Below, one piece after another: positions 1 through 64,000 of a DNA stretch of 64,000 nt. Numbering within the stretch: the stretch's first letter is position 1; every line of letters begins with the position of its first letter. The notes beneath the pieces were generated by a model. It saw nothing but the letters and a program-made list of their open reading frames with translations, was not told where the DNA came from and searched no databases. Source of the stretch: Arthrobacter sp. CAN_C5 (GTDB lineage: Bacteria; Actinomycetota; Actinomycetes; Actinomycetales; Micrococcaceae). A program made the translations under genes and the position numbers. Location: contig NZ_JAGGMZ010000001.1 of NCBI RefSeq assembly GCF_017875735.1, positions 1,550,001-1,614,000 of the forward strand, given 5' to 3'.

Positions 1-523
1 CCTTGGAGCCCAGCCCGGACTCGCGGGTGGTGATGTGCCAGTGCACGACGTAGCGGGAGAACAGGTCAATGATGACCATCAGGTCGTAGTAGACGCCCCG
101 GATGGGGCTGGGGAGTTTGGTGATGTCCCAGGACCAGACGTCGTTGGGTTTCACCGCGACGAGTTCGGGTTTCTTCTTCGCCGGGTGGGTGGCCTGGCGT
201 CGGCGTTCACGCACCTGGCCGTGGCCGCGCAGGATGCGGTACATGCTTGATTCCGAGCACAGGTAGGTGCCCTGGTCCAGCAGGATCGCCTGGGCCGGCG
301 CCTTGTCGGCGAACTCCTCGCTGTTCAACCGGTCCAACACCTGCGCGACCTCTTCATCCGTGAGCTTGTTTACCGGTGCCGGGCGCCGGGGTGTGGGCCC
401 GTGGACCTTCGGGGTCTGGGACCGGTAGTGCGTGGCGGGAGACCGTCCCGTGAGGGCGCAGATTCTCCGCACGGGCAGCAGCCCGGTCAGGGCTGTGAAG
501 GCCTCGTCCACGGCGGCGCTCAC
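1..523 (-). CDS. IS3-family transposase OrfB, DDE integrase domain (partial at window edge)
   Basis: This frame starts with GTG and overlaps the orfA stop by 4 bp (GTGA), which suggests coupled translation or the usual IS3 frameshift fusion. The protein contains an HTH_21-like stretch (KLTDEEVAQVLDRLNSEEF). It is followed by the first catalytic Asp of the DDE core in WSWDITKLP and then YYDLMVIIDLFSRYVV. The remaining catalytic Asp and Glu would lie to the left of position 1. OrfB carries the strand-cutting and joining chemistry of transposition. No stop or frameshift is seen in the visible part, so the element may be active. Confidence 0.85.
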   Translation of the reverse strand, partial: MSAAVDEAFTALTGLLPVRRICALTGRSPATHYRSQTPKVHGPTPRRPAPVNKLTDEEVAQVLDRLNSEEFADKAPAQAILLDQGTYLCSESSMYRILRGHGQVRERRRQATHPAKKKPELVAVKPNDVWSWDITKLPSPIRGVYYDLMVIIDLFSRYVVHWHITTRESGLGSK

Positions 524-948
524 GGCTTCTCGTTGTCCGCCCTCGTGGAGATGTCCTCCAAGAGAGCGTGTAATTTTCCCAGCACCGATAATGCCTCCTC
601 GGTCCGTCCGAGTTTCGCTTCGGCCCGTTCGGCGCGGTCCTTCATGGCCTCAAGCTGGGCTTCGGGGCTGTTCTTCTTCGCCGGTCTGGCGGCGGTGGCG
701 AGGCCGGTGAGGGCGCCGGCGTCGCGTGCCCGGCGCCAGGTGGTGATTTGGGAGGAGAACAGGCCTTCGCGGCGGAGGAATGCGCCCTTGGCTCCGGGGC
801 CGTCGAGGGACTCGTAGGTTTCCAGGATCGAGAGTTTCTCCCCTGGGGTGAAGGAGCGGCGGAGGGGCCTTTCTGCCCTGGGTTTTTCGGGATCGGACAT
901 GGCTCCACCATCGGTGTTGGTGGTGGGGGAAGCAAGTGCGGTGCTCAC
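520..948 (-). CDS. IS3-family transposase OrfA (HTH DNA-binding subunit)
   Basis: A 142-residue protein with the transposase_8 pattern: RRSFTPGEKLSILETYESL, then FSSQITTWRRARDAG as the recognition helix region. A heptad-rich C-terminal segment (AQLEAMKDRAERAEAKLGRT) is the leucine zipper used for dimerisation with OrfB. The longest frame starts with GTG at 948. An internal ATG at 903 (MSDPEKPRAE) is an equally plausible start, with GGTGGAG just upstream. It overlaps orfB by 4 bp. Function is assigned from family features, not from a database match. Confidence 0.8.
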   Translation of the reverse strand: MSTALASPTTNTDGGAMSDPEKPRAERPLRRSFTPGEKLSILETYESLDGPGAKGAFLRREGLFSSQITTWRRARDAGALTGLATAARPAKKNSPEAQLEAMKDRAERAEAKLGRTEEALSVLGKLHALLEDISTRADNEKP

Positions 949-1005
949 AGGGAATCGGTTTCCAAATCTCGCCCTTAAGGAGTCAGTGGGAAAAGTGGCG
1001 GTGTC

Positions 1006-1314
1006 TCACCCAATGCTGACAGACAGGGTACGAGGAGAGTCGTCCATTGTTGCGCTGCCGCTGGCCATGACATCAGCGCCGGTCAACTCTCGTATGGCGG
1101 GCATCACTTCCCCTGAAACCGGGAAGTCGTACTCCACGCGATCAAATTTACGTCCGCAAAGAGTAGACAGTGCTACGGCCATCGTTGTGGTGGTCACAGC
1201 CAGCTGATCAGTGGACTCGAACCATAAATGGTGTTCAGCGTCAGGGGTGGATACGGATACGTCCAGCCGGCGGTCTGAAATTGAGAGGTCGCGAAAAGCG
1301 ATACGAGAAGTCAC
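1006..1314 (-). pseudogene. 5' fragment of a PP-loop ATPase-like gene, cut by the IS3 element
   Basis: The first ~85 residues (MTSRIAFRDLSISDRRLDV ... AIRELTGADV) match the N-terminus of the full-length protein at 2624-3775, including the shared VALSTLCGRK and YDFPVS segments. Both copies start with GTG. Homology stops at about LSVSIG, the position where the intact copy has LSFSGGFDS. The IS therefore seems to have entered at or beside the ATP-binding PP-loop codons, and the TGA stop comes from the element end. The fragment keeps only the N-terminal domain and should lack catalysis. It is in inverted orientation to the intact copy. Confidence 0.75.
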
Positions 1315-1575
1315 TCGACCACAATACGTTGAAAGGGCTGCCGCTTAGATCTACCCGTACTAATCGGAGAATCCGACCTTGCCCTCTTCCCACTGATGAG
1401 TTCTGCCGCATTCCGGGCACTCGGTGGATTCACCGACTGCAATTCGCAGAGGTATCTCATCTTTCCGATCCGCCGCCCGGTGCCGACGCGCACCCTCCGG
1501 AACCTTCCGTAACTCCTTCCCACCGCGTCCCATCGCGAGCCTCCGTAATCGAGGTGTTGCGACGACCAATTGAAT

Positions 1576-2455
1576 TCACCTTGGGCTCCCCGCGTCAGAA
1601 TGATGAATCAGTCCCTTCGCCGATGGCCCGTCGGTGTGTTGACGGCGCAAAAAAGGCATCCGCAGGCAATGTTCCACAAACGCGGGGGCAGTGCCCGGTG
1701 TCTTTTGCGGTGAAGGTGTCCCAGCCGACGATCGCCCGGGAATAAGGGTCGATGACCAGGACCACGTTGACGAACCCGACATAGACCGGAACGGAAGTAA
1801 AGCCAGTGACCCAAACCTGGTTCGGTGCCAGTGCTGTGAAGTCTCGATTCAACAGAAAACACGGCGCGGCGGACTTCCTTGCTGGGGACCGTGGTGCGGG
1901 TCCTGTGGCCTCTGATCAGACCGTTCATGTATTTTTCGCGCATCAGCCGGTCCCCAGTGTGTTCGGAGGCTTCCGGAAACCCGATTCTGCGCAGCCACTG
2001 CGTCATCTTCCGCCGCGCGTAGATGATCTCGGGGCGTGGGCGCCCTTTCGTATCGGGGAGGTTCAAGGCTCGTAGGGCATCGGAAGGGCGGGCGCCTTCA
2101 AGGGTGCGCAACGCTGGCAGGCGTGTCTTCCACACCCGGTAGGTTCGTGCGGCGTCCTGCCTGCCCTGGTCACGCCGGACGGCGCAGATCGACTCGATCC
2201 CATAACCAAGAGCGCACGTTCGGTCGAGGAATCGGCAGATCAGCGGCGGCGAGGGTCGAGTTCCCTCGCGAAGAAAATCGAGGCTTGTTTCAGGATCTCG
2301 TTGGATTCCTTCGAATCCCACACTTCGGCCCTGAGCCACCTAGTTCCCTCTAATTCATCACTGCTCGGCCCGGTCCTCTCGCCGGCATCGATCTGGGCCT
2401 GGACCACCCAGTGCCGCAGCGATTCGGCACAGACACCGTGTTTCGGCACCAAAGC
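1576..2455 (-). pseudogene. decayed IS3-family element (orfA and orfB remnants)
   Basis: On the minus strand, 2240-2452 encodes an orfA remnant (ESLRHWVVQAQIDAGERTG ... NEILKQASIFFARELDP) that lacks its N-terminus. Downstream, orfB homology is spread over three frames. MNGLIRGHRTRTTVP is followed by NRDFTALAPNQVWVTGFTSV, then SRAIVGWDTFTAKDT, then AFVEHCLRMPF, and ends with GLIHHSDAGS. Family members read VWVTDFT, so the first catalytic Asp is replaced by Gly. At least two frameshifts are present, and everything after the second catalytic Asp is missing. The element is clearly non-functional and is a different IS from the one at 1-1008. Confidence 0.8.
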
Positions 2456-2623
2456 CCCTCAAGCGGTATAGACAGAAAGGTATTCGAACAACCGGTTTAC
2501 CGTCGTGCGCACTGCAGGATTACGGACCTCGGGATAACTGCTTGGGCATAATCACTATTTTTCTTACAGAAGATAGCGGCATCCCGGGACCGTTCACCAT
2601 TTGTGGCGGGGTAGGGTGGTTGA

Positions 2624-3775
2624 GTGGCATCGAGCATCAGCTTTCGCGACCTATCCGTGTCTGAGCGCCGGGTCGAGGTGTTGGCGTCAACCGTAGAGGA
2701 TGAATACGATCTGTGGTTCGAGTTCAGTGAAGACATTCGGGTAACAACAACTTCAGTGGCGGTTGCGCTCTCGACTTTATGTGGCAGGAAATATAGCGAA
2801 ATTTATTATGACTTCCCAGTATCTGAGCGGGTTTTTCCTGCGATTCGAGAACTGACGCAAGCGCAAGTCGCGGCACGCGCAGCCACGGAGGAAATCCAAT
2901 TCCATAGGGCCGGGTCTTTGCTCAGTTTCAGTGGTGGATTTGACTCGCTCGCAGCGAAAATGTTGATGCCAGAGGATGTAAAGCTTGTTTCCATGGACTT
3001 TGGTGGCAGGTTCGCGAGGGAACGCGAATCCTTCGAACGCTGGGACACCCTCCGAGTTTCAACGAACCTAGCTGACACCCCGCTAAGACAAAACTCTTGG
3101 TCATTCATGGGCATTGGCGCGATCCTTGCAGGCAACCACTATAAAGCCAAGTACCACACTTTCGGCGGGATACTCGAAGCTAGCCCCGACAACATGAGGA
3201 CTGCCCCGGTTGCCGCAAGGAACAACACATTCCCTCCATTCAAGGCAGCGGGATACATCAACGCGCCATACGTTTTGGGTTTGACTGAAATAGGGACCTT
3301 AGCCGTGATGCTGCGCACCGAACCTAATCTCGTCGCAAATTCTTTGCTATCGGTGGCGAGCCCAGGCGAGGAAAAACTCTATCGCAAATCGATTCTTGCT
3401 AGTGTCACAGCGGGGCGGTTGGGGGTGGCTGTTGGCCTACCGGACATTCCGGCCCCAGCACAACCACACTATCGGTTTGGGAAGATTTTTGCTCTCGACC
3501 TGTTATCGCTTTACGTCCTAAAACATGCAGGCAGCGAAGTCGCAGGAAGCCTTGTATCGGGTATCCCGAATAAGGCTAACCTTCTTGTCGACAGGCTCGA
3601 CCTGACCTTCTTTGAGAGGGCAAACGACACTCTGTACGCTAACTTCCCAGCAAAGCTGATGGGCGGGCTAGCCAGGAAGCTAGTGGAAGGTGGTGTGTGC
3701 TTCTACAGCAAAGGGGATTGGGAGGAGTTCGCCCAAGTGAGGTCGTTTCTCGGCCAATACCACCCGGTGGTCTAG
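2624..3775 (+). CDS. uncharacterised PP-loop ATP-pyrophosphatase-like protein
   Basis: A 383-residue protein with GTG start (MASSISFRDLSVSERR). Near residues 105-112 it has SFSGGFDSLA, a good match to the SGGxDS PP-loop that binds ATP in QueC, TilS and asparagine-synthetase-like enzymes that adenylate their substrate. The ~100-residue N-terminal part is shared with the truncated paralogue at 1006-1314. No zinc-binding Cys cluster like QueC and no tRNA-binding extension like TilS is visible, so a standard tRNA role is unlikely. AT content is higher than in the core genes, and IS remnants flank it on both sides. In such settings PP-loop proteins are often found with surface polysaccharide genes, and wecB lies 3.3 kb downstream. 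The substrate is unknown. Confidence 0.7.
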   Translation: MASSISFRDLSVSERRVEVLASTVEDEYDLWFEFSEDIRVTTTSVAVALSTLCGRKYSEIYYDFPVSERVFPAIRELTQAQVAARAATEEIQFHRAGSLLSFSGGFDSLAAKMLMPEDVKLVSMDFGGRFARERESFERWDTLRVSTNLADTPLRQNSWSFMGIGAILAGNHYKAKYHTFGGILEASPDNMRTAPVAARNNTFPPFKAAGYINAPYVLGLTEIGTLAVMLRTEPNLVANSLLSVASPGEEKLYRKSILASVTAGRLGVAVGLPDIPAPAQPHYRFGKIFALDLLSLYVLKHAGSEVAGSLVSGIPNKANLLVDRLDLTFFERANDTLYANFPAKLMGGLARKLVEGGVCFYSKGDWEEFAQVRSFLGQYHPVV

Positions 3776-3908
3776 CCAGACATTTAGGTTCAACTCTGAC
3801 CTATGCCCATGGGCTTGCCCCGGGGGTTTGGTCGCCTTCCGGACGTGCCCCAAAGTTTGGTTGCCCACTATTGTCTGAGGATTGGGCTTCTGTTGAGAGG
3901 TTTCACCT

Positions 3909-4560
3909 GTGTTACGTTCCTTTCCTGCCGAGTTCCGAAGGAGAGCTGTCGCGCTCGTCCGGGCCGGTTAACGGATCACAACAGCTGCGGTCGAACTCGG
4001 CGTAAGCGCGGCGGCGATTCATAACTGCGTTCGCCTGGATCAGATAGACCGAGGTGAACATCCCAGCATCACGACGCCGAATAGCGGTGAGATGGCGAAG
4101 GCGAAGAAGAAGATTCGGCTACTTGAGGGAGAGGTGGCGGTCATGAGGAAAGCATCGAGAAGGCAAGGTGTTCTGCTGCGCTGTCATGGACACCTATTCC
4201 GGGAAGACCGTCGGCTGGACAACCGATAGCGCCCAAGATACCAACCTTGTTATCAACACGCTCGACATACCCATCAGAATCAGGAAGCCGGAGACCGGCG
4301 GCATTGTTCATGCCGACCATGGCACCCAGTTCACCTCGTGGGCCTTCACGGACAAAATACGAGCCTCCGGGCTGATACCATCGCTCGGGACAGTCGGCGA
4401 CTGCTACAACAACTCGATGATCGAATCGTTCTGGTCGAGCATGCAAATAGAGCTGTTCAAAGGGAAGAAGCGGCGCACCAAGGCAGATCTTGCGAATGCA
4501 ATGTTTGAGTAAATTGACATTTTCTACGAGCGGCCGCGGTGCCATTCCCTTAGAAGCTGT
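3909..4560 (+). pseudogene. internally deleted IS3-family element
   Basis: From 3909 (GTG) the reading LRSFPAEFRRRAVALVRAG, an in-frame stop, then ITTAAVELGVSAAAIHN is an orfA HTH. It continues to EMAKAKKKIRLLEGEVAVMRKAS. Around 4150 it jumps, by internal deletion and frame change, into the C-terminal half of orfB (AVMDTYSGKTVGW ... GIVHADHGTQFTSWAF ... MIESFWSSMQIELF). The second Asp and the Glu of the DDE triad remain, but the region with the first Asp is gone. A stop at 4510 interrupts the usual FEYIE motif, and homology continues to about 4550 (FYERPRCHS). Non-functional. Confidence 0.8.
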
Positions 4561-4674
4561 TAAGTGCCTTTTGCCAATCCATGGGTGGTAGGCTGTACTT
4601 GCCCGACTTTAATTACAGTCTTTGTTTGTCACGAGACCTTGTTTCAAAACGGCCCTGTCGGACTGGGTTGAATA

Positions 4675-5838
4675 ATGGCAAGTCGCATTAGAGAATGGTG
4701 TCGAATGAAAATTGAACCAGAGGGCTCGCCTTCTATTTTGAATGAAAGTACTACGGCGGGAAACAACTTTTCTGCCCTCTGGCGTATGAAGCCTTTTTTT
4801 GACGAGCTTTTAGTGCAATCCAAAACTGAAAATGGCTTAGCAATTTTTGATCCGGAGCTTGGGGCGCTCGCCAGTTGTTGTTCCCAGAGCCAAATAGCGC
4901 ATTTTTATGCTTTACATGGAACAGTATCGGGCCTAAACAATAAAAAAATAGCGGACGCACTAGCGACAGATATAAGATCTCGGCAAAACATCAACGGATC
5001 ATTCGGCGGACCCTATAACGTGCCCATCGGAGAAGAGCCTATTGAGGATATTGCTGAAATAGGAGCTGCTGCGGACGCCTTGTATCGCGTATATGATGCC
5101 TCTGGGTCACCTGACGCAAAACACGTTTTGTTATCTGCGGCCGAATACGTTCTCACGCGGATATCGGCCGAGAACCCTGGGGCTGTATATAAAAATGCCT
5201 CGACAACTCAATTCGACGTTTTGAACGGAAATGCCTACGCTGCGATTGTATTAGCACGTGCTTATCAGGTGACTTCTGACGAGAAATACAGAATACAAGT
5301 TGTGCTTATTCTGGAACACCTCATATACAGGTTCGGCGCGCATGAAGCTGGTTGGTGGGCCTACCGTGAGGATTGGAATGGTTCGCTTGAACTAGGCTTC
5401 AGCGTCGCCTATCAGGCAACTATAGTGGGCTGGGGTTCATTCGTATCAGAAATATTGGACCCAGATCTTCATGACCGATGGGTAGAGGTATTGGGTGAAG
5501 CGGCCGAGTTAATTGCTCGCGAGGTCCTTTCTGGCCAAACTGATCTGAACGAATCTCCAACTTGGTCGCGAGACTGGGGAAACGTATGGGAAATCTATCT
5601 GGCGCTGTGGCGTTTCCGAGCGAAGCCTTCAGCGCTTGCAATTTTCGACAGGCAATGGAAAACGTTTGAATCCAATATTTCCACCAAAGGAATGGCTTTT
5701 TTCCAATCCAATTCTCCAAACCGTGAAAACCGCTCCATCACGAATTCTCAACTTCGTAAAGCGGCTAACTTTGCTGGCATTTCTTCAAGCATCATACAGG
5801 GCTCGTCGTTGAATTTCTTGCTGCCACTGGGCAGGTAG
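4675..5838 (+). CDS. hypothetical protein with alpha/alpha-toroid-like sequence
   Basis: A 387-residue soluble protein without signal peptide. It starts at ATG 4675, or at ATG 4705 (MKIEPEGSPS). The regular alternation of amphipathic helices with aromatic Gly-rich turns resembles the (alpha/alpha) toroids of uronate C5-epimerases, terpenoid cyclases and unsaturated-glucuronyl hydrolases. Examples are FDVLNGNAYAAIVLARAYQ, HEAGWWAYREDWNGSLEL and SPTWSRDWGNVWEIYLALW. No catalytic motif can be named with certainty. It is clearly AT-richer than the core genes, lies between IS remnants and has no operon partner. A carbohydrate-related role in a damaged surface-polysaccharide locus is an inference only. 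Confidence 0.6.
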   Translation: MASRIREWCRMKIEPEGSPSILNESTTAGNNFSALWRMKPFFDELLVQSKTENGLAIFDPELGALASCCSQSQIAHFYALHGTVSGLNNKKIADALATDIRSRQNINGSFGGPYNVPIGEEPIEDIAEIGAAADALYRVYDASGSPDAKHVLLSAAEYVLTRISAENPGAVYKNASTTQFDVLNGNAYAAIVLARAYQVTSDEKYRIQVVLILEHLIYRFGAHEAGWWAYREDWNGSLELGFSVAYQATIVGWGSFVSEILDPDLHDRWVEVLGEAAELIAREVLSGQTDLNESPTWSRDWGNVWEIYLALWRFRAKPSALAIFDRQWKTFESNISTKGMAFFQSNSPNRENRSITNSQLRKAANFAGISSSIIQGSSLNFLLPLGR

Positions 5839-6080
5839 GTAAATAGGACCCCGTTCGACTTCAACTCAAAGCCAAGATTACATTTTGCACAATAGTTGTT
5901 CGGTCGTGACGCTGGAAGCGGAGGATCGAATTATTTTTAGATTCGTTACTAGGAATATTAACCGCCGGCAGAATGAAAGTCCGCGTCTGTGAACACTCTC
6001 CGTGCTTGTGTCGCCAAGTAGGAGCTGGGTGTTTATGACGTTTTAGCATCTGATAGTGGGTGCAGAAGAAGACTCACCGA

Positions 6081-6238
6081 ATGACGCGGAGACATACCCC
6101 TGATCAGGTCATCCCGAAGGTTTGTGATGGTCAAAAGATGCTCAGCGGTGGACAGCTGATGATCGCGAGGTCATCAAGGAACTGCCGGTCACCGAGGGGG
6201 CGTGGTGCCGTTGGAAGAGTCAGTACGGTTCCGAGTGA
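6081..6238 (+). pseudogene. IS3-family orfA remnant
   Basis: The ATG at 6081 opens MTRRHTPDQVIPKVCDGQKM, the start of the transposase_8 type with consensus RRHTPEQ. After a frameshift near 6155 the homology continues as DDREVIKELPVTEGAWCRWK and SQYGSE, then a stop at 6236. No orfB follows on this strand. The fragment is too short and disrupted to be functional. Confidence 0.65.
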
Positions 6239-6274
6239 GCGGCTTTGGGCTTAATAGTGGCCCGCGGTTTCGAT

Positions 6275-6438
6275 TTAGCCCAGCTGGGTGATGTTGGTTC
6301 TGCCAGCATAGAACGCCTGCTCGAATTCTGAGGGTGGAATGTCGCCGAGGTAGCCGAGCAGTCGTTCGTCGTTCTGCCAGTGAAACCGTCCAAGGGTCGC
6401 TAGTTCGAGGTCCTCCACCGTTTTCCACGTACCGGGTC
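6275..6438 (-). pseudogene. IS3-family orfB C-terminal remnant
   Basis: The minus-strand reading WKTVEDLELATLGRFHWQND, then ERLLGYLGDIPPSEFEQAF, matches the C-terminal signature of IS3-type integrases (WxNxERLHxxLGxxPPxEFE). It ends at TAA 6275-6277. The catalytic core is absent. It faces the orfA remnant at 6081-6238, so the two come from different insertion events. Confidence 0.65.
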
Positions 6439-6509
6439 GCGTTTCGGAGCTCCGGACGAGTTCTGTCTTTGATCAGTTGTTCATGGTCTCGTCCAGCGCG
6501 TCGATGATC

Positions 6510-6675
6510 CTATATTTTTCGACTCCTGATTTCGCCGATTTTCTGGTTCGCTTTGATGAAGTGGTCCACCTCGCGGATGACGTAGCGCTTGAGGCAGCGG
6601 ATGATGTCGCGTTTGATCCGACCAGGGATATTGTGGAGAACTACCTTTTCAAGGATTACATCATTCCGCAGATAG
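6510..6675 (-). pseudogene. transposase C-terminal remnant, possibly IS110-type
   Basis: The minus strand reads EKVVLHNIPGRIKRDIIRCL, then KRYVIREVDHFIKANQKIG, ending at a stop near 6510. The stretch IIRCLKRYVxREV is like the C-terminus of IS110-family transposases as I remember them. Nothing upstream is recognisable. Family assignment is tentative, but decayed transposase is the best reading. Confidence 0.4.
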
Positions 6676-7123
6676 TCCTCGAATCGCCGCGCAGCCTGTC
6701 ACCAAAGGACGGGGTATTTAAAGGTCCGGATCATGATCCACTAAGGGATCGGAGTGTGCGTTGAGCAGCCTACTCTGCACCAGCTCGACTGAACGGGTGA
6801 TATATCGGCCTTTCCCGGAGACGAGCACTCCTAATCGTTCGTCAGTCAGATCTCATAGTGGAACGTCGAAGTCTGATCCAGTTTCGGTAAGCCTGGATTG
6901 AAGGTCGCTTTCCAGGAGGCCTCGGAGATTACCAAGCTGGAATGGGCTTGCTAGCGCGCTGCCCAAAGAGTAAAAATGGACGGCTTGGCGAAACGCGCTG
7001 ACCAGAAACTGGCGGGAAATATAGTACACCAGTTAGTTTCTATGACGGGTCAATGTAACCGTAGGTGTCGCTCCAACGGAGTTCCTGTAAATGTAGAAGT
7101 TGGCCTTCAGCCTCTTTTTAGTG
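6676..7123. other. non-coding stretch, no feature recognised
   Basis: About 450 bp with stops in all frames, no convincing ribosome-binding site and no recognisable homology on either strand. It lies between transposase debris and the 3' end of wecB and is best read as decayed accessory DNA. Confidence 0.5.
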
Positions 7124-8275
7124 TCAGGCTGAGTGCTCTACAAAGTCCGGTGTCCGGGAGCCTATTCCCAGCAGTTCCGCGATTGCGGCAACCGAGCGGG
7201 AAGCGGCGAGGCCATCTCCGTAGGGGTTGACAGCGTTCGCCATCGCACTGAAGCTGTCTGCGTCATTGAGAAGCTGATCAACCTCAGCAACGATTCTCTC
7301 CTCGTCGGTCCCAATAAGTTTGACGGTACCCGCGCCAACGGCCTCGGGCCGTTCGGTGTTGTCACGCATCACAAGGACGGGCTTGCCAAGGCTCGGTGCT
7401 TCTTCCTGGACTCCGCCAGAGTCTGTCAGCACAATATGCGCGAGCGAGAGGAGACGGGTGAATTCGCCGTACGCCAGAGGCTCTGTCACGAGGACATTTG
7501 ACCGTCCCTCCAGTGCGGGCAGGACAGCTTCACGGACGGCAGGGTTCTTGTGCACAGGCAAGACGATCACTAGATCGGATTCTGCATCCGCGATCCGAGC
7601 GATCGCACGCCCGATTCCGCGCATACCGTCTCCCTGGTTTTCACGCCGGTGTGTTGTCACGAGGAGGATTTTTCGTCCGGAACGTGCGAGAACTTCCAAC
7701 TGAGGATCGTTGAACGGCACCTGCTTTTTCACTGTCTCCAGAAGGGCATCGATCACGGTGTTTCCGGTCACCACGATGGACGTTGGAGGGACATTCTCAG
7801 CGAGCAGGTTGTCCCGGCTGGTAGTCGTCGGGGCCAGATGGAGGCTGGCGATCTGGGAGGTGATCTTTCGGTTTGCCTCCTCCGGGAAAGGGGAGAACAG
7901 GTCGCCGGAACGAAGGCCGGCCTCCACGTGGACCACGGGAATACCGTGGTAGAAGGCGGCGATTGCGGCGGCGGTTGACGTGGTTGTGTCTCCCTGGACA
8001 ATGACGGCGTCGGGCCTGGACCGCTCAAACAGGCTGTCCAGGCCGTCGATGGTCTTGGTCATGATCGAGGCGAGGGTTTGCCGCTGCTGCAGAATATTCA
8101 GGTCGAAATCAGGAACAATACCGAACAGGTCGTTTACCTGATCGAGCATGGCGCGGTGCTGCCCGGTGACGGTGACGATGCACTCAAATCCTTCGGCGTC
8201 CTTCAACGCCGCAACAATCGGGGCCATCTTGATAGCTTCGGGTCGGGTTCCATAGATCGGCATGATGACAGGCAA
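7124..8275 (-). CDS. wecB: UDP-N-acetylglucosamine 2-epimerase (non-hydrolysing)
   Basis: This cytosolic enzyme interconverts UDP-GlcNAc and UDP-ManNAc and supplies ManNAc units for surface polymers. The 383 residues have normal family length and motifs: GTRPEAIKMAP at the N-terminus, VQGDTTTSTAAAIAAF, HVEAGLRSGD, TTHRRENQGDGM, LPVHKNP and LTDSGGVQEEAPSLGKPVLV. The TTG start at 8275 is chosen because GAGGA lies 5 bp upstream; the ATG at 8263 is too far from any Shine-Dalgarno. It stands alone and is divergent from the DAK2 gene. No wecC-type dehydrogenase is in view, so the pathway partners are elsewhere or lost with the IS-rich region. Confidence 0.92.
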   Translation of the reverse strand: MPVIMPIYGTRPEAIKMAPIVAALKDAEGFECIVTVTGQHRAMLDQVNDLFGIVPDFDLNILQQRQTLASIMTKTIDGLDSLFERSRPDAVIVQGDTTTSTAAAIAAFYHGIPVVHVEAGLRSGDLFSPFPEEANRKITSQIASLHLAPTTTSRDNLLAENVPPTSIVVTGNTVIDALLETVKKQVPFNDPQLEVLARSGRKILLVTTHRRENQGDGMRGIGRAIARIADAESDLVIVLPVHKNPAVREAVLPALEGRSNVLVTEPLAYGEFTRLLSLAHIVLTDSGGVQEEAPSLGKPVLVMRDNTERPEAVGAGTVKLIGTDEERIVAEVDQLLNDADSFSAMANAVNPYGDGLAASRSVAAIAELLGIGSRTPDFVEHSA

Positions 8276-8488
8276 GAGTATCCTCAGGTTCGATGGGGTC
8301 GTGTTCTGCGTTACAGCCTACTGCAGCGGCGCGATGTTCCCCTTAGGTGTTACCGCCGAAGCTGCGGTGAGGGCAGTCAGACTGCGAGCACGCCATCAAC
8401 ACCCCCATTCGCTCTCACCCTGTAGACCTCACTGCGGTAGGCTCGGTATGTGCCGGATTGCCCGGAGTGACCGCAGCGCCGCAGTCAC

Positions 8489-9511
8489 ATGCCTACGTGG
8501 GATGGGATCACTTTGCAGACGAAAATCACCGCTAACGCGACTGCGATGAAGCGATGGTTGAGCAAGGCCGAAGAGTCCCTGGGTAACCACAGCGACCGGC
8601 TGAACGCCATCAACATTTTTCCCGTGGCCGACGGCGATACCGGCACCAACCTCTACCTCACGGTCCGCGCCGCGTCCCAGGCCGCCAACGCGGCAGACAC
8701 CTCGGACCTCGGCGAACTCCTGAAGACCGCCGGTCAGGCCGCCATGGAGGACGCGAGAGGAAACTCCGGCACTCTGTTCGCGGTTTTCCTCTCGGCAATC
8801 GCCGAGCCATTGCACCACCACATGCGGCTGTCGGGCCCGTTGCTCGCCACAGCGCTGCAACGCGCGCAGATCCGCAGCTGGTCTGCGCTCAGTGATCCGG
8901 TTCCCGGCACCATGCTCTCTGTCCTCGAAGCGACAGCCCGCGGAGCCGCCGTCGTCGACGGTGCCCAGAACGGCGACGACAGTAACCACGCCCTCGCCCT
9001 GACCCTTCAGGCAGCCGTTGAGGCAGCCCTTGTAGCAGTCGTCCACACCGAGAGCCAACTCGGTGTGCTGACCCAGGCCAAGGTGGTGGACGCCGGGGGA
9101 GTGGGGTTCCTTCTCATCCTGGATGCGCTGCGCGCCGCATCGCTTGGCGAGGAACTCCAGGACGAGCTCCTCGATGGTCTTCACGGCTACGACATCCAGG
9201 CACCCCACATCCATAACGGCGGCGACGCCGAGGGTGTGGAGGTCATGTGCACCATCAATCTCAGCCCCCTCGACGCCGCAACCCTGCGGCTGCACCTGGA
9301 CGAGCTCGGCGATTCGGTCATCATGAGCGCAGTAACCGAGGTGGAAGAGGGCTACCGGTGGCGGGTCCACGTCCATGTGCCCACTCCTGAGCCTGCACTG
9401 AAACTCATCCAGGAAGCCGGCAATCCCATGAATGTCTCGGTGACTCAGCTGGCTTCCCCACGGCTCGGCGATACGCCCCTGTACAGCGAAGTCCAAGAGG
9501 CCAGTGGATAG
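8489..9511 (+). CDS. DAK2-domain (DhaL/FakA-type) protein
   Basis: The N-terminal domain carries the DAK2 nucleotide-binding signature (NAINIFPVADGDTGTNLYLT), DARGNSGTLFAVFL and VVDAGGVGFLLILDALRA, as in dihydroxyacetone-kinase DhaL and fatty-acid-kinase FakA proteins. The C-terminal ~110 residues (GVEVMCTINLSPLDAATLR) form the shorter regulatory-like part of actinobacterial homologues. In actinobacteria such a gene commonly precedes recG, and here its end overlaps recG by 8 bp, so the two are co-translated. The start is uncertain: ATG 8489 lacks a clear ribosome-binding site, and TTG 8513 or ATG 8546 (MKRWLSKAEE) also fit. A role in fatty-acid phosphorylation is unproven here. Confidence 0.8.
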   Translation: MPTWDGITLQTKITANATAMKRWLSKAEESLGNHSDRLNAINIFPVADGDTGTNLYLTVRAASQAANAADTSDLGELLKTAGQAAMEDARGNSGTLFAVFLSAIAEPLHHHMRLSGPLLATALQRAQIRSWSALSDPVPGTMLSVLEATARGAAVVDGAQNGDDSNHALALTLQAAVEAALVAVVHTESQLGVLTQAKVVDAGGVGFLLILDALRAASLGEELQDELLDGLHGYDIQAPHIHNGGDAEGVEVMCTINLSPLDAATLRLHLDELGDSVIMSAVTEVEEGYRWRVHVHVPTPEPALKLIQEAGNPMNVSVTQLASPRLGDTPLYSEVQEASG

Positions 9512-11726
9512 TCCAACGACCGGGGAACTCAACTCTCCCCTCGATGGGGTTGTCAGTCCCAAGGCCAAGGTCAAAGCCTTTGCCGAGACCCTCAACCTTC
9601 ACACCTTTAGCCATCTGCTCAACCACTTCCCGCGCGCCTATTTTGAGCGCGGTGAGCTCACTCCCGTGAGCTCTGTGCCATTGGGCGAAGACGTGACACT
9701 GATTGCACGGGTGCAATCCGCAAACCTGAGGCAGATGCGGGCCCGTAAGGGATCTTTGTGCGAGGTAGTGATCACCGACGACACCGGAGGCCAGCTCGGC
9801 AGGCTCAGCCTCTCCTTCTTTAATGGTCGCCAGGCCGCAAGGGACCTGCGTCCCGGCGTCCACGCCATGTTCTCCGGCAAGGTGACTGAATATCGGCACC
9901 GGCTGACCCTTACCAACCCCATTTATTCATTGCTCGACGACGACGGACCCGTCGACCCCGATCTCCTCGAGGCGCCCCTGCCGGTGTACCCGGCGTCGGC
10001 GAAGGTTCCCAGCGAAACCATCAAGAAAGCCGTCGAAACGTTGCTCGACAGGCTGGTGCACTCTCAGTTCAATGATCCAGTGCCGCCGGACATTGCGCGC
10101 CGCGACAAGCTGATGAATATCACCCAGGCCTATGAGTTGATCCATCGTCCCCATGCGATTGAAGACACCTACCGGGCCAAACACCGCTTCCGCTATCAGG
10201 AGGCGCTGGTCTTGCAGACTGCACTGGCCCGACGTCGGGCGCTCACCTCGCTAGAGGAGGCGACGTCGCGCAAGCCGCGGTCGGGCGGACTGCTGGACCA
10301 GTTCGACGCCCAGCTGCCCTTCACCCTCACCGACGGACAGAAGCATATCGGGGAGACCCTGACCGAGGACCTGTCCTCTTCCCATCCGATGAACCGGCTC
10401 CTGCAGGGTGAGGTGGGCTCCGGTAAGACGTTGGTCGCGCTGCGGGCGATGTTGCAGGTGATCGACGCCGGTGGTCAGGCCGCACTGTTGGCGCCGACCG
10501 AGGTTCTGGCTGCACAGCATCTGCAATCCATCACCCGGACGCTGGGGTCGCTGGCCATGGGAGGGATGCTGGGGGGAGCCGTCGATGGAACCAAGGTGGT
10601 CCTACTGACCGGCTCAATGTCTACCGCGCAGCGTAAACAGGCAATGCTGGACGCGGCGACGGGTGAGGCCGGGATTGTGATCGGGACCCATGCCCTGCTG
10701 TCCGAGAATGTGAGCTTCTTCGACCTCGGGCTCATCGTGGTGGATGAACAGCACCGATTCGGCGTCGAGCAACGCGACGTGTTGCGATCCAAGGCCACCA
10801 ATTCGCCGCACGTGCTGGTGATGACCGCGACCCCCATTCCCCGGACGGTCGCGATGACGGTGTTTGGTGACTTGGACGTGTCGACCTTGACCGAGCTGCC
10901 CGCAGGAAGGGCACCGATCACTACCCATCAGGTAGGTCTCACCGAACATCCCGACTGGATTGAGCGCATCTGGGCGCGGGCCAGGGAGGAGATCGACGCC
11001 GGACGTCAGGTGTACGTGGTGTGTCCCAAGATTGGCGACCAGGAAGAGGACTCCACGGCGCTGGAGCTCTACTCGCCAGACGCGCTGTCGGATAACAGGG
11101 GTCCTCAGCAGGAATTGACGTCGGTCAACGAGTTGTTCGAGACACTCCAAGACGTACCCTCGCTGCGGGGCATGTCGATGGGAATGCTGCATGGACGTCT
11201 GGATCCCGCCGAGAAGAGCGCCACCATGGCCCGCTTCAATGACGGCAGTATCCAACTCCTGGTATCCACCACGGTGATCGAGGTCGGTGTGGACGTTCCC
11301 AATGCCACGCTGATGGTCATCATGGATGCGGACCGGTTTGGTATTTCCCAGCTGCATCAGCTGAGGGGCCGAGTAGGTCGGGGCGGGCATCCCGGAACCT
11401 GTCTGCTGGTGACACAGCTCGACCCCGAGCATCCCAGCAGGGAGAGACTGGCGGCTGTCGCCTCGACTACCGACGGCTTCGAACTGTCACAGAAAGATCT
11501 TGAGCTCAGGCGCGAAGGCAACATTCTGGGTGCATCACAGTCCGGCGGACGGTCGGCGTTGAAGTTCCTTCGGGTAGTCAAAGACGTGAAGATCATCGAG
11601 AAGGCACGCGAAGATGCACAGCAGATCGTGGCTGACGATCTCGATCTGGTGGATCATCCCGACCTTGCCGAGGCAATGGATCTGTACCTGAATCCCGAGA
11701 AGGAAGCGTTCCTGGAGCGGGGCTAG
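9504..11726 (+). CDS. recG: ATP-dependent DNA helicase RecG
   Basis: RecG remodels stalled forks and migrates Holliday junctions. The 740-residue protein has the N-terminal wedge/OB region (ARVQSANLRQMRARKGSLC, VHAMFSGKVTEYRHRLTLTN). It is followed by Q-motif-like FTLTDGQKHI, Walker A LLQGEVGSGKTLVAL near residue 300, DEQHRFG as the DEAH-type Walker B near 414, MTATPIPRT, and motif VI RGRVGRGGHPG. Length is near the family norm. The GTG start at 9504 sits inside the end of the DAK2 gene, with AGAGG 3-4 bp ahead. Confidence 0.95.
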   Translation: MDSPTTGELNSPLDGVVSPKAKVKAFAETLNLHTFSHLLNHFPRAYFERGELTPVSSVPLGEDVTLIARVQSANLRQMRARKGSLCEVVITDDTGGQLGRLSLSFFNGRQAARDLRPGVHAMFSGKVTEYRHRLTLTNPIYSLLDDDGPVDPDLLEAPLPVYPASAKVPSETIKKAVETLLDRLVHSQFNDPVPPDIARRDKLMNITQAYELIHRPHAIEDTYRAKHRFRYQEALVLQTALARRRALTSLEEATSRKPRSGGLLDQFDAQLPFTLTDGQKHIGETLTEDLSSSHPMNRLLQGEVGSGKTLVALRAMLQVIDAGGQAALLAPTEVLAAQHLQSITRTLGSLAMGGMLGGAVDGTKVVLLTGSMSTAQRKQAMLDAATGEAGIVIGTHALLSENVSFFDLGLIVVDEQHRFGVEQRDVLRSKATNSPHVLVMTATPIPRTVAMTVFGDLDVSTLTELPAGRAPITTHQVGLTEHPDWIERIWARAREEIDAGRQVYVVCPKIGDQEEDSTALELYSPDALSDNRGPQQELTSVNELFETLQDVPSLRGMSMGMLHGRLDPAEKSATMARFNDGSIQLLVSTTVIEVGVDVPNATLMVIMDADRFGISQLHQLRGRVGRGGHPGTCLLVTQLDPEHPSRERLAAVASTTDGFELSQKDLELRREGNILGASQSGGRSALKFLRVVKDVKIIEKAREDAQQIVADDLDLVDHPDLAEAMDLYLNPEKEAFLERG

Positions 11727-11849
11727 CCTTCGTGGGTGCGGGACTTCGGTGTCAGCGTCACCCCGCCATGGGTCCGTGATGGCGGCCCTGATGCTGTGGA
11801 GGACAAGTGGGCGACTCCTCCTCCACACTGGCCATCTTCGCTATCTTGT

Positions 11850-11865
11850 TCGAATCTATGTTCGA
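11850..11865 (+). promoter_or_regulatory. SOS box (LexA operator) upstream of the DUF222/HNH gene
   Basis: The 16-mer TCGAATCTATGTTCGA matches the actinobacterial/Gram-positive LexA consensus TCGAAC-N4-GTTCGA with one mismatch. It lies 11 bp upstream of the ATG at 11877, so bound LexA would block initiation. REP13E12-family DUF222/HNH genes of Mycobacterium tuberculosis are known SOS genes with such boxes, which agrees with this placement. Confidence 0.8.
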
Positions 11866-11876
11866 TAGAATTGATC

Positions 11877-13376
11877 ATGGCAATCAGCCCGTTCGAGCAG
11901 CAGACCGATACCCCTCGGTATTTAGCTTGGCTGAACACCGAACTTGCGGGGATCGCTGACTCATTTCGTTCGGAGAGTATGGTGATGCCTACCCGCAAAC
12001 TCGCCGAAACGGCGGTGGCTATCGAACAGCTCGCCAGAACTGCGGAGCAACTCCAGCTGATTGCCGCACATGCGGTGGAACATCAGAATGTGGCAGTTGT
12101 TGGCGAATCCGATCAGCGGCTAAGTCTTGGAGTGTCTGACGGCGATTCCTCCACGGGATCCCTGAACCGTACGGGGTGCAGAGACAACGCCGAGTATCTT
12201 CGGAACACGTTGCGAATCAGTAAGAGCGACGCGAAGAGACGGATCCGTGTATCCAGCCAGGTTTTACCCACGGTTCAGTTGAATGGCCAGCCGCTTGCTC
12301 CGCGGCTGGAACACCTGGGAGCTGCAATTGCTCGATCGGAAGTCAGTAGCCAGGCTGCCAGCCTAATCAGTGCGGCGATGGAGAGAGTCAGGCCTTTTGC
12401 TTCGTCCAAAGACCTGGATGAGATGGAAGCCACTTTGACTCGGCAAGCAGTCCTGTCGGATGTGGACGTGCTCAGGGTACTGATCCAGCGGTGGGAAAGT
12501 TTGCTCAATCCTGATGGTTCTGAGCCGACGGAAGAGGTTCTGCGAGCACGGCAGGGAGTCTTCCTAAGGGGCAAGCGTCATGGTCTGCGCTTCATGGAGA
12601 TCTCGGCGACCGACGATCAGTTCGAAGACCTGATCACGGTGATGTATTCAGCCACCAATCCACGGGCCAGGGCAGGACTATCAACCGCCGAAGCCGAAAA
12701 GCTGGATGGTGTCCAGAAAGATTCCCCTATGCCAGGAACAGGGAACGCTCCAGAGGATGAACTTGATCGGTCGACATGGGCGCAGCAGCTGCTGGATGGC
12801 CTGGTAGGTGCATGTCGTATTGCTTTGGCCAGCAACAAGCTTTCCGATGCCGGAGGGATGAGGCCGCAGGTGCTGGTCACCATCAATTACAAGGACTTGG
12901 TGGCCGATGTTGGTCGAGCCGGTCATGCAGCATTTGGCGGTTTGATCAGTGCTCGGGCGATTCGTCGGATTGCCTGCGATGCGAATGTTCTACCGGTGGT
13001 GCTGGGAACAGAAGGACAGATTCTGGATGTGGGGAATCCTCGTCGGCTGTTTCCTCCCATTCTCCGAAAGGCGTTGACAGCGCGGGATGGTGGATGCGCG
13101 TTTCCGGACTGCATGATGCCGTCGCCCTGGACCGAGGGGCATCACATCATTCCGTGGAGTCAAGGTGGCCCAACCACCGTGGATAACGGAGTGTTGTTGT
13201 GCAGCAGGCATCACCATTTGCTTCACCAGGAGGAGTGGAGAATCGAGCTGAAGAGCCGGATTCCATGGTTCATTCCTCCCCGGTATATCGATCCGACGCA
13301 GAGACCTCGACAGAACCACTATCACCGGGATCATCCCCACCCGCCGCCGGGTCACAATCCATTGCTGACGAGTTGA
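11877..13376 (+). CDS. DUF222 / HNH endonuclease-domain protein (REP13E12-like)
   Basis: A 499-residue protein. The frame stays open to 11736, but ATG 11877 (MAISPFEQQTDTP) is preferred because the LexA box lies just upstream. Residues ~20-380 form the helical DUF222 region (LRISKSDAKRRIRVSSQVL). A C-terminal HNH nuclease motif follows from about residue 400: DGGCAFPDC, EGHHIIPWSQGG, VDNGVLLCSRHHHLLH, with the Cys pairs and the HH/N/H residues intact. The family is highly multiplied in Micrococcaceae and mycobacteria and its true role is unknown; it behaves like a mobile or self-spreading nuclease gene. SOS control suggests expression after DNA damage. Confidence 0.9.
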   Translation: MAISPFEQQTDTPRYLAWLNTELAGIADSFRSESMVMPTRKLAETAVAIEQLARTAEQLQLIAAHAVEHQNVAVVGESDQRLSLGVSDGDSSTGSLNRTGCRDNAEYLRNTLRISKSDAKRRIRVSSQVLPTVQLNGQPLAPRLEHLGAAIARSEVSSQAASLISAAMERVRPFASSKDLDEMEATLTRQAVLSDVDVLRVLIQRWESLLNPDGSEPTEEVLRARQGVFLRGKRHGLRFMEISATDDQFEDLITVMYSATNPRARAGLSTAEAEKLDGVQKDSPMPGTGNAPEDELDRSTWAQQLLDGLVGACRIALASNKLSDAGGMRPQVLVTINYKDLVADVGRAGHAAFGGLISARAIRRIACDANVLPVVLGTEGQILDVGNPRRLFPPILRKALTARDGGCAFPDCMMPSPWTEGHHIIPWSQGGPTTVDNGVLLCSRHHHLLHQEEWRIELKSRIPWFIPPRYIDPTQRPRQNHYHRDHPHPPPGHNPLLTS

Positions 13377-13690
13377 AGCCCTGCCAGACTTGCCAAGCCC
13401 GCCCCCACCAGAGGCTTTTCTCATTGGCACTTGTTGACTCCACTCTTGGGGGCTTCACCGGGCAACTCACTCATGCCATGCCATTCGTCGAGTGATTGCG
13501 ACAGACGTTCGGTTCTCTCGGAACTGCGCGGACATCCCGACTCTTACCCGGCGCTGCGGGACCTTCGACTCTGTGCTGTGGGCTGTGCCGGCTGTCGAAT
13601 AGAGAGTGTTCGAATCAGTGGGGGCCACCGACTCTGAATTGGCGGGATGTGGTCTCCAAGTGAGGATTTCCCCTCCAGGAAGACACGGAT
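13377..13690. other. intergenic region, no gene recognised
   Basis: No convincing frame. It contains TCGAAT and GTTCGA half-sites at 13595-13613, but separated by 7 bp instead of 4, so this is not a proper LexA box. AGGAAG upstream of ATG 13691 is the ribosome-binding site of the next gene. Confidence 0.5.
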
Positions 13691-15256
13691 ATGTCACAAG
13701 AGCAGCTTGTTACTTCGCCGTCCCCGTCCGACCCGGCCGAGCCGAGCCGACGTAGTGGCATCCTGACTAAACCCTGGATAAGACTGGCAGTCGCGGTGGC
13801 TGTAACGGTCGGGTATGGGGCGGTGGCCGGTTGGCTGACTCCTCGAGGTCCCCTGACGGAGGTCGAAGCCGTCGCAACGGTGGCGATAAGTCTGCTGGTC
13901 GGGGCTGCCAGCGGCGTCCTCCTACGCTCGCGGTGGGCGGTTCTTCTTGCGCCCGTGCTATTCCTGGTGTCGTTCGAGCTCGTCCGTGCAGGTGCTGAGG
14001 GCCCAACCGTGGACGAAATCCAGCTCACCTCGTTATACGGCATCATCGCGTTCATTACGGGCCGCGGGTTCCACGGGCTTCTAATCCTGATCCCGATGAT
14101 GTTTGGTGCCGTCCTGGGTGCTGCGCTTGAGCGGCGATGGGATCAGCGGAAAGGCCAAGATTCCAGTGTTTCAACTTCTCGGCGGGTGCGGACAGTCCTG
14201 CTTCGCGGACTCACGGCCCTTACCGGTGTATTTGTTCTTCTCCTTGGCTTCCTTGTCGCGTTGCCGGGTACCACGGACGCCATCCTGGCCGACGACGGCA
14301 CACCGCTGCCGGGAAGTGTCGCCGAGTTCGCAAGCGTGGATGTGGAGGATCATCAGCTGAACCTCATGATCCGGGGACGCAGCGATACGAACCCGGTCCT
14401 GCTGTTCCTTGCTGGAGGTCCCGGCGGAACCGAGTTGGGGGCGATGCGCAACCACGGGACGGCCCTGGAGGAGGACTTTGTCGTCGCGACCCTCGACCAG
14501 CGAGGTACCGGCAAGTCGATGGATCAGTTCGAGCCGGCCTCAACCCTGACGCTTGAGAACGCAATTAGCGACGCTCTGGCCGTCACTGAGTATCTTCGCC
14601 AACGGTTCGGTCAGGACCGTATCTACTTGGTCGGACAATCGTGGGGATCAACGCTCGGGGTTCTCCTTTCGGATCGTGAACCACAGCTCTACCAGGCCTT
14701 CGTTGGCATCGGTCAGATGGTGAGTCAGCGGGCCACTGACATTATTTTTTATGAGGATGCGTTGGAATGGGCGCGCAGCACAGGCGACGTCGGGCTGGAG
14801 GCCACGCTTGAGGCGAACGGTCCACCGCCCTACACCGACATTAGGGCCTACGAACCGGCGATCGGCACCGAACAACTTGTTCATCCGTACGACCACACAC
14901 CAAACGCCGAGGGATCAGGTCAGAACTCCGAAGGACTTTTTGTCGAGGAGTACTCAAATGTCGAAAAGATCCGAAACCTCGGCGCCACCCTCGACGTCTT
15001 CTCAGTGCTCTATCCGCAGCTACAAGAGATTGATTTTCGCGAACAGGTAACGAGCCTCGACATCCCCGTGTACCTGGCGCACGGGCGCTACGAAGCCCCC
15101 GGTCGTGCCGACCTCGCGCTCGAATGGTACGGAATGCTGAGTGCTCCCTCCAAGGAACTGCGGATGTTTGAGACCTCAGGGCATCGAGCTATATGGGAGC
15201 AGCCAACCGAGTTCCATCGGCTGATGGTTGAGGTACTGGAGGACACGAGCGGATAG
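13691..15256 (+). CDS. alpha/beta hydrolase (proline-iminopeptidase-like) with N-terminal membrane domain
   Basis: A 521-residue protein. The first ~200 residues contain about five hydrophobic segments (such as LAVAVAVTVGYGAVAGWL, HGLLILIPMMFGAVLGAAL, ALTGVFVLLLGFLVALPG). The rest is an alpha/beta hydrolase: oxyanion motif FLAGGPGG near 240, nucleophile elbow GQSWGS near 316, and catalytic His in SGHRAIWEQP near 498. The motif set is like peptidase S33. The catalytic domain probably sits outside the membrane after the last segment. Its substrate is not predictable. The ribosome-binding site AGGAAG precedes ATG. It is monocistronic, and the multi-span anchor is unusual for S33 enzymes, which are normally soluble. 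Confidence 0.8.
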   Translation: MSQEQLVTSPSPSDPAEPSRRSGILTKPWIRLAVAVAVTVGYGAVAGWLTPRGPLTEVEAVATVAISLLVGAASGVLLRSRWAVLLAPVLFLVSFELVRAGAEGPTVDEIQLTSLYGIIAFITGRGFHGLLILIPMMFGAVLGAALERRWDQRKGQDSSVSTSRRVRTVLLRGLTALTGVFVLLLGFLVALPGTTDAILADDGTPLPGSVAEFASVDVEDHQLNLMIRGRSDTNPVLLFLAGGPGGTELGAMRNHGTALEEDFVVATLDQRGTGKSMDQFEPASTLTLENAISDALAVTEYLRQRFGQDRIYLVGQSWGSTLGVLLSDREPQLYQAFVGIGQMVSQRATDIIFYEDALEWARSTGDVGLEATLEANGPPPYTDIRAYEPAIGTEQLVHPYDHTPNAEGSGQNSEGLFVEEYSNVEKIRNLGATLDVFSVLYPQLQEIDFREQVTSLDIPVYLAHGRYEAPGRADLALEWYGMLSAPSKELRMFETSGHRAIWEQPTEFHRLMVEVLEDTSG

Positions 15257-15298
15257 GAAGCGCTCGTTTGTCATCCACGACCGGACGGCCGAAACCGT

Positions 15299-15505
15299 CT
15301 ATGGTCTATACATCAGCCTCGCAATAGCACCCACCAGCAACCCGATCGCGGCCCCGAGGCCAGCGCCGACCGCAATCCCAGGCCCGCCCGCAATCGCCAC
15401 GCCGATGACGACACCGGCTCCGGCTCCCATGCTGATACCCACACCGGGAAGATATTCGTGGAACCCACGGTCCGGCGTAGCAGGAAACCCATCCAATTTG
15501 GTCAT
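15299..15505 (-). CDS. small glycine-zipper membrane protein
   Basis: A 68-residue protein (MTKLDGFPATPDRGFHEYLP) followed by a long Gly/Ala hydrophobic stretch with repeated GxxxG spacing (GISMGAGAGVVIGVAIAGG, GIAVGAGLGAAIGLLVG). It has one or two helices that could oligomerise or insert into membranes. A TTG at 15526 would add seven residues. No family is recognised with certainty. It runs convergent to the hydrolase gene. Confidence 0.5.
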   Translation of the reverse strand: MTKLDGFPATPDRGFHEYLPGVGISMGAGAGVVIGVAIAGGPGIAVGAGLGAAIGLLVGAIARLMYRP

Positions 15506-15562
15506 GTGCCTATCGTCCGAGTGCAAGCCCCCGAATTGCTAGGGGCTTTGGTCCTCCCCGCA

Positions 15563-15622
15563 CTGCCTGCCTACCTACCTACCTGGCTGGCTGCCTACCT
15601 ACCTGGCTGGCTGGCTGGCTAC
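15563..15622. repeat. tetranucleotide repeat, 15 degenerate units
   Basis: Fifteen consecutive 4-bp units of the forms CTGC, CTAC and CTGG, without interruption, between the small membrane protein gene and rsmD. It is non-coding and could be length-variable by slippage. Confidence 0.85.
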
Positions 15623-15696
15623 CGATGATCGGGGACGGCTGCGCCTTTCAGGACCCAGGAGCAACCTGAATAGGTCGACCCAACCATCGCGACAAG

Positions 15697-15756
15697 CCAA
15701 GATGAGTCATACCAAGATGGGTCATGCCGTGATGGGTCATACCGTGGTGAGTCATA
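15697..15756. repeat. 15-bp tandem repeat, 4 units
   Basis: Four units: CCAAGATGAGTCATA, CCAAGATGGGTCATG, CCGTGATGGGTCATA and CCGTGGTGAGTCATA. It ends 68 bp before the rsmD start, so it lies in the probable rsmD promoter region. Confidence 0.85.
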
Positions 15757-15824
15757 GTGCCGCTGCTTTCAGCAGAGGACCGTCGGTGGCCAGACGTCCC
15801 ACCTCATGTCGATACAGTTGAAAC

Positions 15825-16403
15825 ATGAGTCGAATCATCGCCGGAGCCGCTGGAGGCATACCGTTATTCAGTGTCCCGGGTACAGCAACACGGCCCACTA
15901 CTGACCGAGTCAAAGAGGCATTGTTCTCGCGTCTCGACGCCTACGAGGTCATCGCCGATGCAAGGGTGCTCGACCTTTTTGCTGGCTCAGGCTCCCTGGG
16001 CGTGGAAAGCGCCAGCCGGGGAGCGAAGGTCGTTGACCTGGTGGAGTCGGCCGACAAGGCAGCAGCAGTCAGCCGATCCAATGCTGATCTGGTTAACAAG
16101 ACCCTCAAACATCAGACAGTGCGGGTCCACCATCTCAAGGTGGAAACCTATCTTGATCGCGTGACCCCCGAGGACCAGTGGGATCTGGTCCTCATGGATC
16201 CTCCCTATCCAGTGGAAAACGAATCGCTGACCACTCTTCTTGCCACGCTGGTTCCGCATCTGGCCGAGGGTGCAGTGGTCGTTCTCGAACGTTCTTCGCG
16301 CTCGCAGGAGCCAAACTGGCCGGTCGGTCTGGAACGCTTCGCTGAGAAGAAGTACGGCGAAACTAAACTGTGGTTCGCCGAACCAACAGCGCCTGCATCG
16401 TAG
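15825..16403 (+). CDS. rsmD: 16S rRNA (guanine-966-N2)-methyltransferase
   Basis: RsmD methylates G966 of 16S rRNA using SAM on assembled 30S particles. The 192 residues have typical length: MSRIIAGAAGG and TRPTTDRVKEALFSRL at the N-terminus, SAM-binding VLDLFAGSGSLGVE, and catalytic motif IV DPPYPVE. In most actinobacteria rsmD is followed directly by coaD. Here 11.5 kb of other genes separate them, which marks an insertion hotspot between two conserved genes. Confidence 0.92.
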   Translation: MSRIIAGAAGGIPLFSVPGTATRPTTDRVKEALFSRLDAYEVIADARVLDLFAGSGSLGVESASRGAKVVDLVESADKAAAVSRSNADLVNKTLKHQTVRVHHLKVETYLDRVTPEDQWDLVLMDPPYPVENESLTTLLATLVPHLAEGAVVVLERSSRSQEPNWPVGLERFAEKKYGETKLWFAEPTAPAS

Positions 16404-16494
16404 ATGTGGGACTCGTTTCCTCCAGGGAAGCCAATTGATGTGCCCAGACCAAACGAGGGAACTGCCAAGAGAGTAATGCCTGGCTAGATTAAGT

Positions 16495-16578
16495 CACCTG
16501 ATCAACACCATTGGTCAGCCGGCCAACACCATATGTCAGCCGACCAACACCATCAGTCATCTGATCAACACCATCGGT
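16495..16578. repeat. 21-bp tandem repeat, 4 units
   Basis: Four 21-bp units of the general form CAsCyGrnCAACACCATnnGT, the first at 16495-16515. It directly abuts the 9-bp array at 16579. The two arrays fill much of the gap between rsmD and the convergent kinase gene. Confidence 0.85.
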
Positions 16579-16641
16579 CTGCCTGATCTGCCTGATCTGC
16601 CTGATCTGCCTGATCGGCCTGACCGGCCTGACCGGCCTGAC
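16579..16641. repeat. 9-bp tandem repeat, 7 units
   Basis: Four copies of CTGCCTGAT followed by three of CGGCCTGAC. The phase matches the end of the 21-bp array exactly, so one may have grown from the other. A minus-strand frame across it would encode (QAD)n/(QAG)n, but it has no ribosome-binding site and no conserved context, so it is treated as non-coding. Confidence 0.85.
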
Positions 16642-16721
16642 CAGCAGGAACTGGCCGACGACCGTCCAGATCAGCTTGACCCAGCCCTTCCAGGAAGACG
16701 AGATCAGCCAGGGGAGTAAGC

Positions 16722-17984
16722 CTAGGCCGCAGCTGTTTCTGCGAGTTTGATCTCGAGGCCTTCAAACCACTGGTGTGCGAGCGCCCGATACTGAGGTCTG
16801 AACGCATACAGGCACGCTAGTCGAAGCCTTGTCGCCGCAGCATAGGCTTCCAACCGTTGATCGGACACCCCGATAGCGTCTGCCGCGGTGAGAACGGCCT
16901 GTTTCGCCGTTTGCGCCGCAGCAGCAGAATAGACACCCTGTGCTCGGCGAAAATCGACGTGCACCAGGAGATTCGCCAGGTCGAGCGCTGGCTCAGCGAC
17001 AGCCACCGTGTCGCAGTCGATCAACCCGACGACGCGCGAATCCGGATTGAACAACACCTGCTTGTCGTGGAGATCACGATGCGACAACACTGCCTGCTGC
17101 GGCACACCTGAAATCAGCAGCCGAGCCACCTGCGCCGACGCCCGTTGGAGCCGGGCGGGTGCAACAGGCAACGCCTCGAACTCCTGCACTTGGTTGACCC
17201 ACCGGGCCACGGTGCGACACTCATCGCGCGCCGTATGGGCGGGTAGAGCAACACTGCCCTGTCCGACACTGCTCTGTCCGATGCTGCTCTGTCCGACGCT
17301 TCCTTGTCCGGCACTGCCCGGTTCAACCCTGGCCTGGGCAACCGCCAGCCGGGGCCACCGCTGGGCCCACTGCTGCCACGCCGTCTCCCAGGTGCCAGCC
17401 CCGTCCCAGGTGCTAGTTTCGGCCGGGTTGCCAATCCCGGCGGAGGTGTCAGCCCCGCCGTCATGTCCGGGTCCGTCCGAAGGCGCGTCCCCGTCTCCTG
17501 AGCTAGCACCGTCCGCATGCCTGCCTGCGGTCGACCCTCGCCCGAGCTCGTGCAAACTGGTGCCGTGCACCGCCGTCAACGTGACACTGTCCGGATGCTG
17601 CACCACGACGTCGGGCACCACGATCCCTGACCGATTCGCCAACGAGCGCATCAACCGGTGGGCTACTGCCACCCCCTCGGCCTTTCCGGGAGCCAGCAGC
17701 TTGGTGAATCCAGCATCATCGCGGACCACTGCGCGCCGCTTGTACCGGTGGACCAGCAACTGACCCAGCGCCGCAGCACCGGGAAGACCAGACAGCACCG
17801 GGTCTTCAGCAAACGGGGATAAACGCACCACTCCGTCAGCCTCGATGGTTCCAGCCCTGATCTGGCCACCATCGGTGTCCATCGCCTCAAAGGTGAGTCG
17901 ACCACCGTCACGCGGCCATGCCCGATGGACGTTCAGCTGCCTGCCAGCACGATCCGTCAGCGTCGCAGGAATTGTCGTCACCAC
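16722..17984 (-). CDS. APH-fold phosphotransferase (kinase), last gene of the glycoconjugate operon
   Basis: A 420-residue protein with the aminoglycoside-phosphotransferase/choline-kinase fold. The Brenner motif LSHRDLHDKQVLF lies near residue 305 (catalytic Asp), and the metal-binding GLIDCDT near 322. An Asp/Gly/Ser-rich insert (about residues 150-200) and an in-frame 15-bp repeat (GQGSV/GQSSI) separate the N- and C-lobes. It overlaps the upstream kinase gene by 7 bp. Such kinases phosphorylate small hydroxyl acceptors, often sugars. In this operon a sugar or glycolipid intermediate is more likely than an antibiotic. Confidence 0.8.
   Translation of the reverse strand: MVTTIPATLTDRAGRQLNVHRAWPRDGGRLTFEAMDTDGGQIRAGTIEADGVVRLSPFAEDPVLSGLPGAAALGQLLVHRYKRRAVVRDDAGFTKLLAPGKAEGVAVAHRLMRSLANRSGIVVPDVVVQHPDSVTLTAVHGTSLHELGRGSTAGRHADGASSGDGDAPSDGPGHDGGADTSAGIGNPAETSTWDGAGTWETAWQQWAQRWPRLAVAQARVEPGSAGQGSVGQSSIGQSSVGQGSVALPAHTARDECRTVARWVNQVQEFEALPVAPARLQRASAQVARLLISGVPQQAVLSHRDLHDKQVLFNPDSRVVGLIDCDTVAVAEPALDLANLLVHVDFRRAQGVYSAAAAQTAKQAVLTAADAIGVSDQRLEAYAAATRLRLACLYAFRPQYRALAHQWFEGLEIKLAETAAA
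17259..17318. repeat. in-frame 15-bp tandem repeat inside the kinase gene, 4 units
   Basis: The units CTGTCCGACACTGCT, CTGTCCGATGCTGCT, CTGTCCGACGCTTCC and TTGTCCGGCACTGCC encode five-residue repeats on the minus strand (GQGSV, GQSSI, GQSSV, GQGSA). Unit gain or loss would keep the reading frame. Confidence 0.85.
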
Positions 17985-19408
17985 AGGATGTTCTCCATCA
18001 GGTCTAATTGGTTCACCATGTCTTGCCGCCAGGTGGGGGAACAGGATCGAAAAGGCTCATTCAGGCGGTTGAGCAGATGAAAGATTGTCCACCCCAGGAC
18101 CTCTGTCTCAGTGGCGCCCGTCGGGCCGGCGCTGTAGCCGTCCAGCATGGCCGCCGTGCGGGGAAGCGCCAACACATCGGTGTCTCTCACCAGCGGCATA
18201 CTGTGCAGGATCTCGACGGCGGCAAAGCTGCCCAGATCGGAGGCACCTGCACCATAGGTACACCGCTCCAGATCCGTCAGCCGGATGTCGTTACCATCTA
18301 CCAGCACCTGGTCGGCAGAAAAGTCACCGTGAATGAGCGCTGCCCGGCCCGGACGCCGCAACAGCGGTTCCAGTCCGACACGAAGCCGCTCCAGCCGGTC
18401 GGTAATCCCGGGAAGCAGTGACGATGTCTCCCGCGCCAGTTTGATCAGTGACCCGGCAGGCGCCCGCCACCGGTGTGTGTCAAAGGCTGGGGGCTGCTGA
18501 TGAAGCAACGCCAACGCCATGCCCGCCGCATAGGACGCGGCAGCCGCATCGGCCCCGGCCCCGGCAGTATCCCTGAGATCCGCAGCTCCCAGCTGAGAGG
18601 ACTGGTTGCTGGTACCCACGGTGCTGAGGTCACCAGACCCGAACCACGTGAAGTACTGCACATGACTCGAAGTCGGCAGCCCCGACCGGTCGACTGTCTC
18701 CAATACCGGGACACCTCGGGACGCGAGCCTCGCCAACAGCTCGCCATCCGCGTGTGGGGTCGACGCACCGAGCTTGCACACCAGACGTTCACCCCGATGG
18801 CGAAGCGCAAACACCACCCTGCGCTGCGGGTTGTAGTTGAGCACCTCTACCGAGCGGTCAACAAAGATCCAGCCGAACCCGTCACGCCGAAACGGCCGCA
18901 TGGGCCGATACAGTCGGTGATCCAGTTCGATGGGCCCTGACACCAGGCTGTGGTCCGGGTAGTCCGGCAACGCGACATGCTGGACTTCCAGCCCACTGCC
19001 CACCGACCGGCTAAACGTTTTTTCAAGCTTTGCTGCAGCATCAGGACTGTAGGTAGCAAGCCAGCCTATCCCGCCACCGGCTTCCCGAATTCTTGCCACA
19101 GCGGACGTACCGGGTTTGTGCCGCAGCCGGTCAGCCCTCACCGGACGGCCCAGCAACCCGCTGAGCCGGTCGCTGTCGAAAAACTCTTCAAGACCCGGCA
19201 GCGTCGGATCAACGGCCGCCGTCGGATCGATAACTGTCATAGGATCAATCATCGCCGCTCGATCAACAGCCGACGTCGGATTGACAGACAGTGTCGGATC
19301 ACCAGCCGCCGAAGAATCAACAGCCGACGAAGAATCAACAACCGCCGAAGACTCACCAGCTGTCGTCGACTCAACCGTTACCGATGGCCGGACAGCTGTG
19401 GACCTCAT
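17978..19408 (-). CDS. APH-fold phosphotransferase (kinase)
   Basis: A 476-residue protein. The catalytic lobe carries LIHGDFSADQVLV near residue 358 (Brenner motif with the catalytic Asp) and the metal site RLTDLERC near 378, as in aminoglycoside/homoserine-kinase-type enzymes. The first ~70 residues are a low-complexity Ser/Ala/Asp/Pro repeat (VDSSSAVDSSAAGDPT), encoded by degenerate ~18-21-bp DNA repeats. The natural start may therefore be downstream, near PGLEEFFDSDRL. It overlaps the ABC gene by 4 bp and the next kinase by 7 bp. It is only distantly like its neighbour, so the pair is not a recent duplication. Confidence 0.8.
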   Translation of the reverse strand: MRSTAVRPSVTVESTTAGESSAVVDSSSAVDSSAAGDPTLSVNPTSAVDRAAMIDPMTVIDPTAAVDPTLPGLEEFFDSDRLSGLLGRPVRADRLRHKPGTSAVARIREAGGGIGWLATYSPDAAAKLEKTFSRSVGSGLEVQHVALPDYPDHSLVSGPIELDHRLYRPMRPFRRDGFGWIFVDRSVEVLNYNPQRRVVFALRHRGERLVCKLGASTPHADGELLARLASRGVPVLETVDRSGLPTSSHVQYFTWFGSGDLSTVGTSNQSSQLGAADLRDTAGAGADAAAASYAAGMALALLHQQPPAFDTHRWRAPAGSLIKLARETSSLLPGITDRLERLRVGLEPLLRRPGRAALIHGDFSADQVLVDGNDIRLTDLERCTYGAGASDLGSFAAVEILHSMPLVRDTDVLALPRTAAMLDGYSAGPTGATETEVLGWTIFHLLNRLNEPFRSCSPTWRQDMVNQLDLMENILW

Positions 19409-21318
19409 GCCCGGCCTCCAGCCGTCTTTTCGGCGAGCTGCGCCTCATCGGCCGACTGCTGTTGACGAACCCAGGTGGCGAACATCGGATGGGTCATCAG
19501 TTCAGCGGGCGTCCCATCCAGAAGGATCTGCCCATCCTGCAGCCACACCACCCGGTCATGCGTGAGCGCTACGGACGCCTCATGGGTGATCGTGATGGTG
19601 GTGCGTCCTTGCGTCAGGGTGGCCAGACCAGCAAGGACTTCGGCCCGGGAAGCCTGATCCAACCCGGTCGTCACCTCATCGAGGATCACCACCTGCGAAT
19701 CACGAAGCAACGCCCGGGCAATGGTGATCCGCTGCCGCTGCCCACCGGACAGGGTCCCACCGCGCTCGCCGACCAGGGTGTCATACCCGTCCTCGAATCC
19801 GGTGATGAACGTATGGGCATTTGCCAGCACCGCCGCCCGCTCCACCTCGGCGTCGGTGGCATCAGCCCGGCCATAACGGATGTTCTCCCGGATGGTGCCC
19901 GTAAACAGCACCGCATCCTGCAGTACCAGGCTGATATTCGACCGCAGCGACTCGAGCGTCACCGTCCGCAGATCGTGCCCATCCACGTGCGCGGTTCCCG
20001 ACACCGGATCCATCATGCGCACCATCAGCGACACCAGGGTGGACTTGCCCGATCCTGACGGCCCCACAATTGCTGTCTTGCGCCCACCCACCAGCGCCAG
20101 GTCCAGGTTTTTCAGGACCGGATGCCCGTCACCATAGGCAGCGGTCATGTTGCGGAACTCCACATCGCCCCACACCTTGCCCAGCGATACGGCGTTCGGG
20201 GCGTCAACAATGTCCACTCGTTCGTCCAGGAGGTCGGCTACCCGCTCGCCCGACGCCGTCGCGCGGGCAATCCGCCCCGTGTACTTGGCCAGGTCCCGCA
20301 GCGGCTTCATGGAGGTTTTCAGGTACATCAGAAACAGCACCAGATCGCCGGGAGTCATGGCCCCCTGCACCACCCTCCACCCGCCGCCAGCCAGCACGAC
20401 GGCGGTGGCGACGCCGACAATGACGTCGGTGCGACGCTCCAACGCCGCAGCCAGGCGCCTGGACTGGACTCCGTCCTTGAGGGTCTTCTGGTTACTGCTG
20501 CCAAACCGATCGGAGAGGGTCTTTTCGAGGCCGTAGGTCTGCACCACCCTGATAGCACCCAGGCTCTCCTGGGCGGTGTTGGCAAGCGAACCTTCGCCTT
20601 TCCGGGTCCTGCGCGCCGCGACGGTGATCTTGCCGGTGCTGACCCTCGACAGCAGCAGGAAACTGGCACAGGCAATGACCACCACCAGGGCGAGCAGCGG
20701 ATCAAGCCAGAACATCACCCCGCCCATCACCACCAGCGTGATGCAGTTGGCGATCAGCGGCAGCCCTGCGCTCACCGCCACCTCCTGGAGCCGGCCGACG
20801 TCGCCCACCAACCGCTGGATGGTGTCACCGGTCCGCGCCGACGAGTGATACCGGGTGGACAGGGACTGCACGTGCTCAAAGACCCGGGCCCGCAGCTCCG
20901 TCGCGACCCTTGAGCCGGCCAACGCAAACGCCACGGTGGCGAGGTAGTTGCACAGCGCCCGCATCCCAATGATCACCAGCAGCCCAGCGCCACAGGCGAG
21001 GAGAAGGCCTTCGGTGGCTAACGGGCCGGTTCCGGCCAGATCGGCTCCCAGGCTGCGGGAAATCGCATCCACCACAAACTTGACCGGCCAGGGTTCCAGC
21101 ACCCGGAAGATCACCTCAAAGAGCAACGCCACCACTCCGCCGCTCATCAGCAGGCGGTGTTTGCGCAGATGCGGTTTCGCAATGTTGATGGTCCGCCGGA
21201 GCGGGCTGCGCGCCATTTTGGGTCCGATGGTTGGCGGCGTTGCCGGCTTGGGGGTCCTGACGATTGCCGGCGCCGGGGGAGGAGTAGCAATCACTGGGGG
21301 CGTCTTCTCGATGGTCAT
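19405..21318 (-). CDS. fused ABC exporter (permease-ATPase half transporter)
   Basis: A 637-residue MsbA/lipid-A-exporter-type half transporter. The N-terminal Pro-rich tail is followed by six probable membrane helices (such as LLMSGGVVALLFEVIF, LPLIANCITLVVMGGVMFWL). The ATPase domain has Walker A VGPSGSGKST near residue 420, signature LSGGQRQRI near 524 and Walker B VVILDEV near 543. It is expected to work as a homodimer and move a lipid- or glycan-linked product outwards. The gene overlaps both neighbours by 4 bp, so it is part of one translational unit with the glycosyltransferases and kinases. Confidence 0.88.
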   Translation of the reverse strand: MTIEKTPPVIATPPPAPAIVRTPKPATPPTIGPKMARSPLRRTINIAKPHLRKHRLLMSGGVVALLFEVIFRVLEPWPVKFVVDAISRSLGADLAGTGPLATEGLLLACGAGLLVIIGMRALCNYLATVAFALAGSRVATELRARVFEHVQSLSTRYHSSARTGDTIQRLVGDVGRLQEVAVSAGLPLIANCITLVVMGGVMFWLDPLLALVVVIACASFLLLSRVSTGKITVAARRTRKGEGSLANTAQESLGAIRVVQTYGLEKTLSDRFGSSNQKTLKDGVQSRRLAAALERRTDVIVGVATAVVLAGGGWRVVQGAMTPGDLVLFLMYLKTSMKPLRDLAKYTGRIARATASGERVADLLDERVDIVDAPNAVSLGKVWGDVEFRNMTAAYGDGHPVLKNLDLALVGGRKTAIVGPSGSGKSTLVSLMVRMMDPVSGTAHVDGHDLRTVTLESLRSNISLVLQDAVLFTGTIRENIRYGRADATDAEVERAAVLANAHTFITGFEDGYDTLVGERGGTLSGGQRQRITIARALLRDSQVVILDEVTTGLDQASRAEVLAGLATLTQGRTTITITHEASVALTHDRVVWLQDGQILLDGTPAELMTHPMFATWVRQQQSADEAQLAEKTAGGRA

Positions 21319-22448
21319 GACAGGATCCCCTCGGTGATGCGCCCCAGCACGCCGTCCCAGCTGTGATGATCGTTGGCCAGGCTGCGCGCGGCGTCGGACA
21401 TCGCTGACCTGGCCAGCGGAGCACCGGCAAGGTCATCGATGGCGGCTGCCAGCGCTCCCGGATCCGAGGGAGCCACCAGCAGCCCGGTGACGCCGTCGTC
21501 AATGATTGAGGGCACCTGACCCACCCGCGAGGCCACCACGGGCAGACCGGCGGCACAGTATTCGTAGATTTTCAGCGGAGAAAAGTACTGGTCGCTTGCG
21601 TCCTCCATCTCCGGATACGGTGCCGCCGCCAGGGCACAGCCAGCCAGCGCAGCAGGGATGAGTTCGGGAGTGACGGCGCCCGTGAACTCGACATCCGCGC
21701 CATGCGCGACGGCGAGTTCACGCAGCTGCCCACCCTCCGGACCGTCTCCCACAATCCGGAGAGCCCAGTCGGTTGACGCGACAGCCTTGGCCCGGATCAG
21801 GGTCTCCACCCCGTGCCACGGCTTCAGCGTCCCGACGAACACCACCATCGGGATGCCTGCCGCCTCGGCAGTGGGCCGGATCCGGTCAACGTTGACCCCG
21901 TTTGGCACCACCAGCACCTTCGCCTCATACTCGTTCGCCACCCGCTCCTTCACCCAGGCGGCGACCGGTTCTGAGACGCACACGGTCCTGGACGCTGCCG
22001 CAACCTGGCGCTGCAGCGCCGTGAGCGCTCTCTCTTCGTCGACGAGAGACCGGTGGATACGCTGCTCATCGATCAGCGGGGCATTCACCTCCAGGAACCC
22101 TGGGATGGCCAGCGCTGACGCGACGCGGGCCAGGGCGTCGCTGAAGAGGGAATACCGCTCGTAGACCGCCGTCGCGCCGTCGGCGATGGCACGCGCCGCC
22201 AACTCGGCCGCAGCGGCTGCCTGTGCCTGTTCGCGGGCGGCACCGTCGCCCTTGGGGATGCGGTGAACCACCACCGGAACGTCGGCAAGGTCCGCTGGGA
22301 TGTCGGTTCCCGGCCGGGTGCAGTACACAGTGACCTCGGCGCCGAGGGACCGCCAGCTGCGGATGATCTCCTGCACGTGCACCGAGGCACCCTTCGAGCC
22401 GAATACCGGCACCCCGGGGTCAACGCAGAGATAGGCAAGACGAATCAT
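21315..22448 (-). CDS. glycosyltransferase family 4-type
   Basis: A 377-residue GT-B enzyme. The N-terminal acceptor domain starts IRLAYLCVDPGVPVFGSKGA. The C-terminal nucleotide-sugar domain has VVFVGTLKPWHGVETLIRA and the EX7E-type donor site YFSPLKIYEYCAAGLPVVAS. It would add a sugar to a growing glycan or lipid on the cytosolic face. It overlaps both the upstream GT and the downstream ABC gene by 4 bp. Donor and acceptor are unknown. Confidence 0.85.
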   Translation of the reverse strand: MIRLAYLCVDPGVPVFGSKGASVHVQEIIRSWRSLGAEVTVYCTRPGTDIPADLADVPVVVHRIPKGDGAAREQAQAAAAAELAARAIADGATAVYERYSLFSDALARVASALAIPGFLEVNAPLIDEQRIHRSLVDEERALTALQRQVAAASRTVCVSEPVAAWVKERVANEYEAKVLVVPNGVNVDRIRPTAEAAGIPMVVFVGTLKPWHGVETLIRAKAVASTDWALRIVGDGPEGGQLRELAVAHGADVEFTGAVTPELIPAALAGCALAAAPYPEMEDASDQYFSPLKIYEYCAAGLPVVASRVGQVPSIIDDGVTGLLVAPSDPGALAAAIDDLAGAPLARSAMSDAARSLANDHHSWDGVLGRITEGILS

Positions 22449-23743
22449 GAGTAGACCACCGCTTCCTCGATCTGGTGGACCGGACGCAGGCCGGCTTCGA
22501 GTTCCTGCAACCTGACGGACTGTCGGTGCGAATCAAAGAACTGGTCAATCACCCGGCGCGCGGCGAGTGCCACTGCCTGCCGATCGAAGTCCGCTGACCC
22601 CGCCCGCTGGAGTGCATCAACCAGGTCGCCGAGCACGCCGGAACGGATCAGGATTCCGGTCTGGACGCCGTCGCCGGTGGGCAGACCGGGGTCCAGTGCG
22701 CTGCCACCGTTGGAAATCACCTCGGGGATCCCCGTGACATCACTGGCGATGCAGGGCACGCCCATCGCCATTGCTTCGAGCAGAACGGTGGGCAGACCAT
22801 CGGCATTGCCATCCGTGCCCACCAGGCAGGGGGCGGCGAACACATCGGCCCACCGCAACAGCTCTATCACTTCGGCCTGGGTCCGCGGTCCCAGCAGAGT
22901 GACGGTTGCCTCCAGCCCGTGGCTGGCAATCTGGTCAGACAACTGGTCGTGAAGCTCTCCGCCACCGGCAATACGGACGTCGAGGACAACGCCGCGGTGG
23001 ACCAGCTCAGCGACAGCCTTGATGAGCTGGTTGAAACCCTTCTTTTCCACCAGCCGGCCGACGGCGGCAACCCGCAGCACCGGTCCGGGCGCGGTGGGAC
23101 TGGTGAAAGGAAACCGTTCCAGCTCCAGACCGTTGTAAATCCGATGGACCCGTCCCAGGTGTTCGGGAAACAACCCGCCCAGATAATTGAGGTTGAAGTC
23201 GCTCACCGTCACCACATGGTGCGCGGCACCGATCAGTCCGCGGAGCACCTCCGGGTCCACCTCTTCGTGGAAAATGTCCTTGGCGTGCGCAGTAAACGAG
23301 AACGGAATGCCCGTCAGCTCCGCCGCGACCTTCGCCGTGCGGGCGGCGATTGACCCGAAGTGGGCATGCACGTGGGTGATGCCCCGCTGACACAGCAGCA
23401 TCGCAAGCTCAACACCCTGGTGAACCTCCACCGCGTCCATGGCGGCCAGCTCAGGGAGCAGCCGGGCGAACCGTTCAGCAAAGTCCGGAATCACGTCCCC
23501 GGCGGTTGCCATGATGGCCCAGCCATCAGCCAGTTTGGCTGGTTTCGACACATAGGTGACGGGAGCCTGGACCCGGGCCAGCTCGGGATGGAACCGGGGG
23601 TCGATCGGAGGCCTGAGCGAAAAGATCTCCAGCTCGTCCCCGGCGGCTTCCCGCGCGAGGATCTCGGTGACAATGAAGGTTTCGGAGAACCGGGGATAGA
23701 TCTTCAGGATGTACCCGGTGCGGGAACCACTAGACGGCTGCAA
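22445..23743 (-). CDS. glycosyltransferase family 4-type
   Basis: A GT-B glycosyltransferase: N-terminal GYILKIYPRFSETFIVTEIL, HAHFGSIAARTAKVA, FTAHAKDIF, donor domain VAAVGRLVEKKGFNQLIKA, and GLPTVLLEAMAMGVPCIASD. The start is uncertain. TTG 23743, with GGAAG 4 bp ahead, gives a 14-bp overlap with the upstream gene; ATG 23773 has no ribosome-binding site. It has the look of enzymes acting on lipid-linked oligosaccharides (WcaL/AmsK type). It is distinct in sequence from the following GT4. Confidence 0.83.
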   Translation of the reverse strand: MQPSSGSRTGYILKIYPRFSETFIVTEILAREAAGDELEIFSLRPPIDPRFHPELARVQAPVTYVSKPAKLADGWAIMATAGDVIPDFAERFARLLPELAAMDAVEVHQGVELAMLLCQRGITHVHAHFGSIAARTAKVAAELTGIPFSFTAHAKDIFHEEVDPEVLRGLIGAAHHVVTVSDFNLNYLGGLFPEHLGRVHRIYNGLELERFPFTSPTAPGPVLRVAAVGRLVEKKGFNQLIKAVAELVHRGVVLDVRIAGGGELHDQLSDQIASHGLEATVTLLGPRTQAEVIELLRWADVFAAPCLVGTDGNADGLPTVLLEAMAMGVPCIASDVTGIPEVISNGGSALDPGLPTGDGVQTGILIRSGVLGDLVDALQRAGSADFDRQAVALAARRVIDQFFDSHRQSVRLQELEAGLRPVHQIEEAVVYS

Positions 23744-25070
23744 GGTTCTTCCAATCGCTGCGAAGGTCGGCATGGGGGGTTGGCACCGTGAAGCCGAGCA
23801 GTTCGGCGGCAAACTTACCCACGGTGTGCAGACCATTCAGGTCCACGTTGTGCCGTGGCGACGGCGTCCCGACCACGGTGTCGAACCAGTCGGTGAGCAC
23901 CTCAGGTGTGAACCGGTCAGGGTGGCACATGTCCATCAGCTCGTGGCGGGCCAGGGATTCGGCGCGGATCAGTTGCTCCCGCCGGGGATGAACACGGGGG
24001 ACCACCAGCGCGGGGGTGGTGGTGCTCATGATCTCGCACACCGAGTTGTAGCCGCCCATCGACACAATCGCCGAGGCTTCCCTCATCTCGGCGAGGCCGT
24101 CACGCACCATCGAAATGACCCGGGTGCCGGGCGCCGCCGACTTTTCGATCACAACGCGGTCCTCCTTGGGCATCTGGGGACCGGTGACAATCAGGTGTTC
24201 ATAGCCGTGGGGGACTGTCGCCTGGGCTGCAGCCAGCAGCATCGCACGACCATCGGATCCGCCGCCGGCCATGGTCAGCACGTATGGCTTTGCTGTGGAG
24301 CCGGTGCGACGCCTCGACTGACGGCCGGTTGCCAGATACCCGGTATAGCGGACCATCGAGGCGAGCTTGCCGGGAATTTCACCGGATGCCACCGGGTCAT
24401 GAATGACGGGATCCCCGTAGACCCACAGCTCATCGAAATAGCCACGCAGCTTGTCCAGGTTCCCCAGCGCGTTCCATTCCCGCCGTGCCACCTGGGGGCT
24501 GTCGAGGACTTCCCGGAGGCCGAGGACCACTTTGCACCCGGGCCGTGCCTTCTTCAGGTCCGACAGGGCCGAGATCAGTTCCCGGTCCACACCGAAGGCG
24601 TGCCGGTCCACGACCACCAGATGAGGCCGAAACTCGGAGAGGACGGCTTCCATGATCTGCGACCGAAGCCGGATGAGTTTGCTCTGGTTAATCGTCAGGT
24701 TGCGGGGGACGTAGCCGTCGCTGCCCTTGGAAATACCCGGGAGCACCACCCAGTCCCAGCCATCCGGACTGTCAAAGCGTGTTGCCTGGGACTCGCCGGT
24801 GACCAGCAGCCCGGTGACCTTGCGGTTGGCCAGCCCGGGGAGGTTGGCGGCCAGAGAGTGGGCGAGAGCCAGATTCCGCCGGGTATGACCCAGGCCCTGG
24901 GAGTCGTGTGAGTACAGCACCACCCGGAGCTCTTTCAACTGATTTCCCTCTCCAGGAAGCCCTCGAGCGTCGAGTTCCTGTGCCGCAACGTCCGCTGAAG
25001 CGACGTCGAGTGCAGGAACTTCCTGAGAGAAATGCCCTAGCGGCGAGTGCGTTTCCATGACGGTGACCAA
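23730..25070 (-). CDS. MurG-like predicted glycosyltransferase (COG4671-type), first gene of the operon
   Basis: A 446-residue protein. It has the GT-B start LRVVLYSHDSQGLGHTRRNL (Gly-rich acceptor loop), a middle region HLVVVDRHAFGVDRELISA, and the donor-binding end AIVSMGGYNSVCEIMSTTTP and HPRREQLIRAESLA, analogous to the MurG/UGT nucleotide-sugar site. It resembles the predicted glycosyltransferases of COG4671, whose substrate is not known. ATG 25070 or ATG 25058 could be the start. It opens a six-gene overlapping operon ending at 16722. Its upstream region carries repeated ATGAGA/CTCATCGA motifs. Confidence 0.75.
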   Translation of the reverse strand: MVTVMETHSPLGHFSQEVPALDVASADVAAQELDARGLPGEGNQLKELRVVLYSHDSQGLGHTRRNLALAHSLAANLPGLANRKVTGLLVTGESQATRFDSPDGWDWVVLPGISKGSDGYVPRNLTINQSKLIRLRSQIMEAVLSEFRPHLVVVDRHAFGVDRELISALSDLKKARPGCKVVLGLREVLDSPQVARREWNALGNLDKLRGYFDELWVYGDPVIHDPVASGEIPGKLASMVRYTGYLATGRQSRRRTGSTAKPYVLTMAGGGSDGRAMLLAAAQATVPHGYEHLIVTGPQMPKEDRVVIEKSAAPGTRVISMVRDGLAEMREASAIVSMGGYNSVCEIMSTTTPALVVPRVHPRREQLIRAESLARHELMDMCHPDRFTPEVLTDWFDTVVGTPSPRHNVDLNGLHTVGKFAAELLGFTVPTPHADLRSDWKNLAAV

Positions 25071-25142
25071 TCTTTCCCTGCGGTGATGTAACTGCTGCAG
25101 GTTCTCTATCTAGCCAGCCGCCTATGAGACGTTCGTGAGGCG

Positions 25143-25184
25143 CTTATGAGAGAGTTCTCATCGAAATCTCTCATCGACACCCGT
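25143..25184. promoter_or_regulatory. inverted/direct repeat cluster upstream of the glycoconjugate operon
   Basis: ATGAGAGA and its reverse complement TCTCTCAT form an inverted repeat around 25146-25174. CTCATCGA occurs twice in direct order, and a further ATGAGA lies ~25 bp upstream. The cluster sits 75-110 bp in front of the first operon gene, a normal place for an operator. No known regulator consensus is recognised. Confidence 0.4.
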
Positions 25185-25281
25185 CGGTGGTCGGTCAATA
25201 ACCGTTATGCCGGTTCCCGACGAACGGTCGTCCACCTCCTGCCACCTGTACTTCCTGGACACGCGTGCTTCCTGGACACAC

Positions 25282-25317
25282 GAAGACCCGGTCGTCACAG
25301 AGGACAACCGGGTCTTC
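25282..25317. terminator. hairpin after the DUF1540 gene
   Basis: A perfect 11-bp stem (GAAGACCCGGT / ACCGGGTCTTC) with a 14-nt loop, 45 bp past the DUF1540 stop. There is no clear U-tract on the minus strand, so it may be a weak or factor-assisted terminator. Confidence 0.55.
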
Positions 25318-25361
25318 GGAACGCAGCATCCGACCGTGGCGTGGCGTGGGAAGCGTGCGGC

Positions 25362-25652
25362 CTACTGTGGCTGGTAGGACAGGCAATCGGCGGTGTCAGC
25401 GCCGCTGCCGATCTTCACATCGGTCTTGCCGCACATGAGGTGGCTATTGAACGTGCACTCGGTCCGCTGGCAGGCACCCACGTGGGCCAGGACCATGGGT
25501 AGTCCGCCGGTCGCTGAGGTGTCGATGAAGGTGGAGCATGACGCGTGGTCACGGCTACCACCGACCGTAATCGCGAAGGCGGTGCAGCCGTCATGGTTAA
25601 AGGAGCAGGAATGGACACTGCAATCGGAAACGCTTGCAACTTCGGTTGTCAT
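25362..25652 (-). CDS. DUF1540-domain cysteine-rich small protein
   Basis: A 96-residue protein with two DUF1540-like modules rich in Cys: CSVHSCSFNHDGCTAFAI then CSTFID, and CQRTECTFNSHLMCGKTDV then DCLSYQ. The regular Cys spacing suggests metal binding. There is no signal peptide. The start is fixed by a perfect AGGAGG four bases before ATG. It is monocistronic, with an AT-rich upstream region and a hairpin after the stop. DUF1540 proteins have no assigned role. Confidence 0.8.
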   Translation of the reverse strand: MTTEVASVSDCSVHSCSFNHDGCTAFAITVGGSRDHASCSTFIDTSATGGLPMVLAHVGACQRTECTFNSHLMCGKTDVKIGSGADTADCLSYQPQ

Positions 25653-25833
25653 GGTTCCTCCTAGGGGATCCGTCGATCTATTCCCCTAACGGTACTGCTG
25701 AATGGAGGAAATAACACTCAACAAAAGTATTTCGATAGCGCACATTAAATTAGCGCATTTATTGCTTTCGTATTGGCGCTACGGTTTGTCATGTCCTCTG
25801 GACTTCGTGGCCCACCGCGGTCTCGCGGAGGGG

Positions 25834-26646
25834 CTACTGCCGTGCCGAACAAAAGGCAGCGAACTCAGGTCCGGTCACCACGACTCCCGGATGCGGGCCG
25901 GCTGCCACCAACGACGGCGACCAGGTGGCGGGCCAGGCTGAACCGGTCCCCACCAGCACAATGTTCCCTGCCATCCGCCCACTGATCATCCCTGCATCAG
26001 CCAGCACCGCGACGTCGTCGGCGGCGGCACGCAACCTCCGCGCCTGGGCACGCGCAAACGTCAACGGCGGATCATCGCCCACATTTACCAGGACCACGCC
26101 GCCTGGAGCGACTGCCGCCCTGAGCGAATCATAGAAGGCTTCATCAGTCAGATGGGCCGGCGCATCAGCACCAGCAAATACGTCCAGCACCACTGCGTCA
26201 AAGGAGCCGGGCTCACAACGCTCCAGGGCCGCGCGGGCGTCATCGATCACCATCGAACACCGGGTGCCCTCCGGCAGGGGTAGATGCTCCAGTACAAAGT
26301 CCAGCAGCTCCCGTTCAAGTTCTACAGCTGTCTGCTCGGAACCTGGTCGCCTGGCCTGGACATACCGCGCCAGGGTCAGCGCACCCGCACCCAGGTGCAG
26401 CACCCGGATGGGCTCGCCCGCCGGCTTGAAGATATCCAGCACATTAGCGATCCGGCGCAAATACTCATAAAAGACGTTCCCGGGATTCCGCAGATTCACA
26501 TGGGATTGTTGTGCGCCACCAATACTGAGAATGAATGCCCCCTCGGTAAATGCATCCTCATCAATTTCGGCAAGCTCGCCAATTCCGGCCAGTTGCAGGG
26601 TAGGCACCGAGCCGTCCTCGTCGGCAGCAAGCTCAACACCCTTCAT
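25834..26646 (-). CDS. spermidine-synthase-like SAM-dependent protein
   Basis: A 270-residue protein with the Rossmann fold of the spermidine synthase superfamily: SHVNLRNPGNVFYEYLRRIA, glycine-rich VLHLGAGALTLARYV, acidic loop TAVELERELLDFV, IDDARAALE and VVLDVFAGADAP. It lacks the polyamine-specific motifs I would expect in true SpeE and may be a general methyl- or aminopropyltransferase-like protein. Its ATG overlaps the stop of the upstream aminotransferase by 4 bp, so the two are coupled. Confidence 0.75.
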   Translation of the reverse strand: MKGVELAADEDGSVPTLQLAGIGELAEIDEDAFTEGAFILSIGGAQQSHVNLRNPGNVFYEYLRRIANVLDIFKPAGEPIRVLHLGAGALTLARYVQARRPGSEQTAVELERELLDFVLEHLPLPEGTRCSMVIDDARAALERCEPGSFDAVVLDVFAGADAPAHLTDEAFYDSLRAAVAPGGVVLVNVGDDPPLTFARAQARRLRAAADDVAVLADAGMISGRMAGNIVLVGTGSAWPATWSPSLVAAGPHPGVVVTGPEFAAFCSARQ

Positions 26647-27881
26647 AGCCGGGCGCTCAACGTAGCCAGCCGGTCCGCGGCTTCCTGCAGGACCTCGGTT
26701 TTTTTGCAGAACGCGAATCTCAGGAGCGAACTGGCGCGGGCTGCGCCGTCGGGATGGCAGAACACCGCCACAGGGATGGCGGCCACCCCCACCAGCTCCG
26801 GCAACTGTCGTGCCAGCGCGGTGGCGTCGCTGATTCCCAGCGGCGCGGTATCCACGTTCACAAAGTAGGTCCCCTGCGGGGAGAAGACATCAAACCCTGC
26901 GGCTTTCAACCCTGCGCTGAGGATGTCCCGTTTCGTCTGCAGGGTGGCCGCGGTCGCCTGGAAGAACCCGTCATCCAGGCCCAGGCCGTGGGCGACGGCG
27001 CTCTGGAACGGCGTGCCTGAGCTGTAGGTAAGGAAGGTCTTGACGGTCCGCACCGCCGAAATGAGCTCCTGCGGCCCGGTGATCCAACCGATCTTCCACC
27101 CGGTCACCGAGAAGGTTTTGCCGGCCGAGGAGATGGTCAGGGTTCGGTCCATGGCTCCCGGCAGCGAGGCGATGGGCAGATGCGCCACACCGAAGGTGAG
27201 GTGCTCGTAGACCTCATCGGTGACGATCACGGCGTCATGCTTCACCGCGAGGTCCACAATCTTCTGCAGCACCTCCCGGGTGAACACGGTTCCCGTCGGG
27301 TTGTGGGGGTTGTTGAGCAGGATAATCCGGGTCGAGCGGGAGACTGCCCGCTCCAGCTCGTCGAGATCGGGCTGGAAATCGGGCGCCGACAGGGCCACGG
27401 TGGTGTGGGTGGCCCCGCTCAGGCCGATGATCGCGCCATAGGAGTCGTAGAATGGTTCAAAGGTAAGAACCTCGTCGCCGGGCCCGGCCAGGGCCAGCAC
27501 CGCCGACGCAATCCCCTCGGTTGCGCCGGTACTGACGATCGTCTCGGTGTGGGGGTCGGGCGTCAGGCCGTAGAACCGTTCCTGATGAGCCGCGATCGCC
27601 TCCCGGAGCACTGGCAGACCCTGGCCGGGCGCATACTGGTTGGCCCCTGCGGAAATCGCTGCCCGGGCTGCCTCAAGGATTTCGGCTGGCCCGTCCTCGT
27701 CAGGGAATCCCTGCCCCAGGTTGATGGCGCCGTGCTGCATTGCCAACATGGTGATTTCCTCGAAAATCGTGACACCGAGACGCCCATCGGAGGCCAGAAG
27801 ATTAGCGCCCGACGCCGTCCGCTGCCATGGCGTAGGGGTTGAGGCTGTGCCGGTCACCAGCGAAGAAGTAGTTGAACTCAT
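26643..27881 (-). CDS. PLP-dependent class I/II aminotransferase
   Basis: A 412-residue fold-type I aminotransferase with AINLGQGFPDEDGP, NQYAPGQGLPVLREAI, NNPHNPTGTV, DEVYEHLTF and the PLP-lysine site SAGKTFSVTGWKIGW. It is close to kynurenine/methionine aminotransferases and actinobacterial DapC-like enzymes; the exact amino donor is not decidable. Start ATG 27881 has GAGGG directly upstream; a longer frame would run into coaD. It is divergent from coaD with an ~80-bp shared promoter space. Confidence 0.87.
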   Translation of the reverse strand: MSSTTSSLVTGTASTPTPWQRTASGANLLASDGRLGVTIFEEITMLAMQHGAINLGQGFPDEDGPAEILEAARAAISAGANQYAPGQGLPVLREAIAAHQERFYGLTPDPHTETIVSTGATEGIASAVLALAGPGDEVLTFEPFYDSYGAIIGLSGATHTTVALSAPDFQPDLDELERAVSRSTRIILLNNPHNPTGTVFTREVLQKIVDLAVKHDAVIVTDEVYEHLTFGVAHLPIASLPGAMDRTLTISSAGKTFSVTGWKIGWITGPQELISAVRTVKTFLTYSSGTPFQSAVAHGLGLDDGFFQATAATLQTKRDILSAGLKAAGFDVFSPQGTYFVNVDTAPLGISDATALARQLPELVGVAAIPVAVFCHPDGAARASSLLRFAFCKKTEVLQEAADRLATLSARL

Positions 27882-27960
27882 GCCCTCAAGTATTGCTGTT
27901 TTTTCGGACCTGCCGATTGGACCAGGTGGACAGCGGCGCGCTTCACTGTAGATTCGAACC

Positions 27961-28437
27961 ATGCGCCGCGCTGTCTGCCCCGGATCCTTTGACCCCATCC
28001 ACAACGGTCATGTGGAGGTCATTGCCCGAGCCGCGAGCCTTTTCGATGAGGTGATTGTTGCGGTATCGAATAATCCAGCCAAGAATTACCGGTTTGATCT
28101 TGACGAACGACTCGACAGCGCCCGCGAGACGCTTCAGTACCTGCGGGGTGTTTCAGTTCTCTCGATGGGGGACGGACTGCTCGCCGACTTTTGCCGGTCC
28201 CATGGCGCCAACCTGATCGTCAAGGGGCTGCGCTCCAGCCAGGACTTTGACTATGAGCTGCCGATGGCCACCATGAACCGTCAGCTCACCGGCGTCGAGA
28301 CTGTGTTCATTCCAGCGGAAAACAGCTACACCCACCTCTCATCGACGCTCCTCAAAGAGGTTGCTTCGTTGGGCGGCGACATATCTCCCTTTGTGCCCAG
28401 GGGTGTGCTGAAACGGCTCAATCGGCCATCGACCTGA
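27961..28437 (+). CDS. coaD: pantetheine-phosphate adenylyltransferase
   Basis: CoaD adenylates 4'-phosphopantetheine to dephospho-CoA in coenzyme A synthesis. The 158 residues have the nucleotidyltransferase HxGH motif in CPGSFDPIHNGHVEVI, the PPAT sequences VVAVSNNPAKN-like (IVAVSNNPAKNYRF) and KGLRSSQDFDYELPMATMNR, and the C-terminal SSTLLKEVASLGGD. Length is normal. Confidence 0.95.
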   Translation: MRRAVCPGSFDPIHNGHVEVIARAASLFDEVIVAVSNNPAKNYRFDLDERLDSARETLQYLRGVSVLSMGDGLLADFCRSHGANLIVKGLRSSQDFDYELPMATMNRQLTGVETVFIPAENSYTHLSSTLLKEVASLGGDISPFVPRGVLKRLNRPST

Positions 28438-28479
28438 GGGCACAACCGGCCTGGCCCGAAGAGGCAGATGAAGTAGGGT

Positions 28480-28704
28480 ATGGCTATGACCGACAAGACT
28501 CGCCTTGGCCCAGAAGATCCGTTTCCCGAAGATCTTGACTCGCTGGCTGACGGTGAAGTGGAAGTGCTGAACAGTAAAGTCCACCGCCAGATCGACGAGG
28601 AATACGTTGAGGAAGGCCAGCCGGACCCGGAAACCGCGTTCCGCAAGGAAGAGCTTGATGAGGAACTCGACGGGCGCGACGACGAGGACGACTCAGAAAA
28701 GTAG
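28480..28704 (+). CDS. small acidic conserved protein
   Basis: 74 residues, strongly acidic (MAMTDKTRLGPEDPFPEDLD ... DGRDDEDDSEK) and probably disordered in its C-terminal half. It follows coaD by 42 bp on the same strand and ends before a strong terminator, so it is probably in the coaD transcript. ATG 28486 is a second possible start. No function can be assigned. Confidence 0.65.
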   Translation: MAMTDKTRLGPEDPFPEDLDSLADGEVEVLNSKVHRQIDEEYVEEGQPDPETAFRKEELDEELDGRDDEDDSEK

Positions 28705-28746
28705 GCTTCGTCCTGCAGGCGACTGCCGGACCTGAAGTACATAGAC

Positions 28747-28776
28747 GGAGGGAGTGGCCACACGGCCACTCCCTCC
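28747..28776. terminator. strong bidirectional Rho-independent terminator
   Basis: A perfect 13-bp stem (GGAGGGAGTGGCC / GGCCACTCCCTCC) with an ACAC loop followed by ATTTAT. It separates the coaD unit from the convergent giant peroxidase gene. Confidence 0.9.
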
Positions 28777-28803
28777 ATTTATAGTGCGATCCTTACTCCG
28801 TCG

Positions 28804-31800
28804 CTACCGGGGCTGAACTATCGCCGACCGGGCCGAAGCGAGGCTTGATCCGATGGCGTTGACTGCCACGACATCAAACCGGTAGTTACCGGCTGGAAGC
28901 GTGAACGACAAGGTGCGAAGAGTCGCTCCAGCTGTGACGGTCACCGGTGTGCCGGATATCGTCACACCGTCGGCCGCCATCCGCAGGGCCCTGACCCGGT
29001 AACCGGTGATGGGGGATCCACCGGTTGAGGCCGGAGCGTTCCAGTTGGCGTTGGCAGTCAGTGTTCCGCCCACTGCGCCCTGGGTGGGAGCCAGAATGAC
29101 CGGCACCCCCGGAGGGCCCGCTGGCGACACTGCCGCTGAGGCCGTCGACAGCGCTCCCGCACCCAGGGCGTTGACAGCCTGGACCCGGAAGGTATAGCTA
29201 ACGCCGTTCAAAAGGCCCGTAACCGTGCGGCCCGTCGTTGCGGTGCCGGTGAATGTCACCGTGCGAACCAGGGTTGTCCCGGTGAGCACCTGCACCCGGT
29301 ATTCGGTGATCGCCGTTCCGCCATTTGCTGGCGGAGCGGTCCAGGACAGGGTAACCGAGGTGTTTCCCCGGACTCCCACCACGTTAGTGGGAACTCCTGG
29401 GACCACATTCGGGGTCACCGCTGCAGACAAGGCTGAGAAGGCACTCGCCCCCGAAGCGTTGAGCGCCTGCACCTGGAATCGGTACGCCTGACCGTTGGCC
29501 AGCCCGGTTACCACAACGCTCGTCGCTGTGCCGGCAGCTGGCCGCAGAGCACCGACCTGTGTTCCTGCCGCATTGACCACCCTCACGTTGTAGCTGGTGG
29601 CTCCTGCAGCTGCGGTCCATCTGACTGTCGCAGAGGTGTTTCCCGCTGTGGCAGTCCCAATCACCGGTGCCGCCGGGAGAGCGGCCCCCGGAACAACCGT
29701 TGCCGATGCCGCAGACAACGCTCCCGCGCCCAGGGCGTTGACAGCCTGGACCCTGAAGGTGTAGGCGGTGCCGTTGGTCAGACCCGTCACTGCCCGGCCT
29801 GTTGTTGCAGCGCCGGCGAAGGTCACCGTCCGAACCACTGTTGTGCCGGTCAGCACCTGCACCCGGTATTCAGTGATGGCTGTTCCACCATTTGCTGGCG
29901 GAGCGGTCCAGGACAAGGTGGCCGAGGTGTTGCCTCGGACTCCCACCACGTTGGTGGGTGTTCCTGGGACCACGTTCGGGGTCACTGCTGTGGACAGGGC
30001 CGAGAGCGGACCTGTTCCCACCGCGTTGATCGCTTCCACCTGGAACCGGTAGGCCTGGCCGTTGACCAGCCCGGTGACTACCAGGCTTGTCGCTGTGTTC
30101 GCTGCCGGCCGCAGCGCGCCTACCTGGATGCCCGCTGCATCGACCACCCGCACGTTGTAGCCGGTGACGAGTCCGGCTGGTGAGGTCCAGCTGACTGTCG
30201 CTGACGCGTTGGCAGCCGTCGCCGTTCCGATCACCGGAGCGGCAGGGGTCCCAAAGTCGGAGAACCGCAGCTCCTCGACATTCCTGACAGTGTCAGTGCC
30301 GTCGGCTTGGGTACCTCGGGCATGAACCACTGTGGTCACCGATCCTGGCGAACCAAGTGCGGCACCGGTGGGTATGGTTGTCACGTCGTAGTTCGCCTCA
30401 AGATCAGAGAACTGCGCAATGTCCACCGACGTCCCGTTGGCCGGGGAAAGGACTTCCCTGATGACCACGATGTTCCCCGGATTAACTTTTCCGGCGAAGA
30501 CATCCTGTTGAAGGGTTGGCCCGGTGAGGTTGCCGTTGACATCGCTTAGATACTGCGAAGCCATGGCACTTTGACCCGGTCCTTCGACACCGGCGCTGCC
30601 GATCTCCTCGCCCGCTGCATTGCGGACGCTGAGCCGAACACTGAGGTAGGCATCGCCGTCAATAAGGTCGTCGGCGCCACGGCCCTCCAGCAGGTCGCTG
30701 CCAGCGCCGCCGAGCAGGATGTTGCCATCGCCCCACACCGGTCCAGCTAGTCCGGGACATTCGCCCGGGCCGATCACCGAGTTGGCAGCCACATCAGCCA
30801 GCGGGGTGGTCAGCGCGGAGGCCGGAAGTAGTGCATCGAGTCCATCGATACGATCCACACCCGCCTGATCGAGGACGTCGCAGCCGATGAATCCGCCGCC
30901 ACCAACCTCACTGGGAACCACGTCGTCGCCGCGGATCTTGTCATTGAACTTCCACCCCGACAGGGCTTCATTTTCGTTGAACTTGTCCCTGACCCCTACG
31001 GTGAGAACGTTGAGCGGAGGAAGGGGAAGCGACAGATCAGAATCCATTGGTTGCGGATCGCCCTGGCTGATCGACCAGTCATAGCCTGCCGCCCCGACGT
31101 TCTTCTCGATGCCGGGACCAGCGACGCCGATGTCGTCGCCACCTTCAAGATCGTAGTCGTCGTCACCGCCCTGGCCGATAGCGATATCGTGACCGGGTTT
31201 GTTGTCGTCGGTGAAGAACAGATTCGAGCTGTCACCGATCAGCCCGTCAGGCTGGTCACCGCCCTCAATCCAGTCGTCGCCGCCGTCGCCGATACCCTGA
31301 TCAATACCTTCGCCGAGGATCAGGAAGTCGTCTCCCTCACCGGCGAAGGTGGTATTGGCGTTACCGCCGCCGTTCATGAAGTCCTTGCCATCGCCGCCCA
31401 TAATCAGATCAAGCCCGGGACCCGCGTTGATGGCGTCGTTACCCGGACCGCCCTTGAGTACGTCGTCTCCGGCGAGATCGGTGAGGATGTCGTTACCCTC
31501 GCCGCCCAGAGCCACATCGGCTCCGTCTCCGCCCTCAATGACGTCGTTGCCGAGATTGCCCCAGAAGGTATCACTGTCGTTGCCACCGAAGACCCGGTCA
31601 GTTCCGGACGTCCCGTTGTAGACGCTCTGTCCGTTGATTCCGGCGGGGTCAACAGTATTGCGTGAGCGATACTTGATCGTCCCGTCAGGCATGCGAATCA
31701 GCAGCGCTGTCTCATTGCATTCACTGGCCTGATCATCGGCGATCGTGTTGCCGAAGGAGGTGAACCCGCCCGGGGTGCCAGCGAGGTTCTTCAGTTCGAA

Positions 31801-34626
31801 CTTGCAGTCTGATGTCGCGAACGGATCAGCCTTTAGGCTCTTGGCATTGGTATTGCGCATGATCAGCTCCGAGAAAGAGTTTCCCTCGAGTTGCGTGCGC
31901 AGATTCATGCCGGGAGTACGAGCAAGATAGTACAGACGGTCACCGTTCTGCAGGTCGGTCATCTGGCTTTCGAACACGTAGTTGAAGGTGCTTCCCAATA
32001 GCCCGCCGAAGACGTTGGTCTGCTCGGCAAGACCGCCAACCCACAGGTCGACGTCGTCGAGCCCGGTGATGGATGACGTTCCGTTGTTGGCCCAGGCGCC
32101 CGTGCTGTTCATGAAGTCCGCTGCGTCGTCGGGGGCGACGTCTCCGGCGGCTACATTTGGATTAACGATGGCCCGTGCTGCTTCCCTTTTACCCTTCAGC
32201 GTTGTTGCGCCGGTAACAGTTGGGTGCAATCCGTACGCTGCAACGAAGTTCACCAGGGACTCCGGGTGCTTGATACTCTCGCCAAAGTCGATCCAGTTGA
32301 CGTAGGGCCTCAACTGCCCGTCGTTTGTTGCAGCGTGCAGGCTGCGGCGCAGGACGTTCAAGCGTGGAATACCCTCAGACCGTGCCCGGGCGATGTTGAT
32401 CGCCGCCAGGTCAAGCGGCAGGCCCAGCAGATTGTTTCGCAGCGTATCGGTCACAAACTCATCGAGCTCGTTACCTACCTGGTCGGACATCCCCATGAAG
32501 ACGCTGCCTGCAGCCTCCTCGGAGGTGAGGTCACCGGCGGGACCGCCGTCGGTGTAGGCCGGGGGATTGAGGAATCCTTCCAGCAGGGAAATATCATTCT
32601 GGGTTCCCGCAACATCATCGGAGGTGCCAAATTCATTGTCGTTACCTGGCCGGTCTTCATTCCGGCGGGAAATAGTCTCGGTCAGCATTGAGTGGCCGAA
32701 ACGATAGACCGCGTGGGCAAACTCGGCGGTAACCGCCGGATCAACGTCAGTCTGGACGAAGGCAAACGGTTCAAAGGGGTTGATGGCCGGCTGGACCTTG
32801 CGCGCAAACTCCTCAAAGACGAGGTGCTGGTACTCCATCTCGGTCACAAAGCGTGCGGCCTGGAACAGTCTTTCACCATTCCAGCCTTCGGCGCCGAGAG
32901 CTGACTTCCACTCGGCAAGCGCCCTGATTCCCGCCGCTGATGTATCCGACGCCAGGGTGTTCTTGATGTCGCCCACCATCCGGTCGTGTTCTGAATGGAA
33001 CACCTGGTGGATAGCGGTTAGGCCGATGTTTTCGTTGACCCTTCCATCACCAGCGGCAAAGTGCAGATCGAGGATTTCGTCGTCGTACTGGTTGACGCAG
33101 CCTGCAGGGAATCCGGGTTGTGCACACGGAGTCAGCGAGGGTGTGACCACATTGTCGGGGTCGGGGGTGAAGCCCGGCTTCGGTACCGCGTTGTTGGCGA
33201 TGTCCGTCAGGAAGGGGGTTTCAAAGTGCCTGACGTTGTTTGGAACCGGCACCGGGGAAGCAGTGTCCCCCTCAACCAATCCGGTGAGAGTTACATACTG
33301 CGGCAGTCCGCGAGCTGGGCCCGGGATGAATTTGCCATAGGCGTCGGCGGCGATCATCGGAACATCAAGCGCGTCAGCGTCTTCAAGCTTCAGGCCAAGC
33401 AGAGACGCTGCCTGATTCTTGACACCTGCCCACGTGGCCATGCCTCCCTCGGTGGGCCCCGCAGGTCCGCCCAGCAGTTTGCCCGTCGACACCGGGCGTC
33501 CATTGGAGTTGTTGACGTACTCCCTCAGGAAGACCTGGTGGGAGGCGTGGGAGGTGTAGGTCTGGCTTTGGTCAACCCAGGGGGTGTCAGTGTTGAGGGC
33601 ATCGCGGACATCGTCGGCGGTGCCAAGTTGTCCGTCGGGGCCCGGCTGGTTCTTGCCCCGGGTGAGGACCATGAACCGCAGGTTGGGGTTCAGATCGTCG
33701 GCGGTGCCGACTTTGTGGTCTGGCCCAGCAATAAGTGGGTCGTCGCCCTTGAGCGGAACGAACACAGTGCCGCCGCCTTTGACCGTCTGGTCAATCCCAT
33801 GGTCGAAGAACTGGCCAAACAGGGTGAACAACGAGTTGTACGGTGGAGAAAGCCCGACGTCGGTGGTGACGTTCGGGATGAACAGGGTCTGGAACGACGG
33901 AGTGCAGCCGAGGGGGACCCCGTCCACAGCTGGCACAGCCAGGGGGTCGGGATCGGTGGTGCACGGGGTGACCCCCGTGTTGTTCTGGCTTCTGATGGGC
34001 AATCCCGCGGCAGCGACGGCTGCGGGGTTGGTTGAGGTCTGGTCCACAATCAGGTTACTGATGGTTCGCGGCTGGGAATCGAACACGTTGCCGGCGGTTT
34101 GGTTATAACTGGTCGGCGAAGGGGGCCCGCCGAGGGAACCCGATTCGGCGCCTGAAAATGTGGCGGGCGCGAGCCGTGGGAACGGTTGGTCCGCCGCGCC
34201 GAAGGTTTCCTGCCCTGCCTGCAGGTTATTACAGGATCCGTCGACTGTCCTCAGCCCGTGGGAGATGAGAGGGGTGGCGATCTGGTTGGGTCCGGTACCT
34301 ACCAGGGCTCCACACGGACCCGTTGCGGAAGTGGTATTTGCCACGTGCGCCTCGGCGATTTTGATCTGCTTCAGGATGAAGGCAAGATCCGAGGGTGTGA
34401 CGGTAAACCCCTGACCGGTAGGAGCAACCACAGCGTTGGCTCCGGTGACCGGTAGCAACATGCCCAACGGGAAGAGGAGAGCGGTGGCAATCGCCGCCAG
34501 TCGGACCGGCAGCCTCTGCCCACGGTTGGGTGACTGGGCCGAGTGAAGGGCTCGGTGGACAGCGGCCCGCGACCCCTGCGATGCCTCTCGTTTTTCTGGT
34601 GCTGATTTCCTGCCGAAAATATTCAT
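28804..34626 (-). CDS. giant secreted animal-type heme peroxidase with RTX and FN3 repeats
   Basis: About 1940 residues. ATG 34626 (MNIFGRKSAPEK) is preferred over 34668. A Sec-type signal (RLPVRLAAIATALLFPLGML ... ANA) is followed by an An_peroxidase domain: LFTLFGQFFDHGID near 280, NENIGLTAIHQVFHSEHDRM near 530 and the heme-ligand region EFAHAVYRFGHSM near 640. RTX-like Ca-binding nonapeptides (GGxGxDxxx) cover about 1010-1130 (GGDGADVALGGEGNDIL). From about 1460, five FN3 domains reach the C-terminus, where domains 1/3 and 2/4 are near copies. It is probably a secreted oxidative enzyme attached to or acting on surfaces or polymers. No type I secretion genes are nearby. Confidence 0.88.
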   Translation of the reverse strand: MNIFGRKSAPEKREASQGSRAAVHRALHSAQSPNRGQRLPVRLAAIATALLFPLGMLLPVTGANAVVAPTGQGFTVTPSDLAFILKQIKIAEAHVANTTSATGPCGALVGTGPNQIATPLISHGLRTVDGSCNNLQAGQETFGAADQPFPRLAPATFSGAESGSLGGPPSPTSYNQTAGNVFDSQPRTISNLIVDQTSTNPAAVAAAGLPIRSQNNTGVTPCTTDPDPLAVPAVDGVPLGCTPSFQTLFIPNVTTDVGLSPPYNSLFTLFGQFFDHGIDQTVKGGGTVFVPLKGDDPLIAGPDHKVGTADDLNPNLRFMVLTRGKNQPGPDGQLGTADDVRDALNTDTPWVDQSQTYTSHASHQVFLREYVNNSNGRPVSTGKLLGGPAGPTEGGMATWAGVKNQAASLLGLKLEDADALDVPMIAADAYGKFIPGPARGLPQYVTLTGLVEGDTASPVPVPNNVRHFETPFLTDIANNAVPKPGFTPDPDNVVTPSLTPCAQPGFPAGCVNQYDDEILDLHFAAGDGRVNENIGLTAIHQVFHSEHDRMVGDIKNTLASDTSAAGIRALAEWKSALGAEGWNGERLFQAARFVTEMEYQHLVFEEFARKVQPAINPFEPFAFVQTDVDPAVTAEFAHAVYRFGHSMLTETISRRNEDRPGNDNEFGTSDDVAGTQNDISLLEGFLNPPAYTDGGPAGDLTSEEAAGSVFMGMSDQVGNELDEFVTDTLRNNLLGLPLDLAAINIARARSEGIPRLNVLRRSLHAATNDGQLRPYVNWIDFGESIKHPESLVNFVAAYGLHPTVTGATTLKGKREAARAIVNPNVAAGDVAPDDAADFMNSTGAWANNGTSSITGLDDVDLWVGGLAEQTNVFGGLLGSTFNYVFESQMTDLQNGDRLYYLARTPGMNLRTQLEGNSFSELIMRNTNAKSLKADPFATSDCKFELKNLAGTPGGFTSFGNTIADDQASECNETALLIRMPDGTIKYRSRNTVDPAGINGQSVYNGTSGTDRVFGGNDSDTFWGNLGNDVIEGGDGADVALGGEGNDILTDLAGDDVLKGGPGNDAINAGPGLDLIMGGDGKDFMNGGGNANTTFAGEGDDFLILGEGIDQGIGDGGDDWIEGGDQPDGLIGDSSNLFFTDDNKPGHDIAIGQGGDDDYDLEGGDDIGVAGPGIEKNVGAAGYDWSISQGDPQPMDSDLSLPLPPLNVLTVGVRDKFNENEALSGWKFNDKIRGDDVVPSEVGGGGFIGCDVLDQAGVDRIDGLDALLPASALTTPLADVAANSVIGPGECPGLAGPVWGDGNILLGGAGSDLLEGRGADDLIDGDAYLSVRLSVRNAAGEEIGSAGVEGPGQSAMASQYLSDVNGNLTGPTLQQDVFAGKVNPGNIVVIREVLSPANGTSVDIAQFSDLEANYDVTTIPTGAALGSPGSVTTVVHARGTQADGTDTVRNVEELRFSDFGTPAAPVIGTATAANASATVSWTSPAGLVTGYNVRVVDAAGIQVGALRPAANTATSLVVTGLVNGQAYRFQVEAINAVGTGPLSALSTAVTPNVVPGTPTNVVGVRGNTSATLSWTAPPANGGTAITEYRVQVLTGTTVVRTVTFAGAATTGRAVTGLTNGTAYTFRVQAVNALGAGALSAASATVVPGAALPAAPVIGTATAGNTSATVRWTAAAGATSYNVRVVNAAGTQVGALRPAAGTATSVVVTGLANGQAYRFQVQALNASGASAFSALSAAVTPNVVPGVPTNVVGVRGNTSVTLSWTAPPANGGTAITEYRVQVLTGTTLVRTVTFTGTATTGRTVTGLLNGVSYTFRVQAVNALGAGALSTASAAVSPAGPPGVPVILAPTQGAVGGTLTANANWNAPASTGGSPITGYRVRALRMAADGVTISGTPVTVTAGATLRTLSFTLPAGNYRFDVVAVNAIGSSLASARSAIVQPR

Positions 34627-34749
34627 GACACACCCTGCTGGATTGAAGGGACCGAGTGGGCCCACCATGCTTGATGTTGGCTATGAAATCCTTGGAAGTG
34701 CGCTGTGATGGGTCCAGCCGAGGATCGGCTGATCCTCCACACCCCGCAG

Positions 34750-35787
34750 CTACCGCGGATACAGGGCAATTTCGGTGGACTTGACCACGAAGAACACCTT
34801 CATCCCGGGGATCAGGTCAAGATCTGCTGCCGCTGCGGCGGTGATGTCGGCGCTCAGGTGACCGGCGCGGACGCTGACAAGATCACCGCGCTGCTCCAGG
34901 TCGCTGACCACAACCGGCAGCACATTCCGCGGACTACCTGACGGTTCGACAACAAACACCGACACGGCGCGGGGGCTGAAGACCGCTGCGGCCTCCTGAC
35001 CCGCTGGGAGCGGCTCTTCAGCAACGGCGGACAACCGGAGGCCATCTCCCGTGACCAGGCCGCCGGGTGTGCTGGTGCCGGTCACCAGGTTCACCCCGGC
35101 AAGGCCGGCGCCGAACGCACTGCGCGGCCGCTCGAGAACCTCGCGGGTGGGTCCCGCCTCGACGACGCGTCCGGACTGGATGATGATGGTGCGGTGCGCA
35201 AGCATCAGGGCGTCAAGCACGCTGTGGGTGACGATGATCGCGCTTCGCCCCGTCAACACCCGCTTCAGGGTCCTCCGCATCGCGGGAGCCACGGCGATAT
35301 CCAGCGCCGCCATGGGTTCGTCGAGCAACAGCAGCCGTGGATGGATGGCAAGGGCCCGGGCCACCGCCACCCGCTGTGCTTGCCCGCCGGACAGTTCCGA
35401 CGGCCGACGATCGGCAAACTCCTCCGCCTCCACCTCTTGCAGCCACCGAAGCGCTTCGGTCCGGGAGGCAGCCCTACTTTCTCCCCGGCTCCGCGGCCCA
35501 AAGCCCACATTGTCCAGCACGCTCAGATGCGGAAACAGCAGCGGCTCCTGCGCCAGCAGCGAGACGCCCCTGGCGTAGGGCGGTAACCAGTCATGGGCGC
35601 CGAACAGGGTGATGTCACCCAGGGTGGCGCTGCCGCTGTCAGGACGCAGTAGTCCCGCAAGGACAGCGAGCAGCGTCGACTTCCCGGCGCCATTCGGGCC
35701 GAGAATGGCGACCGTTTCACCTTTCTCCACCGTCAGCTGCACATCTAGCCCGCGCGACGCCACCTGCACATCGGCTACCAGGCTCAT
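34750..35787 (-). CDS. modC: molybdate ABC transporter ATP-binding protein
   Basis: A 345-residue ATPase of the molybdate importer. Walker A is [17 protein letters not shown], the signature [15 protein letters not shown], and Walker [13 protein letters not shown]. The C-terminal part ([40 protein letters not shown]) is a TOBE/Mop domain that binds oxyanion. It overlaps modB by 4 bp and is the last gene of the operon. Confidence 0.92.
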
Positions 35788-36593
35788 AGGGCACCTCCGC
35801 CCGGCGCGCGCGACCGATGTGCCAGCCCCACTACCAGCACAGCGACCACCACGAGCACCAGGGACAGCGCGACGGCTGCATCGGGGTCGGTCTCGCGCTG
35901 CAGGTAGATCTCCAGGGGAAGGGTCCGGGTGACACCCTGCAGGCTGCCCGCAAAGGTCAGGGTGGCACCAAATTCACCCAGTGCCCGCGCGAAGGACAGC
36001 ACCATTCCGGAGATCAGCCCCGGCAGCACCAGGGGCAGAGTGATTCTCCGCAACACCGTTCCCGGGCGGGCTCCCAGCGTCGCAGCAACCGCTTCGTACC
36101 GGCTGCCGGCTGACCTGATGGCCCCCTCAAGGCTGAGCACCAGGAAGGGCAAGGCCACGAAGGTCTGGGCGATCACGACGGCGGTCGTCGAGAACGCGAT
36201 ACTGATCCCGAGCACCTCAAGGCTGGACCCCACCAGTCCCTGCCTGCCAAACGTGTAGAGCAACGCTATGCCGCCCACCACGGGCGGCAGGACCAGGGGC
36301 AACAGCACCAGCGCCCGCAGTACCTGCTGGCCGGGGAAGTCGGTGCGGGCGAGCACCAGTGCCATCGGTACACCAAACACGACGCACAGCCCCGTGGCGA
36401 TCACCGAGGTGCGCAGGCTCAGGCCGAGCGCCGCCACCGACGACTCCGAGGTCACCAGCTGCACGAACTGAGACCAGTTCACTTGCGCGATCATCGCCGC
36501 CAGGGGCAACAGCACCAACAGGGCACCGCCGGCAGCGAGGACAAACACCCACCGCGGGATTCCATGCCGGATTGCCCGGGTTCTGGTGCTCAC
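35784..36593 (-). CDS. modB: molybdate ABC transporter permease
   Basis: A 269-residue inner-membrane channel with about five or six helices. The EAA loop that contacts ModC is [20 protein letters not shown] and the Mod-type helices include [19 protein letters not shown]. It overlaps modA and modC by 4 bp each, so the three are co-translated. Confidence 0.92.
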
Positions 36594-37360
36594 GGCGCAC
36601 CGAATCCTGCGTCGGTGAGCAGCTGCTGGCCCGCCGGAGACGTCACGAGGTCAATGAAGCTTCGGGCGCGATCACTATTCCCACCCGCCACAGCCGCCAC
36701 CGGGTAGGTGGTGAGAGCGTCTGTCGCCTCCGGGAAGTCAATGCTCTCGACGCTGTTGCCGGCGGCCAGCACATCGGTGACATAGACCAGGCCCGCATCT
36801 GCTTCACCGGAGCGGACCTTGCCCAGTGTGTCGGTTACCGACGCTTCCTCGCTCACCGCGTTCACCGTCACTCCGGCTGCTTTCTGAGCCTCGACTGCAG
36901 CGGCCCCACACGGTACCTGCGGTGCGCAGAGGACCACCCTGGTGCCGGGGTCGGCCAGATCCTCGAAGCCGGTGATGCCTGCGGGGTTGCCCGCGGGTAC
37001 CGCGATGGTGAGGGTATTGGTGGCAAAGGGCACCGGTTGCCCGTCGATCAGCTCCTCGGTGGCTACCCGGTCCATCGTGAAGGTGTCTGCTGAGGCAAAC
37101 ACATCGGCGGGTGCACCGGCGGTCAGCTGGGTGGCCAGATCAGAGGACCCGGCAAAGCTGAAGGTGATGGTGGAACCCGGGTTCGCTGCCTCGTACTGCT
37201 CACCGAGCTTCGTAAAGGTGGTCTGCAGCGACGCGGCGGCGAACACGGTCAGGCCCTGGTCGGCATCCGCTGCCTCCGGAGAGTCGGCTGCGGTGCCGCA
37301 GGCGGCCAACCCCAGGACCGCCAACGAGCCAACGGCGACCATGCCGCGGGAATGCCACAT
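36590..37360 (-). CDS. modA: molybdate-binding lipoprotein
   Basis: Extracytoplasmic substrate-binding protein. A signal sequence ends in the lipobox LGLAAC, so Cys would be lipidated. Ligand-binding features are [46 protein letters not shown] and the Tyr-containing [11 protein letters not shown]. The start ATG 37360 is set by GGAAGG 10 bp upstream and lies one base past the stop of the regulator gene. A longer frame to 37390 overlaps that gene. Confidence 0.9.
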
Positions 37361-37361
37361 C

Positions 37362-37766
37362 TCAGATCTTCCTTCCGGGAGTCTCGACAATGACGGTGGT
37401 CGATTTCACCACCGCGACGGCTACCGAGCCCGGCTCCAGCGCCAACTCCTTGACGGCTTCAGCGCTCATCAGGGAGACCACCCGGTGGGGGCCGCACTGG
37501 AGTTCCACCTGGGCCATCACCCTGTCTGTCACCACCCGGGTCACCAGCCCCACAAACCGGTTCCGGGCTGAGCTCTCCATCCCCGATGGATCCTCGGGCA
37601 GGACAGCACGCTCCCGGGCCAGGTGGGCGAGCTCCAGGCCGTCAAGCATGGTGACGCCGGTTGAGGATTTGGTGCTGGTGAGGGTACCGTCTTCTGCCCA
37701 GCGCCGCACTGTGTCGGCGCTGACACCGAGGTAGTGCGCTGCGTCTTTGACCCGTATCTGCGACAT
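37362..37766 (-). CDS. MerR-like HTH plus TOBE/Mop domain protein, probable molybdate-responsive regulator
   Basis: 134 residues. The N-terminal helix-turn-helix IRVKDAAHYLGVSADTVRRW has an excisionase/MerR-type wing. The C-terminal TOBE domain (SARNRFVGLVTRVVTDRVMA, VVSLMSAEAVKELALEPGS) is the molybdate/tungstate-binding fold of ModE and Mop. It is translated just ahead of modA with a one-base gap. This is the common actinobacterial replacement for classical ModE, so molybdate-dependent control of this operon is likely. A start at 37820 is possible but lacks support. Confidence 0.82.
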   Translation of the reverse strand: MSQIRVKDAAHYLGVSADTVRRWAEDGTLTSTKSSTGVTMLDGLELAHLARERAVLPEDPSGMESSARNRFVGLVTRVVTDRVMAQVELQCGPHRVVSLMSAEAVKELALEPGSVAVAVVKSTTVIVETPGRKI

Positions 37767-37852
37767 AAAAGCCACTCTAGCCCAGCAGGTGCGTCTCCAG
37801 GCAGGAGTGTCCGCGAACAAGGCCTCGGTGAAGCCCTCGTCAGCCGGGGGCC

Positions 37853-37924
37853 GGTGCGAAGCCGGTGCGGGGTCGGTGCGAGGTCGGTGCGGGGCCGGAG
37901 CGCGGTGGGCGCGGGGCCGGTGCG
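37853..37924. repeat. 11-bp GC-rich tandem repeat, 6.5 units
   Basis: Six and a half degenerate units of GGTGCGGGGCC (first GGTGCGAAGCC at 37853). It fills the gap between the DUF3140 gene and the mod operon start, where the mod promoter is expected. Confidence 0.85.
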
Positions 37925-37926
37925 CT

Positions 37927-38271
37927 CTAGTCTTTCTTCAGTGGATCGTGTCCCCAGTTCATCAGGGAGTACCGCCACCGGGAGTGTTCAACGTCGGACG
38001 ACGGCTTCTGTGCCAGATGTCTGTGGACGTAGCCCACTACTTTGTGCATGTGCGCAATATCCTCCTCGCTGAGATCCGCTTTTCTGGTTCGCAGGATTTT
38101 CACAATCCGCCGGCCTGATTCGTGGCCCACCGACTCACCTCCGTTGCCCTTCTGGCCGACGGCCCGTGATTCTTCGGATTCGAGCCAGTCCTCCAGTGTG
38201 GAGGCCGTCAGGTTGACCGCCTTCTGCCAGTCTGGCCACACCGAGTCCAACGTGTCTTCGGAACCGCTCAT
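37927..38271 (-). CDS. DUF3140 family protein
   Basis: 114 residues closely following the DUF3140 pattern: LTASTLEDWLESEESRAVGQ, ESVGHESGRRIVKILRTRKA, MHKVVGYVHRHLAQKP, and the end RWRYSLMNWGHDPLKK. The family is widespread in actinobacteria and proteobacteria and has been thought DNA-binding, without proof. It is monocistronic. Confidence 0.85.
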   Translation of the reverse strand: MSGSEDTLDSVWPDWQKAVNLTASTLEDWLESEESRAVGQKGNGGESVGHESGRRIVKILRTRKADLSEEDIAHMHKVVGYVHRHLAQKPSSDVEHSRWRYSLMNWGHDPLKKD

Positions 38272-38448
38272 GGCTATCGCTCTCCTTCAGATTGGGGTGC
38301 ACCCAGGCATTTGGCGGGTCCTCATCGGCTGCGAGTGTCCCGGCAAAGCTAAGGCTGCTGATTGTTGGTGAGAACCTATCACGCGATCGGGACGCCGAAG
38401 TAGGTAGGGCCGTAAGGGTCATTCTCCGAGCGGGCGGCACAGCCGGTA

Positions 38449-39039
38449 CTAGATCCTGTTCGCGCAGACAGGCCGCAGGTGGGTGGCCGCCAGTGCTGCC
38501 GTTTCCTCGACAAACCGGGGCAGCCATCCCAGCAGCCCATGGTCGGGGGTCGAGGGGACCATGACCAGCTCCGCGTCCGAGCATTGACGAAGGTTGGTGA
38601 ACGCCCGCAGTGCGTGATAATCGGAGGTCACCACCAGGACAGCGTCCCAGTCCCGGTCGGCTGCGAGTCGGGCGACTGCGCGTGCTTCTCCCCGGGTGGT
38701 GAGGGGGGAGGGTTCAAAACACACCCGCGAAGCGTGTGCCGGTCTCTTGCAGAGCCGGTCGGCGTCGACGTTCCCGGGGGTGTCTGTCCGGGAGATGGCA
38801 AGGATCGGTGCGTGCCCTGCCGCCACCAACTCCTCAGCGAGGGGGAGCCGCTCCGAGCTGTCGCCCCCCAGGACCACCACCGCATCGGCGTTGACTCCAG
38901 CCACATAGTCCGGGCCGAACACCGGTGGGTTGATGAACAGGGAATAGCAGGCGAGCAGCCAGATGCAGGTCAACGCCACCAGGGCCGCCGTCGACCGTTG
39001 CAGCCATCGCCACAGCACTCGGGTCGGGGGGATTCTCAC
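38449..39039 (-). CDS. YdcF/SanA-like (DUF218) membrane-anchored protein
   Basis: One N-terminal membrane helix (STAALVALTCIWLLACYSLF) followed by an extracytoplasmic DUF218 domain: ADAVVVLGGDSSERLPLAEE, STTRGEAR-like (SPLTTRGEARAVARLA) and LVVTSDYHALRAF. DUF218 proteins include ElyC/SanA, linked to envelope integrity. GTG 39039 is chosen because AAGG lies ~8 bp upstream and the helix then sits near the N-terminus; an ATG at 39141 would add 34 residues. Confidence 0.78.
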   Translation of the reverse strand: MRIPPTRVLWRWLQRSTAALVALTCIWLLACYSLFINPPVFGPDYVAGVNADAVVVLGGDSSERLPLAEELVAAGHAPILAISRTDTPGNVDADRLCKRPAHASRVCFEPSPLTTRGEARAVARLAADRDWDAVLVVTSDYHALRAFTNLRQCSDAELVMVPSTPDHGLLGWLPRFVEETAALAATHLRPVCANRI

Positions 39040-39221
39040 CGGGTCAACCTTACGGGCAGGCCACCAGCTGGGGCCGTAACCGCCCGCAAAGCGTCCGCAC
39101 AGACCGGACCACACCCGCGTGGCGCGTTTGGCTCTGCCCATAATCCGTGGTGAGGTGGGGCGTGAGCGGCACTAGCCGCCGTCGTCGGCGGCTGTTGCTT
39201 GCCGAACCCTCCGGCTCTGGT

Positions 39222-39251
39222 TTGAGCCGGGCGGGCTAATCAGGCTAAGAT
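39222..39251 (+). promoter_or_regulatory. probable promoter of yceD-rpmF-rnc-mutM
   Basis: TTGAGC (-35) and TAAGAT (-10) with 18 bp between, 33 bp ahead of the likely yceD start. Both fit the housekeeping sigma consensus reasonably well. Confidence 0.55.
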
Positions 39252-39284
39252 GATACGTCGGTCATATGTTCTACAGGAGTTCCC

Positions 39285-39875
39285 ATTAAGAGCGATCTCA
39301 GTTCGCCTTTGATTTTCAACGTCAAGGACCTCGGGCGCAGCCCGGGCAGCATGCGAACAATCGAAGAACATGTACCCGCACCAAAGGATTTCGGTGTGGT
39401 TCTCATCGGTGTTCAGGAAGGTTCCCCCGTGGAACTGGATCTGAGACTGGAGGCTGTGCACGAGGGAATTCTGGTATCAGGTACCGCAGACGTCGAGATC
39501 GTGGGCGAATGTGGCCGGTGCCTGGATCCCATCAAGTACAGCAGCAGCGTCGATGTGCAGGAGCTTTTCTACTACGACGACGTCGAGTTGTCCGAGGGAG
39601 AAGAACCTGTTGAAGAGCACCGGGTTGATCGGGATTCAATTGATCTTGAGCCGGTGCTTCGGGACGCAGTGGTAACGTCACTGCCGTTCCAGCCGGTGTG
39701 CCGGGAGGACTGTGAGGGTCTGTGCTCTGAATGTGGAGCCCGCCTCGCGGATGACCCCGATCATCAGCACGAAATTTTGGATCCCCGCTGGGCGGCCCTT
39801 ACCGGGCTGACCAGCACTGCAGCGTCAAGCGACGTGGCAGCAAGTACAGAGTCTGTCGAGAGAGAAGAGAGTTAG
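39285..39875 (+). CDS. yceD: YceD/DUF177 protein (23S rRNA accumulation protein)
   Basis: About 196 residues: [17 protein letters not shown], a middle [19 protein letters not shown], and CGRCLDPI plus [16 protein letters not shown], the Cys pairs typical of DUF177. YceD is conserved upstream of rpmF and needed for normal 23S rRNA levels in several species. The only in-frame start with a good ribosome-binding site (AGGAG, 5 bp) is ATT at 39285. A TTG at 39309 lacks a Shine-Dalgarno and would remove eight residues of the conserved N-terminus. No ATG or GTG exists after the upstream in-frame stop. Confidence 0.85.
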
Positions 39876-39877
39876 TC

Positions 39878-40081
39878 GTGGCTGTTCCTAAGCGGAAAAT
39901 GTCCCGCTCGAATACCCGTGCACGTCGGTCCCAGTGGAAGGCAACTGCCCCCAAACTGGTGAAGACCGTGGAGAACGGCCGCGTTACCTACAGCCTGGCT
40001 CACCAGGCCAAGGTAGTCACCGACTCCGCCGGCACTGCACTGTTCCTTGAGTACAAGGGACGCAAGGTAGCCGACGTCTAA
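39878..40081 (+). CDS. rpmF: 50S ribosomal protein L32
   Basis: 67 residues with the bL32 start [20 protein letters not shown] and [13 protein letters not shown] start two bases after the yceD stop, so the pair is a translational unit. The Cys zinc site found in some L32 versions is absent, so this is the zinc-independent form. Confidence 0.95.
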
Positions 40082-40144
40082 CGACCGCTGTGTGCCCGGC
40101 ATCGCCGGTGCCTGCAGCGTTCTTATGCGAGTGCGTAAGTAGAC

Positions 40145-40981
40145 GTGGCTAATACTGAAGACCTTTTGAAGCGTCTCGGTGTCTCAATTGACGCCGGGAC
40201 GCTTCGTCTTGCCCTGACGCACCGCTCCTTCGCCTATGAGCATGGCGGTATCCCCACCAACGAACGCCTCGAATTCCTTGGTGATTCGGTGTTGGGGCTG
40301 GCGGTCACCGACGCGCTGTACCGGGACAACCCCGAGCTGTCGGAGGGTGACCTCGCCAAACGGCGCTCCGCGGTCGTCAGCACCCGTGCCCTGGCCGGGA
40401 TTGCCCGCGACCTGGAGCTGGGCCAGCATGTCCTGCTGGGCCAGGGCGAGAAGCTGACCAACGGGCGGAACAAGGCATCGATTCTCGCTGACACGATGGA
40501 AGCCGTCATTGGCGCGACCTACCTCAGCAACGGGATCGAAATAGCCCGGGCCATGGTGATGCGCCTGGTGGGTCCCCTGTTGGGAAGCGCTGCCGCCATG
40601 GGCGCCGGCACCGACTGGAAGACCAATATCCAGGAGATCGCCGCTGCGCGCCGCCTGGGCACCATCGACTACAAGGTCACCGGATTCGGCCCCGACCACG
40701 CCCGCACCTTCGAAGCACTCCTCACGGTCGGAGGCAAGCCCTATGGCTCCGGATCGGGTCCTTCCAAGAAGGAAGCCGAACAGGAGGCTGCTGCAGCCTC
40801 CTGGAAGATGCTCCGGGTTATCGCCGCTGAACCCAAAACAGCGGCCCAGACGGTAGTGGTCCCGGTTGATGTGGCCACCGTCGATCACGACGGGATTCAC
40901 CCTGACGGCGCTGACACCGTTCCCGACCCTGTCATCAGCCTGTCCGATCCGGCATCCGCCGCATCCGCCGCATCGGCGTAA
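40145..40981 (+). CDS. rnc: ribonuclease III
   Basis: Cleaves double-stranded RNA in rRNA and mRNA processing. 278 residues with the RNase III signature NERLEFLGDSVLGLAV (residues 39-54) and the second metal-site region ADTMEAVIGATYLSNG. The dsRNA-binding domain spans about 158-225 and ends GSGPSKKEAEQEAAAASWKM. A C-terminal tail ending in SAASAASA from a 9-bp repeat makes it longer than the usual ~230. It is followed 9 bp later by mutM. Confidence 0.95.
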   Translation: MANTEDLLKRLGVSIDAGTLRLALTHRSFAYEHGGIPTNERLEFLGDSVLGLAVTDALYRDNPELSEGDLAKRRSAVVSTRALAGIARDLELGQHVLLGQGEKLTNGRNKASILADTMEAVIGATYLSNGIEIARAMVMRLVGPLLGSAAAMGAGTDWKTNIQEIAAARRLGTIDYKVTGFGPDHARTFEALLTVGGKPYGSGSGPSKKEAEQEAAAASWKMLRVIAAEPKTAAQTVVVPVDVATVDHDGIHPDGADTVPDPVISLSDPASAASAASA

Positions 40982-40990
40982 GCGCACCCC

Positions 40991-42010
40991 ATGCCAGAGC
41001 TTCCCGAGGTCGAGGTGGTGCGCCGTGGCCTCGCGCGCTGGGTCCTGGGACGCACCATTGACGACGTCGACATCCTCGACCCGCGGTCGATCCGCCGCCA
41101 CGCCCTCGGCGGCGAGGACTTCACCGGCAATCTGGTGGGCGCCCGGGTCCTGGACGTAGTCCGCCGGGGCAAGTTCCTCTGGCTCCCGCTGGCAGCTACC
41201 GCAAAGCCGTCAGACACTGCAGCTAGTTCAGACGCCGCAGCGAAATCCGACACAGACACTGCAGGACCGCCTGTTGCACTGATGGCGCATCTGGGGATGA
41301 GCGGGCAACTGCTCGTCCAGGACGCCGAAGCACCCGAGGAAAAGCATCTCCGGGTCCGGCTCACACTGTCCGCCGTATCCACTGCCGACGCCGGACCGCT
41401 CCCGAGGGAACTCCGGTTCGTCGACCAACGCATCTTCGGTGGCCTCTTCGTGACGTCGATGATTCCCACCGCCGACGGTCACGCCGGAGGCCTCGGCGAA
41501 AGCCCGCTGCCACTAATCCCCGTCGAGGCGGCCCACATTGCACGAGACCCGCTGGACCCGGCGTTCTCCTTTGCCGACTTCTATGCGAAGTTGCGCCGGC
41601 GCAGGACGGGCATCAAGCGGGCACTCCTCGATCAGTCACTGGTCTCCGGTATCGGCAATATCTACGCCGATGAGGCGCTCTGGGCTGCCCGCGTGCACTA
41701 TGCACGACCCACCGAAACGATGCGACGGGGCGATGCGCTCCGACTGATCGATGCCTGCCGCGACGTCATGCTGCGCGCACTGGACGCCGGCGGCACCAGC
41801 TTCGACTCCCTGTACGTCAACGTCAACGGGACCTCAGGGTATTTCGCGCGTTCCCTCAACGCCTACGGCAGGGAGGGCGAACCGTGTACCCGCTGTGCCG
41901 CCGACCCGGGATTCCACGGTAGCTCCCTGATTCGCCGTGAAATGTTCATGAACCGGTCCTCGTTCAGCTGCCCCCGCTGCCAACCAAAGCCCCGCAACGG
42001 GCGCTGGTAA
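40991..42010 (+). CDS. mutM: formamidopyrimidine-DNA glycosylase
   Basis: Removes 8-oxoguanine and cuts the abasic site. N-terminal [14 protein letters not shown] gives the catalytic Pro2/Glu3 after Met removal, the conserved Lys lies in VRRGKFLW, helix-two-turns-helix is [13 protein letters not shown], and the C-terminal zinc finger uses CTRC and CPRC. The protein is 339 residues, ~50 more than usual. Residues ~68-94 are an Ala/Ser/Asp/Lys low-complexity insert ([20 protein letters not shown]) between two core strands of the N-terminal domain. All catalytic residues are intact. Confidence 0.95.
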
Positions 42011-42234
42011 GAGCTTCTCCGGCCAGGCAGTATTACGGTTTTTGTGTAACGCCGCGGGCGCCGACTAGTTCTCCACACCGGGGCCTTGCCCACATACCGG
42101 GGGAGAAGCCGCCGCGGGCGTCGACCGTGCGGGACCATCATGCAATGGAAACCTTCCCAGCGCCCGAGCATGGTTCATCACCCCGACGCGAGTTACCGAA
42201 TCGCTACCCATCACAGCGCCGCCGTGATACAAAT

Positions 42235-42264
42235 GTGACAAAACTGGACGACCCTAGGTACAGT
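42235..42264 (+). promoter_or_regulatory. probable promoter upstream of the c-di-AMP riboswitch
   Basis: GTGACA (-35) and TACAGT (-10) with an 18-bp spacer, just ahead of the aptamer. Confidence 0.5.
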
Positions 42265-42267
42265 GGT

Positions 42268-42474
42268 CAGCGCGCAGGGTTCCGTTCAACTCAGCGTCCT
42301 CCCGACAGATTGCCCAATTCTGCCGATGTCGTGAGGTCCGTCCGCACACATCCGGCAGAAGCGGAGGAACCAATAGTGGCCGTCGATCGACGGCCTTGGG
42401 GTGAAGACTCGATTTCGAGTCCGGGTGGCTCCCATCCGAATCCGACAGCTAACTTCGTAGGCATCGGGAGAGGC
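42268..42474 (+). promoter_or_regulatory. c-di-AMP riboswitch (ydaO/yuaA class)
   Basis: About 205 nt between promoter and the NlpC/P60 start. It has the class landmarks: CGCAGGGTTCCG near the 5' end paired with GGAGGAACC further on, GGGGTGAAGAC, GGGTGGCTCCCATCCGAAT-CC, and the hallmark 3' segment CAGCTAACTTCGTAGGC at 42446-42462. In actinobacteria this riboswitch commonly precedes cell-wall hydrolase genes and turns them down when c-di-AMP is high. The stop-rich sequence and its location directly before the ATG support a leader RNA. Confidence 0.85.
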
Positions 42475-42480
42475 AAGATC

Positions 42481-43350
42481 ATGTCCAAGAACCACATCGC
42501 GCGTCACCGCGCAACCCCACCGAGCGCGCTCAAGACCGTTTCCAAAGCGGTCAGCTCACACGCTGGCGCCGTCGGCCGTCCAGCCGCTGTGCTTGTCGCC
42601 GCATCGGGTCTCATGCTCAGTGCCGGACTCCCGGCCAACGCAGCCGGTGAAATCACCGTCCAGCCAGCCGCCTCGGCGCCAGCCGTCCAGAGCGCTGGAT
42701 CAGCAACCTACACCGTTCAGGCCGGGGACACCCTCGGAAACATCGCTGCAGCCCAGGGTGTCAGCCTTGAGTCGCTGTTCGCCCTGAACGGCCTCAGCTA
42801 CGACTCGGTCATCTTCCCGGGTGACGTTATTTCCCTTTCGGGCGGCGCCACCCAGGCCACCCAGGTAGCAGCACCAGCACCCGCTGCGGCACCAGCCGCC
42901 GCGGTGACCGTTGCCGCGCCGGCTCCGGCCGCTCCAGCCGAGACCAGCACCCTGGGCATCACCACCGCCTCTGAAGCCATCACCCCGATGGCAGCAGCCT
43001 CCACCGGTGGACAGGCATCCAGCTCGGGCATCGTTGGCACCGCGCTGTCGATGGTCGGCTCGGGCTACGTCTACGGTGGCACCACCCCGGGCGCCTGGGA
43101 CTGCTCAGGCTTCACGCAGTGGGTCTTCGCCCAGCACGGCATCGACCTTCCCCGCACCAGCCAGGCACAGATGGCTGCCTCAGCCCGCACCAGCAACCCG
43201 CAGCCAGGTGACCTCGTCATCCAGAACGGCGGCGGACACGTCGGCATCTACATTGGTGACGGCCAGATGGTCAGCGCGCTGAACCCTAGCCAGGGCACCC
43301 TGGTCCACGCGGTCGACGCAATGCCTGTCGTTGGGTACTACACTCCCTAA
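42481..43350 (+). CDS. secreted LysM - NlpC/P60 peptidoglycan endopeptidase
   Basis: 289 residues. The start is ATG 42481 (MSKNHIARHRATPPSALKTV), just after the riboswitch. A signal peptide ends near LPANAA. One LysM domain (ATYTVQAGDTLGNIAAAQGV) binds peptidoglycan and is followed by an Ala/Pro linker. The NlpC/P60 peptidase has catalytic Cys in AWDCSGFTQWVF and catalytic His in GGGHVGIYIGDGQM. It cuts stem-peptide bonds in wall turnover or daughter-cell separation. It has its own promoter and a terminator after the stop. Confidence 0.93.
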   Translation: MSKNHIARHRATPPSALKTVSKAVSSHAGAVGRPAAVLVAASGLMLSAGLPANAAGEITVQPAASAPAVQSAGSATYTVQAGDTLGNIAAAQGVSLESLFALNGLSYDSVIFPGDVISLSGGATQATQVAAPAPAAAPAAAVTVAAPAPAAPAETSTLGITTASEAITPMAAASTGGQASSSGIVGTALSMVGSGYVYGGTTPGAWDCSGFTQWVFAQHGIDLPRTSQAQMAASARTSNPQPGDLVIQNGGGHVGIYIGDGQMVSALNPSQGTLVHAVDAMPVVGYYTP

Positions 43351-43436
43351 GTGTCTGACGGGGGGCTCGTAGGCGGAATGCCGTCAGGCTGGAAGCCGTC
43401 CCCGCAGACAACCTGAGGAGATCGGGCACAACCAAC

Positions 43437-43470
43437 GAATGCGCCATCGGAGAATTCCGGTGGCGCATTC
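43437..43470. terminator. Rho-independent terminator of the NlpC/P60 gene
   Basis: GAATGCGCCA / TGGCGCATTC (10 bp) continued by an inner CGGA / TCCG stem with a GAAT loop, followed by TTGTGT. About 87 bp past the stop; it may also act for oleD from the other side. Confidence 0.8.
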
Positions 43471-43513
43471 TTGTGTCCGCTTTTCTTTGCGCCCGTATGA
43501 GCGTTTTCACTGA

Positions 43514-43529
43514 CTGTGAATTTTCACAG
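43514..43529. promoter_or_regulatory. palindrome CTGTGAATTTTCACAG
   Basis: Perfect 7-bp arms around TT, 88 bp past the oleD stop and 44 bp past the NlpC terminator, between convergent genes. It could be a protein-binding site or a small hairpin; no target gene starts nearby, so its role is unclear. Confidence 0.35.
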
Positions 43530-43616
43530 ACTCGTATATTCACCGACGTCTGGTCCCGGTGCCTATGGCCCACTATTCAGCGGGCAGAGGATATTCGGTG
43601 TGGAGAGGACTCCTGG

Positions 43617-44588
43617 CTACAGCTGCCGGTAGTGCTCCGAGAGCCTGGCCAGGCCCTCATCGAGTGACACGCCGGGCTTCCAGCCCAGCAGGTCGCGGGT
43701 ACGCCGCTGATCGAACCAGTGGGCGGTGGAGAGTTGCTCCGCCAGGAACCGGGTCATCGGTGGTTCCGCATCGGCCCCGCTGCGCTGCCACACGAACTCA
43801 ACCAGCGACCCCGCACCACGTGCCACCCTTCCGGGAACGCTCCACCGCGGCGGGCGAACCCCACCCGCCCGGCAGATGCCCGCGATCAGTTCGCCGATGG
43901 GCCGGGGCTCTCCGTTGGTAACCACGACCGCCAACCCCGCTACCCGGTCCATCCGGCCGAGGGCAGCGGCGATCGCCTCGGCGGCGTTATCCACGTAGGT
44001 GGTGTCAACCAGTGCGGTGCCAGCGTCCAGGACGGGGAGACGCCCAGCTCGCGCCCGCTGCAACACCCGCTCCACCAGTTGGGTGTCGCCTGGACCCCAC
44101 ACAATGTGTGGCCTGACTGCCGCAACGCGGAAGCTGTCGCTGTTGGCCTGCAACGCGATGATTTCGGCGCGGGCCTTTGTCTGGGCGTAGTGACCCAACA
44201 CCTTCTCGGGCGTGGCGTCAGTGGCAGCCTGCCCCACGATCGACGTACCCACGTGCGCCACCGAGGGGGAGGAGATGAACACGAAATCCAGCACCCCGGC
44301 GGTGCGCGCCGCAGCCAGCAGGCACCGGGTGCCCTCCACATTGACTGCTTCGAAGTCAGCTGCCGCTCCGGCGAACGAGACCTTGGCCGCCAGATGCACC
44401 ACAGCATCCATGCCCAGCACCGCCCGCTGGACGGCAGCCGGATCGGTGATTGATCCCAGGCTGTCCTCGATGCCGCTCAGCCCGGCTGGACGCCGCTGAA
44501 ACGTGCGCACCTCGTGGCCCTGGTCCCGCAGAACCTCGGCAGTCACCCGGCCCAGCATCCCGCTGGCACCGGTGACCAGGACCCTCAC
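43617..44588 (-). CDS. oleD: OleD-type NAD(P)-dependent 2-alkyl-3-ketoacid reductase
   Basis: Short-chain dehydrogenase/3-beta-HSD family, 323 residues. NAD(P)-binding VRVLVTGASGMLGRVTAEVL is at the N-terminus, and the active-site YxxxK in HYAQTKARAEII. The reductase turns OleA's beta-keto acid into the beta-hydroxy acid. The start GTG 44588 overlaps the oleBC stop by 4 bp (GTGA) and is preferred over 44630. Operon order oleA-oleBC-oleD fixes the assignment. Confidence 0.88.
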   Translation of the reverse strand: MRVLVTGASGMLGRVTAEVLRDQGHEVRTFQRRPAGLSGIEDSLGSITDPAAVQRAVLGMDAVVHLAAKVSFAGAAADFEAVNVEGTRCLLAAARTAGVLDFVFISSPSVAHVGTSIVGQAATDATPEKVLGHYAQTKARAEIIALQANSDSFRVAAVRPHIVWGPGDTQLVERVLQRARAGRLPVLDAGTALVDTTYVDNAAEAIAAALGRMDRVAGLAVVVTNGEPRPIGELIAGICRAGGVRPPRWSVPGRVARGAGSLVEFVWQRSGADAEPPMTRFLAEQLSTAHWFDQRRTRDLLGWKPGVSLDEGLARLSEHYRQL

Positions 44589-47350
44589 AGTTTGCCGATC
44601 TTTCCGCCGGCCAGCACCCCGGCTGCCCACCGTGCCACGGCAGTCCGGTCAATCTTGGCGTTGTGCCGGATGTCCGTGGGCAGCGCGGGAACCACCAGCA
44701 CGGCGGACAGCTCAGCGCCAGCGGCGCGGGCGGCACTGCGTGCCTCGGACGCCAGCGATGCGGGTGCTAGCCCCGGTTTTGCCGTCGCCGGGATGGTCTC
44801 GACCACCGCGACCACCGCCTGGGTGCCAGCCGGTCCCACGCCAACTACCGCTGCGAGCCCGACGACGTCCACCGCCTCAAGAGCCTGCTCCACCCCTACC
44901 GGGGTAAGAACACCAGCGGCCGGGGTGATCAGGTGGGGAAGCCGTCCCTCGACCCAGAGCCGCCCGTCGCCGTCGAAATGTCCGATATCCCCGGTGCGGT
45001 GCCAGCCACCGGTCCGCGAGCTCTCGCTCTGGGTGAGCCACAGTCGGTGGTAGCGGTCCTTCACATGGGGAGCATCGATGAGGATTTCCCCGGTCACCCC
45101 AGCCTCGGTGGTGGGTTCGCCGTCGGCGGTCCCCGCCTGGCTGAGTTCACTGACGGCGATCCGTGCTCCCGCGACGGCCCGGCCCACGCAGACGCCGTTC
45201 CCAGCGCCCACCACGTTCCCGGCAGCAGCGTCGGCTTCGGCCGAAAGGATCAACCCGAGGTCGACGTCGGTGACGGGCAACGCTTCGGTCATCCCGTAGG
45301 GCGTGTGGAGAGACGCCGCAGGAAGAATGCCCAGCAGCTCGGACAGCAGCCGCGACGGCACGGGGGCGCCAGCCGAAAGGAGCAGCAAAACCCCTGCCAG
45401 GGCTTGTCTGCCGGCATCGGTCAGTTCTTCCTGGGTGGCCAGGATGTTCCGGAGCGCTGCGGGGGACGCGAACACGGTGGTCGCGTCGATGGCCGCAACG
45501 GCGTCGGCGAGGGCCGACGCTGAAAGGGTCCTGGGTCTGGTGACGTCCATGTCGGGGGTGATCGACGTCGTGCCGAGGGCCGGGCCCAGCAGGGCGAACG
45601 GTGCGAAACCCGCCACCAGGCCGTCGCCGGGGCGAATGCCGAAGGTCTCGGAGACAGTGTCCCGCATCGCTGCGAGCCGGCGGTGGGTGTACACGACTCC
45701 CTTGGCGGGGCCGGTGGAACCGGAGGTGAACAGGATAGCGGCGTCGGCATCGGGATCGAGTACATCAGGATCGAGCACGTGAGCTGATCCGGTGTCACCG
45801 GTTCCAGTGTCACCGGTTGCAGGGTGAGGGGTTCCAGCATCGTCGGGCGCGGCGGTCGTCGTGCCCTCGCGGAGCTCCGCGAGTGAATACTCCACCCCAA
45901 GGAGTTTCCGCTTGGCGGTGGGAAGCGTGGCAACACTGATGCGGCGGCCGGGCCAACCGAACAGCTTTGCTGCGGTGAGCGCCAGGTCGATACCGATCAG
46001 GAAGTCCGGAACCGTCCCGCGAACCGCCTTGCTGAGACCCTTACGGCCCAGCCCGGCGTCGGCAACGATGATCACGGCGCCGATCCGCAGACAGGCGTAG
46101 AGAAGCACCGTGAGCTCCACCCCGGGTGGCACCATCAGGCTCACCCGGCTGCCGCGGTGCAGGCCGATCCGCCGCAGCGCGTCGGCGAGCGAACTGACGT
46201 CGTGTTCCAGCCCACGCCAGGACAGGGACCGGCCGATCCGGCCATCCTCGCCCATGTCGGCGACAGCCAGCTGGTCGGCGTCAGGACCCTGTGCGCGCCG
46301 GGTCAGTTCGTGCTCCAGCGGGGTGAACGACGCGGTCGCGGCGGTTGTTGGGTCGTCGTTTGTTGGGTCATTCTCTGCGGGGTTGTCGCCTGCTGGGGCA
46401 TTCTCTCCAGGGCGCTGAGGAGAAGGTGCCACAGCGGTGCGAGCCAGGGCGTCGTCGAGCCAGTGGAAGAGGGGACCGGCAATGTTCCGGTCTTCGCCGA
46501 CGAGGTGGCTGGCACCCTCGAACCGGTGAATATCGGCCTGGGGGAGCCGTGCCGCAAGATCGTTGAGGTAAGTGTCCGAGAAGATGGGATCCTCGGGTCC
46601 CCACAGCATCAGCGCGGGCACATTGAGGGTGCGGATGCCCTCGGCGATGCTCCGGAGCGCCGGATAGCTGGGATGTGATGGTCCGGCGGGAATGTCGGCC
46701 ACAAAGTCTGCAATACCCTGGCGCCGGGCGCCACCGCGGTACGGCAGGAGGAACGCCTTCCGCACCTCCTTCGGCAGCGCGGGCCGGGCCAGCGCGTGGG
46801 TGACATCCAGGAACGCCGACGTGTCCTTCGTCCCCCACCGGTGCACCAGCGGGTGGAGCGCCAGACGCAGGGGAGCGGGAATAGCACGCTTGGGGTCCTG
46901 GTGGATTGCCGTGTTGGTGAGCACGACGGCGTCGACGAGGTCCCTGCGCTGGTGCGCGAAGCCGAGGCTGACAACGCCGCCCCAGTCGTGGCCGACGGTG
47001 ATGATCGGCCCGTTCAGATTCATGGCTCCGACGAAATCGTTGAGGTCCTGGACCCGGTCCGCGAGCCGTCGGAACCGGCCGGTGCGTTCAGAGAGTCCCA
47101 TGTTCAGCTGGTCGACGGCGATCACCCGCCAGCCGTGCTCAACCCCTGCGGAAAGCACGCTCCGCCACAGGTAGGACCAGGTGGGGTTGCCGTGCACGCA
47201 CAGCAGGATTCCGCGGGCAGGCTCAGTGAGCTGCGCCCCATTATCGAGGTAATGCCAGCTGTTGGTGGTTCCCTCGGGATCTACTGCCGCATGGGAGGGG
47301 ACGTCTCGGTAGTGCGGCCACGAGGGGTCGACACCGGGAAGTGCTACCAC
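44585..47350 (-). CDS. oleBC: OleBC fusion: beta-lactone decarboxylase-type hydrolase plus beta-lactone synthetase
   Basis: 921 residues. The N-terminal ~300 form an OleB alpha/beta hydrolase (LLCVHGNPTWSYLW, nucleophile Asp in GHDWGG, GASHLVGED) of the haloalkane-dehalogenase type. The C-terminal ~560 form an OleC AMP-binding enzyme (ILFTSGSTGPAKGVVYTHR, TPYGMTEALPV, WHRTGDIGHFD). A linker rich in Asn/Asp/Pro/Thr joins them and is encoded by ~15-bp DNA repeats. OleC makes a beta-lactone from the OleD product and OleB releases CO2 and olefin. OleB-OleC fusions are known from Micrococcus and other actinobacteria. It overlaps oleA by 7 bp. Confidence 0.9.
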   Translation of the reverse strand: MVALPGVDPSWPHYRDVPSHAAVDPEGTTNSWHYLDNGAQLTEPARGILLCVHGNPTWSYLWRSVLSAGVEHGWRVIAVDQLNMGLSERTGRFRRLADRVQDLNDFVGAMNLNGPIITVGHDWGGVVSLGFAHQRRDLVDAVVLTNTAIHQDPKRAIPAPLRLALHPLVHRWGTKDTSAFLDVTHALARPALPKEVRKAFLLPYRGGARRQGIADFVADIPAGPSHPSYPALRSIAEGIRTLNVPALMLWGPEDPIFSDTYLNDLAARLPQADIHRFEGASHLVGEDRNIAGPLFHWLDDALARTAVAPSPQRPGENAPAGDNPAENDPTNDDPTTAATASFTPLEHELTRRAQGPDADQLAVADMGEDGRIGRSLSWRGLEHDVSSLADALRRIGLHRGSRVSLMVPPGVELTVLLYACLRIGAVIIVADAGLGRKGLSKAVRGTVPDFLIGIDLALTAAKLFGWPGRRISVATLPTAKRKLLGVEYSLAELREGTTTAAPDDAGTPHPATGDTGTGDTGSAHVLDPDVLDPDADAAILFTSGSTGPAKGVVYTHRRLAAMRDTVSETFGIRPGDGLVAGFAPFALLGPALGTTSITPDMDVTRPRTLSASALADAVAAIDATTVFASPAALRNILATQEELTDAGRQALAGVLLLLSAGAPVPSRLLSELLGILPAASLHTPYGMTEALPVTDVDLGLILSAEADAAAGNVVGAGNGVCVGRAVAGARIAVSELSQAGTADGEPTTEAGVTGEILIDAPHVKDRYHRLWLTQSESSRTGGWHRTGDIGHFDGDGRLWVEGRLPHLITPAAGVLTPVGVEQALEAVDVVGLAAVVGVGPAGTQAVVAVVETIPATAKPGLAPASLASEARSAARAAGAELSAVLVVPALPTDIRHNAKIDRTAVARWAAGVLAGGKIGKL

Positions 47351-48366
47351 GCAATCTCCAGCATCGCGGTGTTCAACCCGGAACCGACGCCCATGCAGAG
47401 CACCCGGTCACCGGAGGTGAGGGTCTGGGCCTCGGCGGCCAGGGTCATCGGCAGTGATGCCGGACCCACGTTGCCCCACTTCTGGAAGGTCATGGGCACC
47501 CGGGACGGATCAAGGTCAATCGCCTCGACGATCGCGTTGGTGTGGGTGCTGCTCACCTGGTGGGTGATGTAACGGTCCATCGCGGTCCAGTCCCACTCCT
47601 GCTGCGCCTCATTCCAGGCGTCGACCACCAGCTCAAGGCCGCCGTCGAGCAGTCCCTGTGCATCCGTGTACATGCCGTCGATCCCGCCGACACAGAGTTC
47701 GTGGTGTTCGGTTCCGGCTCGTGCCACGCCGCCCAGGACGCGGTGCGCGCCGGGGTGGGCGTCGGCCGGGCCAAGGACCGCAGCGGCCGCCCCGGATCCG
47801 AGGGTGAGCGTGGCGAACTCCTGAAGGAAGCTGGCCCGGGTAGCCTCGGGCTGGTTCAGGCGGCGCAGAGTGGCTTCCTGGGTGGCCTGGGAATCTTCAC
47901 CGTTGACCACCATGGCGTACTGGATCTGCCCGGCCTCGATCATGTTCGCGGCCAGGGTGATCCCATTGACGAATCCGAGGCACGCATTGGCGACGTCGAA
48001 GTTCATGGCAGAGGAGGGCAAGCCCAGCCCATTATGGATCTTCACCGCAACCGATGGTTCCAGATTGGTTCGTGTGACCGAGGTGTTGATCAGGAGGCCG
48101 ATCTGCGACGCTTCGATGCCCGAGGACGCCAGTGCTTTGGCGCCCGCCTCGATGGCGGCGTCGTCGAACCGGGTGCCGGGAGCCCACCAGCGGCGTTCGG
48201 TGATTCCCGCCACGCGCTGGAGCAAACCGGAGGAAAGCCTCAGACGCTTCAGCGCCGGAGCCAGTACACGGTCGAATTCGTTGGAGGTGACGATGACCGG
48301 AGCCTCAACACTCTCGATGCCCAGGAGCGCGGTGTTGTGGTGTCGGAAGTTGAAATTGCCGGTCAA
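47344..48366 (-). CDS. oleA: OleA thiolase (head-to-head acyl-CoA condensation)
   Basis: 340-residue KAS-III-like thiolase. Catalytic Cys is in FDVANACLGFVNG, His in RYITHQVSSTHTN, and Asn in FQKWGNVGPASLP. The family-typical N-terminus is NTALLGIESVEAPVIVTS. OleA joins two fatty acyl-CoAs to a beta-keto acid, the first step to long-chain olefins. First gene of the minus-strand ole operon, with inverted repeats in its upstream region. Confidence 0.92.
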   Translation of the reverse strand: MTGNFNFRHHNTALLGIESVEAPVIVTSNEFDRVLAPALKRLRLSSGLLQRVAGITERRWWAPGTRFDDAAIEAGAKALASSGIEASQIGLLINTSVTRTNLEPSVAVKIHNGLGLPSSAMNFDVANACLGFVNGITLAANMIEAGQIQYAMVVNGEDSQATQEATLRRLNQPEATRASFLQEFATLTLGSGAAAAVLGPADAHPGAHRVLGGVARAGTEHHELCVGGIDGMYTDAQGLLDGGLELVVDAWNEAQQEWDWTAMDRYITHQVSSTHTNAIVEAIDLDPSRVPMTFQKWGNVGPASLPMTLAAEAQTLTSGDRVLCMGVGSGLNTAMLEIAW

Positions 48367-48441
48367 ATTTCCTGCCTTGTCGACTGTTCAGTGCGCCTCG
48401 ATAACCTGCGCTGGATGGCCCTGAGGGCACTCGGACGCACA

Positions 48442-48519
48442 AACGGATCTAACGATCCGTTATAAAGCCTACTTGCTATAACTTTCCAAGGACCGCATCA
48501 AACGCGAATTACGCGGTCC
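48442..48519. promoter_or_regulatory. two inverted repeats in the oleA-smc divergent region
   Basis: AACGGATC taac GATCCGTT at 48442-48461 and GGACCGC ... GCGGTCC at 48490-48519. Both lie 75-155 bp upstream of oleA on its promoter side and 80-160 bp upstream of smc. The first could be a TetR-type operator by its form; no regulator gene is next to it. Confidence 0.45.
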
Positions 48520-48601
48520 GTGAACCAACACAATGCTGCTGCACAGGCCTGGAACGCAGTAGATTGGGGGAAACCGACATCTTCTGGAGACCCTGAGAAC
48601 T

Positions 48602-51600
48602 GTGCATCTGAAAAGTCTAACCGTGCGCGGCTTCAAATCCTTCGCCTCTGCGACGACGTTCGACTTCGAGCCGGGAGTAACGGCAGTGGTAGGCCCCAAC
48701 GGGTCGGGGAAGTCCAACGTGGTGGATGCCCTCGCCTGGGTGATGGGCGAACAGGGGGCCAAGACCCTCCGCGGCGGCAAGATGGAGGACGTCATCTTCG
48801 CAGGGACGTCCGGACGCCCACCGCTGGGCCGTGCCCAGGTCTCCCTGACCATCGACAACGCCGACGGCGCCCTGCCCATCGAATACGCCGAAGTCACCAT
48901 TTCCCGCACCCTGTTCCGGACCGGCGGTTCCGAGTACGCGATCAACGGCAGCACCTGCCGGCTCCTTGACATCCAGGAATTGCTCTCGGACTCCGGGTTG
49001 GGCCGGGAAATGCATGTGATCGTGGGACAGGGACAACTGGACAAGGTGCTGCACGCCACCCCTGAGGACCGTCGGGGCTTCATCGAGGAAGCCGCCGGAA
49101 TCCTGAAGCATCGGCGACGCCGCGAAAAAACGGTGCGCAAGCTTGATGCAATGCAGGCGAACCTGACCCGGTTGACCGACCTCACCGGTGAAATCCGCCG
49201 CCAGCTGACCCCCCTGGGGAAACAGGCCGACGTCGCCCGTCGCGCCAAGACGGTCCAGTTCGACGTCCGGGATGCCCGAGCTCGGCTCATGGCCGACAAC
49301 CTGGTGCAGCTGGTCAACTCGTTCGAGCAGGAGGTGGCTGACGAGACAGCCCTCAAGGAACGCCGGGCCGACGTCGAGAAGCTCCTGGCCACCGGCCGCT
49401 CCCGGCAGGCGGACCTTGAGCGACTCGCTGCTGAGGCGACACCACGGCTGAACACGGCCAGGGACACCTGGTACCAGCTGGCCAGCACCCGTGAACGGTT
49501 CAGGTCGCTGGGTAGCCTCGCCGATGAACGCACCCGGCTGCTGGGCAGCGGCGCGGAGGACGACGCGTCGCGGACCAGCAGCAGGACCCCAGACGAGTTG
49601 GATCAGCAGGCTGCCCGCGTACGCACCGAGGAAGCCACCCTGCGCGGGGACGTTGCTGACCGGCGGGAAGCCCTCGAGACGGCCGTTGAGCTGCGCGGTG
49701 ACGCCGAGGACGCTGCAGCACTGGAAGATAAACGCCTCACCGGGCTGCTGCGTGCAGCCGCCGACCGGAGAGAGGGCCTGGCCAAGCTCACCGGTCAGGT
49801 GGGAGCGGCCAGGTCGCGGGTGGAATCGGCGGAAGCGGAGCTGGGCAGGCTTCGGGTCTCGGTTGCCGACGTCGACGTGCGACGCACCGCAGCCCAGCAG
49901 GAGTTTGCCGCCCTGGAGGTACAGGTGGCCGGCGCCGAGCAGGGCGAGGAGAACCTCGACGAAACGTATGAGACGGCCAGCGCCGCCCTGGCGACAGTCC
50001 AGGCTGAGCTCGAGGAACTGACCCGGCAGGAACGCGCGGCAGACCGGGAGCGTGAGTCGCTGCAGGCGCGCAGGGAGGCCCTCCAGACCGGACTGCAACG
50101 CCGCGACGGGAGCCAGGTGGTGCTCGACGGAGGCCTGGACGGCGTGCTCGCTGCCGTCACTGAACTGATTACCGTTCGGCAGGGGTACGAGACGGCCATT
50201 GCGGCGGCCCTTGGCCCCGCAGCCGACGCCGTCGCGGTCCGGGACCTGCAGGCAGCCGACAGCGCGTTGCGTCGTGTGATCGACGACGACGCCGGGCAGG
50301 TGGCACTGCTTGTCGCCGGTGGTGCCGAGGCCGGTGGTACTGATGTCGGTAGGGCAGATGGCGGTGGTATTGATGCCGGTGGGACAAATGCCAGCGGCGT
50401 GTCTGCGACGGTGGGGAGTTCCTACGGTGAGCCGGGCGCGAGAGCTCGGGTTTCTGCCGAGGCACTTCCCCCGGGTGCCGTGCCGGCGGCAGACCTGGTC
50501 CGCTGCGACGCCCGGATCGCCGGCGTCGTCGGGACCATGCTGGCCCACAGTGTCGTCGTCGACCTCCTTGATCAGGCATTCGACCTGGTGGAGACGCACC
50601 CACACCTCACCGCGGTGACCCGCGACGGGCATCTCGTGACCGTGGCTTCCGTCCGGGGCGGCTCAGCCGCCGAGCCCGGGGTCCTGGAGATCCAGGCGGC
50701 AGTTGATGAGACCACCGGCCGGCTGGAAGCGGCCGCCAACCGGAGGGAACGGGCACGGTTCGAGATTGTCGCCGCGACAGCGCGGCTCGAGGACGCCCAG
50801 CTGGCTGCCGATACGGCGCTGGAGCAGCTCCACGAATCGGATGCACGGCTGGCGGCAGTGGCCGAGAAGCTGGGACAACTGGGTTCGGTGGTGCGCTCCG
50901 CGGCAGGAGAGACGGAGCGGTTAACCCAGCTCGCTGACGCCGCTGCCGCCAACCTCGCCACCGAACAGGACCGGCTGCACGAGGTCACCGCGCGGCTCGC
51001 GGCTGCCCAGGACGTTCCCGCCGAAACCGAACCGTCGACCGAGCACCGGGACCTGCTCGCCCTGGGCGCCGCCCAGGCACGGCAGGCCGAAATGGACGCC
51101 CGGCTGTCGTTGCGAAGCGCCGAGGAGCAGCTCCGCGCAATCGCCAACCGGGCGGTTTCCCTGGAACGGGCGGCAATCGCCGAACGGCAGGCGCGGGTAC
51201 AGGCCGCCGAACGGGCACGGATCCGCCGGGTCCAGGCCCGCCGTGCCGCAGCCGTAGGGCAGGCATCCCGCAGTGCGCTGGCCTACCTCGACGTATCAGT
51301 GGATCAGGCAGCACGCCACCGTGACGCCGCCGAGGAGTTGCGCGCCCAATGGGATGCCGAACTCGGCGAGGTCAGGACCGGCAACGACCGGCTGCTGGCC
51401 GAGCTCGCGGAGCTGACCGACTCGGTGCACCGCGACGAGTTGGCCCGCGCCCAGCAGCAAGCCCGCATCGAGACGCTCCAGAACCGGTCGATCGATGAGC
51501 TGGGGCTGACCGCTGACCACCTCGTCGCCGAGTACGGCCCGGACATCCCGGTGCCGGTGCCCGCCGCTGCTGCGGACAAGTGGGCAGAGCTTCGCGCCCC

Positions 51601-52297
51601 CGTGGACGACGACGGCAAGCCGGTACCCGTCGGCGTGCCCTTCGTCCGGGAGGAGCAGGAGAAACGGTTGAAGCGCGCCGAGAAGGACCTCGCCTCGCTG
51701 GGCAAGGTCAACCCACTGGCCCTGGAGGAGTTCGCCGCGTTGGAGGAACGCCACCAGTTCCTGAGCACCCAGCTCGAGGACCTCAAGGCGACCCGCAAGG
51801 ATCTGCTGGACATCATCAGGGAAGTGGATGAGCGGGTGGAGCAGGTCTTCACCGCCGCCTACCGGGACACGGCGGTGCAGTTCGAACGGGTGTTTGGACG
51901 GCTGTTCCCTGGTGGGGAAGGACGGCTGGTCCTCACCGACCCGGAGAACATGTTGACCACCGGCATCGAGGTGGAAGCCCGGCCCGCCGGTAAACGGATC
52001 AAGCGCCTGTCCCTGCTTTCAGGGGGCGAGCGCTCGCTGACCGCTGTCGCATTGCTGGTGGCGATCTTCAAGGCGCGGCCGTCGCCGTTCTATGTGATGG
52101 ACGAGGTGGAGGCAGCTCTCGACGACACCAACCTTGGCCGGTTGATCACCCTGTTCGAGGAGCTCCGCGAGTCCAGCCAGCTCATCATCATCACCCACCA
52201 GAAGCGGACCATGGAGGTGGCAGACGCGCTCTACGGCGTGACGATGAGGGGCGACGGCGTCTCCACCGTCATCAGCCAGCGGCTGGTGGAAGCCTAG
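48602..52297 (+). CDS. smc: chromosome segregation protein SMC
   Basis: 1231 residues, with GTG start. N-terminal Walker A VGPNGSGKSNVVDALAWVMG, two long coiled coils, a hinge at about 500-660, C-terminal signature LSGGERSLTAVALLVAIF and Walker B PFYVMDEVEAALDD. The hinge carries an extra Gly/Asp/Ala insert near residues 570-605 encoded by a 30-bp direct repeat (50333-50392) plus flanking degenerate sequence. SMC with ScpAB compacts and separates chromosomes. It ends with a 4-bp convergent overlap with the MFS gene. Confidence 0.96.
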   Translation: MHLKSLTVRGFKSFASATTFDFEPGVTAVVGPNGSGKSNVVDALAWVMGEQGAKTLRGGKMEDVIFAGTSGRPPLGRAQVSLTIDNADGALPIEYAEVTISRTLFRTGGSEYAINGSTCRLLDIQELLSDSGLGREMHVIVGQGQLDKVLHATPEDRRGFIEEAAGILKHRRRREKTVRKLDAMQANLTRLTDLTGEIRRQLTPLGKQADVARRAKTVQFDVRDARARLMADNLVQLVNSFEQEVADETALKERRADVEKLLATGRSRQADLERLAAEATPRLNTARDTWYQLASTRERFRSLGSLADERTRLLGSGAEDDASRTSSRTPDELDQQAARVRTEEATLRGDVADRREALETAVELRGDAEDAAALEDKRLTGLLRAAADRREGLAKLTGQVGAARSRVESAEAELGRLRVSVADVDVRRTAAQQEFAALEVQVAGAEQGEENLDETYETASAALATVQAELEELTRQERAADRERESLQARREALQTGLQRRDGSQVVLDGGLDGVLAAVTELITVRQGYETAIAAALGPAADAVAVRDLQAADSALRRVIDDDAGQVALLVAGGAEAGGTDVGRADGGGIDAGGTNASGVSATVGSSYGEPGARARVSAEALPPGAVPAADLVRCDARIAGVVGTMLAHSVVVDLLDQAFDLVETHPHLTAVTRDGHLVTVASVRGGSAAEPGVLEIQAAVDETTGRLEAAANRRERARFEIVAATARLEDAQLAADTALEQLHESDARLAAVAEKLGQLGSVVRSAAGETERLTQLADAAAANLATEQDRLHEVTARLAAAQDVPAETEPSTEHRDLLALGAAQARQAEMDARLSLRSAEEQLRAIANRAVSLERAAIAERQARVQAAERARIRRVQARRAAAVGQASRSALAYLDVSVDQAARHRDAAEELRAQWDAELGEVRTGNDRLLAELAELTDSVHRDELARAQQQARIETLQNRSIDELGLTADHLVAEYGPDIPVPVPAAAADKWAELRAPVDDDGKPVPVGVPFVREEQEKRLKRAEKDLASLGKVNPLALEEFAALEERHQFLSTQLEDLKATRKDLLDIIREVDERVEQVFTAAYRDTAVQFERVFGRLFPGGEGRLVLTDPENMLTTGIEVEARPAGKRIKRLSLLSGGERSLTAVALLVAIFKARPSPFYVMDEVEAALDDTNLGRLITLFEELRESSQLIIITHQKRTMEVADALYGVTMRGDGVSTVISQRLVEA
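50333..50392. repeat. 30-bp direct repeat inside the SMC hinge
   Basis: Two 30-bp copies, at 50333-50362 and 50363-50392, each starting GGTGGTAyTGATGyCGGT. In frame they code for GGTDVGRADG and GGIDAGGTNA, a flexible insert in the hinge. Confidence 0.85.
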
Positions 52298-53559
52298 GGA
52301 GTTCGTTGGGGAAGCGTTTCGCGGGCGCCCAGCCACACCAGGAACGCAGCGAAGGCCACGGCACCGGTCAGGGCGAAGGCCCATCCGAAGGACAGTGCGT
52401 CCACCAGGAGGCCGGCGATGATTGGGCCAATGATCGCACCGGTGTCCGCGCTCATCTGGAACGCGGCCAGGACCTTTCCGCCGCTGCGCTGGTTCCCGAT
52501 CACGTCGGCCACTGCCGCCTGCTGCGCCGGGTTGAGCAGACCCGCCCCGAGGCCGGCAATTACGGAGACGGTCAGGAAGAGAACCAGATCGGTGGTGAAG
52601 CCAAGGCAGGCCATCGCCAGTCCGTTGACGGCAAGGCCGGTCAGGATCATCGGCTTGCGGCCCAGGCGGTCCGCCAGCCTGCCGGAGAAGGTCAACGCCA
52701 GGGCGGTGCCCGCAGCGAAGAAGGTCAGGGCGATGCCGGCCACTTCCGGCCCCTCACCGAGTACCGCCGCAGCGAACAGGGGAACGAGCGCCATCCTGAC
52801 GCCGAACGAGGACCAGCCGTTGGAGAACCCCGAGGCGAGGGCCGCCCGGTAGGCGGAATCGCCCAGCGCCTCCCTGACCGTCAGCGCCGGAAGGGGGGTG
52901 GCGTTGGCTGCCTTGTCCCGGAGCGAGGAGTCCCGCAGCTGGAAGAAGACCACGGCCGCGGCGATCAACAGCGCACCGGCATAGACCAGGAACGGCACCC
53001 TCAGCCCAAACACGGCCAACAGGCCACCGATCAGCGGGCCGATAATACTGCCCAGCAGGAACGCTGACGCGTAGGACCCGGATACCCGGCCCCGCAGCCC
53101 GGGAGGTGCCAGCCTGACGATCAGCCCCATCGCCGAGACCGTGAACAGGGTGGAGCCGATCCCGCCGAGACCACGGAAAATCAGCAGCTGCCAGTAGTCG
53201 GCCGCGAACGCACACGCCGCCGTCGACAGCGCCACAATGAGCAGACCGGACACGTAGACCGGTCGCTCACCCAGTCGCTCCACTAACTTGCCGCTGGCAG
53301 GAGCGAACACCAGCCGGGTGAACGCGAAAGCGCTGACGATAATCGCCGAAGCGGTGACCCCCAGGTCCAGGCGCGCCACGAGCGGCGGCATATCGAAACT
53401 CTGCGCGAACTGAGGCAGGACCGGCGCCACGAGGCCAAAACCGATGGCAATCACGAAGGCAGCAGCAATCAGCACCCGGATGTCGCGCGGAATTTTGATG
53501 CGCTCGGCGGGTTCGACGGCGGCCGCGCCGGTGGTGGAGGAGCGTCTGAAGCTGAACAT
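52294..53559 (-). CDS. MFS transporter (drug/H+ antiporter type)
   Basis: 421 residues, about twelve membrane helices. The A-type loop motif FAPASGKLVERLGERPVYV (G-x-x-x-ERxGxRP) follows helix 2, and its counterpart LTFSGRLADRLGRKPMILTG is in the second half. Efflux of an unknown substrate is likely. It converges on smc with a 4-bp overlap and is divergent from ftsY. Confidence 0.85.
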   Translation of the reverse strand: MFSFRRSSTTGAAAVEPAERIKIPRDIRVLIAAAFVIAIGFGLVAPVLPQFAQSFDMPPLVARLDLGVTASAIIVSAFAFTRLVFAPASGKLVERLGERPVYVSGLLIVALSTAACAFAADYWQLLIFRGLGGIGSTLFTVSAMGLIVRLAPPGLRGRVSGSYASAFLLGSIIGPLIGGLLAVFGLRVPFLVYAGALLIAAAVVFFQLRDSSLRDKAANATPLPALTVREALGDSAYRAALASGFSNGWSSFGVRMALVPLFAAAVLGEGPEVAGIALTFFAAGTALALTFSGRLADRLGRKPMILTGLAVNGLAMACLGFTTDLVLFLTVSVIAGLGAGLLNPAQQAAVADVIGNQRSGGKVLAAFQMSADTGAIIGPIIAGLLVDALSFGWAFALTGAVAFAAFLVWLGARETLPQRTP

Positions 53560-53623
53560 GATGCGTTTAGTCTTTCACCAGTTTCACCCGGGCAGCGCCA
53601 GACGCGTATGAGAAGCTAGGTCT

Positions 53624-54826
53624 GTGAACGAGACGACGCTCCAGATAGTAATTTACGTAGCCATTTCTCTCGCGGTCATCGGCTCACTTGCCGTGCTGCT
53701 GCTGAAGGGACGGAAAACACCGCCGGGTACCTATACCAGCACCCGCGACGACGACGACCGGGTCGCCAGCGGCCCGTCGGGAACCTCCACCGACACGTTG
53801 GAACGGCCGATGGGTACGGCCGACGATGTCATTGTTCCCGACGACCTGCGCGACCTTGACGAAACCACCATCGGGACCGAAACGGTGCCGGTCGAAACCC
53901 CCGCAGAGGTGCAGGGCCGCCTGGCCCGCCTCCGTGCCCGACTGATCCGGTCGAACAACGCGCTCGGCAAGGGCCTGCTCGCCCTGCTGTCCCGCGACAA
54001 CATCGACGAGGACGTCTGGGACGAAATCGAAGAGACCCTGCTGCTCGCCGACCTGGGCACCGAACCGACAATGGAACTGGTGGACGCGCTCCGCGCCCGG
54101 GTGAAGGTGGCGGGTAGCCGCAGCCCCGCCGAGGTGAAGGACATGCTGCGCGAAGAGCTGATCAAACTCGTGGATCCCACGATGGACCGCTCCCTCGCGA
54201 CCCACCGGCACGCAGACCGCCCGGCGGTCGTGCTGGTGGTCGGTGTCAACGGGGTCGGCAAGACCACGACCGTCGGCAAGCTGGCCCGGGTGCTGGTCGC
54301 TGATGACAAGGACGTTCTCCTCGGCGCGGCCGACACCTTCCGCGCCGCAGCAGCGGAACAGCTCGCCACGTGGGGACAGCGTGTGGGCGTCCCCACGGTC
54401 CGGTCCGACGTCGACGGCGCCGATCCCGCCTCGGTTGCCTACGAGGCGGTCAAGGCCGGGATCGACGGCGAGGTGGACGTGGTCATGATCGACACCGCCG
54501 GTCGCCTGCAGAACAAGGTCGGCCTGATGGACGAACTCGGCAAGGTGAAGCGGGTCATCGAGAAGCTGGCCACCGTTGATGAGGTACTGCTGGTGCTCGA
54601 TGCCACCACCGGTCAGAACGGCCTCAACCAGGCCCGCGTGTTCGCCGAAGTGGTCAACGTGACCGGAATCGTCCTGACCAAGCTCGACGGCACGGCCAAG
54701 GGCGGCATTGTCGTCGCGATCCAGCGCAGCCTCGGGGTGCCGGTGAAACTGGTGGGCCTCGGCGAGGGTGCCGACGACCTGGCGCTGTTCGAGGCGGAGT
54801 CCTTTGTGGACGCAATCCTCAACTAG
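53624..54826 (+). CDS. ftsY: signal recognition particle receptor FtsY
   Basis: 400 residues, GTG start. N-terminal membrane helix (TLQIVIYVAISLAVIGSLAV), an acidic A region, then the NG GTPase: P-loop VGVNGVGKTTTVGKLA, GAADTFRAAAAEQL, G3 DTAGRL and G4 TKLDGTAKGG. It docks Ffh-ribosome complexes at the membrane. A strong terminator follows 15 bp after the stop. Confidence 0.96.
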   Translation: MNETTLQIVIYVAISLAVIGSLAVLLLKGRKTPPGTYTSTRDDDDRVASGPSGTSTDTLERPMGTADDVIVPDDLRDLDETTIGTETVPVETPAEVQGRLARLRARLIRSNNALGKGLLALLSRDNIDEDVWDEIEETLLLADLGTEPTMELVDALRARVKVAGSRSPAEVKDMLREELIKLVDPTMDRSLATHRHADRPAVVLVVGVNGVGKTTTVGKLARVLVADDKDVLLGAADTFRAAAAEQLATWGQRVGVPTVRSDVDGADPASVAYEAVKAGIDGEVDVVMIDTAGRLQNKVGLMDELGKVKRVIEKLATVDEVLLVLDATTGQNGLNQARVFAEVVNVTGIVLTKLDGTAKGGIVVAIQRSLGVPVKLVGLGEGADDLALFEAESFVDAILN

Positions 54827-54841
54827 CTGATCCACCCGAAA

Positions 54842-54873
54842 GCGGCGCCCCACGATGGTTCGTGGGGCGCCGC
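54842..54873. terminator. bidirectional Rho-independent terminator
   Basis: A perfect 14-bp stem (GCGGCGCCCCACGA / TCGTGGGGCGCCGC) with loop TGGT, then TTCTGTGT. It lies between the convergent ftsY and the glycosidase gene. Confidence 0.9.
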
Positions 54874-54902
54874 TTCTGTGTGGGATTACTCTCGTGCTGG
54901 GG

Positions 54903-56657
54903 CTAGAAGGTGAAGGTCAACACTGAGACGGTGCCCGCCGTCACCGGGACCTGCACCGACTCGGCCCCGGGGACAAACCCGGGAACGGCCGGACGGTCCG
55001 CTGCCGGAACCGGTGGTGCGGGCTGCCCGTCGATGACCGTCGCATCCTCGGCACCGTAGGACGGCCCCCCGAGCTGGGTCATCGCGCTGGTGCGGGCACC
55101 CGCGGGCAACTGCACCGTGACGTCGGTCTGGGCGCTCACTTCGGGATCATTCTGATTCACGAGCACCACGCTGATGCTGCCGTCCTCGTGCTCGATCGCG
55201 TAGCTGTACGCCAGCCCACCGCCGTCGACGGTGTTCTGCAGGAACGCTCCCGGCGGAAGCTCGGCAACCATCGACAGCCCGTAGTAGTTGGCCCGCTCGT
55301 TGAAGGTCGCATCCGGCTGAAGATATGGTCCGCCGGAGCAGATGGAGGACATCGGGGGTCCACCCACACAGGTCAGCAGCGAGCTGTGGAAACTCAGCCG
55401 GGCAACCCCGATCTCGGCCGCGCTCAGCGCGTAATCGACCGTCCACAGCGCCGAGGCATGCGTCTTGGTGGTCTCGTTGGACCCGGGGCAGGCCGAAATG
55501 CCGGTCTCGGGGATCCACGTTTCCAGCCCAGCCTCTTTGGCTGGCGCGAGGGCTGCGGAGCGGTAATTCTGCGCCCGGTCATGGATGGGTGAAGCCATCA
55601 GGTTTTCCATGATGGGCTCGCCCAGGGGGTCGTTCGCGCCGTCACACTGGGACAGCGGGTAGTGGTGAAAGGACAGGATCTTCTCCTGCGGGAGGTCCGC
55701 CTGGGCGAATGGGTCCCACCAGGCTTCGGCGTAGGTACCCGGGCCGACGATCCGGACCTCCGGGGCCACGGCGTACATTGCCTCCGCATACGCCGACAGT
55801 TCGGCCAGGTAGTCCGGGATGCCCCAATTGGAGGGGCGGAGACCGTTGGTCGGGTACCCGTTGGGTTCGTTCCCCACCGTGATGCCCACCAGCCGGTCCC
55901 CGAAGATCTCGCTTGCGTACCGGGTCATGTCGGCCGCGCGTGCGGGATCGTAGTTGCCCAGGTCGACGGTGAGGCTGATCGTGGCGTCGGCTGCTTCCAG
56001 GAGCGTGTTCACGCGCTCCAGGTCCGCGGGGCCCGCGGCCCGCACCGGGTGGGCGTCGTCGCCGGAAAGGTTCCCGGGGATGGGCTCGTTAGTTGACGTC
56101 CAGAAAAACCGCCGGTCGACGGCGTTACCGCCGAAGCGCAGCATCGGACGTCCCAGCCCGGTCAGGCTGCTCACGATCTCCTCGTTGTCCCCGGACATCC
56201 GTGGGTCGGCGAGGTCGGTGGCCTCCAGAGACAGGCCGATCAGGTTGGAGGGCAGCTCAGTGCCGGTCGGTTCGGCTGAGACACTGACGGTCATCGGCTC
56301 CACCGCCTCCAGCGGCGACCCATCCGGTGGCCCGGCCTGCTCGTAGAAATCGGTCGGTGCCTCGGGCTGCGCGTCTGTGGGTTCGGGAACCGGCTCGGTG
56401 GTGGGCGCAGGGGAGGTGGTCGCGGCGGGTGCGCTGGGAGCCGTCGCCGTCGCCGTCGCCGACGAGCTCGGGGTCGCGGCCGGTTCGTCGTCGCCGGTGA
56501 GCGCCGTAATGCCCACCCCGGCACCAATCAGAACGATAACGGTCGCCAGACCGGCGGCCATCATGACCCGCGGGGTCGGCCGGGTGCGTGCTGCAACCGG
56601 ATTGCCGGTGTCTTCGGGTGCGGGATCGGGGGTGGGGCGAGAGGGTTGGTCGGACAT
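54903..56657 (-). CDS. membrane-anchored GH79-like glycoside hydrolase
   Basis: 584 residues. Short cytosolic N-terminus, one helix (VMMAAGLATVIVLIGAGVGI), a Ser/Thr/Ala/Pro linker to ~100, then a clan-A type barrel. Proposed acid/base Glu is in GITVGNEPNGY near 260 and nucleophile Glu in TWIPETGISACPG near 385. A beta-sandwich-like C-terminus follows from ~470. The order N-E-P then E-T-G fits GH79 (beta-glucuronidase/heparanase-like). It would act on glycans outside the cell. It is transcribed alone, divergent from amt. Confidence 0.75.
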   Translation of the reverse strand: MSDQPSRPTPDPAPEDTGNPVAARTRPTPRVMMAAGLATVIVLIGAGVGITALTGDDEPAATPSSSATATATAPSAPAATTSPAPTTEPVPEPTDAQPEAPTDFYEQAGPPDGSPLEAVEPMTVSVSAEPTGTELPSNLIGLSLEATDLADPRMSGDNEEIVSSLTGLGRPMLRFGGNAVDRRFFWTSTNEPIPGNLSGDDAHPVRAAGPADLERVNTLLEAADATISLTVDLGNYDPARAADMTRYASEIFGDRLVGITVGNEPNGYPTNGLRPSNWGIPDYLAELSAYAEAMYAVAPEVRIVGPGTYAEAWWDPFAQADLPQEKILSFHHYPLSQCDGANDPLGEPIMENLMASPIHDRAQNYRSAALAPAKEAGLETWIPETGISACPGSNETTKTHASALWTVDYALSAAEIGVARLSFHSSLLTCVGGPPMSSICSGGPYLQPDATFNERANYYGLSMVAELPPGAFLQNTVDGGGLAYSYAIEHEDGSISVVLVNQNDPEVSAQTDVTVQLPAGARTSAMTQLGGPSYGAEDATVIDGQPAPPVPAADRPAVPGFVPGAESVQVPVTAGTVSVLTFTF

Positions 56658-56789
56658 TGTTCTCCATCGTTGTCAGCTCCCAGCAAGTCTAGCCAGCCCG
56701 GGACTCACACTTTGACCCCCTGCCGGACCCTTTCTCCACTACTCTTCGATCCTGATCCAGTCCAGCGAAGTGGGCAGAATCGGGCGCGG

Positions 56790-56816
56790 TTAACACAGCC
56801 GAAACATGCCCGTCAT
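56790..56816 (+). promoter_or_regulatory. GlnR-like binding site upstream of amt
   Basis: TTAAC-N6-GAAAC-N6-GTCAT fits the GlnR a/b-site pattern (gTnAC-n6-GaAAc-n6) with one mismatch in the first pair; the fourth half-site is poor. It lies 125 bp ahead of the amt ATG. Nitrogen control of amt-glnB is expected in actinobacteria. Confidence 0.5.
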
Positions 56817-56940
56817 GCACTCTTTACCAACGTGCGAGTTCTGTAACCTCCCCGCAATCAATTGGCTCCCGGGCCCGAAACACAGCGCAGGCAGACTTTT
56901 GATTGCGGGAACTGCCCGCCACTCGCGAGAGGATGTGACG

Positions 56941-58574
<1,634 letters not shown>

Positions 58575-58606
58575 CCGGGCCAGGATTTCGCCGGACGCAG
58601 CCACTC

Positions 58607-58654
58607 CTGAATCACACCGGCACTGAATCACACCGGCACTGAATCGCGCCGGAA
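58607..58654. repeat. 16-bp tandem repeat, 3 units
   Basis: CTGAATCACACCGGCA twice and the variant CTGAATCGCGCCGGAA once, starting 33 bp after the glnB stop and touching the long hairpin at 58657. Confidence 0.9.
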
Positions 58655-58656
58655 CT

Positions 58657-58714
58657 GTCACCCTTCGCTTTCTGAATCACCGCATCGAGCGGTGGTTCAG
58701 AAGCGGAGGGTGAC
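58657..58714. terminator. long hairpin between glnB and the zwf homologue
   Basis: Arms of ~26-27 bp (GTCACCCTTCGCTTTCTGAA.. against ..TTCAGAAGCGGAGGGTGAC) with few mismatches and a 5-nt loop ATCGA. It separates convergent genes and probably terminates both. Its length also resembles a small palindromic repeat element. Confidence 0.65.
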
Positions 58715-58721
58715 GTTGGCT

Positions 58722-60161
58722 TTAAGCCCGCTGTTCCCAGGCATCGGGGCCGGAGGAACCGGCGGGGTATTCGTCCAGCGGCACCTCGTTTGCAGCCCAC
58801 GCGTCCAGCACCGGGTCGACGATCCGCCAGCAGTCCTCGGCGGTGTCTCCGCGAACGGACAGGGTGGGGTCGCCGGTCAGGACGCCCTCAAGGACTTCAC
58901 CGTACGGCAGCAGCTCTGAGGCGTTCAGTTGAACCTCCAGGACGGCCCGGTCCAGGGAGAAAATATCGCCTGGCCCGTTGACATCAATCTCAAGCTTCAG
59001 GGTTTCGGGCCCAAACCCGATCCGCAACTGGGTGGGGGAGTCCTGCCCAGTGAATCCGGTCGGAAGATGGCTCACCGGCTTGAACGTCACGAGCGCTTCC
59101 TTCCGGTTTCCACCCAGCGCCTTTCCTGACCGTAGGATGAAGGGCACCCCCGACCATCGTGAGTTATTGATGGACACGGTGATTTCGGCCAGCGTCTCGG
59201 TTCCCAGCGCCGGGTCGACACCGTCCTCGGCCGCGTAGTCGGGGATCATCCGCCCATCGACAGTCCCGGCGGAGTACCTGGCGCGCCGGGTGCTCGTGGC
59301 GAAATCCGGGTCTACCTCACTGGCCCGCAGGACAGCACCAATGCCATCCCTCAGATCACGCTCGTGCAAACTGACCGGCGGCTCCATCGCGAGGATCGCC
59401 ATGGCATGGAGCAGATGACTCTGGATCATGTCCCGGAGCGCCCCGGCGCCGTCGTAATAGCCAGCCCGGCCTTCCAGGGCCAGAGCCTCGTCGTAAAGCA
59501 CCTCGACCCGATCGATGTGCAGGTTGTTCCAGACCGGCTCCAGGAGTCGGTTGGCGAACCTCAGCCCCAGGATGTTCAGGACTGTTGCCTTCCCCAGGAA
59601 GTGGTCCACCCGGTGGATATGGTCCTCGGCTACCAGTGCCGTCAACGTTTCGTTGAGTCTGAAAGCCGCCGCCTGATCGGTCCCGAACGGTTTCTCCATC
59701 ACCAGGCGGGTACCCAGTGGCAGATCGTCGGCGGAGAGCAACTCGCACGCCTTCTCCGAGATCGCTGGCGGAAGGGCGAAGTACACGGCCACAGGACCCT
59801 GCAGCGACGAGATCAGCTCTGCCAGCTCACCCGGCGCGGTGACGTCGATCTGCCGGTATTCGCTGGTGGTCCGCAGCAACTCCAGGGTGACCCGGGCGTC
59901 GTCGTCGGCGGTCTTCGCGGCGTCAGCGAAGGAAGCGCTCACCCGGTCCGCCCACTGACCGGCGCTCCAGTCGTCGTAGCCGGCACCGACCAGATTTAGC
60001 CCCGTCGCCCGGCCGTGCCCGACCAGGCGCGCCAGTCCGGGCAGGAGCAAGCGGCCCGTCAGGTCGCCCGAGGCCCCCAGAATGAGGAGCGTGGCGACCT
60101 CCTGGTCGGGTGAAAAGGGGGAGCTGTCCTGGACTGAGTTTGTATGCGTATCCACCCGCAC
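58722..60161 (-). CDS. zwf: glucose-6-phosphate 1-dehydrogenase homologue
   Basis: About 480 residues: NADP-binding ILGASGDLTGRLLLPGL, the active-site signature RVDHFLGKATVLNILGLRFA (family: RIDHYLGK), YYDGAGALRDMIQSHLLHAM and PFILRSGKALG. It oxidises glucose-6-phosphate to the lactone, making NADPH. The start is placed at GTG 60161 (VRVDTHTNSV) since upstream sequence reads into the ffh leader. It lies alone between glnB and ffh, away from tkt-tal-opcA, so it may be a second, divergent copy. Confidence 0.88.
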   Translation of the reverse strand: MRVDTHTNSVQDSSPFSPDQEVATLLILGASGDLTGRLLLPGLARLVGHGRATGLNLVGAGYDDWSAGQWADRVSASFADAAKTADDDARVTLELLRTTSEYRQIDVTAPGELAELISSLQGPVAVYFALPPAISEKACELLSADDLPLGTRLVMEKPFGTDQAAAFRLNETLTALVAEDHIHRVDHFLGKATVLNILGLRFANRLLEPVWNNLHIDRVEVLYDEALALEGRAGYYDGAGALRDMIQSHLLHAMAILAMEPPVSLHERDLRDGIGAVLRASEVDPDFATSTRRARYSAGTVDGRMIPDYAAEDGVDPALGTETLAEITVSINNSRWSGVPFILRSGKALGGNRKEALVTFKPVSHLPTGFTGQDSPTQLRIGFGPETLKLEIDVNGPGDIFSLDRAVLEVQLNASELLPYGEVLEGVLTGDPTLSVRGDTAEDCWRIVDPVLDAWAANEVPLDEYPAGSSGPDAWEQRA

Positions 60162-60268
60162 TACCCTGCCACCTTGCCATCGTGTTGTCCCGCAAGCCGT
60201 CAGCGGCCCTAGTTGGTACCCTTGATAACTGGGCCCCACCATCCATCGAAGAAAGCAGTTCACGGCAC

Positions 60269-61846
60269 GTGTTCAATTCACTCTCTGACCGGTTGACAGA
60301 AACTTTCAAGAACCTTCGTGGGAAGGGTCGGCTCTCCGAAGCCGACGTCGACGCCACAGTGCGCGAGATTCGCCGCGCCCTGCTCGATGCCGACGTCGCG
60401 GTCAGCGTGGTCCGCGAGTTCACCGCCAAGGTCAAGGAACGCGCGCTGGGGCTCGAGGTGTCCCAGGCGCTGAACCCGGGCCAACAGGTCGTCAAGATCG
60501 TCAACGAGGAACTTGTGGGTATCCTCGGCGGGGAAACACGCCGGATCCGCCTGGCAAAGAACCCGCCGACCGTCATCATGCTCGCCGGTCTGCAGGGTGC
60601 TGGTAAAACCACCCTCGCCGGCAAGCTCTCCAAATGGTTGAAGGGCCAGGGTCACAGCCCCCTGCTGGTCGCGTGTGACCTCCAGCGCCCCAATGCCGTC
60701 AAGCAGCTGCAGGTCAACGGTGAGCGTGCTGGCGTGCCGGTGTTCGCGCCGCACCCGGGTGTCAGCTCCGAGTCCGAGACCGCTACCGGCGACCCGGTCG
60801 CCGTCGCCCGCGCCGGTGTTGCCGAGGCACACGCCAAGCTGTACGACGTCGTCATCGTTGATACGGCTGGCCGCCTGGGCATCGACGCCGAGCTGATGCA
60901 GCAGGCATCCGACATCCGCGACGCCGTCAACCCCGATGAAGTGCTGTTCGTCATCGACGCGATGATCGGCCAGGACGCCGTCAACACGGCGCAGGCATTC
61001 AATGAGGGCGTCAACTTCACCGGCGTGGTCCTGACCAAGCTCGACGGCGACGCCCGCGGCGGTGCGGCGCTCTCCGTGGCCTCGATCACCGGCAAGCCGG
61101 TCATGTTCGCCTCAACCGGTGAGGGACTGAACGACTTCGAACTGTTCCACCCCGACCGGATGGCTTCGCGCATCCTCGACATGGGCGACATCCTCACCCT
61201 GATCGAGCAGGCGGAGAAGTCCTGGGACAAGGACGAAGCCGCCCGGATGGCGCAGAAGTTCTCCGACCAGGAAGACTTCACCCTCGACGACTTCCTGGCG
61301 CAGATGCAGCAGATCCGCAACATGGGCTCCATGAAGAAAATGCTGATGATGATGCCCGGCGCTGCCGGGATGCGCGAGCAGCTGGAAAACTTCGACGAGC
61401 GCGAAATCGACCGGGTTGAGGCGATAGTGCGGTCCATGACCGTCCACGAGCGGGTGGCACCGAAGATCATCAACGGTTCCCGGCGCGCCCGCATCGCCCG
61501 CGGCTCGGGTGTGCACGTTTCGGAGGTCAATGGCCTGCTGGAACGTTTTGGCCAGGCGCAGAAGATGATGAAGAAGATGGCGTCCGGTGGTGGCATTCCC
61601 GGAATGCCCGGCATGGCTGGCCCCGGAGGTTTCAACGGTGGCGCCCGCAAGGGCAAGGCCGTCGCGAAGGGGAAGAAGAAGCCCAAGTCAGGCAACCCGG
61701 CGAAGGCCGCCCAGGAGCGGGCCGACGCCGAGGCACGGCGCAACCGTCCCTCGGTGCCCTCCGGTGCCGCGTTCGGTGCCCAGAACGACTTCGACCCGGC
61801 ATCCCTGAACCTGCCGAAGGGCTTCGAGAAGTTCCTCGGCAAGTAA
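60269..61846 (+). CDS. ffh: signal recognition particle protein Ffh
   Basis: 525 residues from GTG 60269 (VFNSLSDRLTETF). N domain, G domain with P-loop AGLQGAGKTTLAGKLS, DTAGRLGIDAEL and TKLDGDARGG. The M domain is rich in Met (MGSMKKMLMMMPGA, KMMKKMASGGGIPGMPGM) and binds 4.5S RNA and signal peptides. The frame is open up to 60110, but that part is not conserved. Confidence 0.96.
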   Translation: MFNSLSDRLTETFKNLRGKGRLSEADVDATVREIRRALLDADVAVSVVREFTAKVKERALGLEVSQALNPGQQVVKIVNEELVGILGGETRRIRLAKNPPTVIMLAGLQGAGKTTLAGKLSKWLKGQGHSPLLVACDLQRPNAVKQLQVNGERAGVPVFAPHPGVSSESETATGDPVAVARAGVAEAHAKLYDVVIVDTAGRLGIDAELMQQASDIRDAVNPDEVLFVIDAMIGQDAVNTAQAFNEGVNFTGVVLTKLDGDARGGAALSVASITGKPVMFASTGEGLNDFELFHPDRMASRILDMGDILTLIEQAEKSWDKDEAARMAQKFSDQEDFTLDDFLAQMQQIRNMGSMKKMLMMMPGAAGMREQLENFDEREIDRVEAIVRSMTVHERVAPKIINGSRRARIARGSGVHVSEVNGLLERFGQAQKMMKKMASGGGIPGMPGMAGPGGFNGGARKGKAVAKGKKKPKSGNPAKAAQERADAEARRNRPSVPSGAAFGAQNDFDPASLNLPKGFEKFLGK

Positions 61847-62001
61847 CTCTCATCCCCGGGGTGGGGCAGCTTCAACCCGGCGGTGAGGACGCACCTCCTC
61901 CCGTGGTGCGGCAGTTCTACCCCGGATCGAGTCAACCGCTAGGCCGGATTTTCGTCGTCATCCGGTCACTTCTGTTGACTCGATCCACCTTTGAGGACCC
62001 T

Positions 62002-62706
62002 GTGAGCACTGAAATGACCACTGAACGACTCGTTTTTGTCCACGGCAGCGGTACCTTCGGAGCCGCTGCCTGGCCCACCCAGCACGCCCTGGCCAGCACG
62101 TATGACTGCCTGTTCCTTCGCCGCCACGGCTTCGAGGTGGGCGTTGACCCTTTGCCCACCGATTTCGCCGCCGATCAGCGGATCGTGATCGACGCGCTGG
62201 GGGTGGGCGGCCATGTGGTGGCCCATTCACAGGGTGCCATCGCGGCGATGATGGCCGCCGTTGACCGCCCCGATCTGGTGCGTTCCCTGGTGCTCGTGGA
62301 ACCGGCGTGTTTGTCCCTGACCACCGACCTGCCCGCAACGGCGGCCCACCGTGCGCTCGTGGGCCAGCTGTACGATCGCCGCGAATCGCTCTCCGACGAG
62401 GAATTCCTGCACGAGTTGGTCCGCCTGGTCTTTTCCACCGATGCCCGGCCGCCCGCGACCACCGAGGACCGCCGCGCGGCCCGACGGCTCCGGTTGCAGT
62501 CCCCGCCGTGGGAGGCTCCACTGGATATCGTCCCGGGGGTGCCCACCCTGATTGTCACCGGCGGCTGGGAACCCCTGTACGAGGAGATTGCCGAATACCT
62601 GGCCGTGACCGGCGCCCGCCACGTGGTGTCGCTGGGAGGCCACCGGCCCCAGGACACGCCCGACGGCGACGCCCTCATCCGTGGGTTCATCGCCTCCCAC
62701 GCGTGA
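62002..62706 (+). CDS. alpha/beta hydrolase
   Basis: 234 residues from GTG 62002, with GAGGA 4 bp upstream; the open frame begins at 61861. LVFVHGSGTFGAAAW is the oxyanion region, AHSQGAIAAMM the Ser elbow, and GGHRPQDTPDG holds the likely catalytic His. Substrate unknown. The next gene starts 20 bp after its stop, on the same strand. Confidence 0.78.
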   Translation: MSTEMTTERLVFVHGSGTFGAAAWPTQHALASTYDCLFLRRHGFEVGVDPLPTDFAADQRIVIDALGVGGHVVAHSQGAIAAMMAAVDRPDLVRSLVLVEPACLSLTTDLPATAAHRALVGQLYDRRESLSDEEFLHELVRLVFSTDARPPATTEDRRAARRLRLQSPPWEAPLDIVPGVPTLIVTGGWEPLYEEIAEYLAVTGARHVVSLGGHRPQDTPDGDALIRGFIASHA

Positions 62707-62725
62707 GGAACCGGGACTTGAGCGC

Positions 62726-63220
62726 GTGATCAGCATCCGTGCGGCCGGGAGGCTGGATATCACCTTCCTGCCAGCCATCGAGGCGGCGGCCGACTCGCTC
62801 CTGACCTCGATCAACGGGCTACCGCTTCAGGTCCCGCTCCCGGACGGAGCGTCCCGGACTGAACTGGCCGCCTCACTGAAGCTGCTGGTCGCCGGGACGC
62901 CATGCATCGGGTTCGCCCGGCTGGAAGAGCTCGACGGGGCCGCCCACCTCGAGCAGTTGGCCGTGCTGCCGCGGCATGCGGGCCGCGGGACCGGCCGGGC
63001 CCTGGTGGAGGCGTCGAAAGCCTGGGCCAGGGACCACGGCTACCCCACGATGACCCTCAGTACTTTCGCCGACGTGCCCTTCAACGCCCCGTTCTACGCA
63101 ACCTGCGGGTTCGAGGCGATACCGGTGCTGTCGCCGGCGCTGCTGGACCTTCAACGTTACGAAACTGCGCTCGGCCTCGACCGCATTGGCCGTCGCGTGA
63201 TCATGCGGGCCGTCCTGTAG
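62726..63220 (+). CDS. GNAT-family N-acetyltransferase
   Basis: 164 residues from GTG 62726. The acetyl-CoA site is AHLEQLAVLPRHAGRGTGRA (R-x-x-G-x-G/A), preceded by GFARLEELDGA and followed by LSTFADVPFNAPFYATCGFE. Acceptor unknown. It is probably co-transcribed with the hydrolase. Confidence 0.85.
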   Translation: MISIRAAGRLDITFLPAIEAAADSLLTSINGLPLQVPLPDGASRTELAASLKLLVAGTPCIGFARLEELDGAAHLEQLAVLPRHAGRGTGRALVEASKAWARDHGYPTMTLSTFADVPFNAPFYATCGFEAIPVLSPALLDLQRYETALGLDRIGRRVIMRAVL

Positions 63221-63372
63221 CCGTCGACGTCGGGTGAGTGTTCCGGACACGGGACGCCGCGCAGGTTTCCCCACCTTCTGCGGGGATGGGCTCCCGACGA
63301 CGGCGTGTCCCGGTCCGCCACACCGAATCCTTGCCAGAACCCGGGGAGACTCGCGCGGCACCCCGCGGAATA

Positions 63373-63388
63373 ACTTGAAGGTTCAAGT
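63373..63388. promoter_or_regulatory. palindromic operator upstream of the VOC gene
   Basis: ACTTGAA GG TTCAAGT, a perfect 16-bp palindrome 37 bp before the ATG at 63426. TTGAA/TTCAA palindromes are typical of MarR-type regulators, which often control VOC dioxygenase genes. TTTACTCTGATACT between it and the gene may contain the -10. Confidence 0.6.
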
Positions 63389-63425
63389 AGTTTACTCTGA
63401 TACTGCGTCACGTAGAGGAGAAACC

Positions 63426-64000
63426 ATGACCATCACCCAGGACCTGCTGCCCGACGACCTGTCGATGGGCACCGTCCTCTTGAAGGTGGGCGACCTGCCC
63501 ACCATGTCCAACTACTACCAGCGAGCCCTTGGCCTGGAAATCATCGACGAGGCCAGCGATGGCCTCCGGCTCGGCCGCACAAACACGCCGCTCATTCACC
63601 TCGCCCCGGCCGCAGGACTCCAGCTCCCCGCCCAGGGCGAGGCAGGACTCTTCCACACCGCGCTGCTCTTCGATGACCGCTCGGCCCTCGCCGCCACCGT
63701 CGCGGCGACCGCCCAGTACGACGCCGGGCTCTACGTGGGCAGCGCCGATCACCTGGTCAGCGAGGCCTTCTACTTCACCGACCCTGAGGGCAACGGGATT
63801 GAACTCTACTTCGACAAGCCCCGCGAGACCTGGCAGTGGAGCGCCGACGGCTCCGGGCAGGCCACCGGAAAGACCCCGGGTAAATCGGTCGTCATGGACA
63901 GCCTTCGCCTTCCCGCAGATGCCTATCTCCGTGACCACCTCACCGAAGCGGCGGTAACGGGCCAGGCTCAGGCGAGGGCCGCCGTCGGGCACGTCCACCT
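63426..64000 (+). CDS. VOC-family dioxygenase (CatE-like), cut by the window end
   Basis: At least 191 residues, start ATG 63426 with GGAG 6 bp upstream. First VOC module: VLLKVGDLPTMSNYYQRALG, metal-site His in LFHTALLFDD and Glu in EGNGIELYFDKP. A second module begins at VGHVHL when the window ends. The two-module layout is that of glyoxalase/CatE catechol-2,3-dioxygenase proteins; the substrate is not decidable. A palindromic operator is upstream. Confidence 0.85.
   Translation, partial: MTITQDLLPDDLSMGTVLLKVGDLPTMSNYYQRALGLEIIDEASDGLRLGRTNTPLIHLAPAAGLQLPAQGEAGLFHTALLFDDRSALAATVAATAQYDAGLYVGSADHLVSEAFYFTDPEGNGIELYFDKPRETWQWSADGSGQATGKTPGKSVVMDSLRLPADAYLRDHLTEAAVTGQAQARAAVGHVH

Follow-up and report, generated by a model that had tools for sequence, protein, structure and literature searches.

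Six overlapping genes for three glycosyltransferases, an MsbA-type exporter and two APH-fold kinases in Arthrobacter sp. CAN_C5: a possible route for glycan export

What might three glycosyltransferases, an ABC exporter and two APH-fold kinases accomplish when their genes overlap in a single run? The question is raised by a locus of Arthrobacter sp. CAN_C5 that lies within a 64,000-nucleotide stretch, here called the window, which covers 1.55-1.61 Mb of a 3.86-Mb, single-contig genome. The open reading frame (ORF) list and Pfam place the six genes on the minus strand at 16722-25070, in the order COG4671-type glycosyltransferase, GTa, GTb, ABC exporter, K1 and K2 (Table 1). An earlier note on this DNA had read them as one set for the assembly and export of a glycoconjugate, and the six ORFs are indeed found there with the enzyme types that it claimed, in agreement with their Pfam domains. 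The name COG4671 is that note's label for the first gene, which is placed here by Pfam and a family profile. The reading preferred in this analysis, to which we give a probability of about 0.5, is that the six genes form one pathway, in which a cytoplasmic glycan would receive phosphate from the kinases and leave the cell through the ABC protein.

The operon and its genomic site

The run is tightly packed. GTa and GTb, GTb and the exporter, and the exporter and K1 overlap by 4 bp each, and K1 and K2 by 7 bp. The overlaps of 4-14 bp given in the earlier note therefore stand at these four junctions, but the COG4671/GTa overlap is 14 bp only if GTa starts at the TTG at 23743; with the ATG at 23773 or the ATG at 23836 it is 44 or 107 bp. 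Promoter-like sites were no more frequent than in shuffled sequences (one seen, 1.1 expected), no riboswitch was found at the operon at gathering score, and there are no tRNA genes within the window. A c-di-AMP riboswitch does lie elsewhere in the window. Tandem repeats with units of 21, 9, 15 and 18 bp occur at 16493-16640, 17251-17319 and 19298-19360; the first region separates K2 from rsmD and reaches the K2 side, the second is within K2, and the third belongs to the 5' extension of K1.

Table 1. Operon genes, flanking genes and other features (positions in the window)
Feature	Position	Strand	Basis and remarks
rsmD, flanking	15825..16403	+	Cons_hypoth95, 145 bits
K2, second APH-fold kinase, 420 aa	16722..17984	-	Pfam APH, 44.4 bits; catalytic loop HRDLHDKQ
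K1, APH-fold kinase	17978..19408	-	Pfam APH, 40.9 bits; catalytic loop HGDFSADQ
ABC exporter, fused membrane and ATPase domains (MsbA/ABCB type), 637 aa	19405..21318	-	Pfam, NCBIfam, PDB relatives
GTb, second GT4 glycosyltransferase, 377 aa	21315..22448	-	Pfam
GTa, GT4 glycosyltransferase	22445..23836	-	Pfam; start uncertain (see text)
COG4671-type first gene, MurG/GT28-like GT-B glycosyltransferase, 446 aa	23730..25070	-	ORF, Pfam, family profile
DUF1540 gene, Cys-rich, upstream	25362..25652	-	DUF1540, 32.1 bits; same strand as operon
Spermidine-synthase-like gene, flanking	25834..26646	-	Spermine_synth, 29.8 bits
Class I/II aminotransferase, flanking	26643..28004	-	Aminotran_1_2, 222 bits
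coaD, flanking	27961..28437	+	CTP_transf_like, 73 bits
c-di-AMP riboswitch	42311..42477	+	RF00379, 71.2 bits (gathering score 38)

The operon does sit between rsmD and coaD, as had been noted, although this is a loose description, since the coaD side also holds the aminotransferase, spermidine-synthase-like and DUF1540 genes. The further statement that rsmD and coaD are usually adjacent fails at eight operon-free coaD sites of congeners (six genomes without a K1 match and two with the operon elsewhere). All eight have the arrangement coaD-AspAT-SpeE, and in seven rsmD follows 2.2-4.3 kb further on. Of 35 genomes from the genus, that of the window counted, 17 have K1, and the operon is patchy there; in some congeners it lies between coaD-AspAT-SpeE and rsmD, and in others neither coaD nor rsmD is nearby. 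Since the operon is patchy in the genus and its sites vary, and since coaD-AspAT-SpeE is kept without it, its genomic location is unlikely to be part of its function. The DUF1540 gene was considered as a member of the system and rejected: among loci L047-L159 it was found at 11 (nine distinct sites), every one a congener, and it is probably a mere neighbour outside the pathway. In one congener (G300, L054 10068-11407), K1 is split by an in-frame stop.

Relatives and neighbours in other bacteria

Whether the six genes belong together can be judged from their relatives. A COG4671 profile scan of named genomes gave at least 584 confirmed matches, and the best 80 were fetched; since they were picked by similarity to COG4671, these loci favor near relatives. 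Profile models for COG4671, GTa, GTb and the exporter were trained on loci L047-L079. The earlier note had proposed a search for the same neighborhood in other genomes and held that genes lying apart in relatives would speak against it. Instead they lie together: the order COG4671-GTa-GTb-ABC is kept in 67 of the best 80 of the at least 584 loci, and 49 of these 67 have both kinases. K2 alone accompanies the four genes in ten, K1 alone in two (both at contig ends), and neither in six (five at contig ends). The remaining 13 of the best 80 are shuffled, cut or different. Both kinase catalytic motifs stand on one ORF at 14 of the best 80 loci, and Pfam finds two APH stretches in six of the seven such ORFs scanned.

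The best 80 loci, with taxa as named in their records, include 39 from Actinomycetota, 14 from Cyanobacteriota, nine from Pseudomonadota, five from Planctomycetota, four from Gemmatimonadota, three Desulfobacterota-like and two from Chloroflexota, with single loci from Nitrospirota, Deinococcota, Acidobacteriota and a bin titled Euryarchaeota. Because the order recurs across phyla, the gene set is more than a chance assembly. In a tree of the four proteins from 35 chosen loci, 13 Actinomycetota group together and an E. coli plasmid groups with Mixta (support 1.0 for each), while three genomes of the window's own phylum (f18) fall among other phyla; support is weak at several deep nodes. Of 5426 E. 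coli genomes, 18 have all six genes with at least 99% identity, on a plasmid every time. In one of these plasmids, pN96-1 (L163 7509-17687), the six genes are followed by an alginate-export barrel and a nucleotide-sugar dehydrogenase. COG4671 is matched twice at loci L144 and L155, where at least two K1-like kinases surround the ABC gene. A phage or viral origin was considered and rejected: eight pattern matches in viral contigs included none encoding a relative, and phage records gave no match.

Co-occurrence in the phylum points the same way. Full COG4671 matches were found in 17 of 296 Actinomycetota genomes, two partial ones (G074 and G075; 58.7 and 68.9 bits) being set aside. K1 scores at least 115 bits in 16 of the 17 genomes compared to three of the 279 without COG4671, and the one genome that lacks it (G028) has a contig ending shortly past the ABC gene. 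K2 reaches 150 bits or more in 11 of the 17 and in none of the 279. The Fisher p values (1.5e-22 for K1 and 3.9e-16 for K2) are only indicative, since the genomes are related, the bit thresholds were set after the scores had been seen, and some genomes had given alignment rows. The comparison is of co-occurrence rather than adjacency, because in a few genomes K1 is on a different contig from COG4671.

The kinases often accompany the set but do not always do so, since a few relatives in Rhizobium, Ruegeria and Azospirillum list none beside the COG4671 and glycosyltransferase genes. Rhizobium has instead a 905-amino-acid ABC protein followed by a cNMP-binding protein, and in Azospirillum a cNMP-binding domain is part of an ABC protein close to the COG4671 cluster; these variants were seen at L160 12094-19168 and L162 564-3626. 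Both Ruegeria and Azospirillum have a histidine phosphatase and a deacetylase.

The genes beside the operon were surveyed at 98 loci (97 distinct). A nucleotide-sugar dehydrogenase is near the operon at 17 of them, and at 12 it is directly downstream on the same strand (11 distinct, L065 and L152 being the same site). The five dehydrogenases scanned all pass the cut-off of the general family and none reaches an equivalog cut-off; the best equivalog model is the UDP-glucose dehydrogenase TuaD for two from Actinomycetota, the UDP-glucose dehydrogenase PRK15057 for those of Aggregatibacter and the E. coli plasmid, and a UDP-ManNAc dehydrogenase for that of Rhizobium. Outer-membrane barrels are also found, their families assigned by Pfam on one representative each and by BLAST clustering for the others. 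An alginate-export-family barrel is directly downstream at all five loci that have one (5/98), and an OprB-family barrel at six of seven (6/98), the seventh, L114, being rearranged. One OprB-type protein scores above cut-off on a model called iron uptake porin, which weakens the OprB part of the argument. Two-component genes are near about 30 loci and may be just common genes. Single relatives have an epimerase, sulfotransferase or HlyD adaptor gene beside the operon.

The six enzymes

The first enzyme matches Glyco_tran_28_C at 25.3 bits (cut-off 22), and its family profile matches MurG (1f0k) with an E value of 2e-11 over the C-terminal domain. The MurG model TIGR01133 is not reached (15.7 bits vs 250.25), and the relation to MurG is only a distant, GT28-type one. 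The nearest NCBIfam models of GTa, EpsE and WcaL, are each far below cut-off. No initiating transferase was found by Pfam among the six proteins, and the genome's sole match to PF02397, the family of one type of initiating enzyme, is at 3.017 Mb, away from the window.

The exporter combines ABC_membrane (130.6 bits) and ABC_tran (108.6 bits) in one protein, both over the Pfam cut-offs, which places it with the ABCB-type (type IV) exporters; its PDB relatives are ABCB-type as well. It remains below the MsbA model TIGR02203 (371.3 bits vs 602), and PglK is likewise among the NCBIfam models that it matches below cut-off. A Sinorhizobium ABC match resembling the exporter was rejected, since its neighborhood is a different polysaccharide region.

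Both kinases exceed the PF01636 (APH) cut-off of 23.2 bits. Two aspartates are invariant in 35 alignment rows of each, D301 and D318 in K1 (numbered from ORF residue 62) and D304 and D323 in K2, and we take each pair to be the catalytic Asp and the Mg-binding Asp. The first 60 or so residues of K1 are of low complexity and partly an 18-bp tandem repeat, and most relatives' matches start near residue 57-66. Because a motif filter demanding Gln or His at the catalytic position was applied when the K1 and K2 models were iterated on the fetched loci, conservation of the Gln was judged on an unfiltered count alone. This gave 160 Gln, 7 His, 1 Asn and five other letters in the kinase ORFs, repeat sites included (e.g., L063/L080 and L065/L152, each the same site twice); the five others were read as matches outside the catalytic loop, and 11 of 165 ORFs had no match. 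The position is Asn in the corramycin kinase, in YihE, and in two other APH proteins of the genome (out of ten other APH matches, of which six were fetched and these two fitted the pattern). A sugar-specific meaning of the Gln was rejected, since the loop of the class V lanthipeptide kinase LxmK, HCDLRFDQ, has it too.

Several kinases resemble K1. Its profile finds YihE on top among PDB sequences (E value 7e-10), with maltokinase close (4e-9), while a Foldseek search with the K1 structure has maltokinase as the top match; PDB kinases are matched by the K2 family profile as well. In a VIA-align comparison, limited to K1 and barely covering the part before about residue 98, LxmK is the closest structure by Z among the 50 rows listed, which do not include maltokinase. 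Both loops end in Gln, but K1 has an extra N-lobe-like module, and the LxmK model NF038156 is not reached (32 bits vs 315 for K1; no K2 match listed). As the K1 structure is most like this peptide kinase, a peptide may still be its substrate. Maltokinase and an actinobacterial glucosamine kinase share the APH fold and the catalytic loop H.D....Q (PMC6520443), and the likeness of K1 to them is in loop motif and fold only.

What the operon may make

Gene order, the kinase pairs on single ORFs and co-occurrence together argue that the six products probably act together, as the earlier note had supposed. Its view of the kinases as biosynthetic rather than resistance enzymes is likewise favored, because they travel with glycosyltransferases and an exporter, and so is that of an exported glycan as the probable product, because dehydrogenases and barrels adjoin the operon in a minority of relatives. 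In this pathway, the three GT-B glycosyltransferases would assemble the glycan in the cytoplasm from donors that probably include UDP-glucuronate. Acting as a pair, K1 and K2 would phosphorylate this glycan, and the phosphate could serve as a cap or as an export tag, or be one of its constituents. The MsbA-type exporter would then move the glycan out of the cell, and in Gram-negatives an outer-membrane barrel would carry it to the surface. We infer each of these biochemical steps, as well as the sugars, the phosphate and the chain length. The product is probably soluble and glucuronate-containing; at loci with an outer-membrane barrel behind the operon, a soluble product is more natural than a flipped lipid.

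Such a lipid is nevertheless the basis of another explanation, which we regard as unlikely. The product would be a lipid-linked oligosaccharide or glycolipid, flipped by the MsbA-type protein in the manner of PglK or MsbA, and the kinases would modify its head group. Among solved structures the first enzyme is nearest to MurG, which has a lipid-linked acceptor, and the exporter's NCBIfam matches include MsbA and PglK, but the six proteins lack an initiating transferase, and the barrels directly after the operon at 11 of 98 loci fit a soluble product better. Less likely again is a glycosylated secondary metabolite or peptide, phosphorylated by K1 and K2 as by LxmK, decorated by the glycosyltransferases and exported by the ABC protein. 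The class V lanthipeptide pathway would call for a HopA1-type lyase, and a scan of the six proteins and of four flanking ones found none; the overlapping genes of the window leave no gap for a precursor peptide, and wide conservation with dehydrogenases and barrels was judged unlike a typical metabolite cluster.

The kinases could also stand outside the chemistry. It is improbable that they are regulatory protein kinases that control the pathway and leave the glycan unmodified. YihE, which heads the PDB sequence matches of K1, is a stress-response protein kinase, but its loop has Asn, and the two-component genes near some loci look like regulators while K1 and K2 do not. That they serve self-protection or antibiotic resistance, the rest being a drug exporter with unrelated glycosyltransferases, is highly improbable. 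The APH fold and the presence of drug pumps among ABCB-type exporters would suit it; the conserved gene order, the single-ORF kinase pairs and a loop Gln where the corramycin kinase and the two other APH proteins of the genome have Asn speak against it. The aminoglycoside resistance models gave 20.9 bits for K2 (APH_3p, cut-off 205) and nothing for K1 at E values up to 0.01. The resistance reading was rejected on gene context, loop motif and these sub-cut-off models.

A bolder form of the preferred glycan pathway, possible but doubtful, is a distinct class of glycan secretion that crosses phyla. In it, the phosphate placed by the kinase pair would be the tag read by the MsbA-type exporter, the glycan would contain glucuronate, and Gram-negatives would have recruited barrels of two unrelated families. 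The earlier note knew of no pathway with this set and held that a match to a characterized cluster would count against it; in the open-licence literature, by titles and abstract starts, no description of the six-gene set was found. If the pathway is real, Arthrobacter, cyanobacteria and plasmid-bearing E. coli would have in common one glycan export route whose product was not found described, and some "aminoglycoside phosphotransferase" annotations would denote glycan-pathway enzymes rather than resistance genes.

Known systems share parts of this scheme. ABC-dependent O-antigen and capsule pathways use an ABC-2 type membrane protein, as in Wzm/Wzt and KpsM. WbdD of E. coli O9a offers an earlier example of a glycan kinase within an ABC-dependent pathway, with glycosyltransferase assembly in the cytoplasm, a pathway kinase and an ABC exporter, as proposed here (PMC3482155). 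The window differs in its two APH-fold kinases, in that its six proteins include neither a methyltransferase nor an initiating transferase, and in its fused ABC_membrane/MsbA-type exporter in place of Wzm/Wzt. No ABC-2 type membrane protein matched among the six proteins at E values up to 0.01, the exporter being of the PF00664 type, and it thus falls outside that O-antigen and capsule class.

The ABCB-type exporter ChvA/NdvA moves a soluble cyclic beta-glucan, which is made by one large synthase in a pathway not known to include kinases. The window exporter matches the glucan-exporter model below its cut-off (E value 3.6e-93, 313 bits vs 733). Alginate secretion is similar in the alginate-export-family barrel and the uronate-donor enzyme that lie near the operon in some relatives; Alg8 and Alg44 are components of the alginate synthase, and no domain of their type is found in the six proteins. 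A 37-kb plasmid of Ca. Manganitrophus (L165) carries an annotated alginate lyase, two APH kinases and radical SAM, histidine phosphatase, glycosyltransferase, ABC and alginate-export genes.
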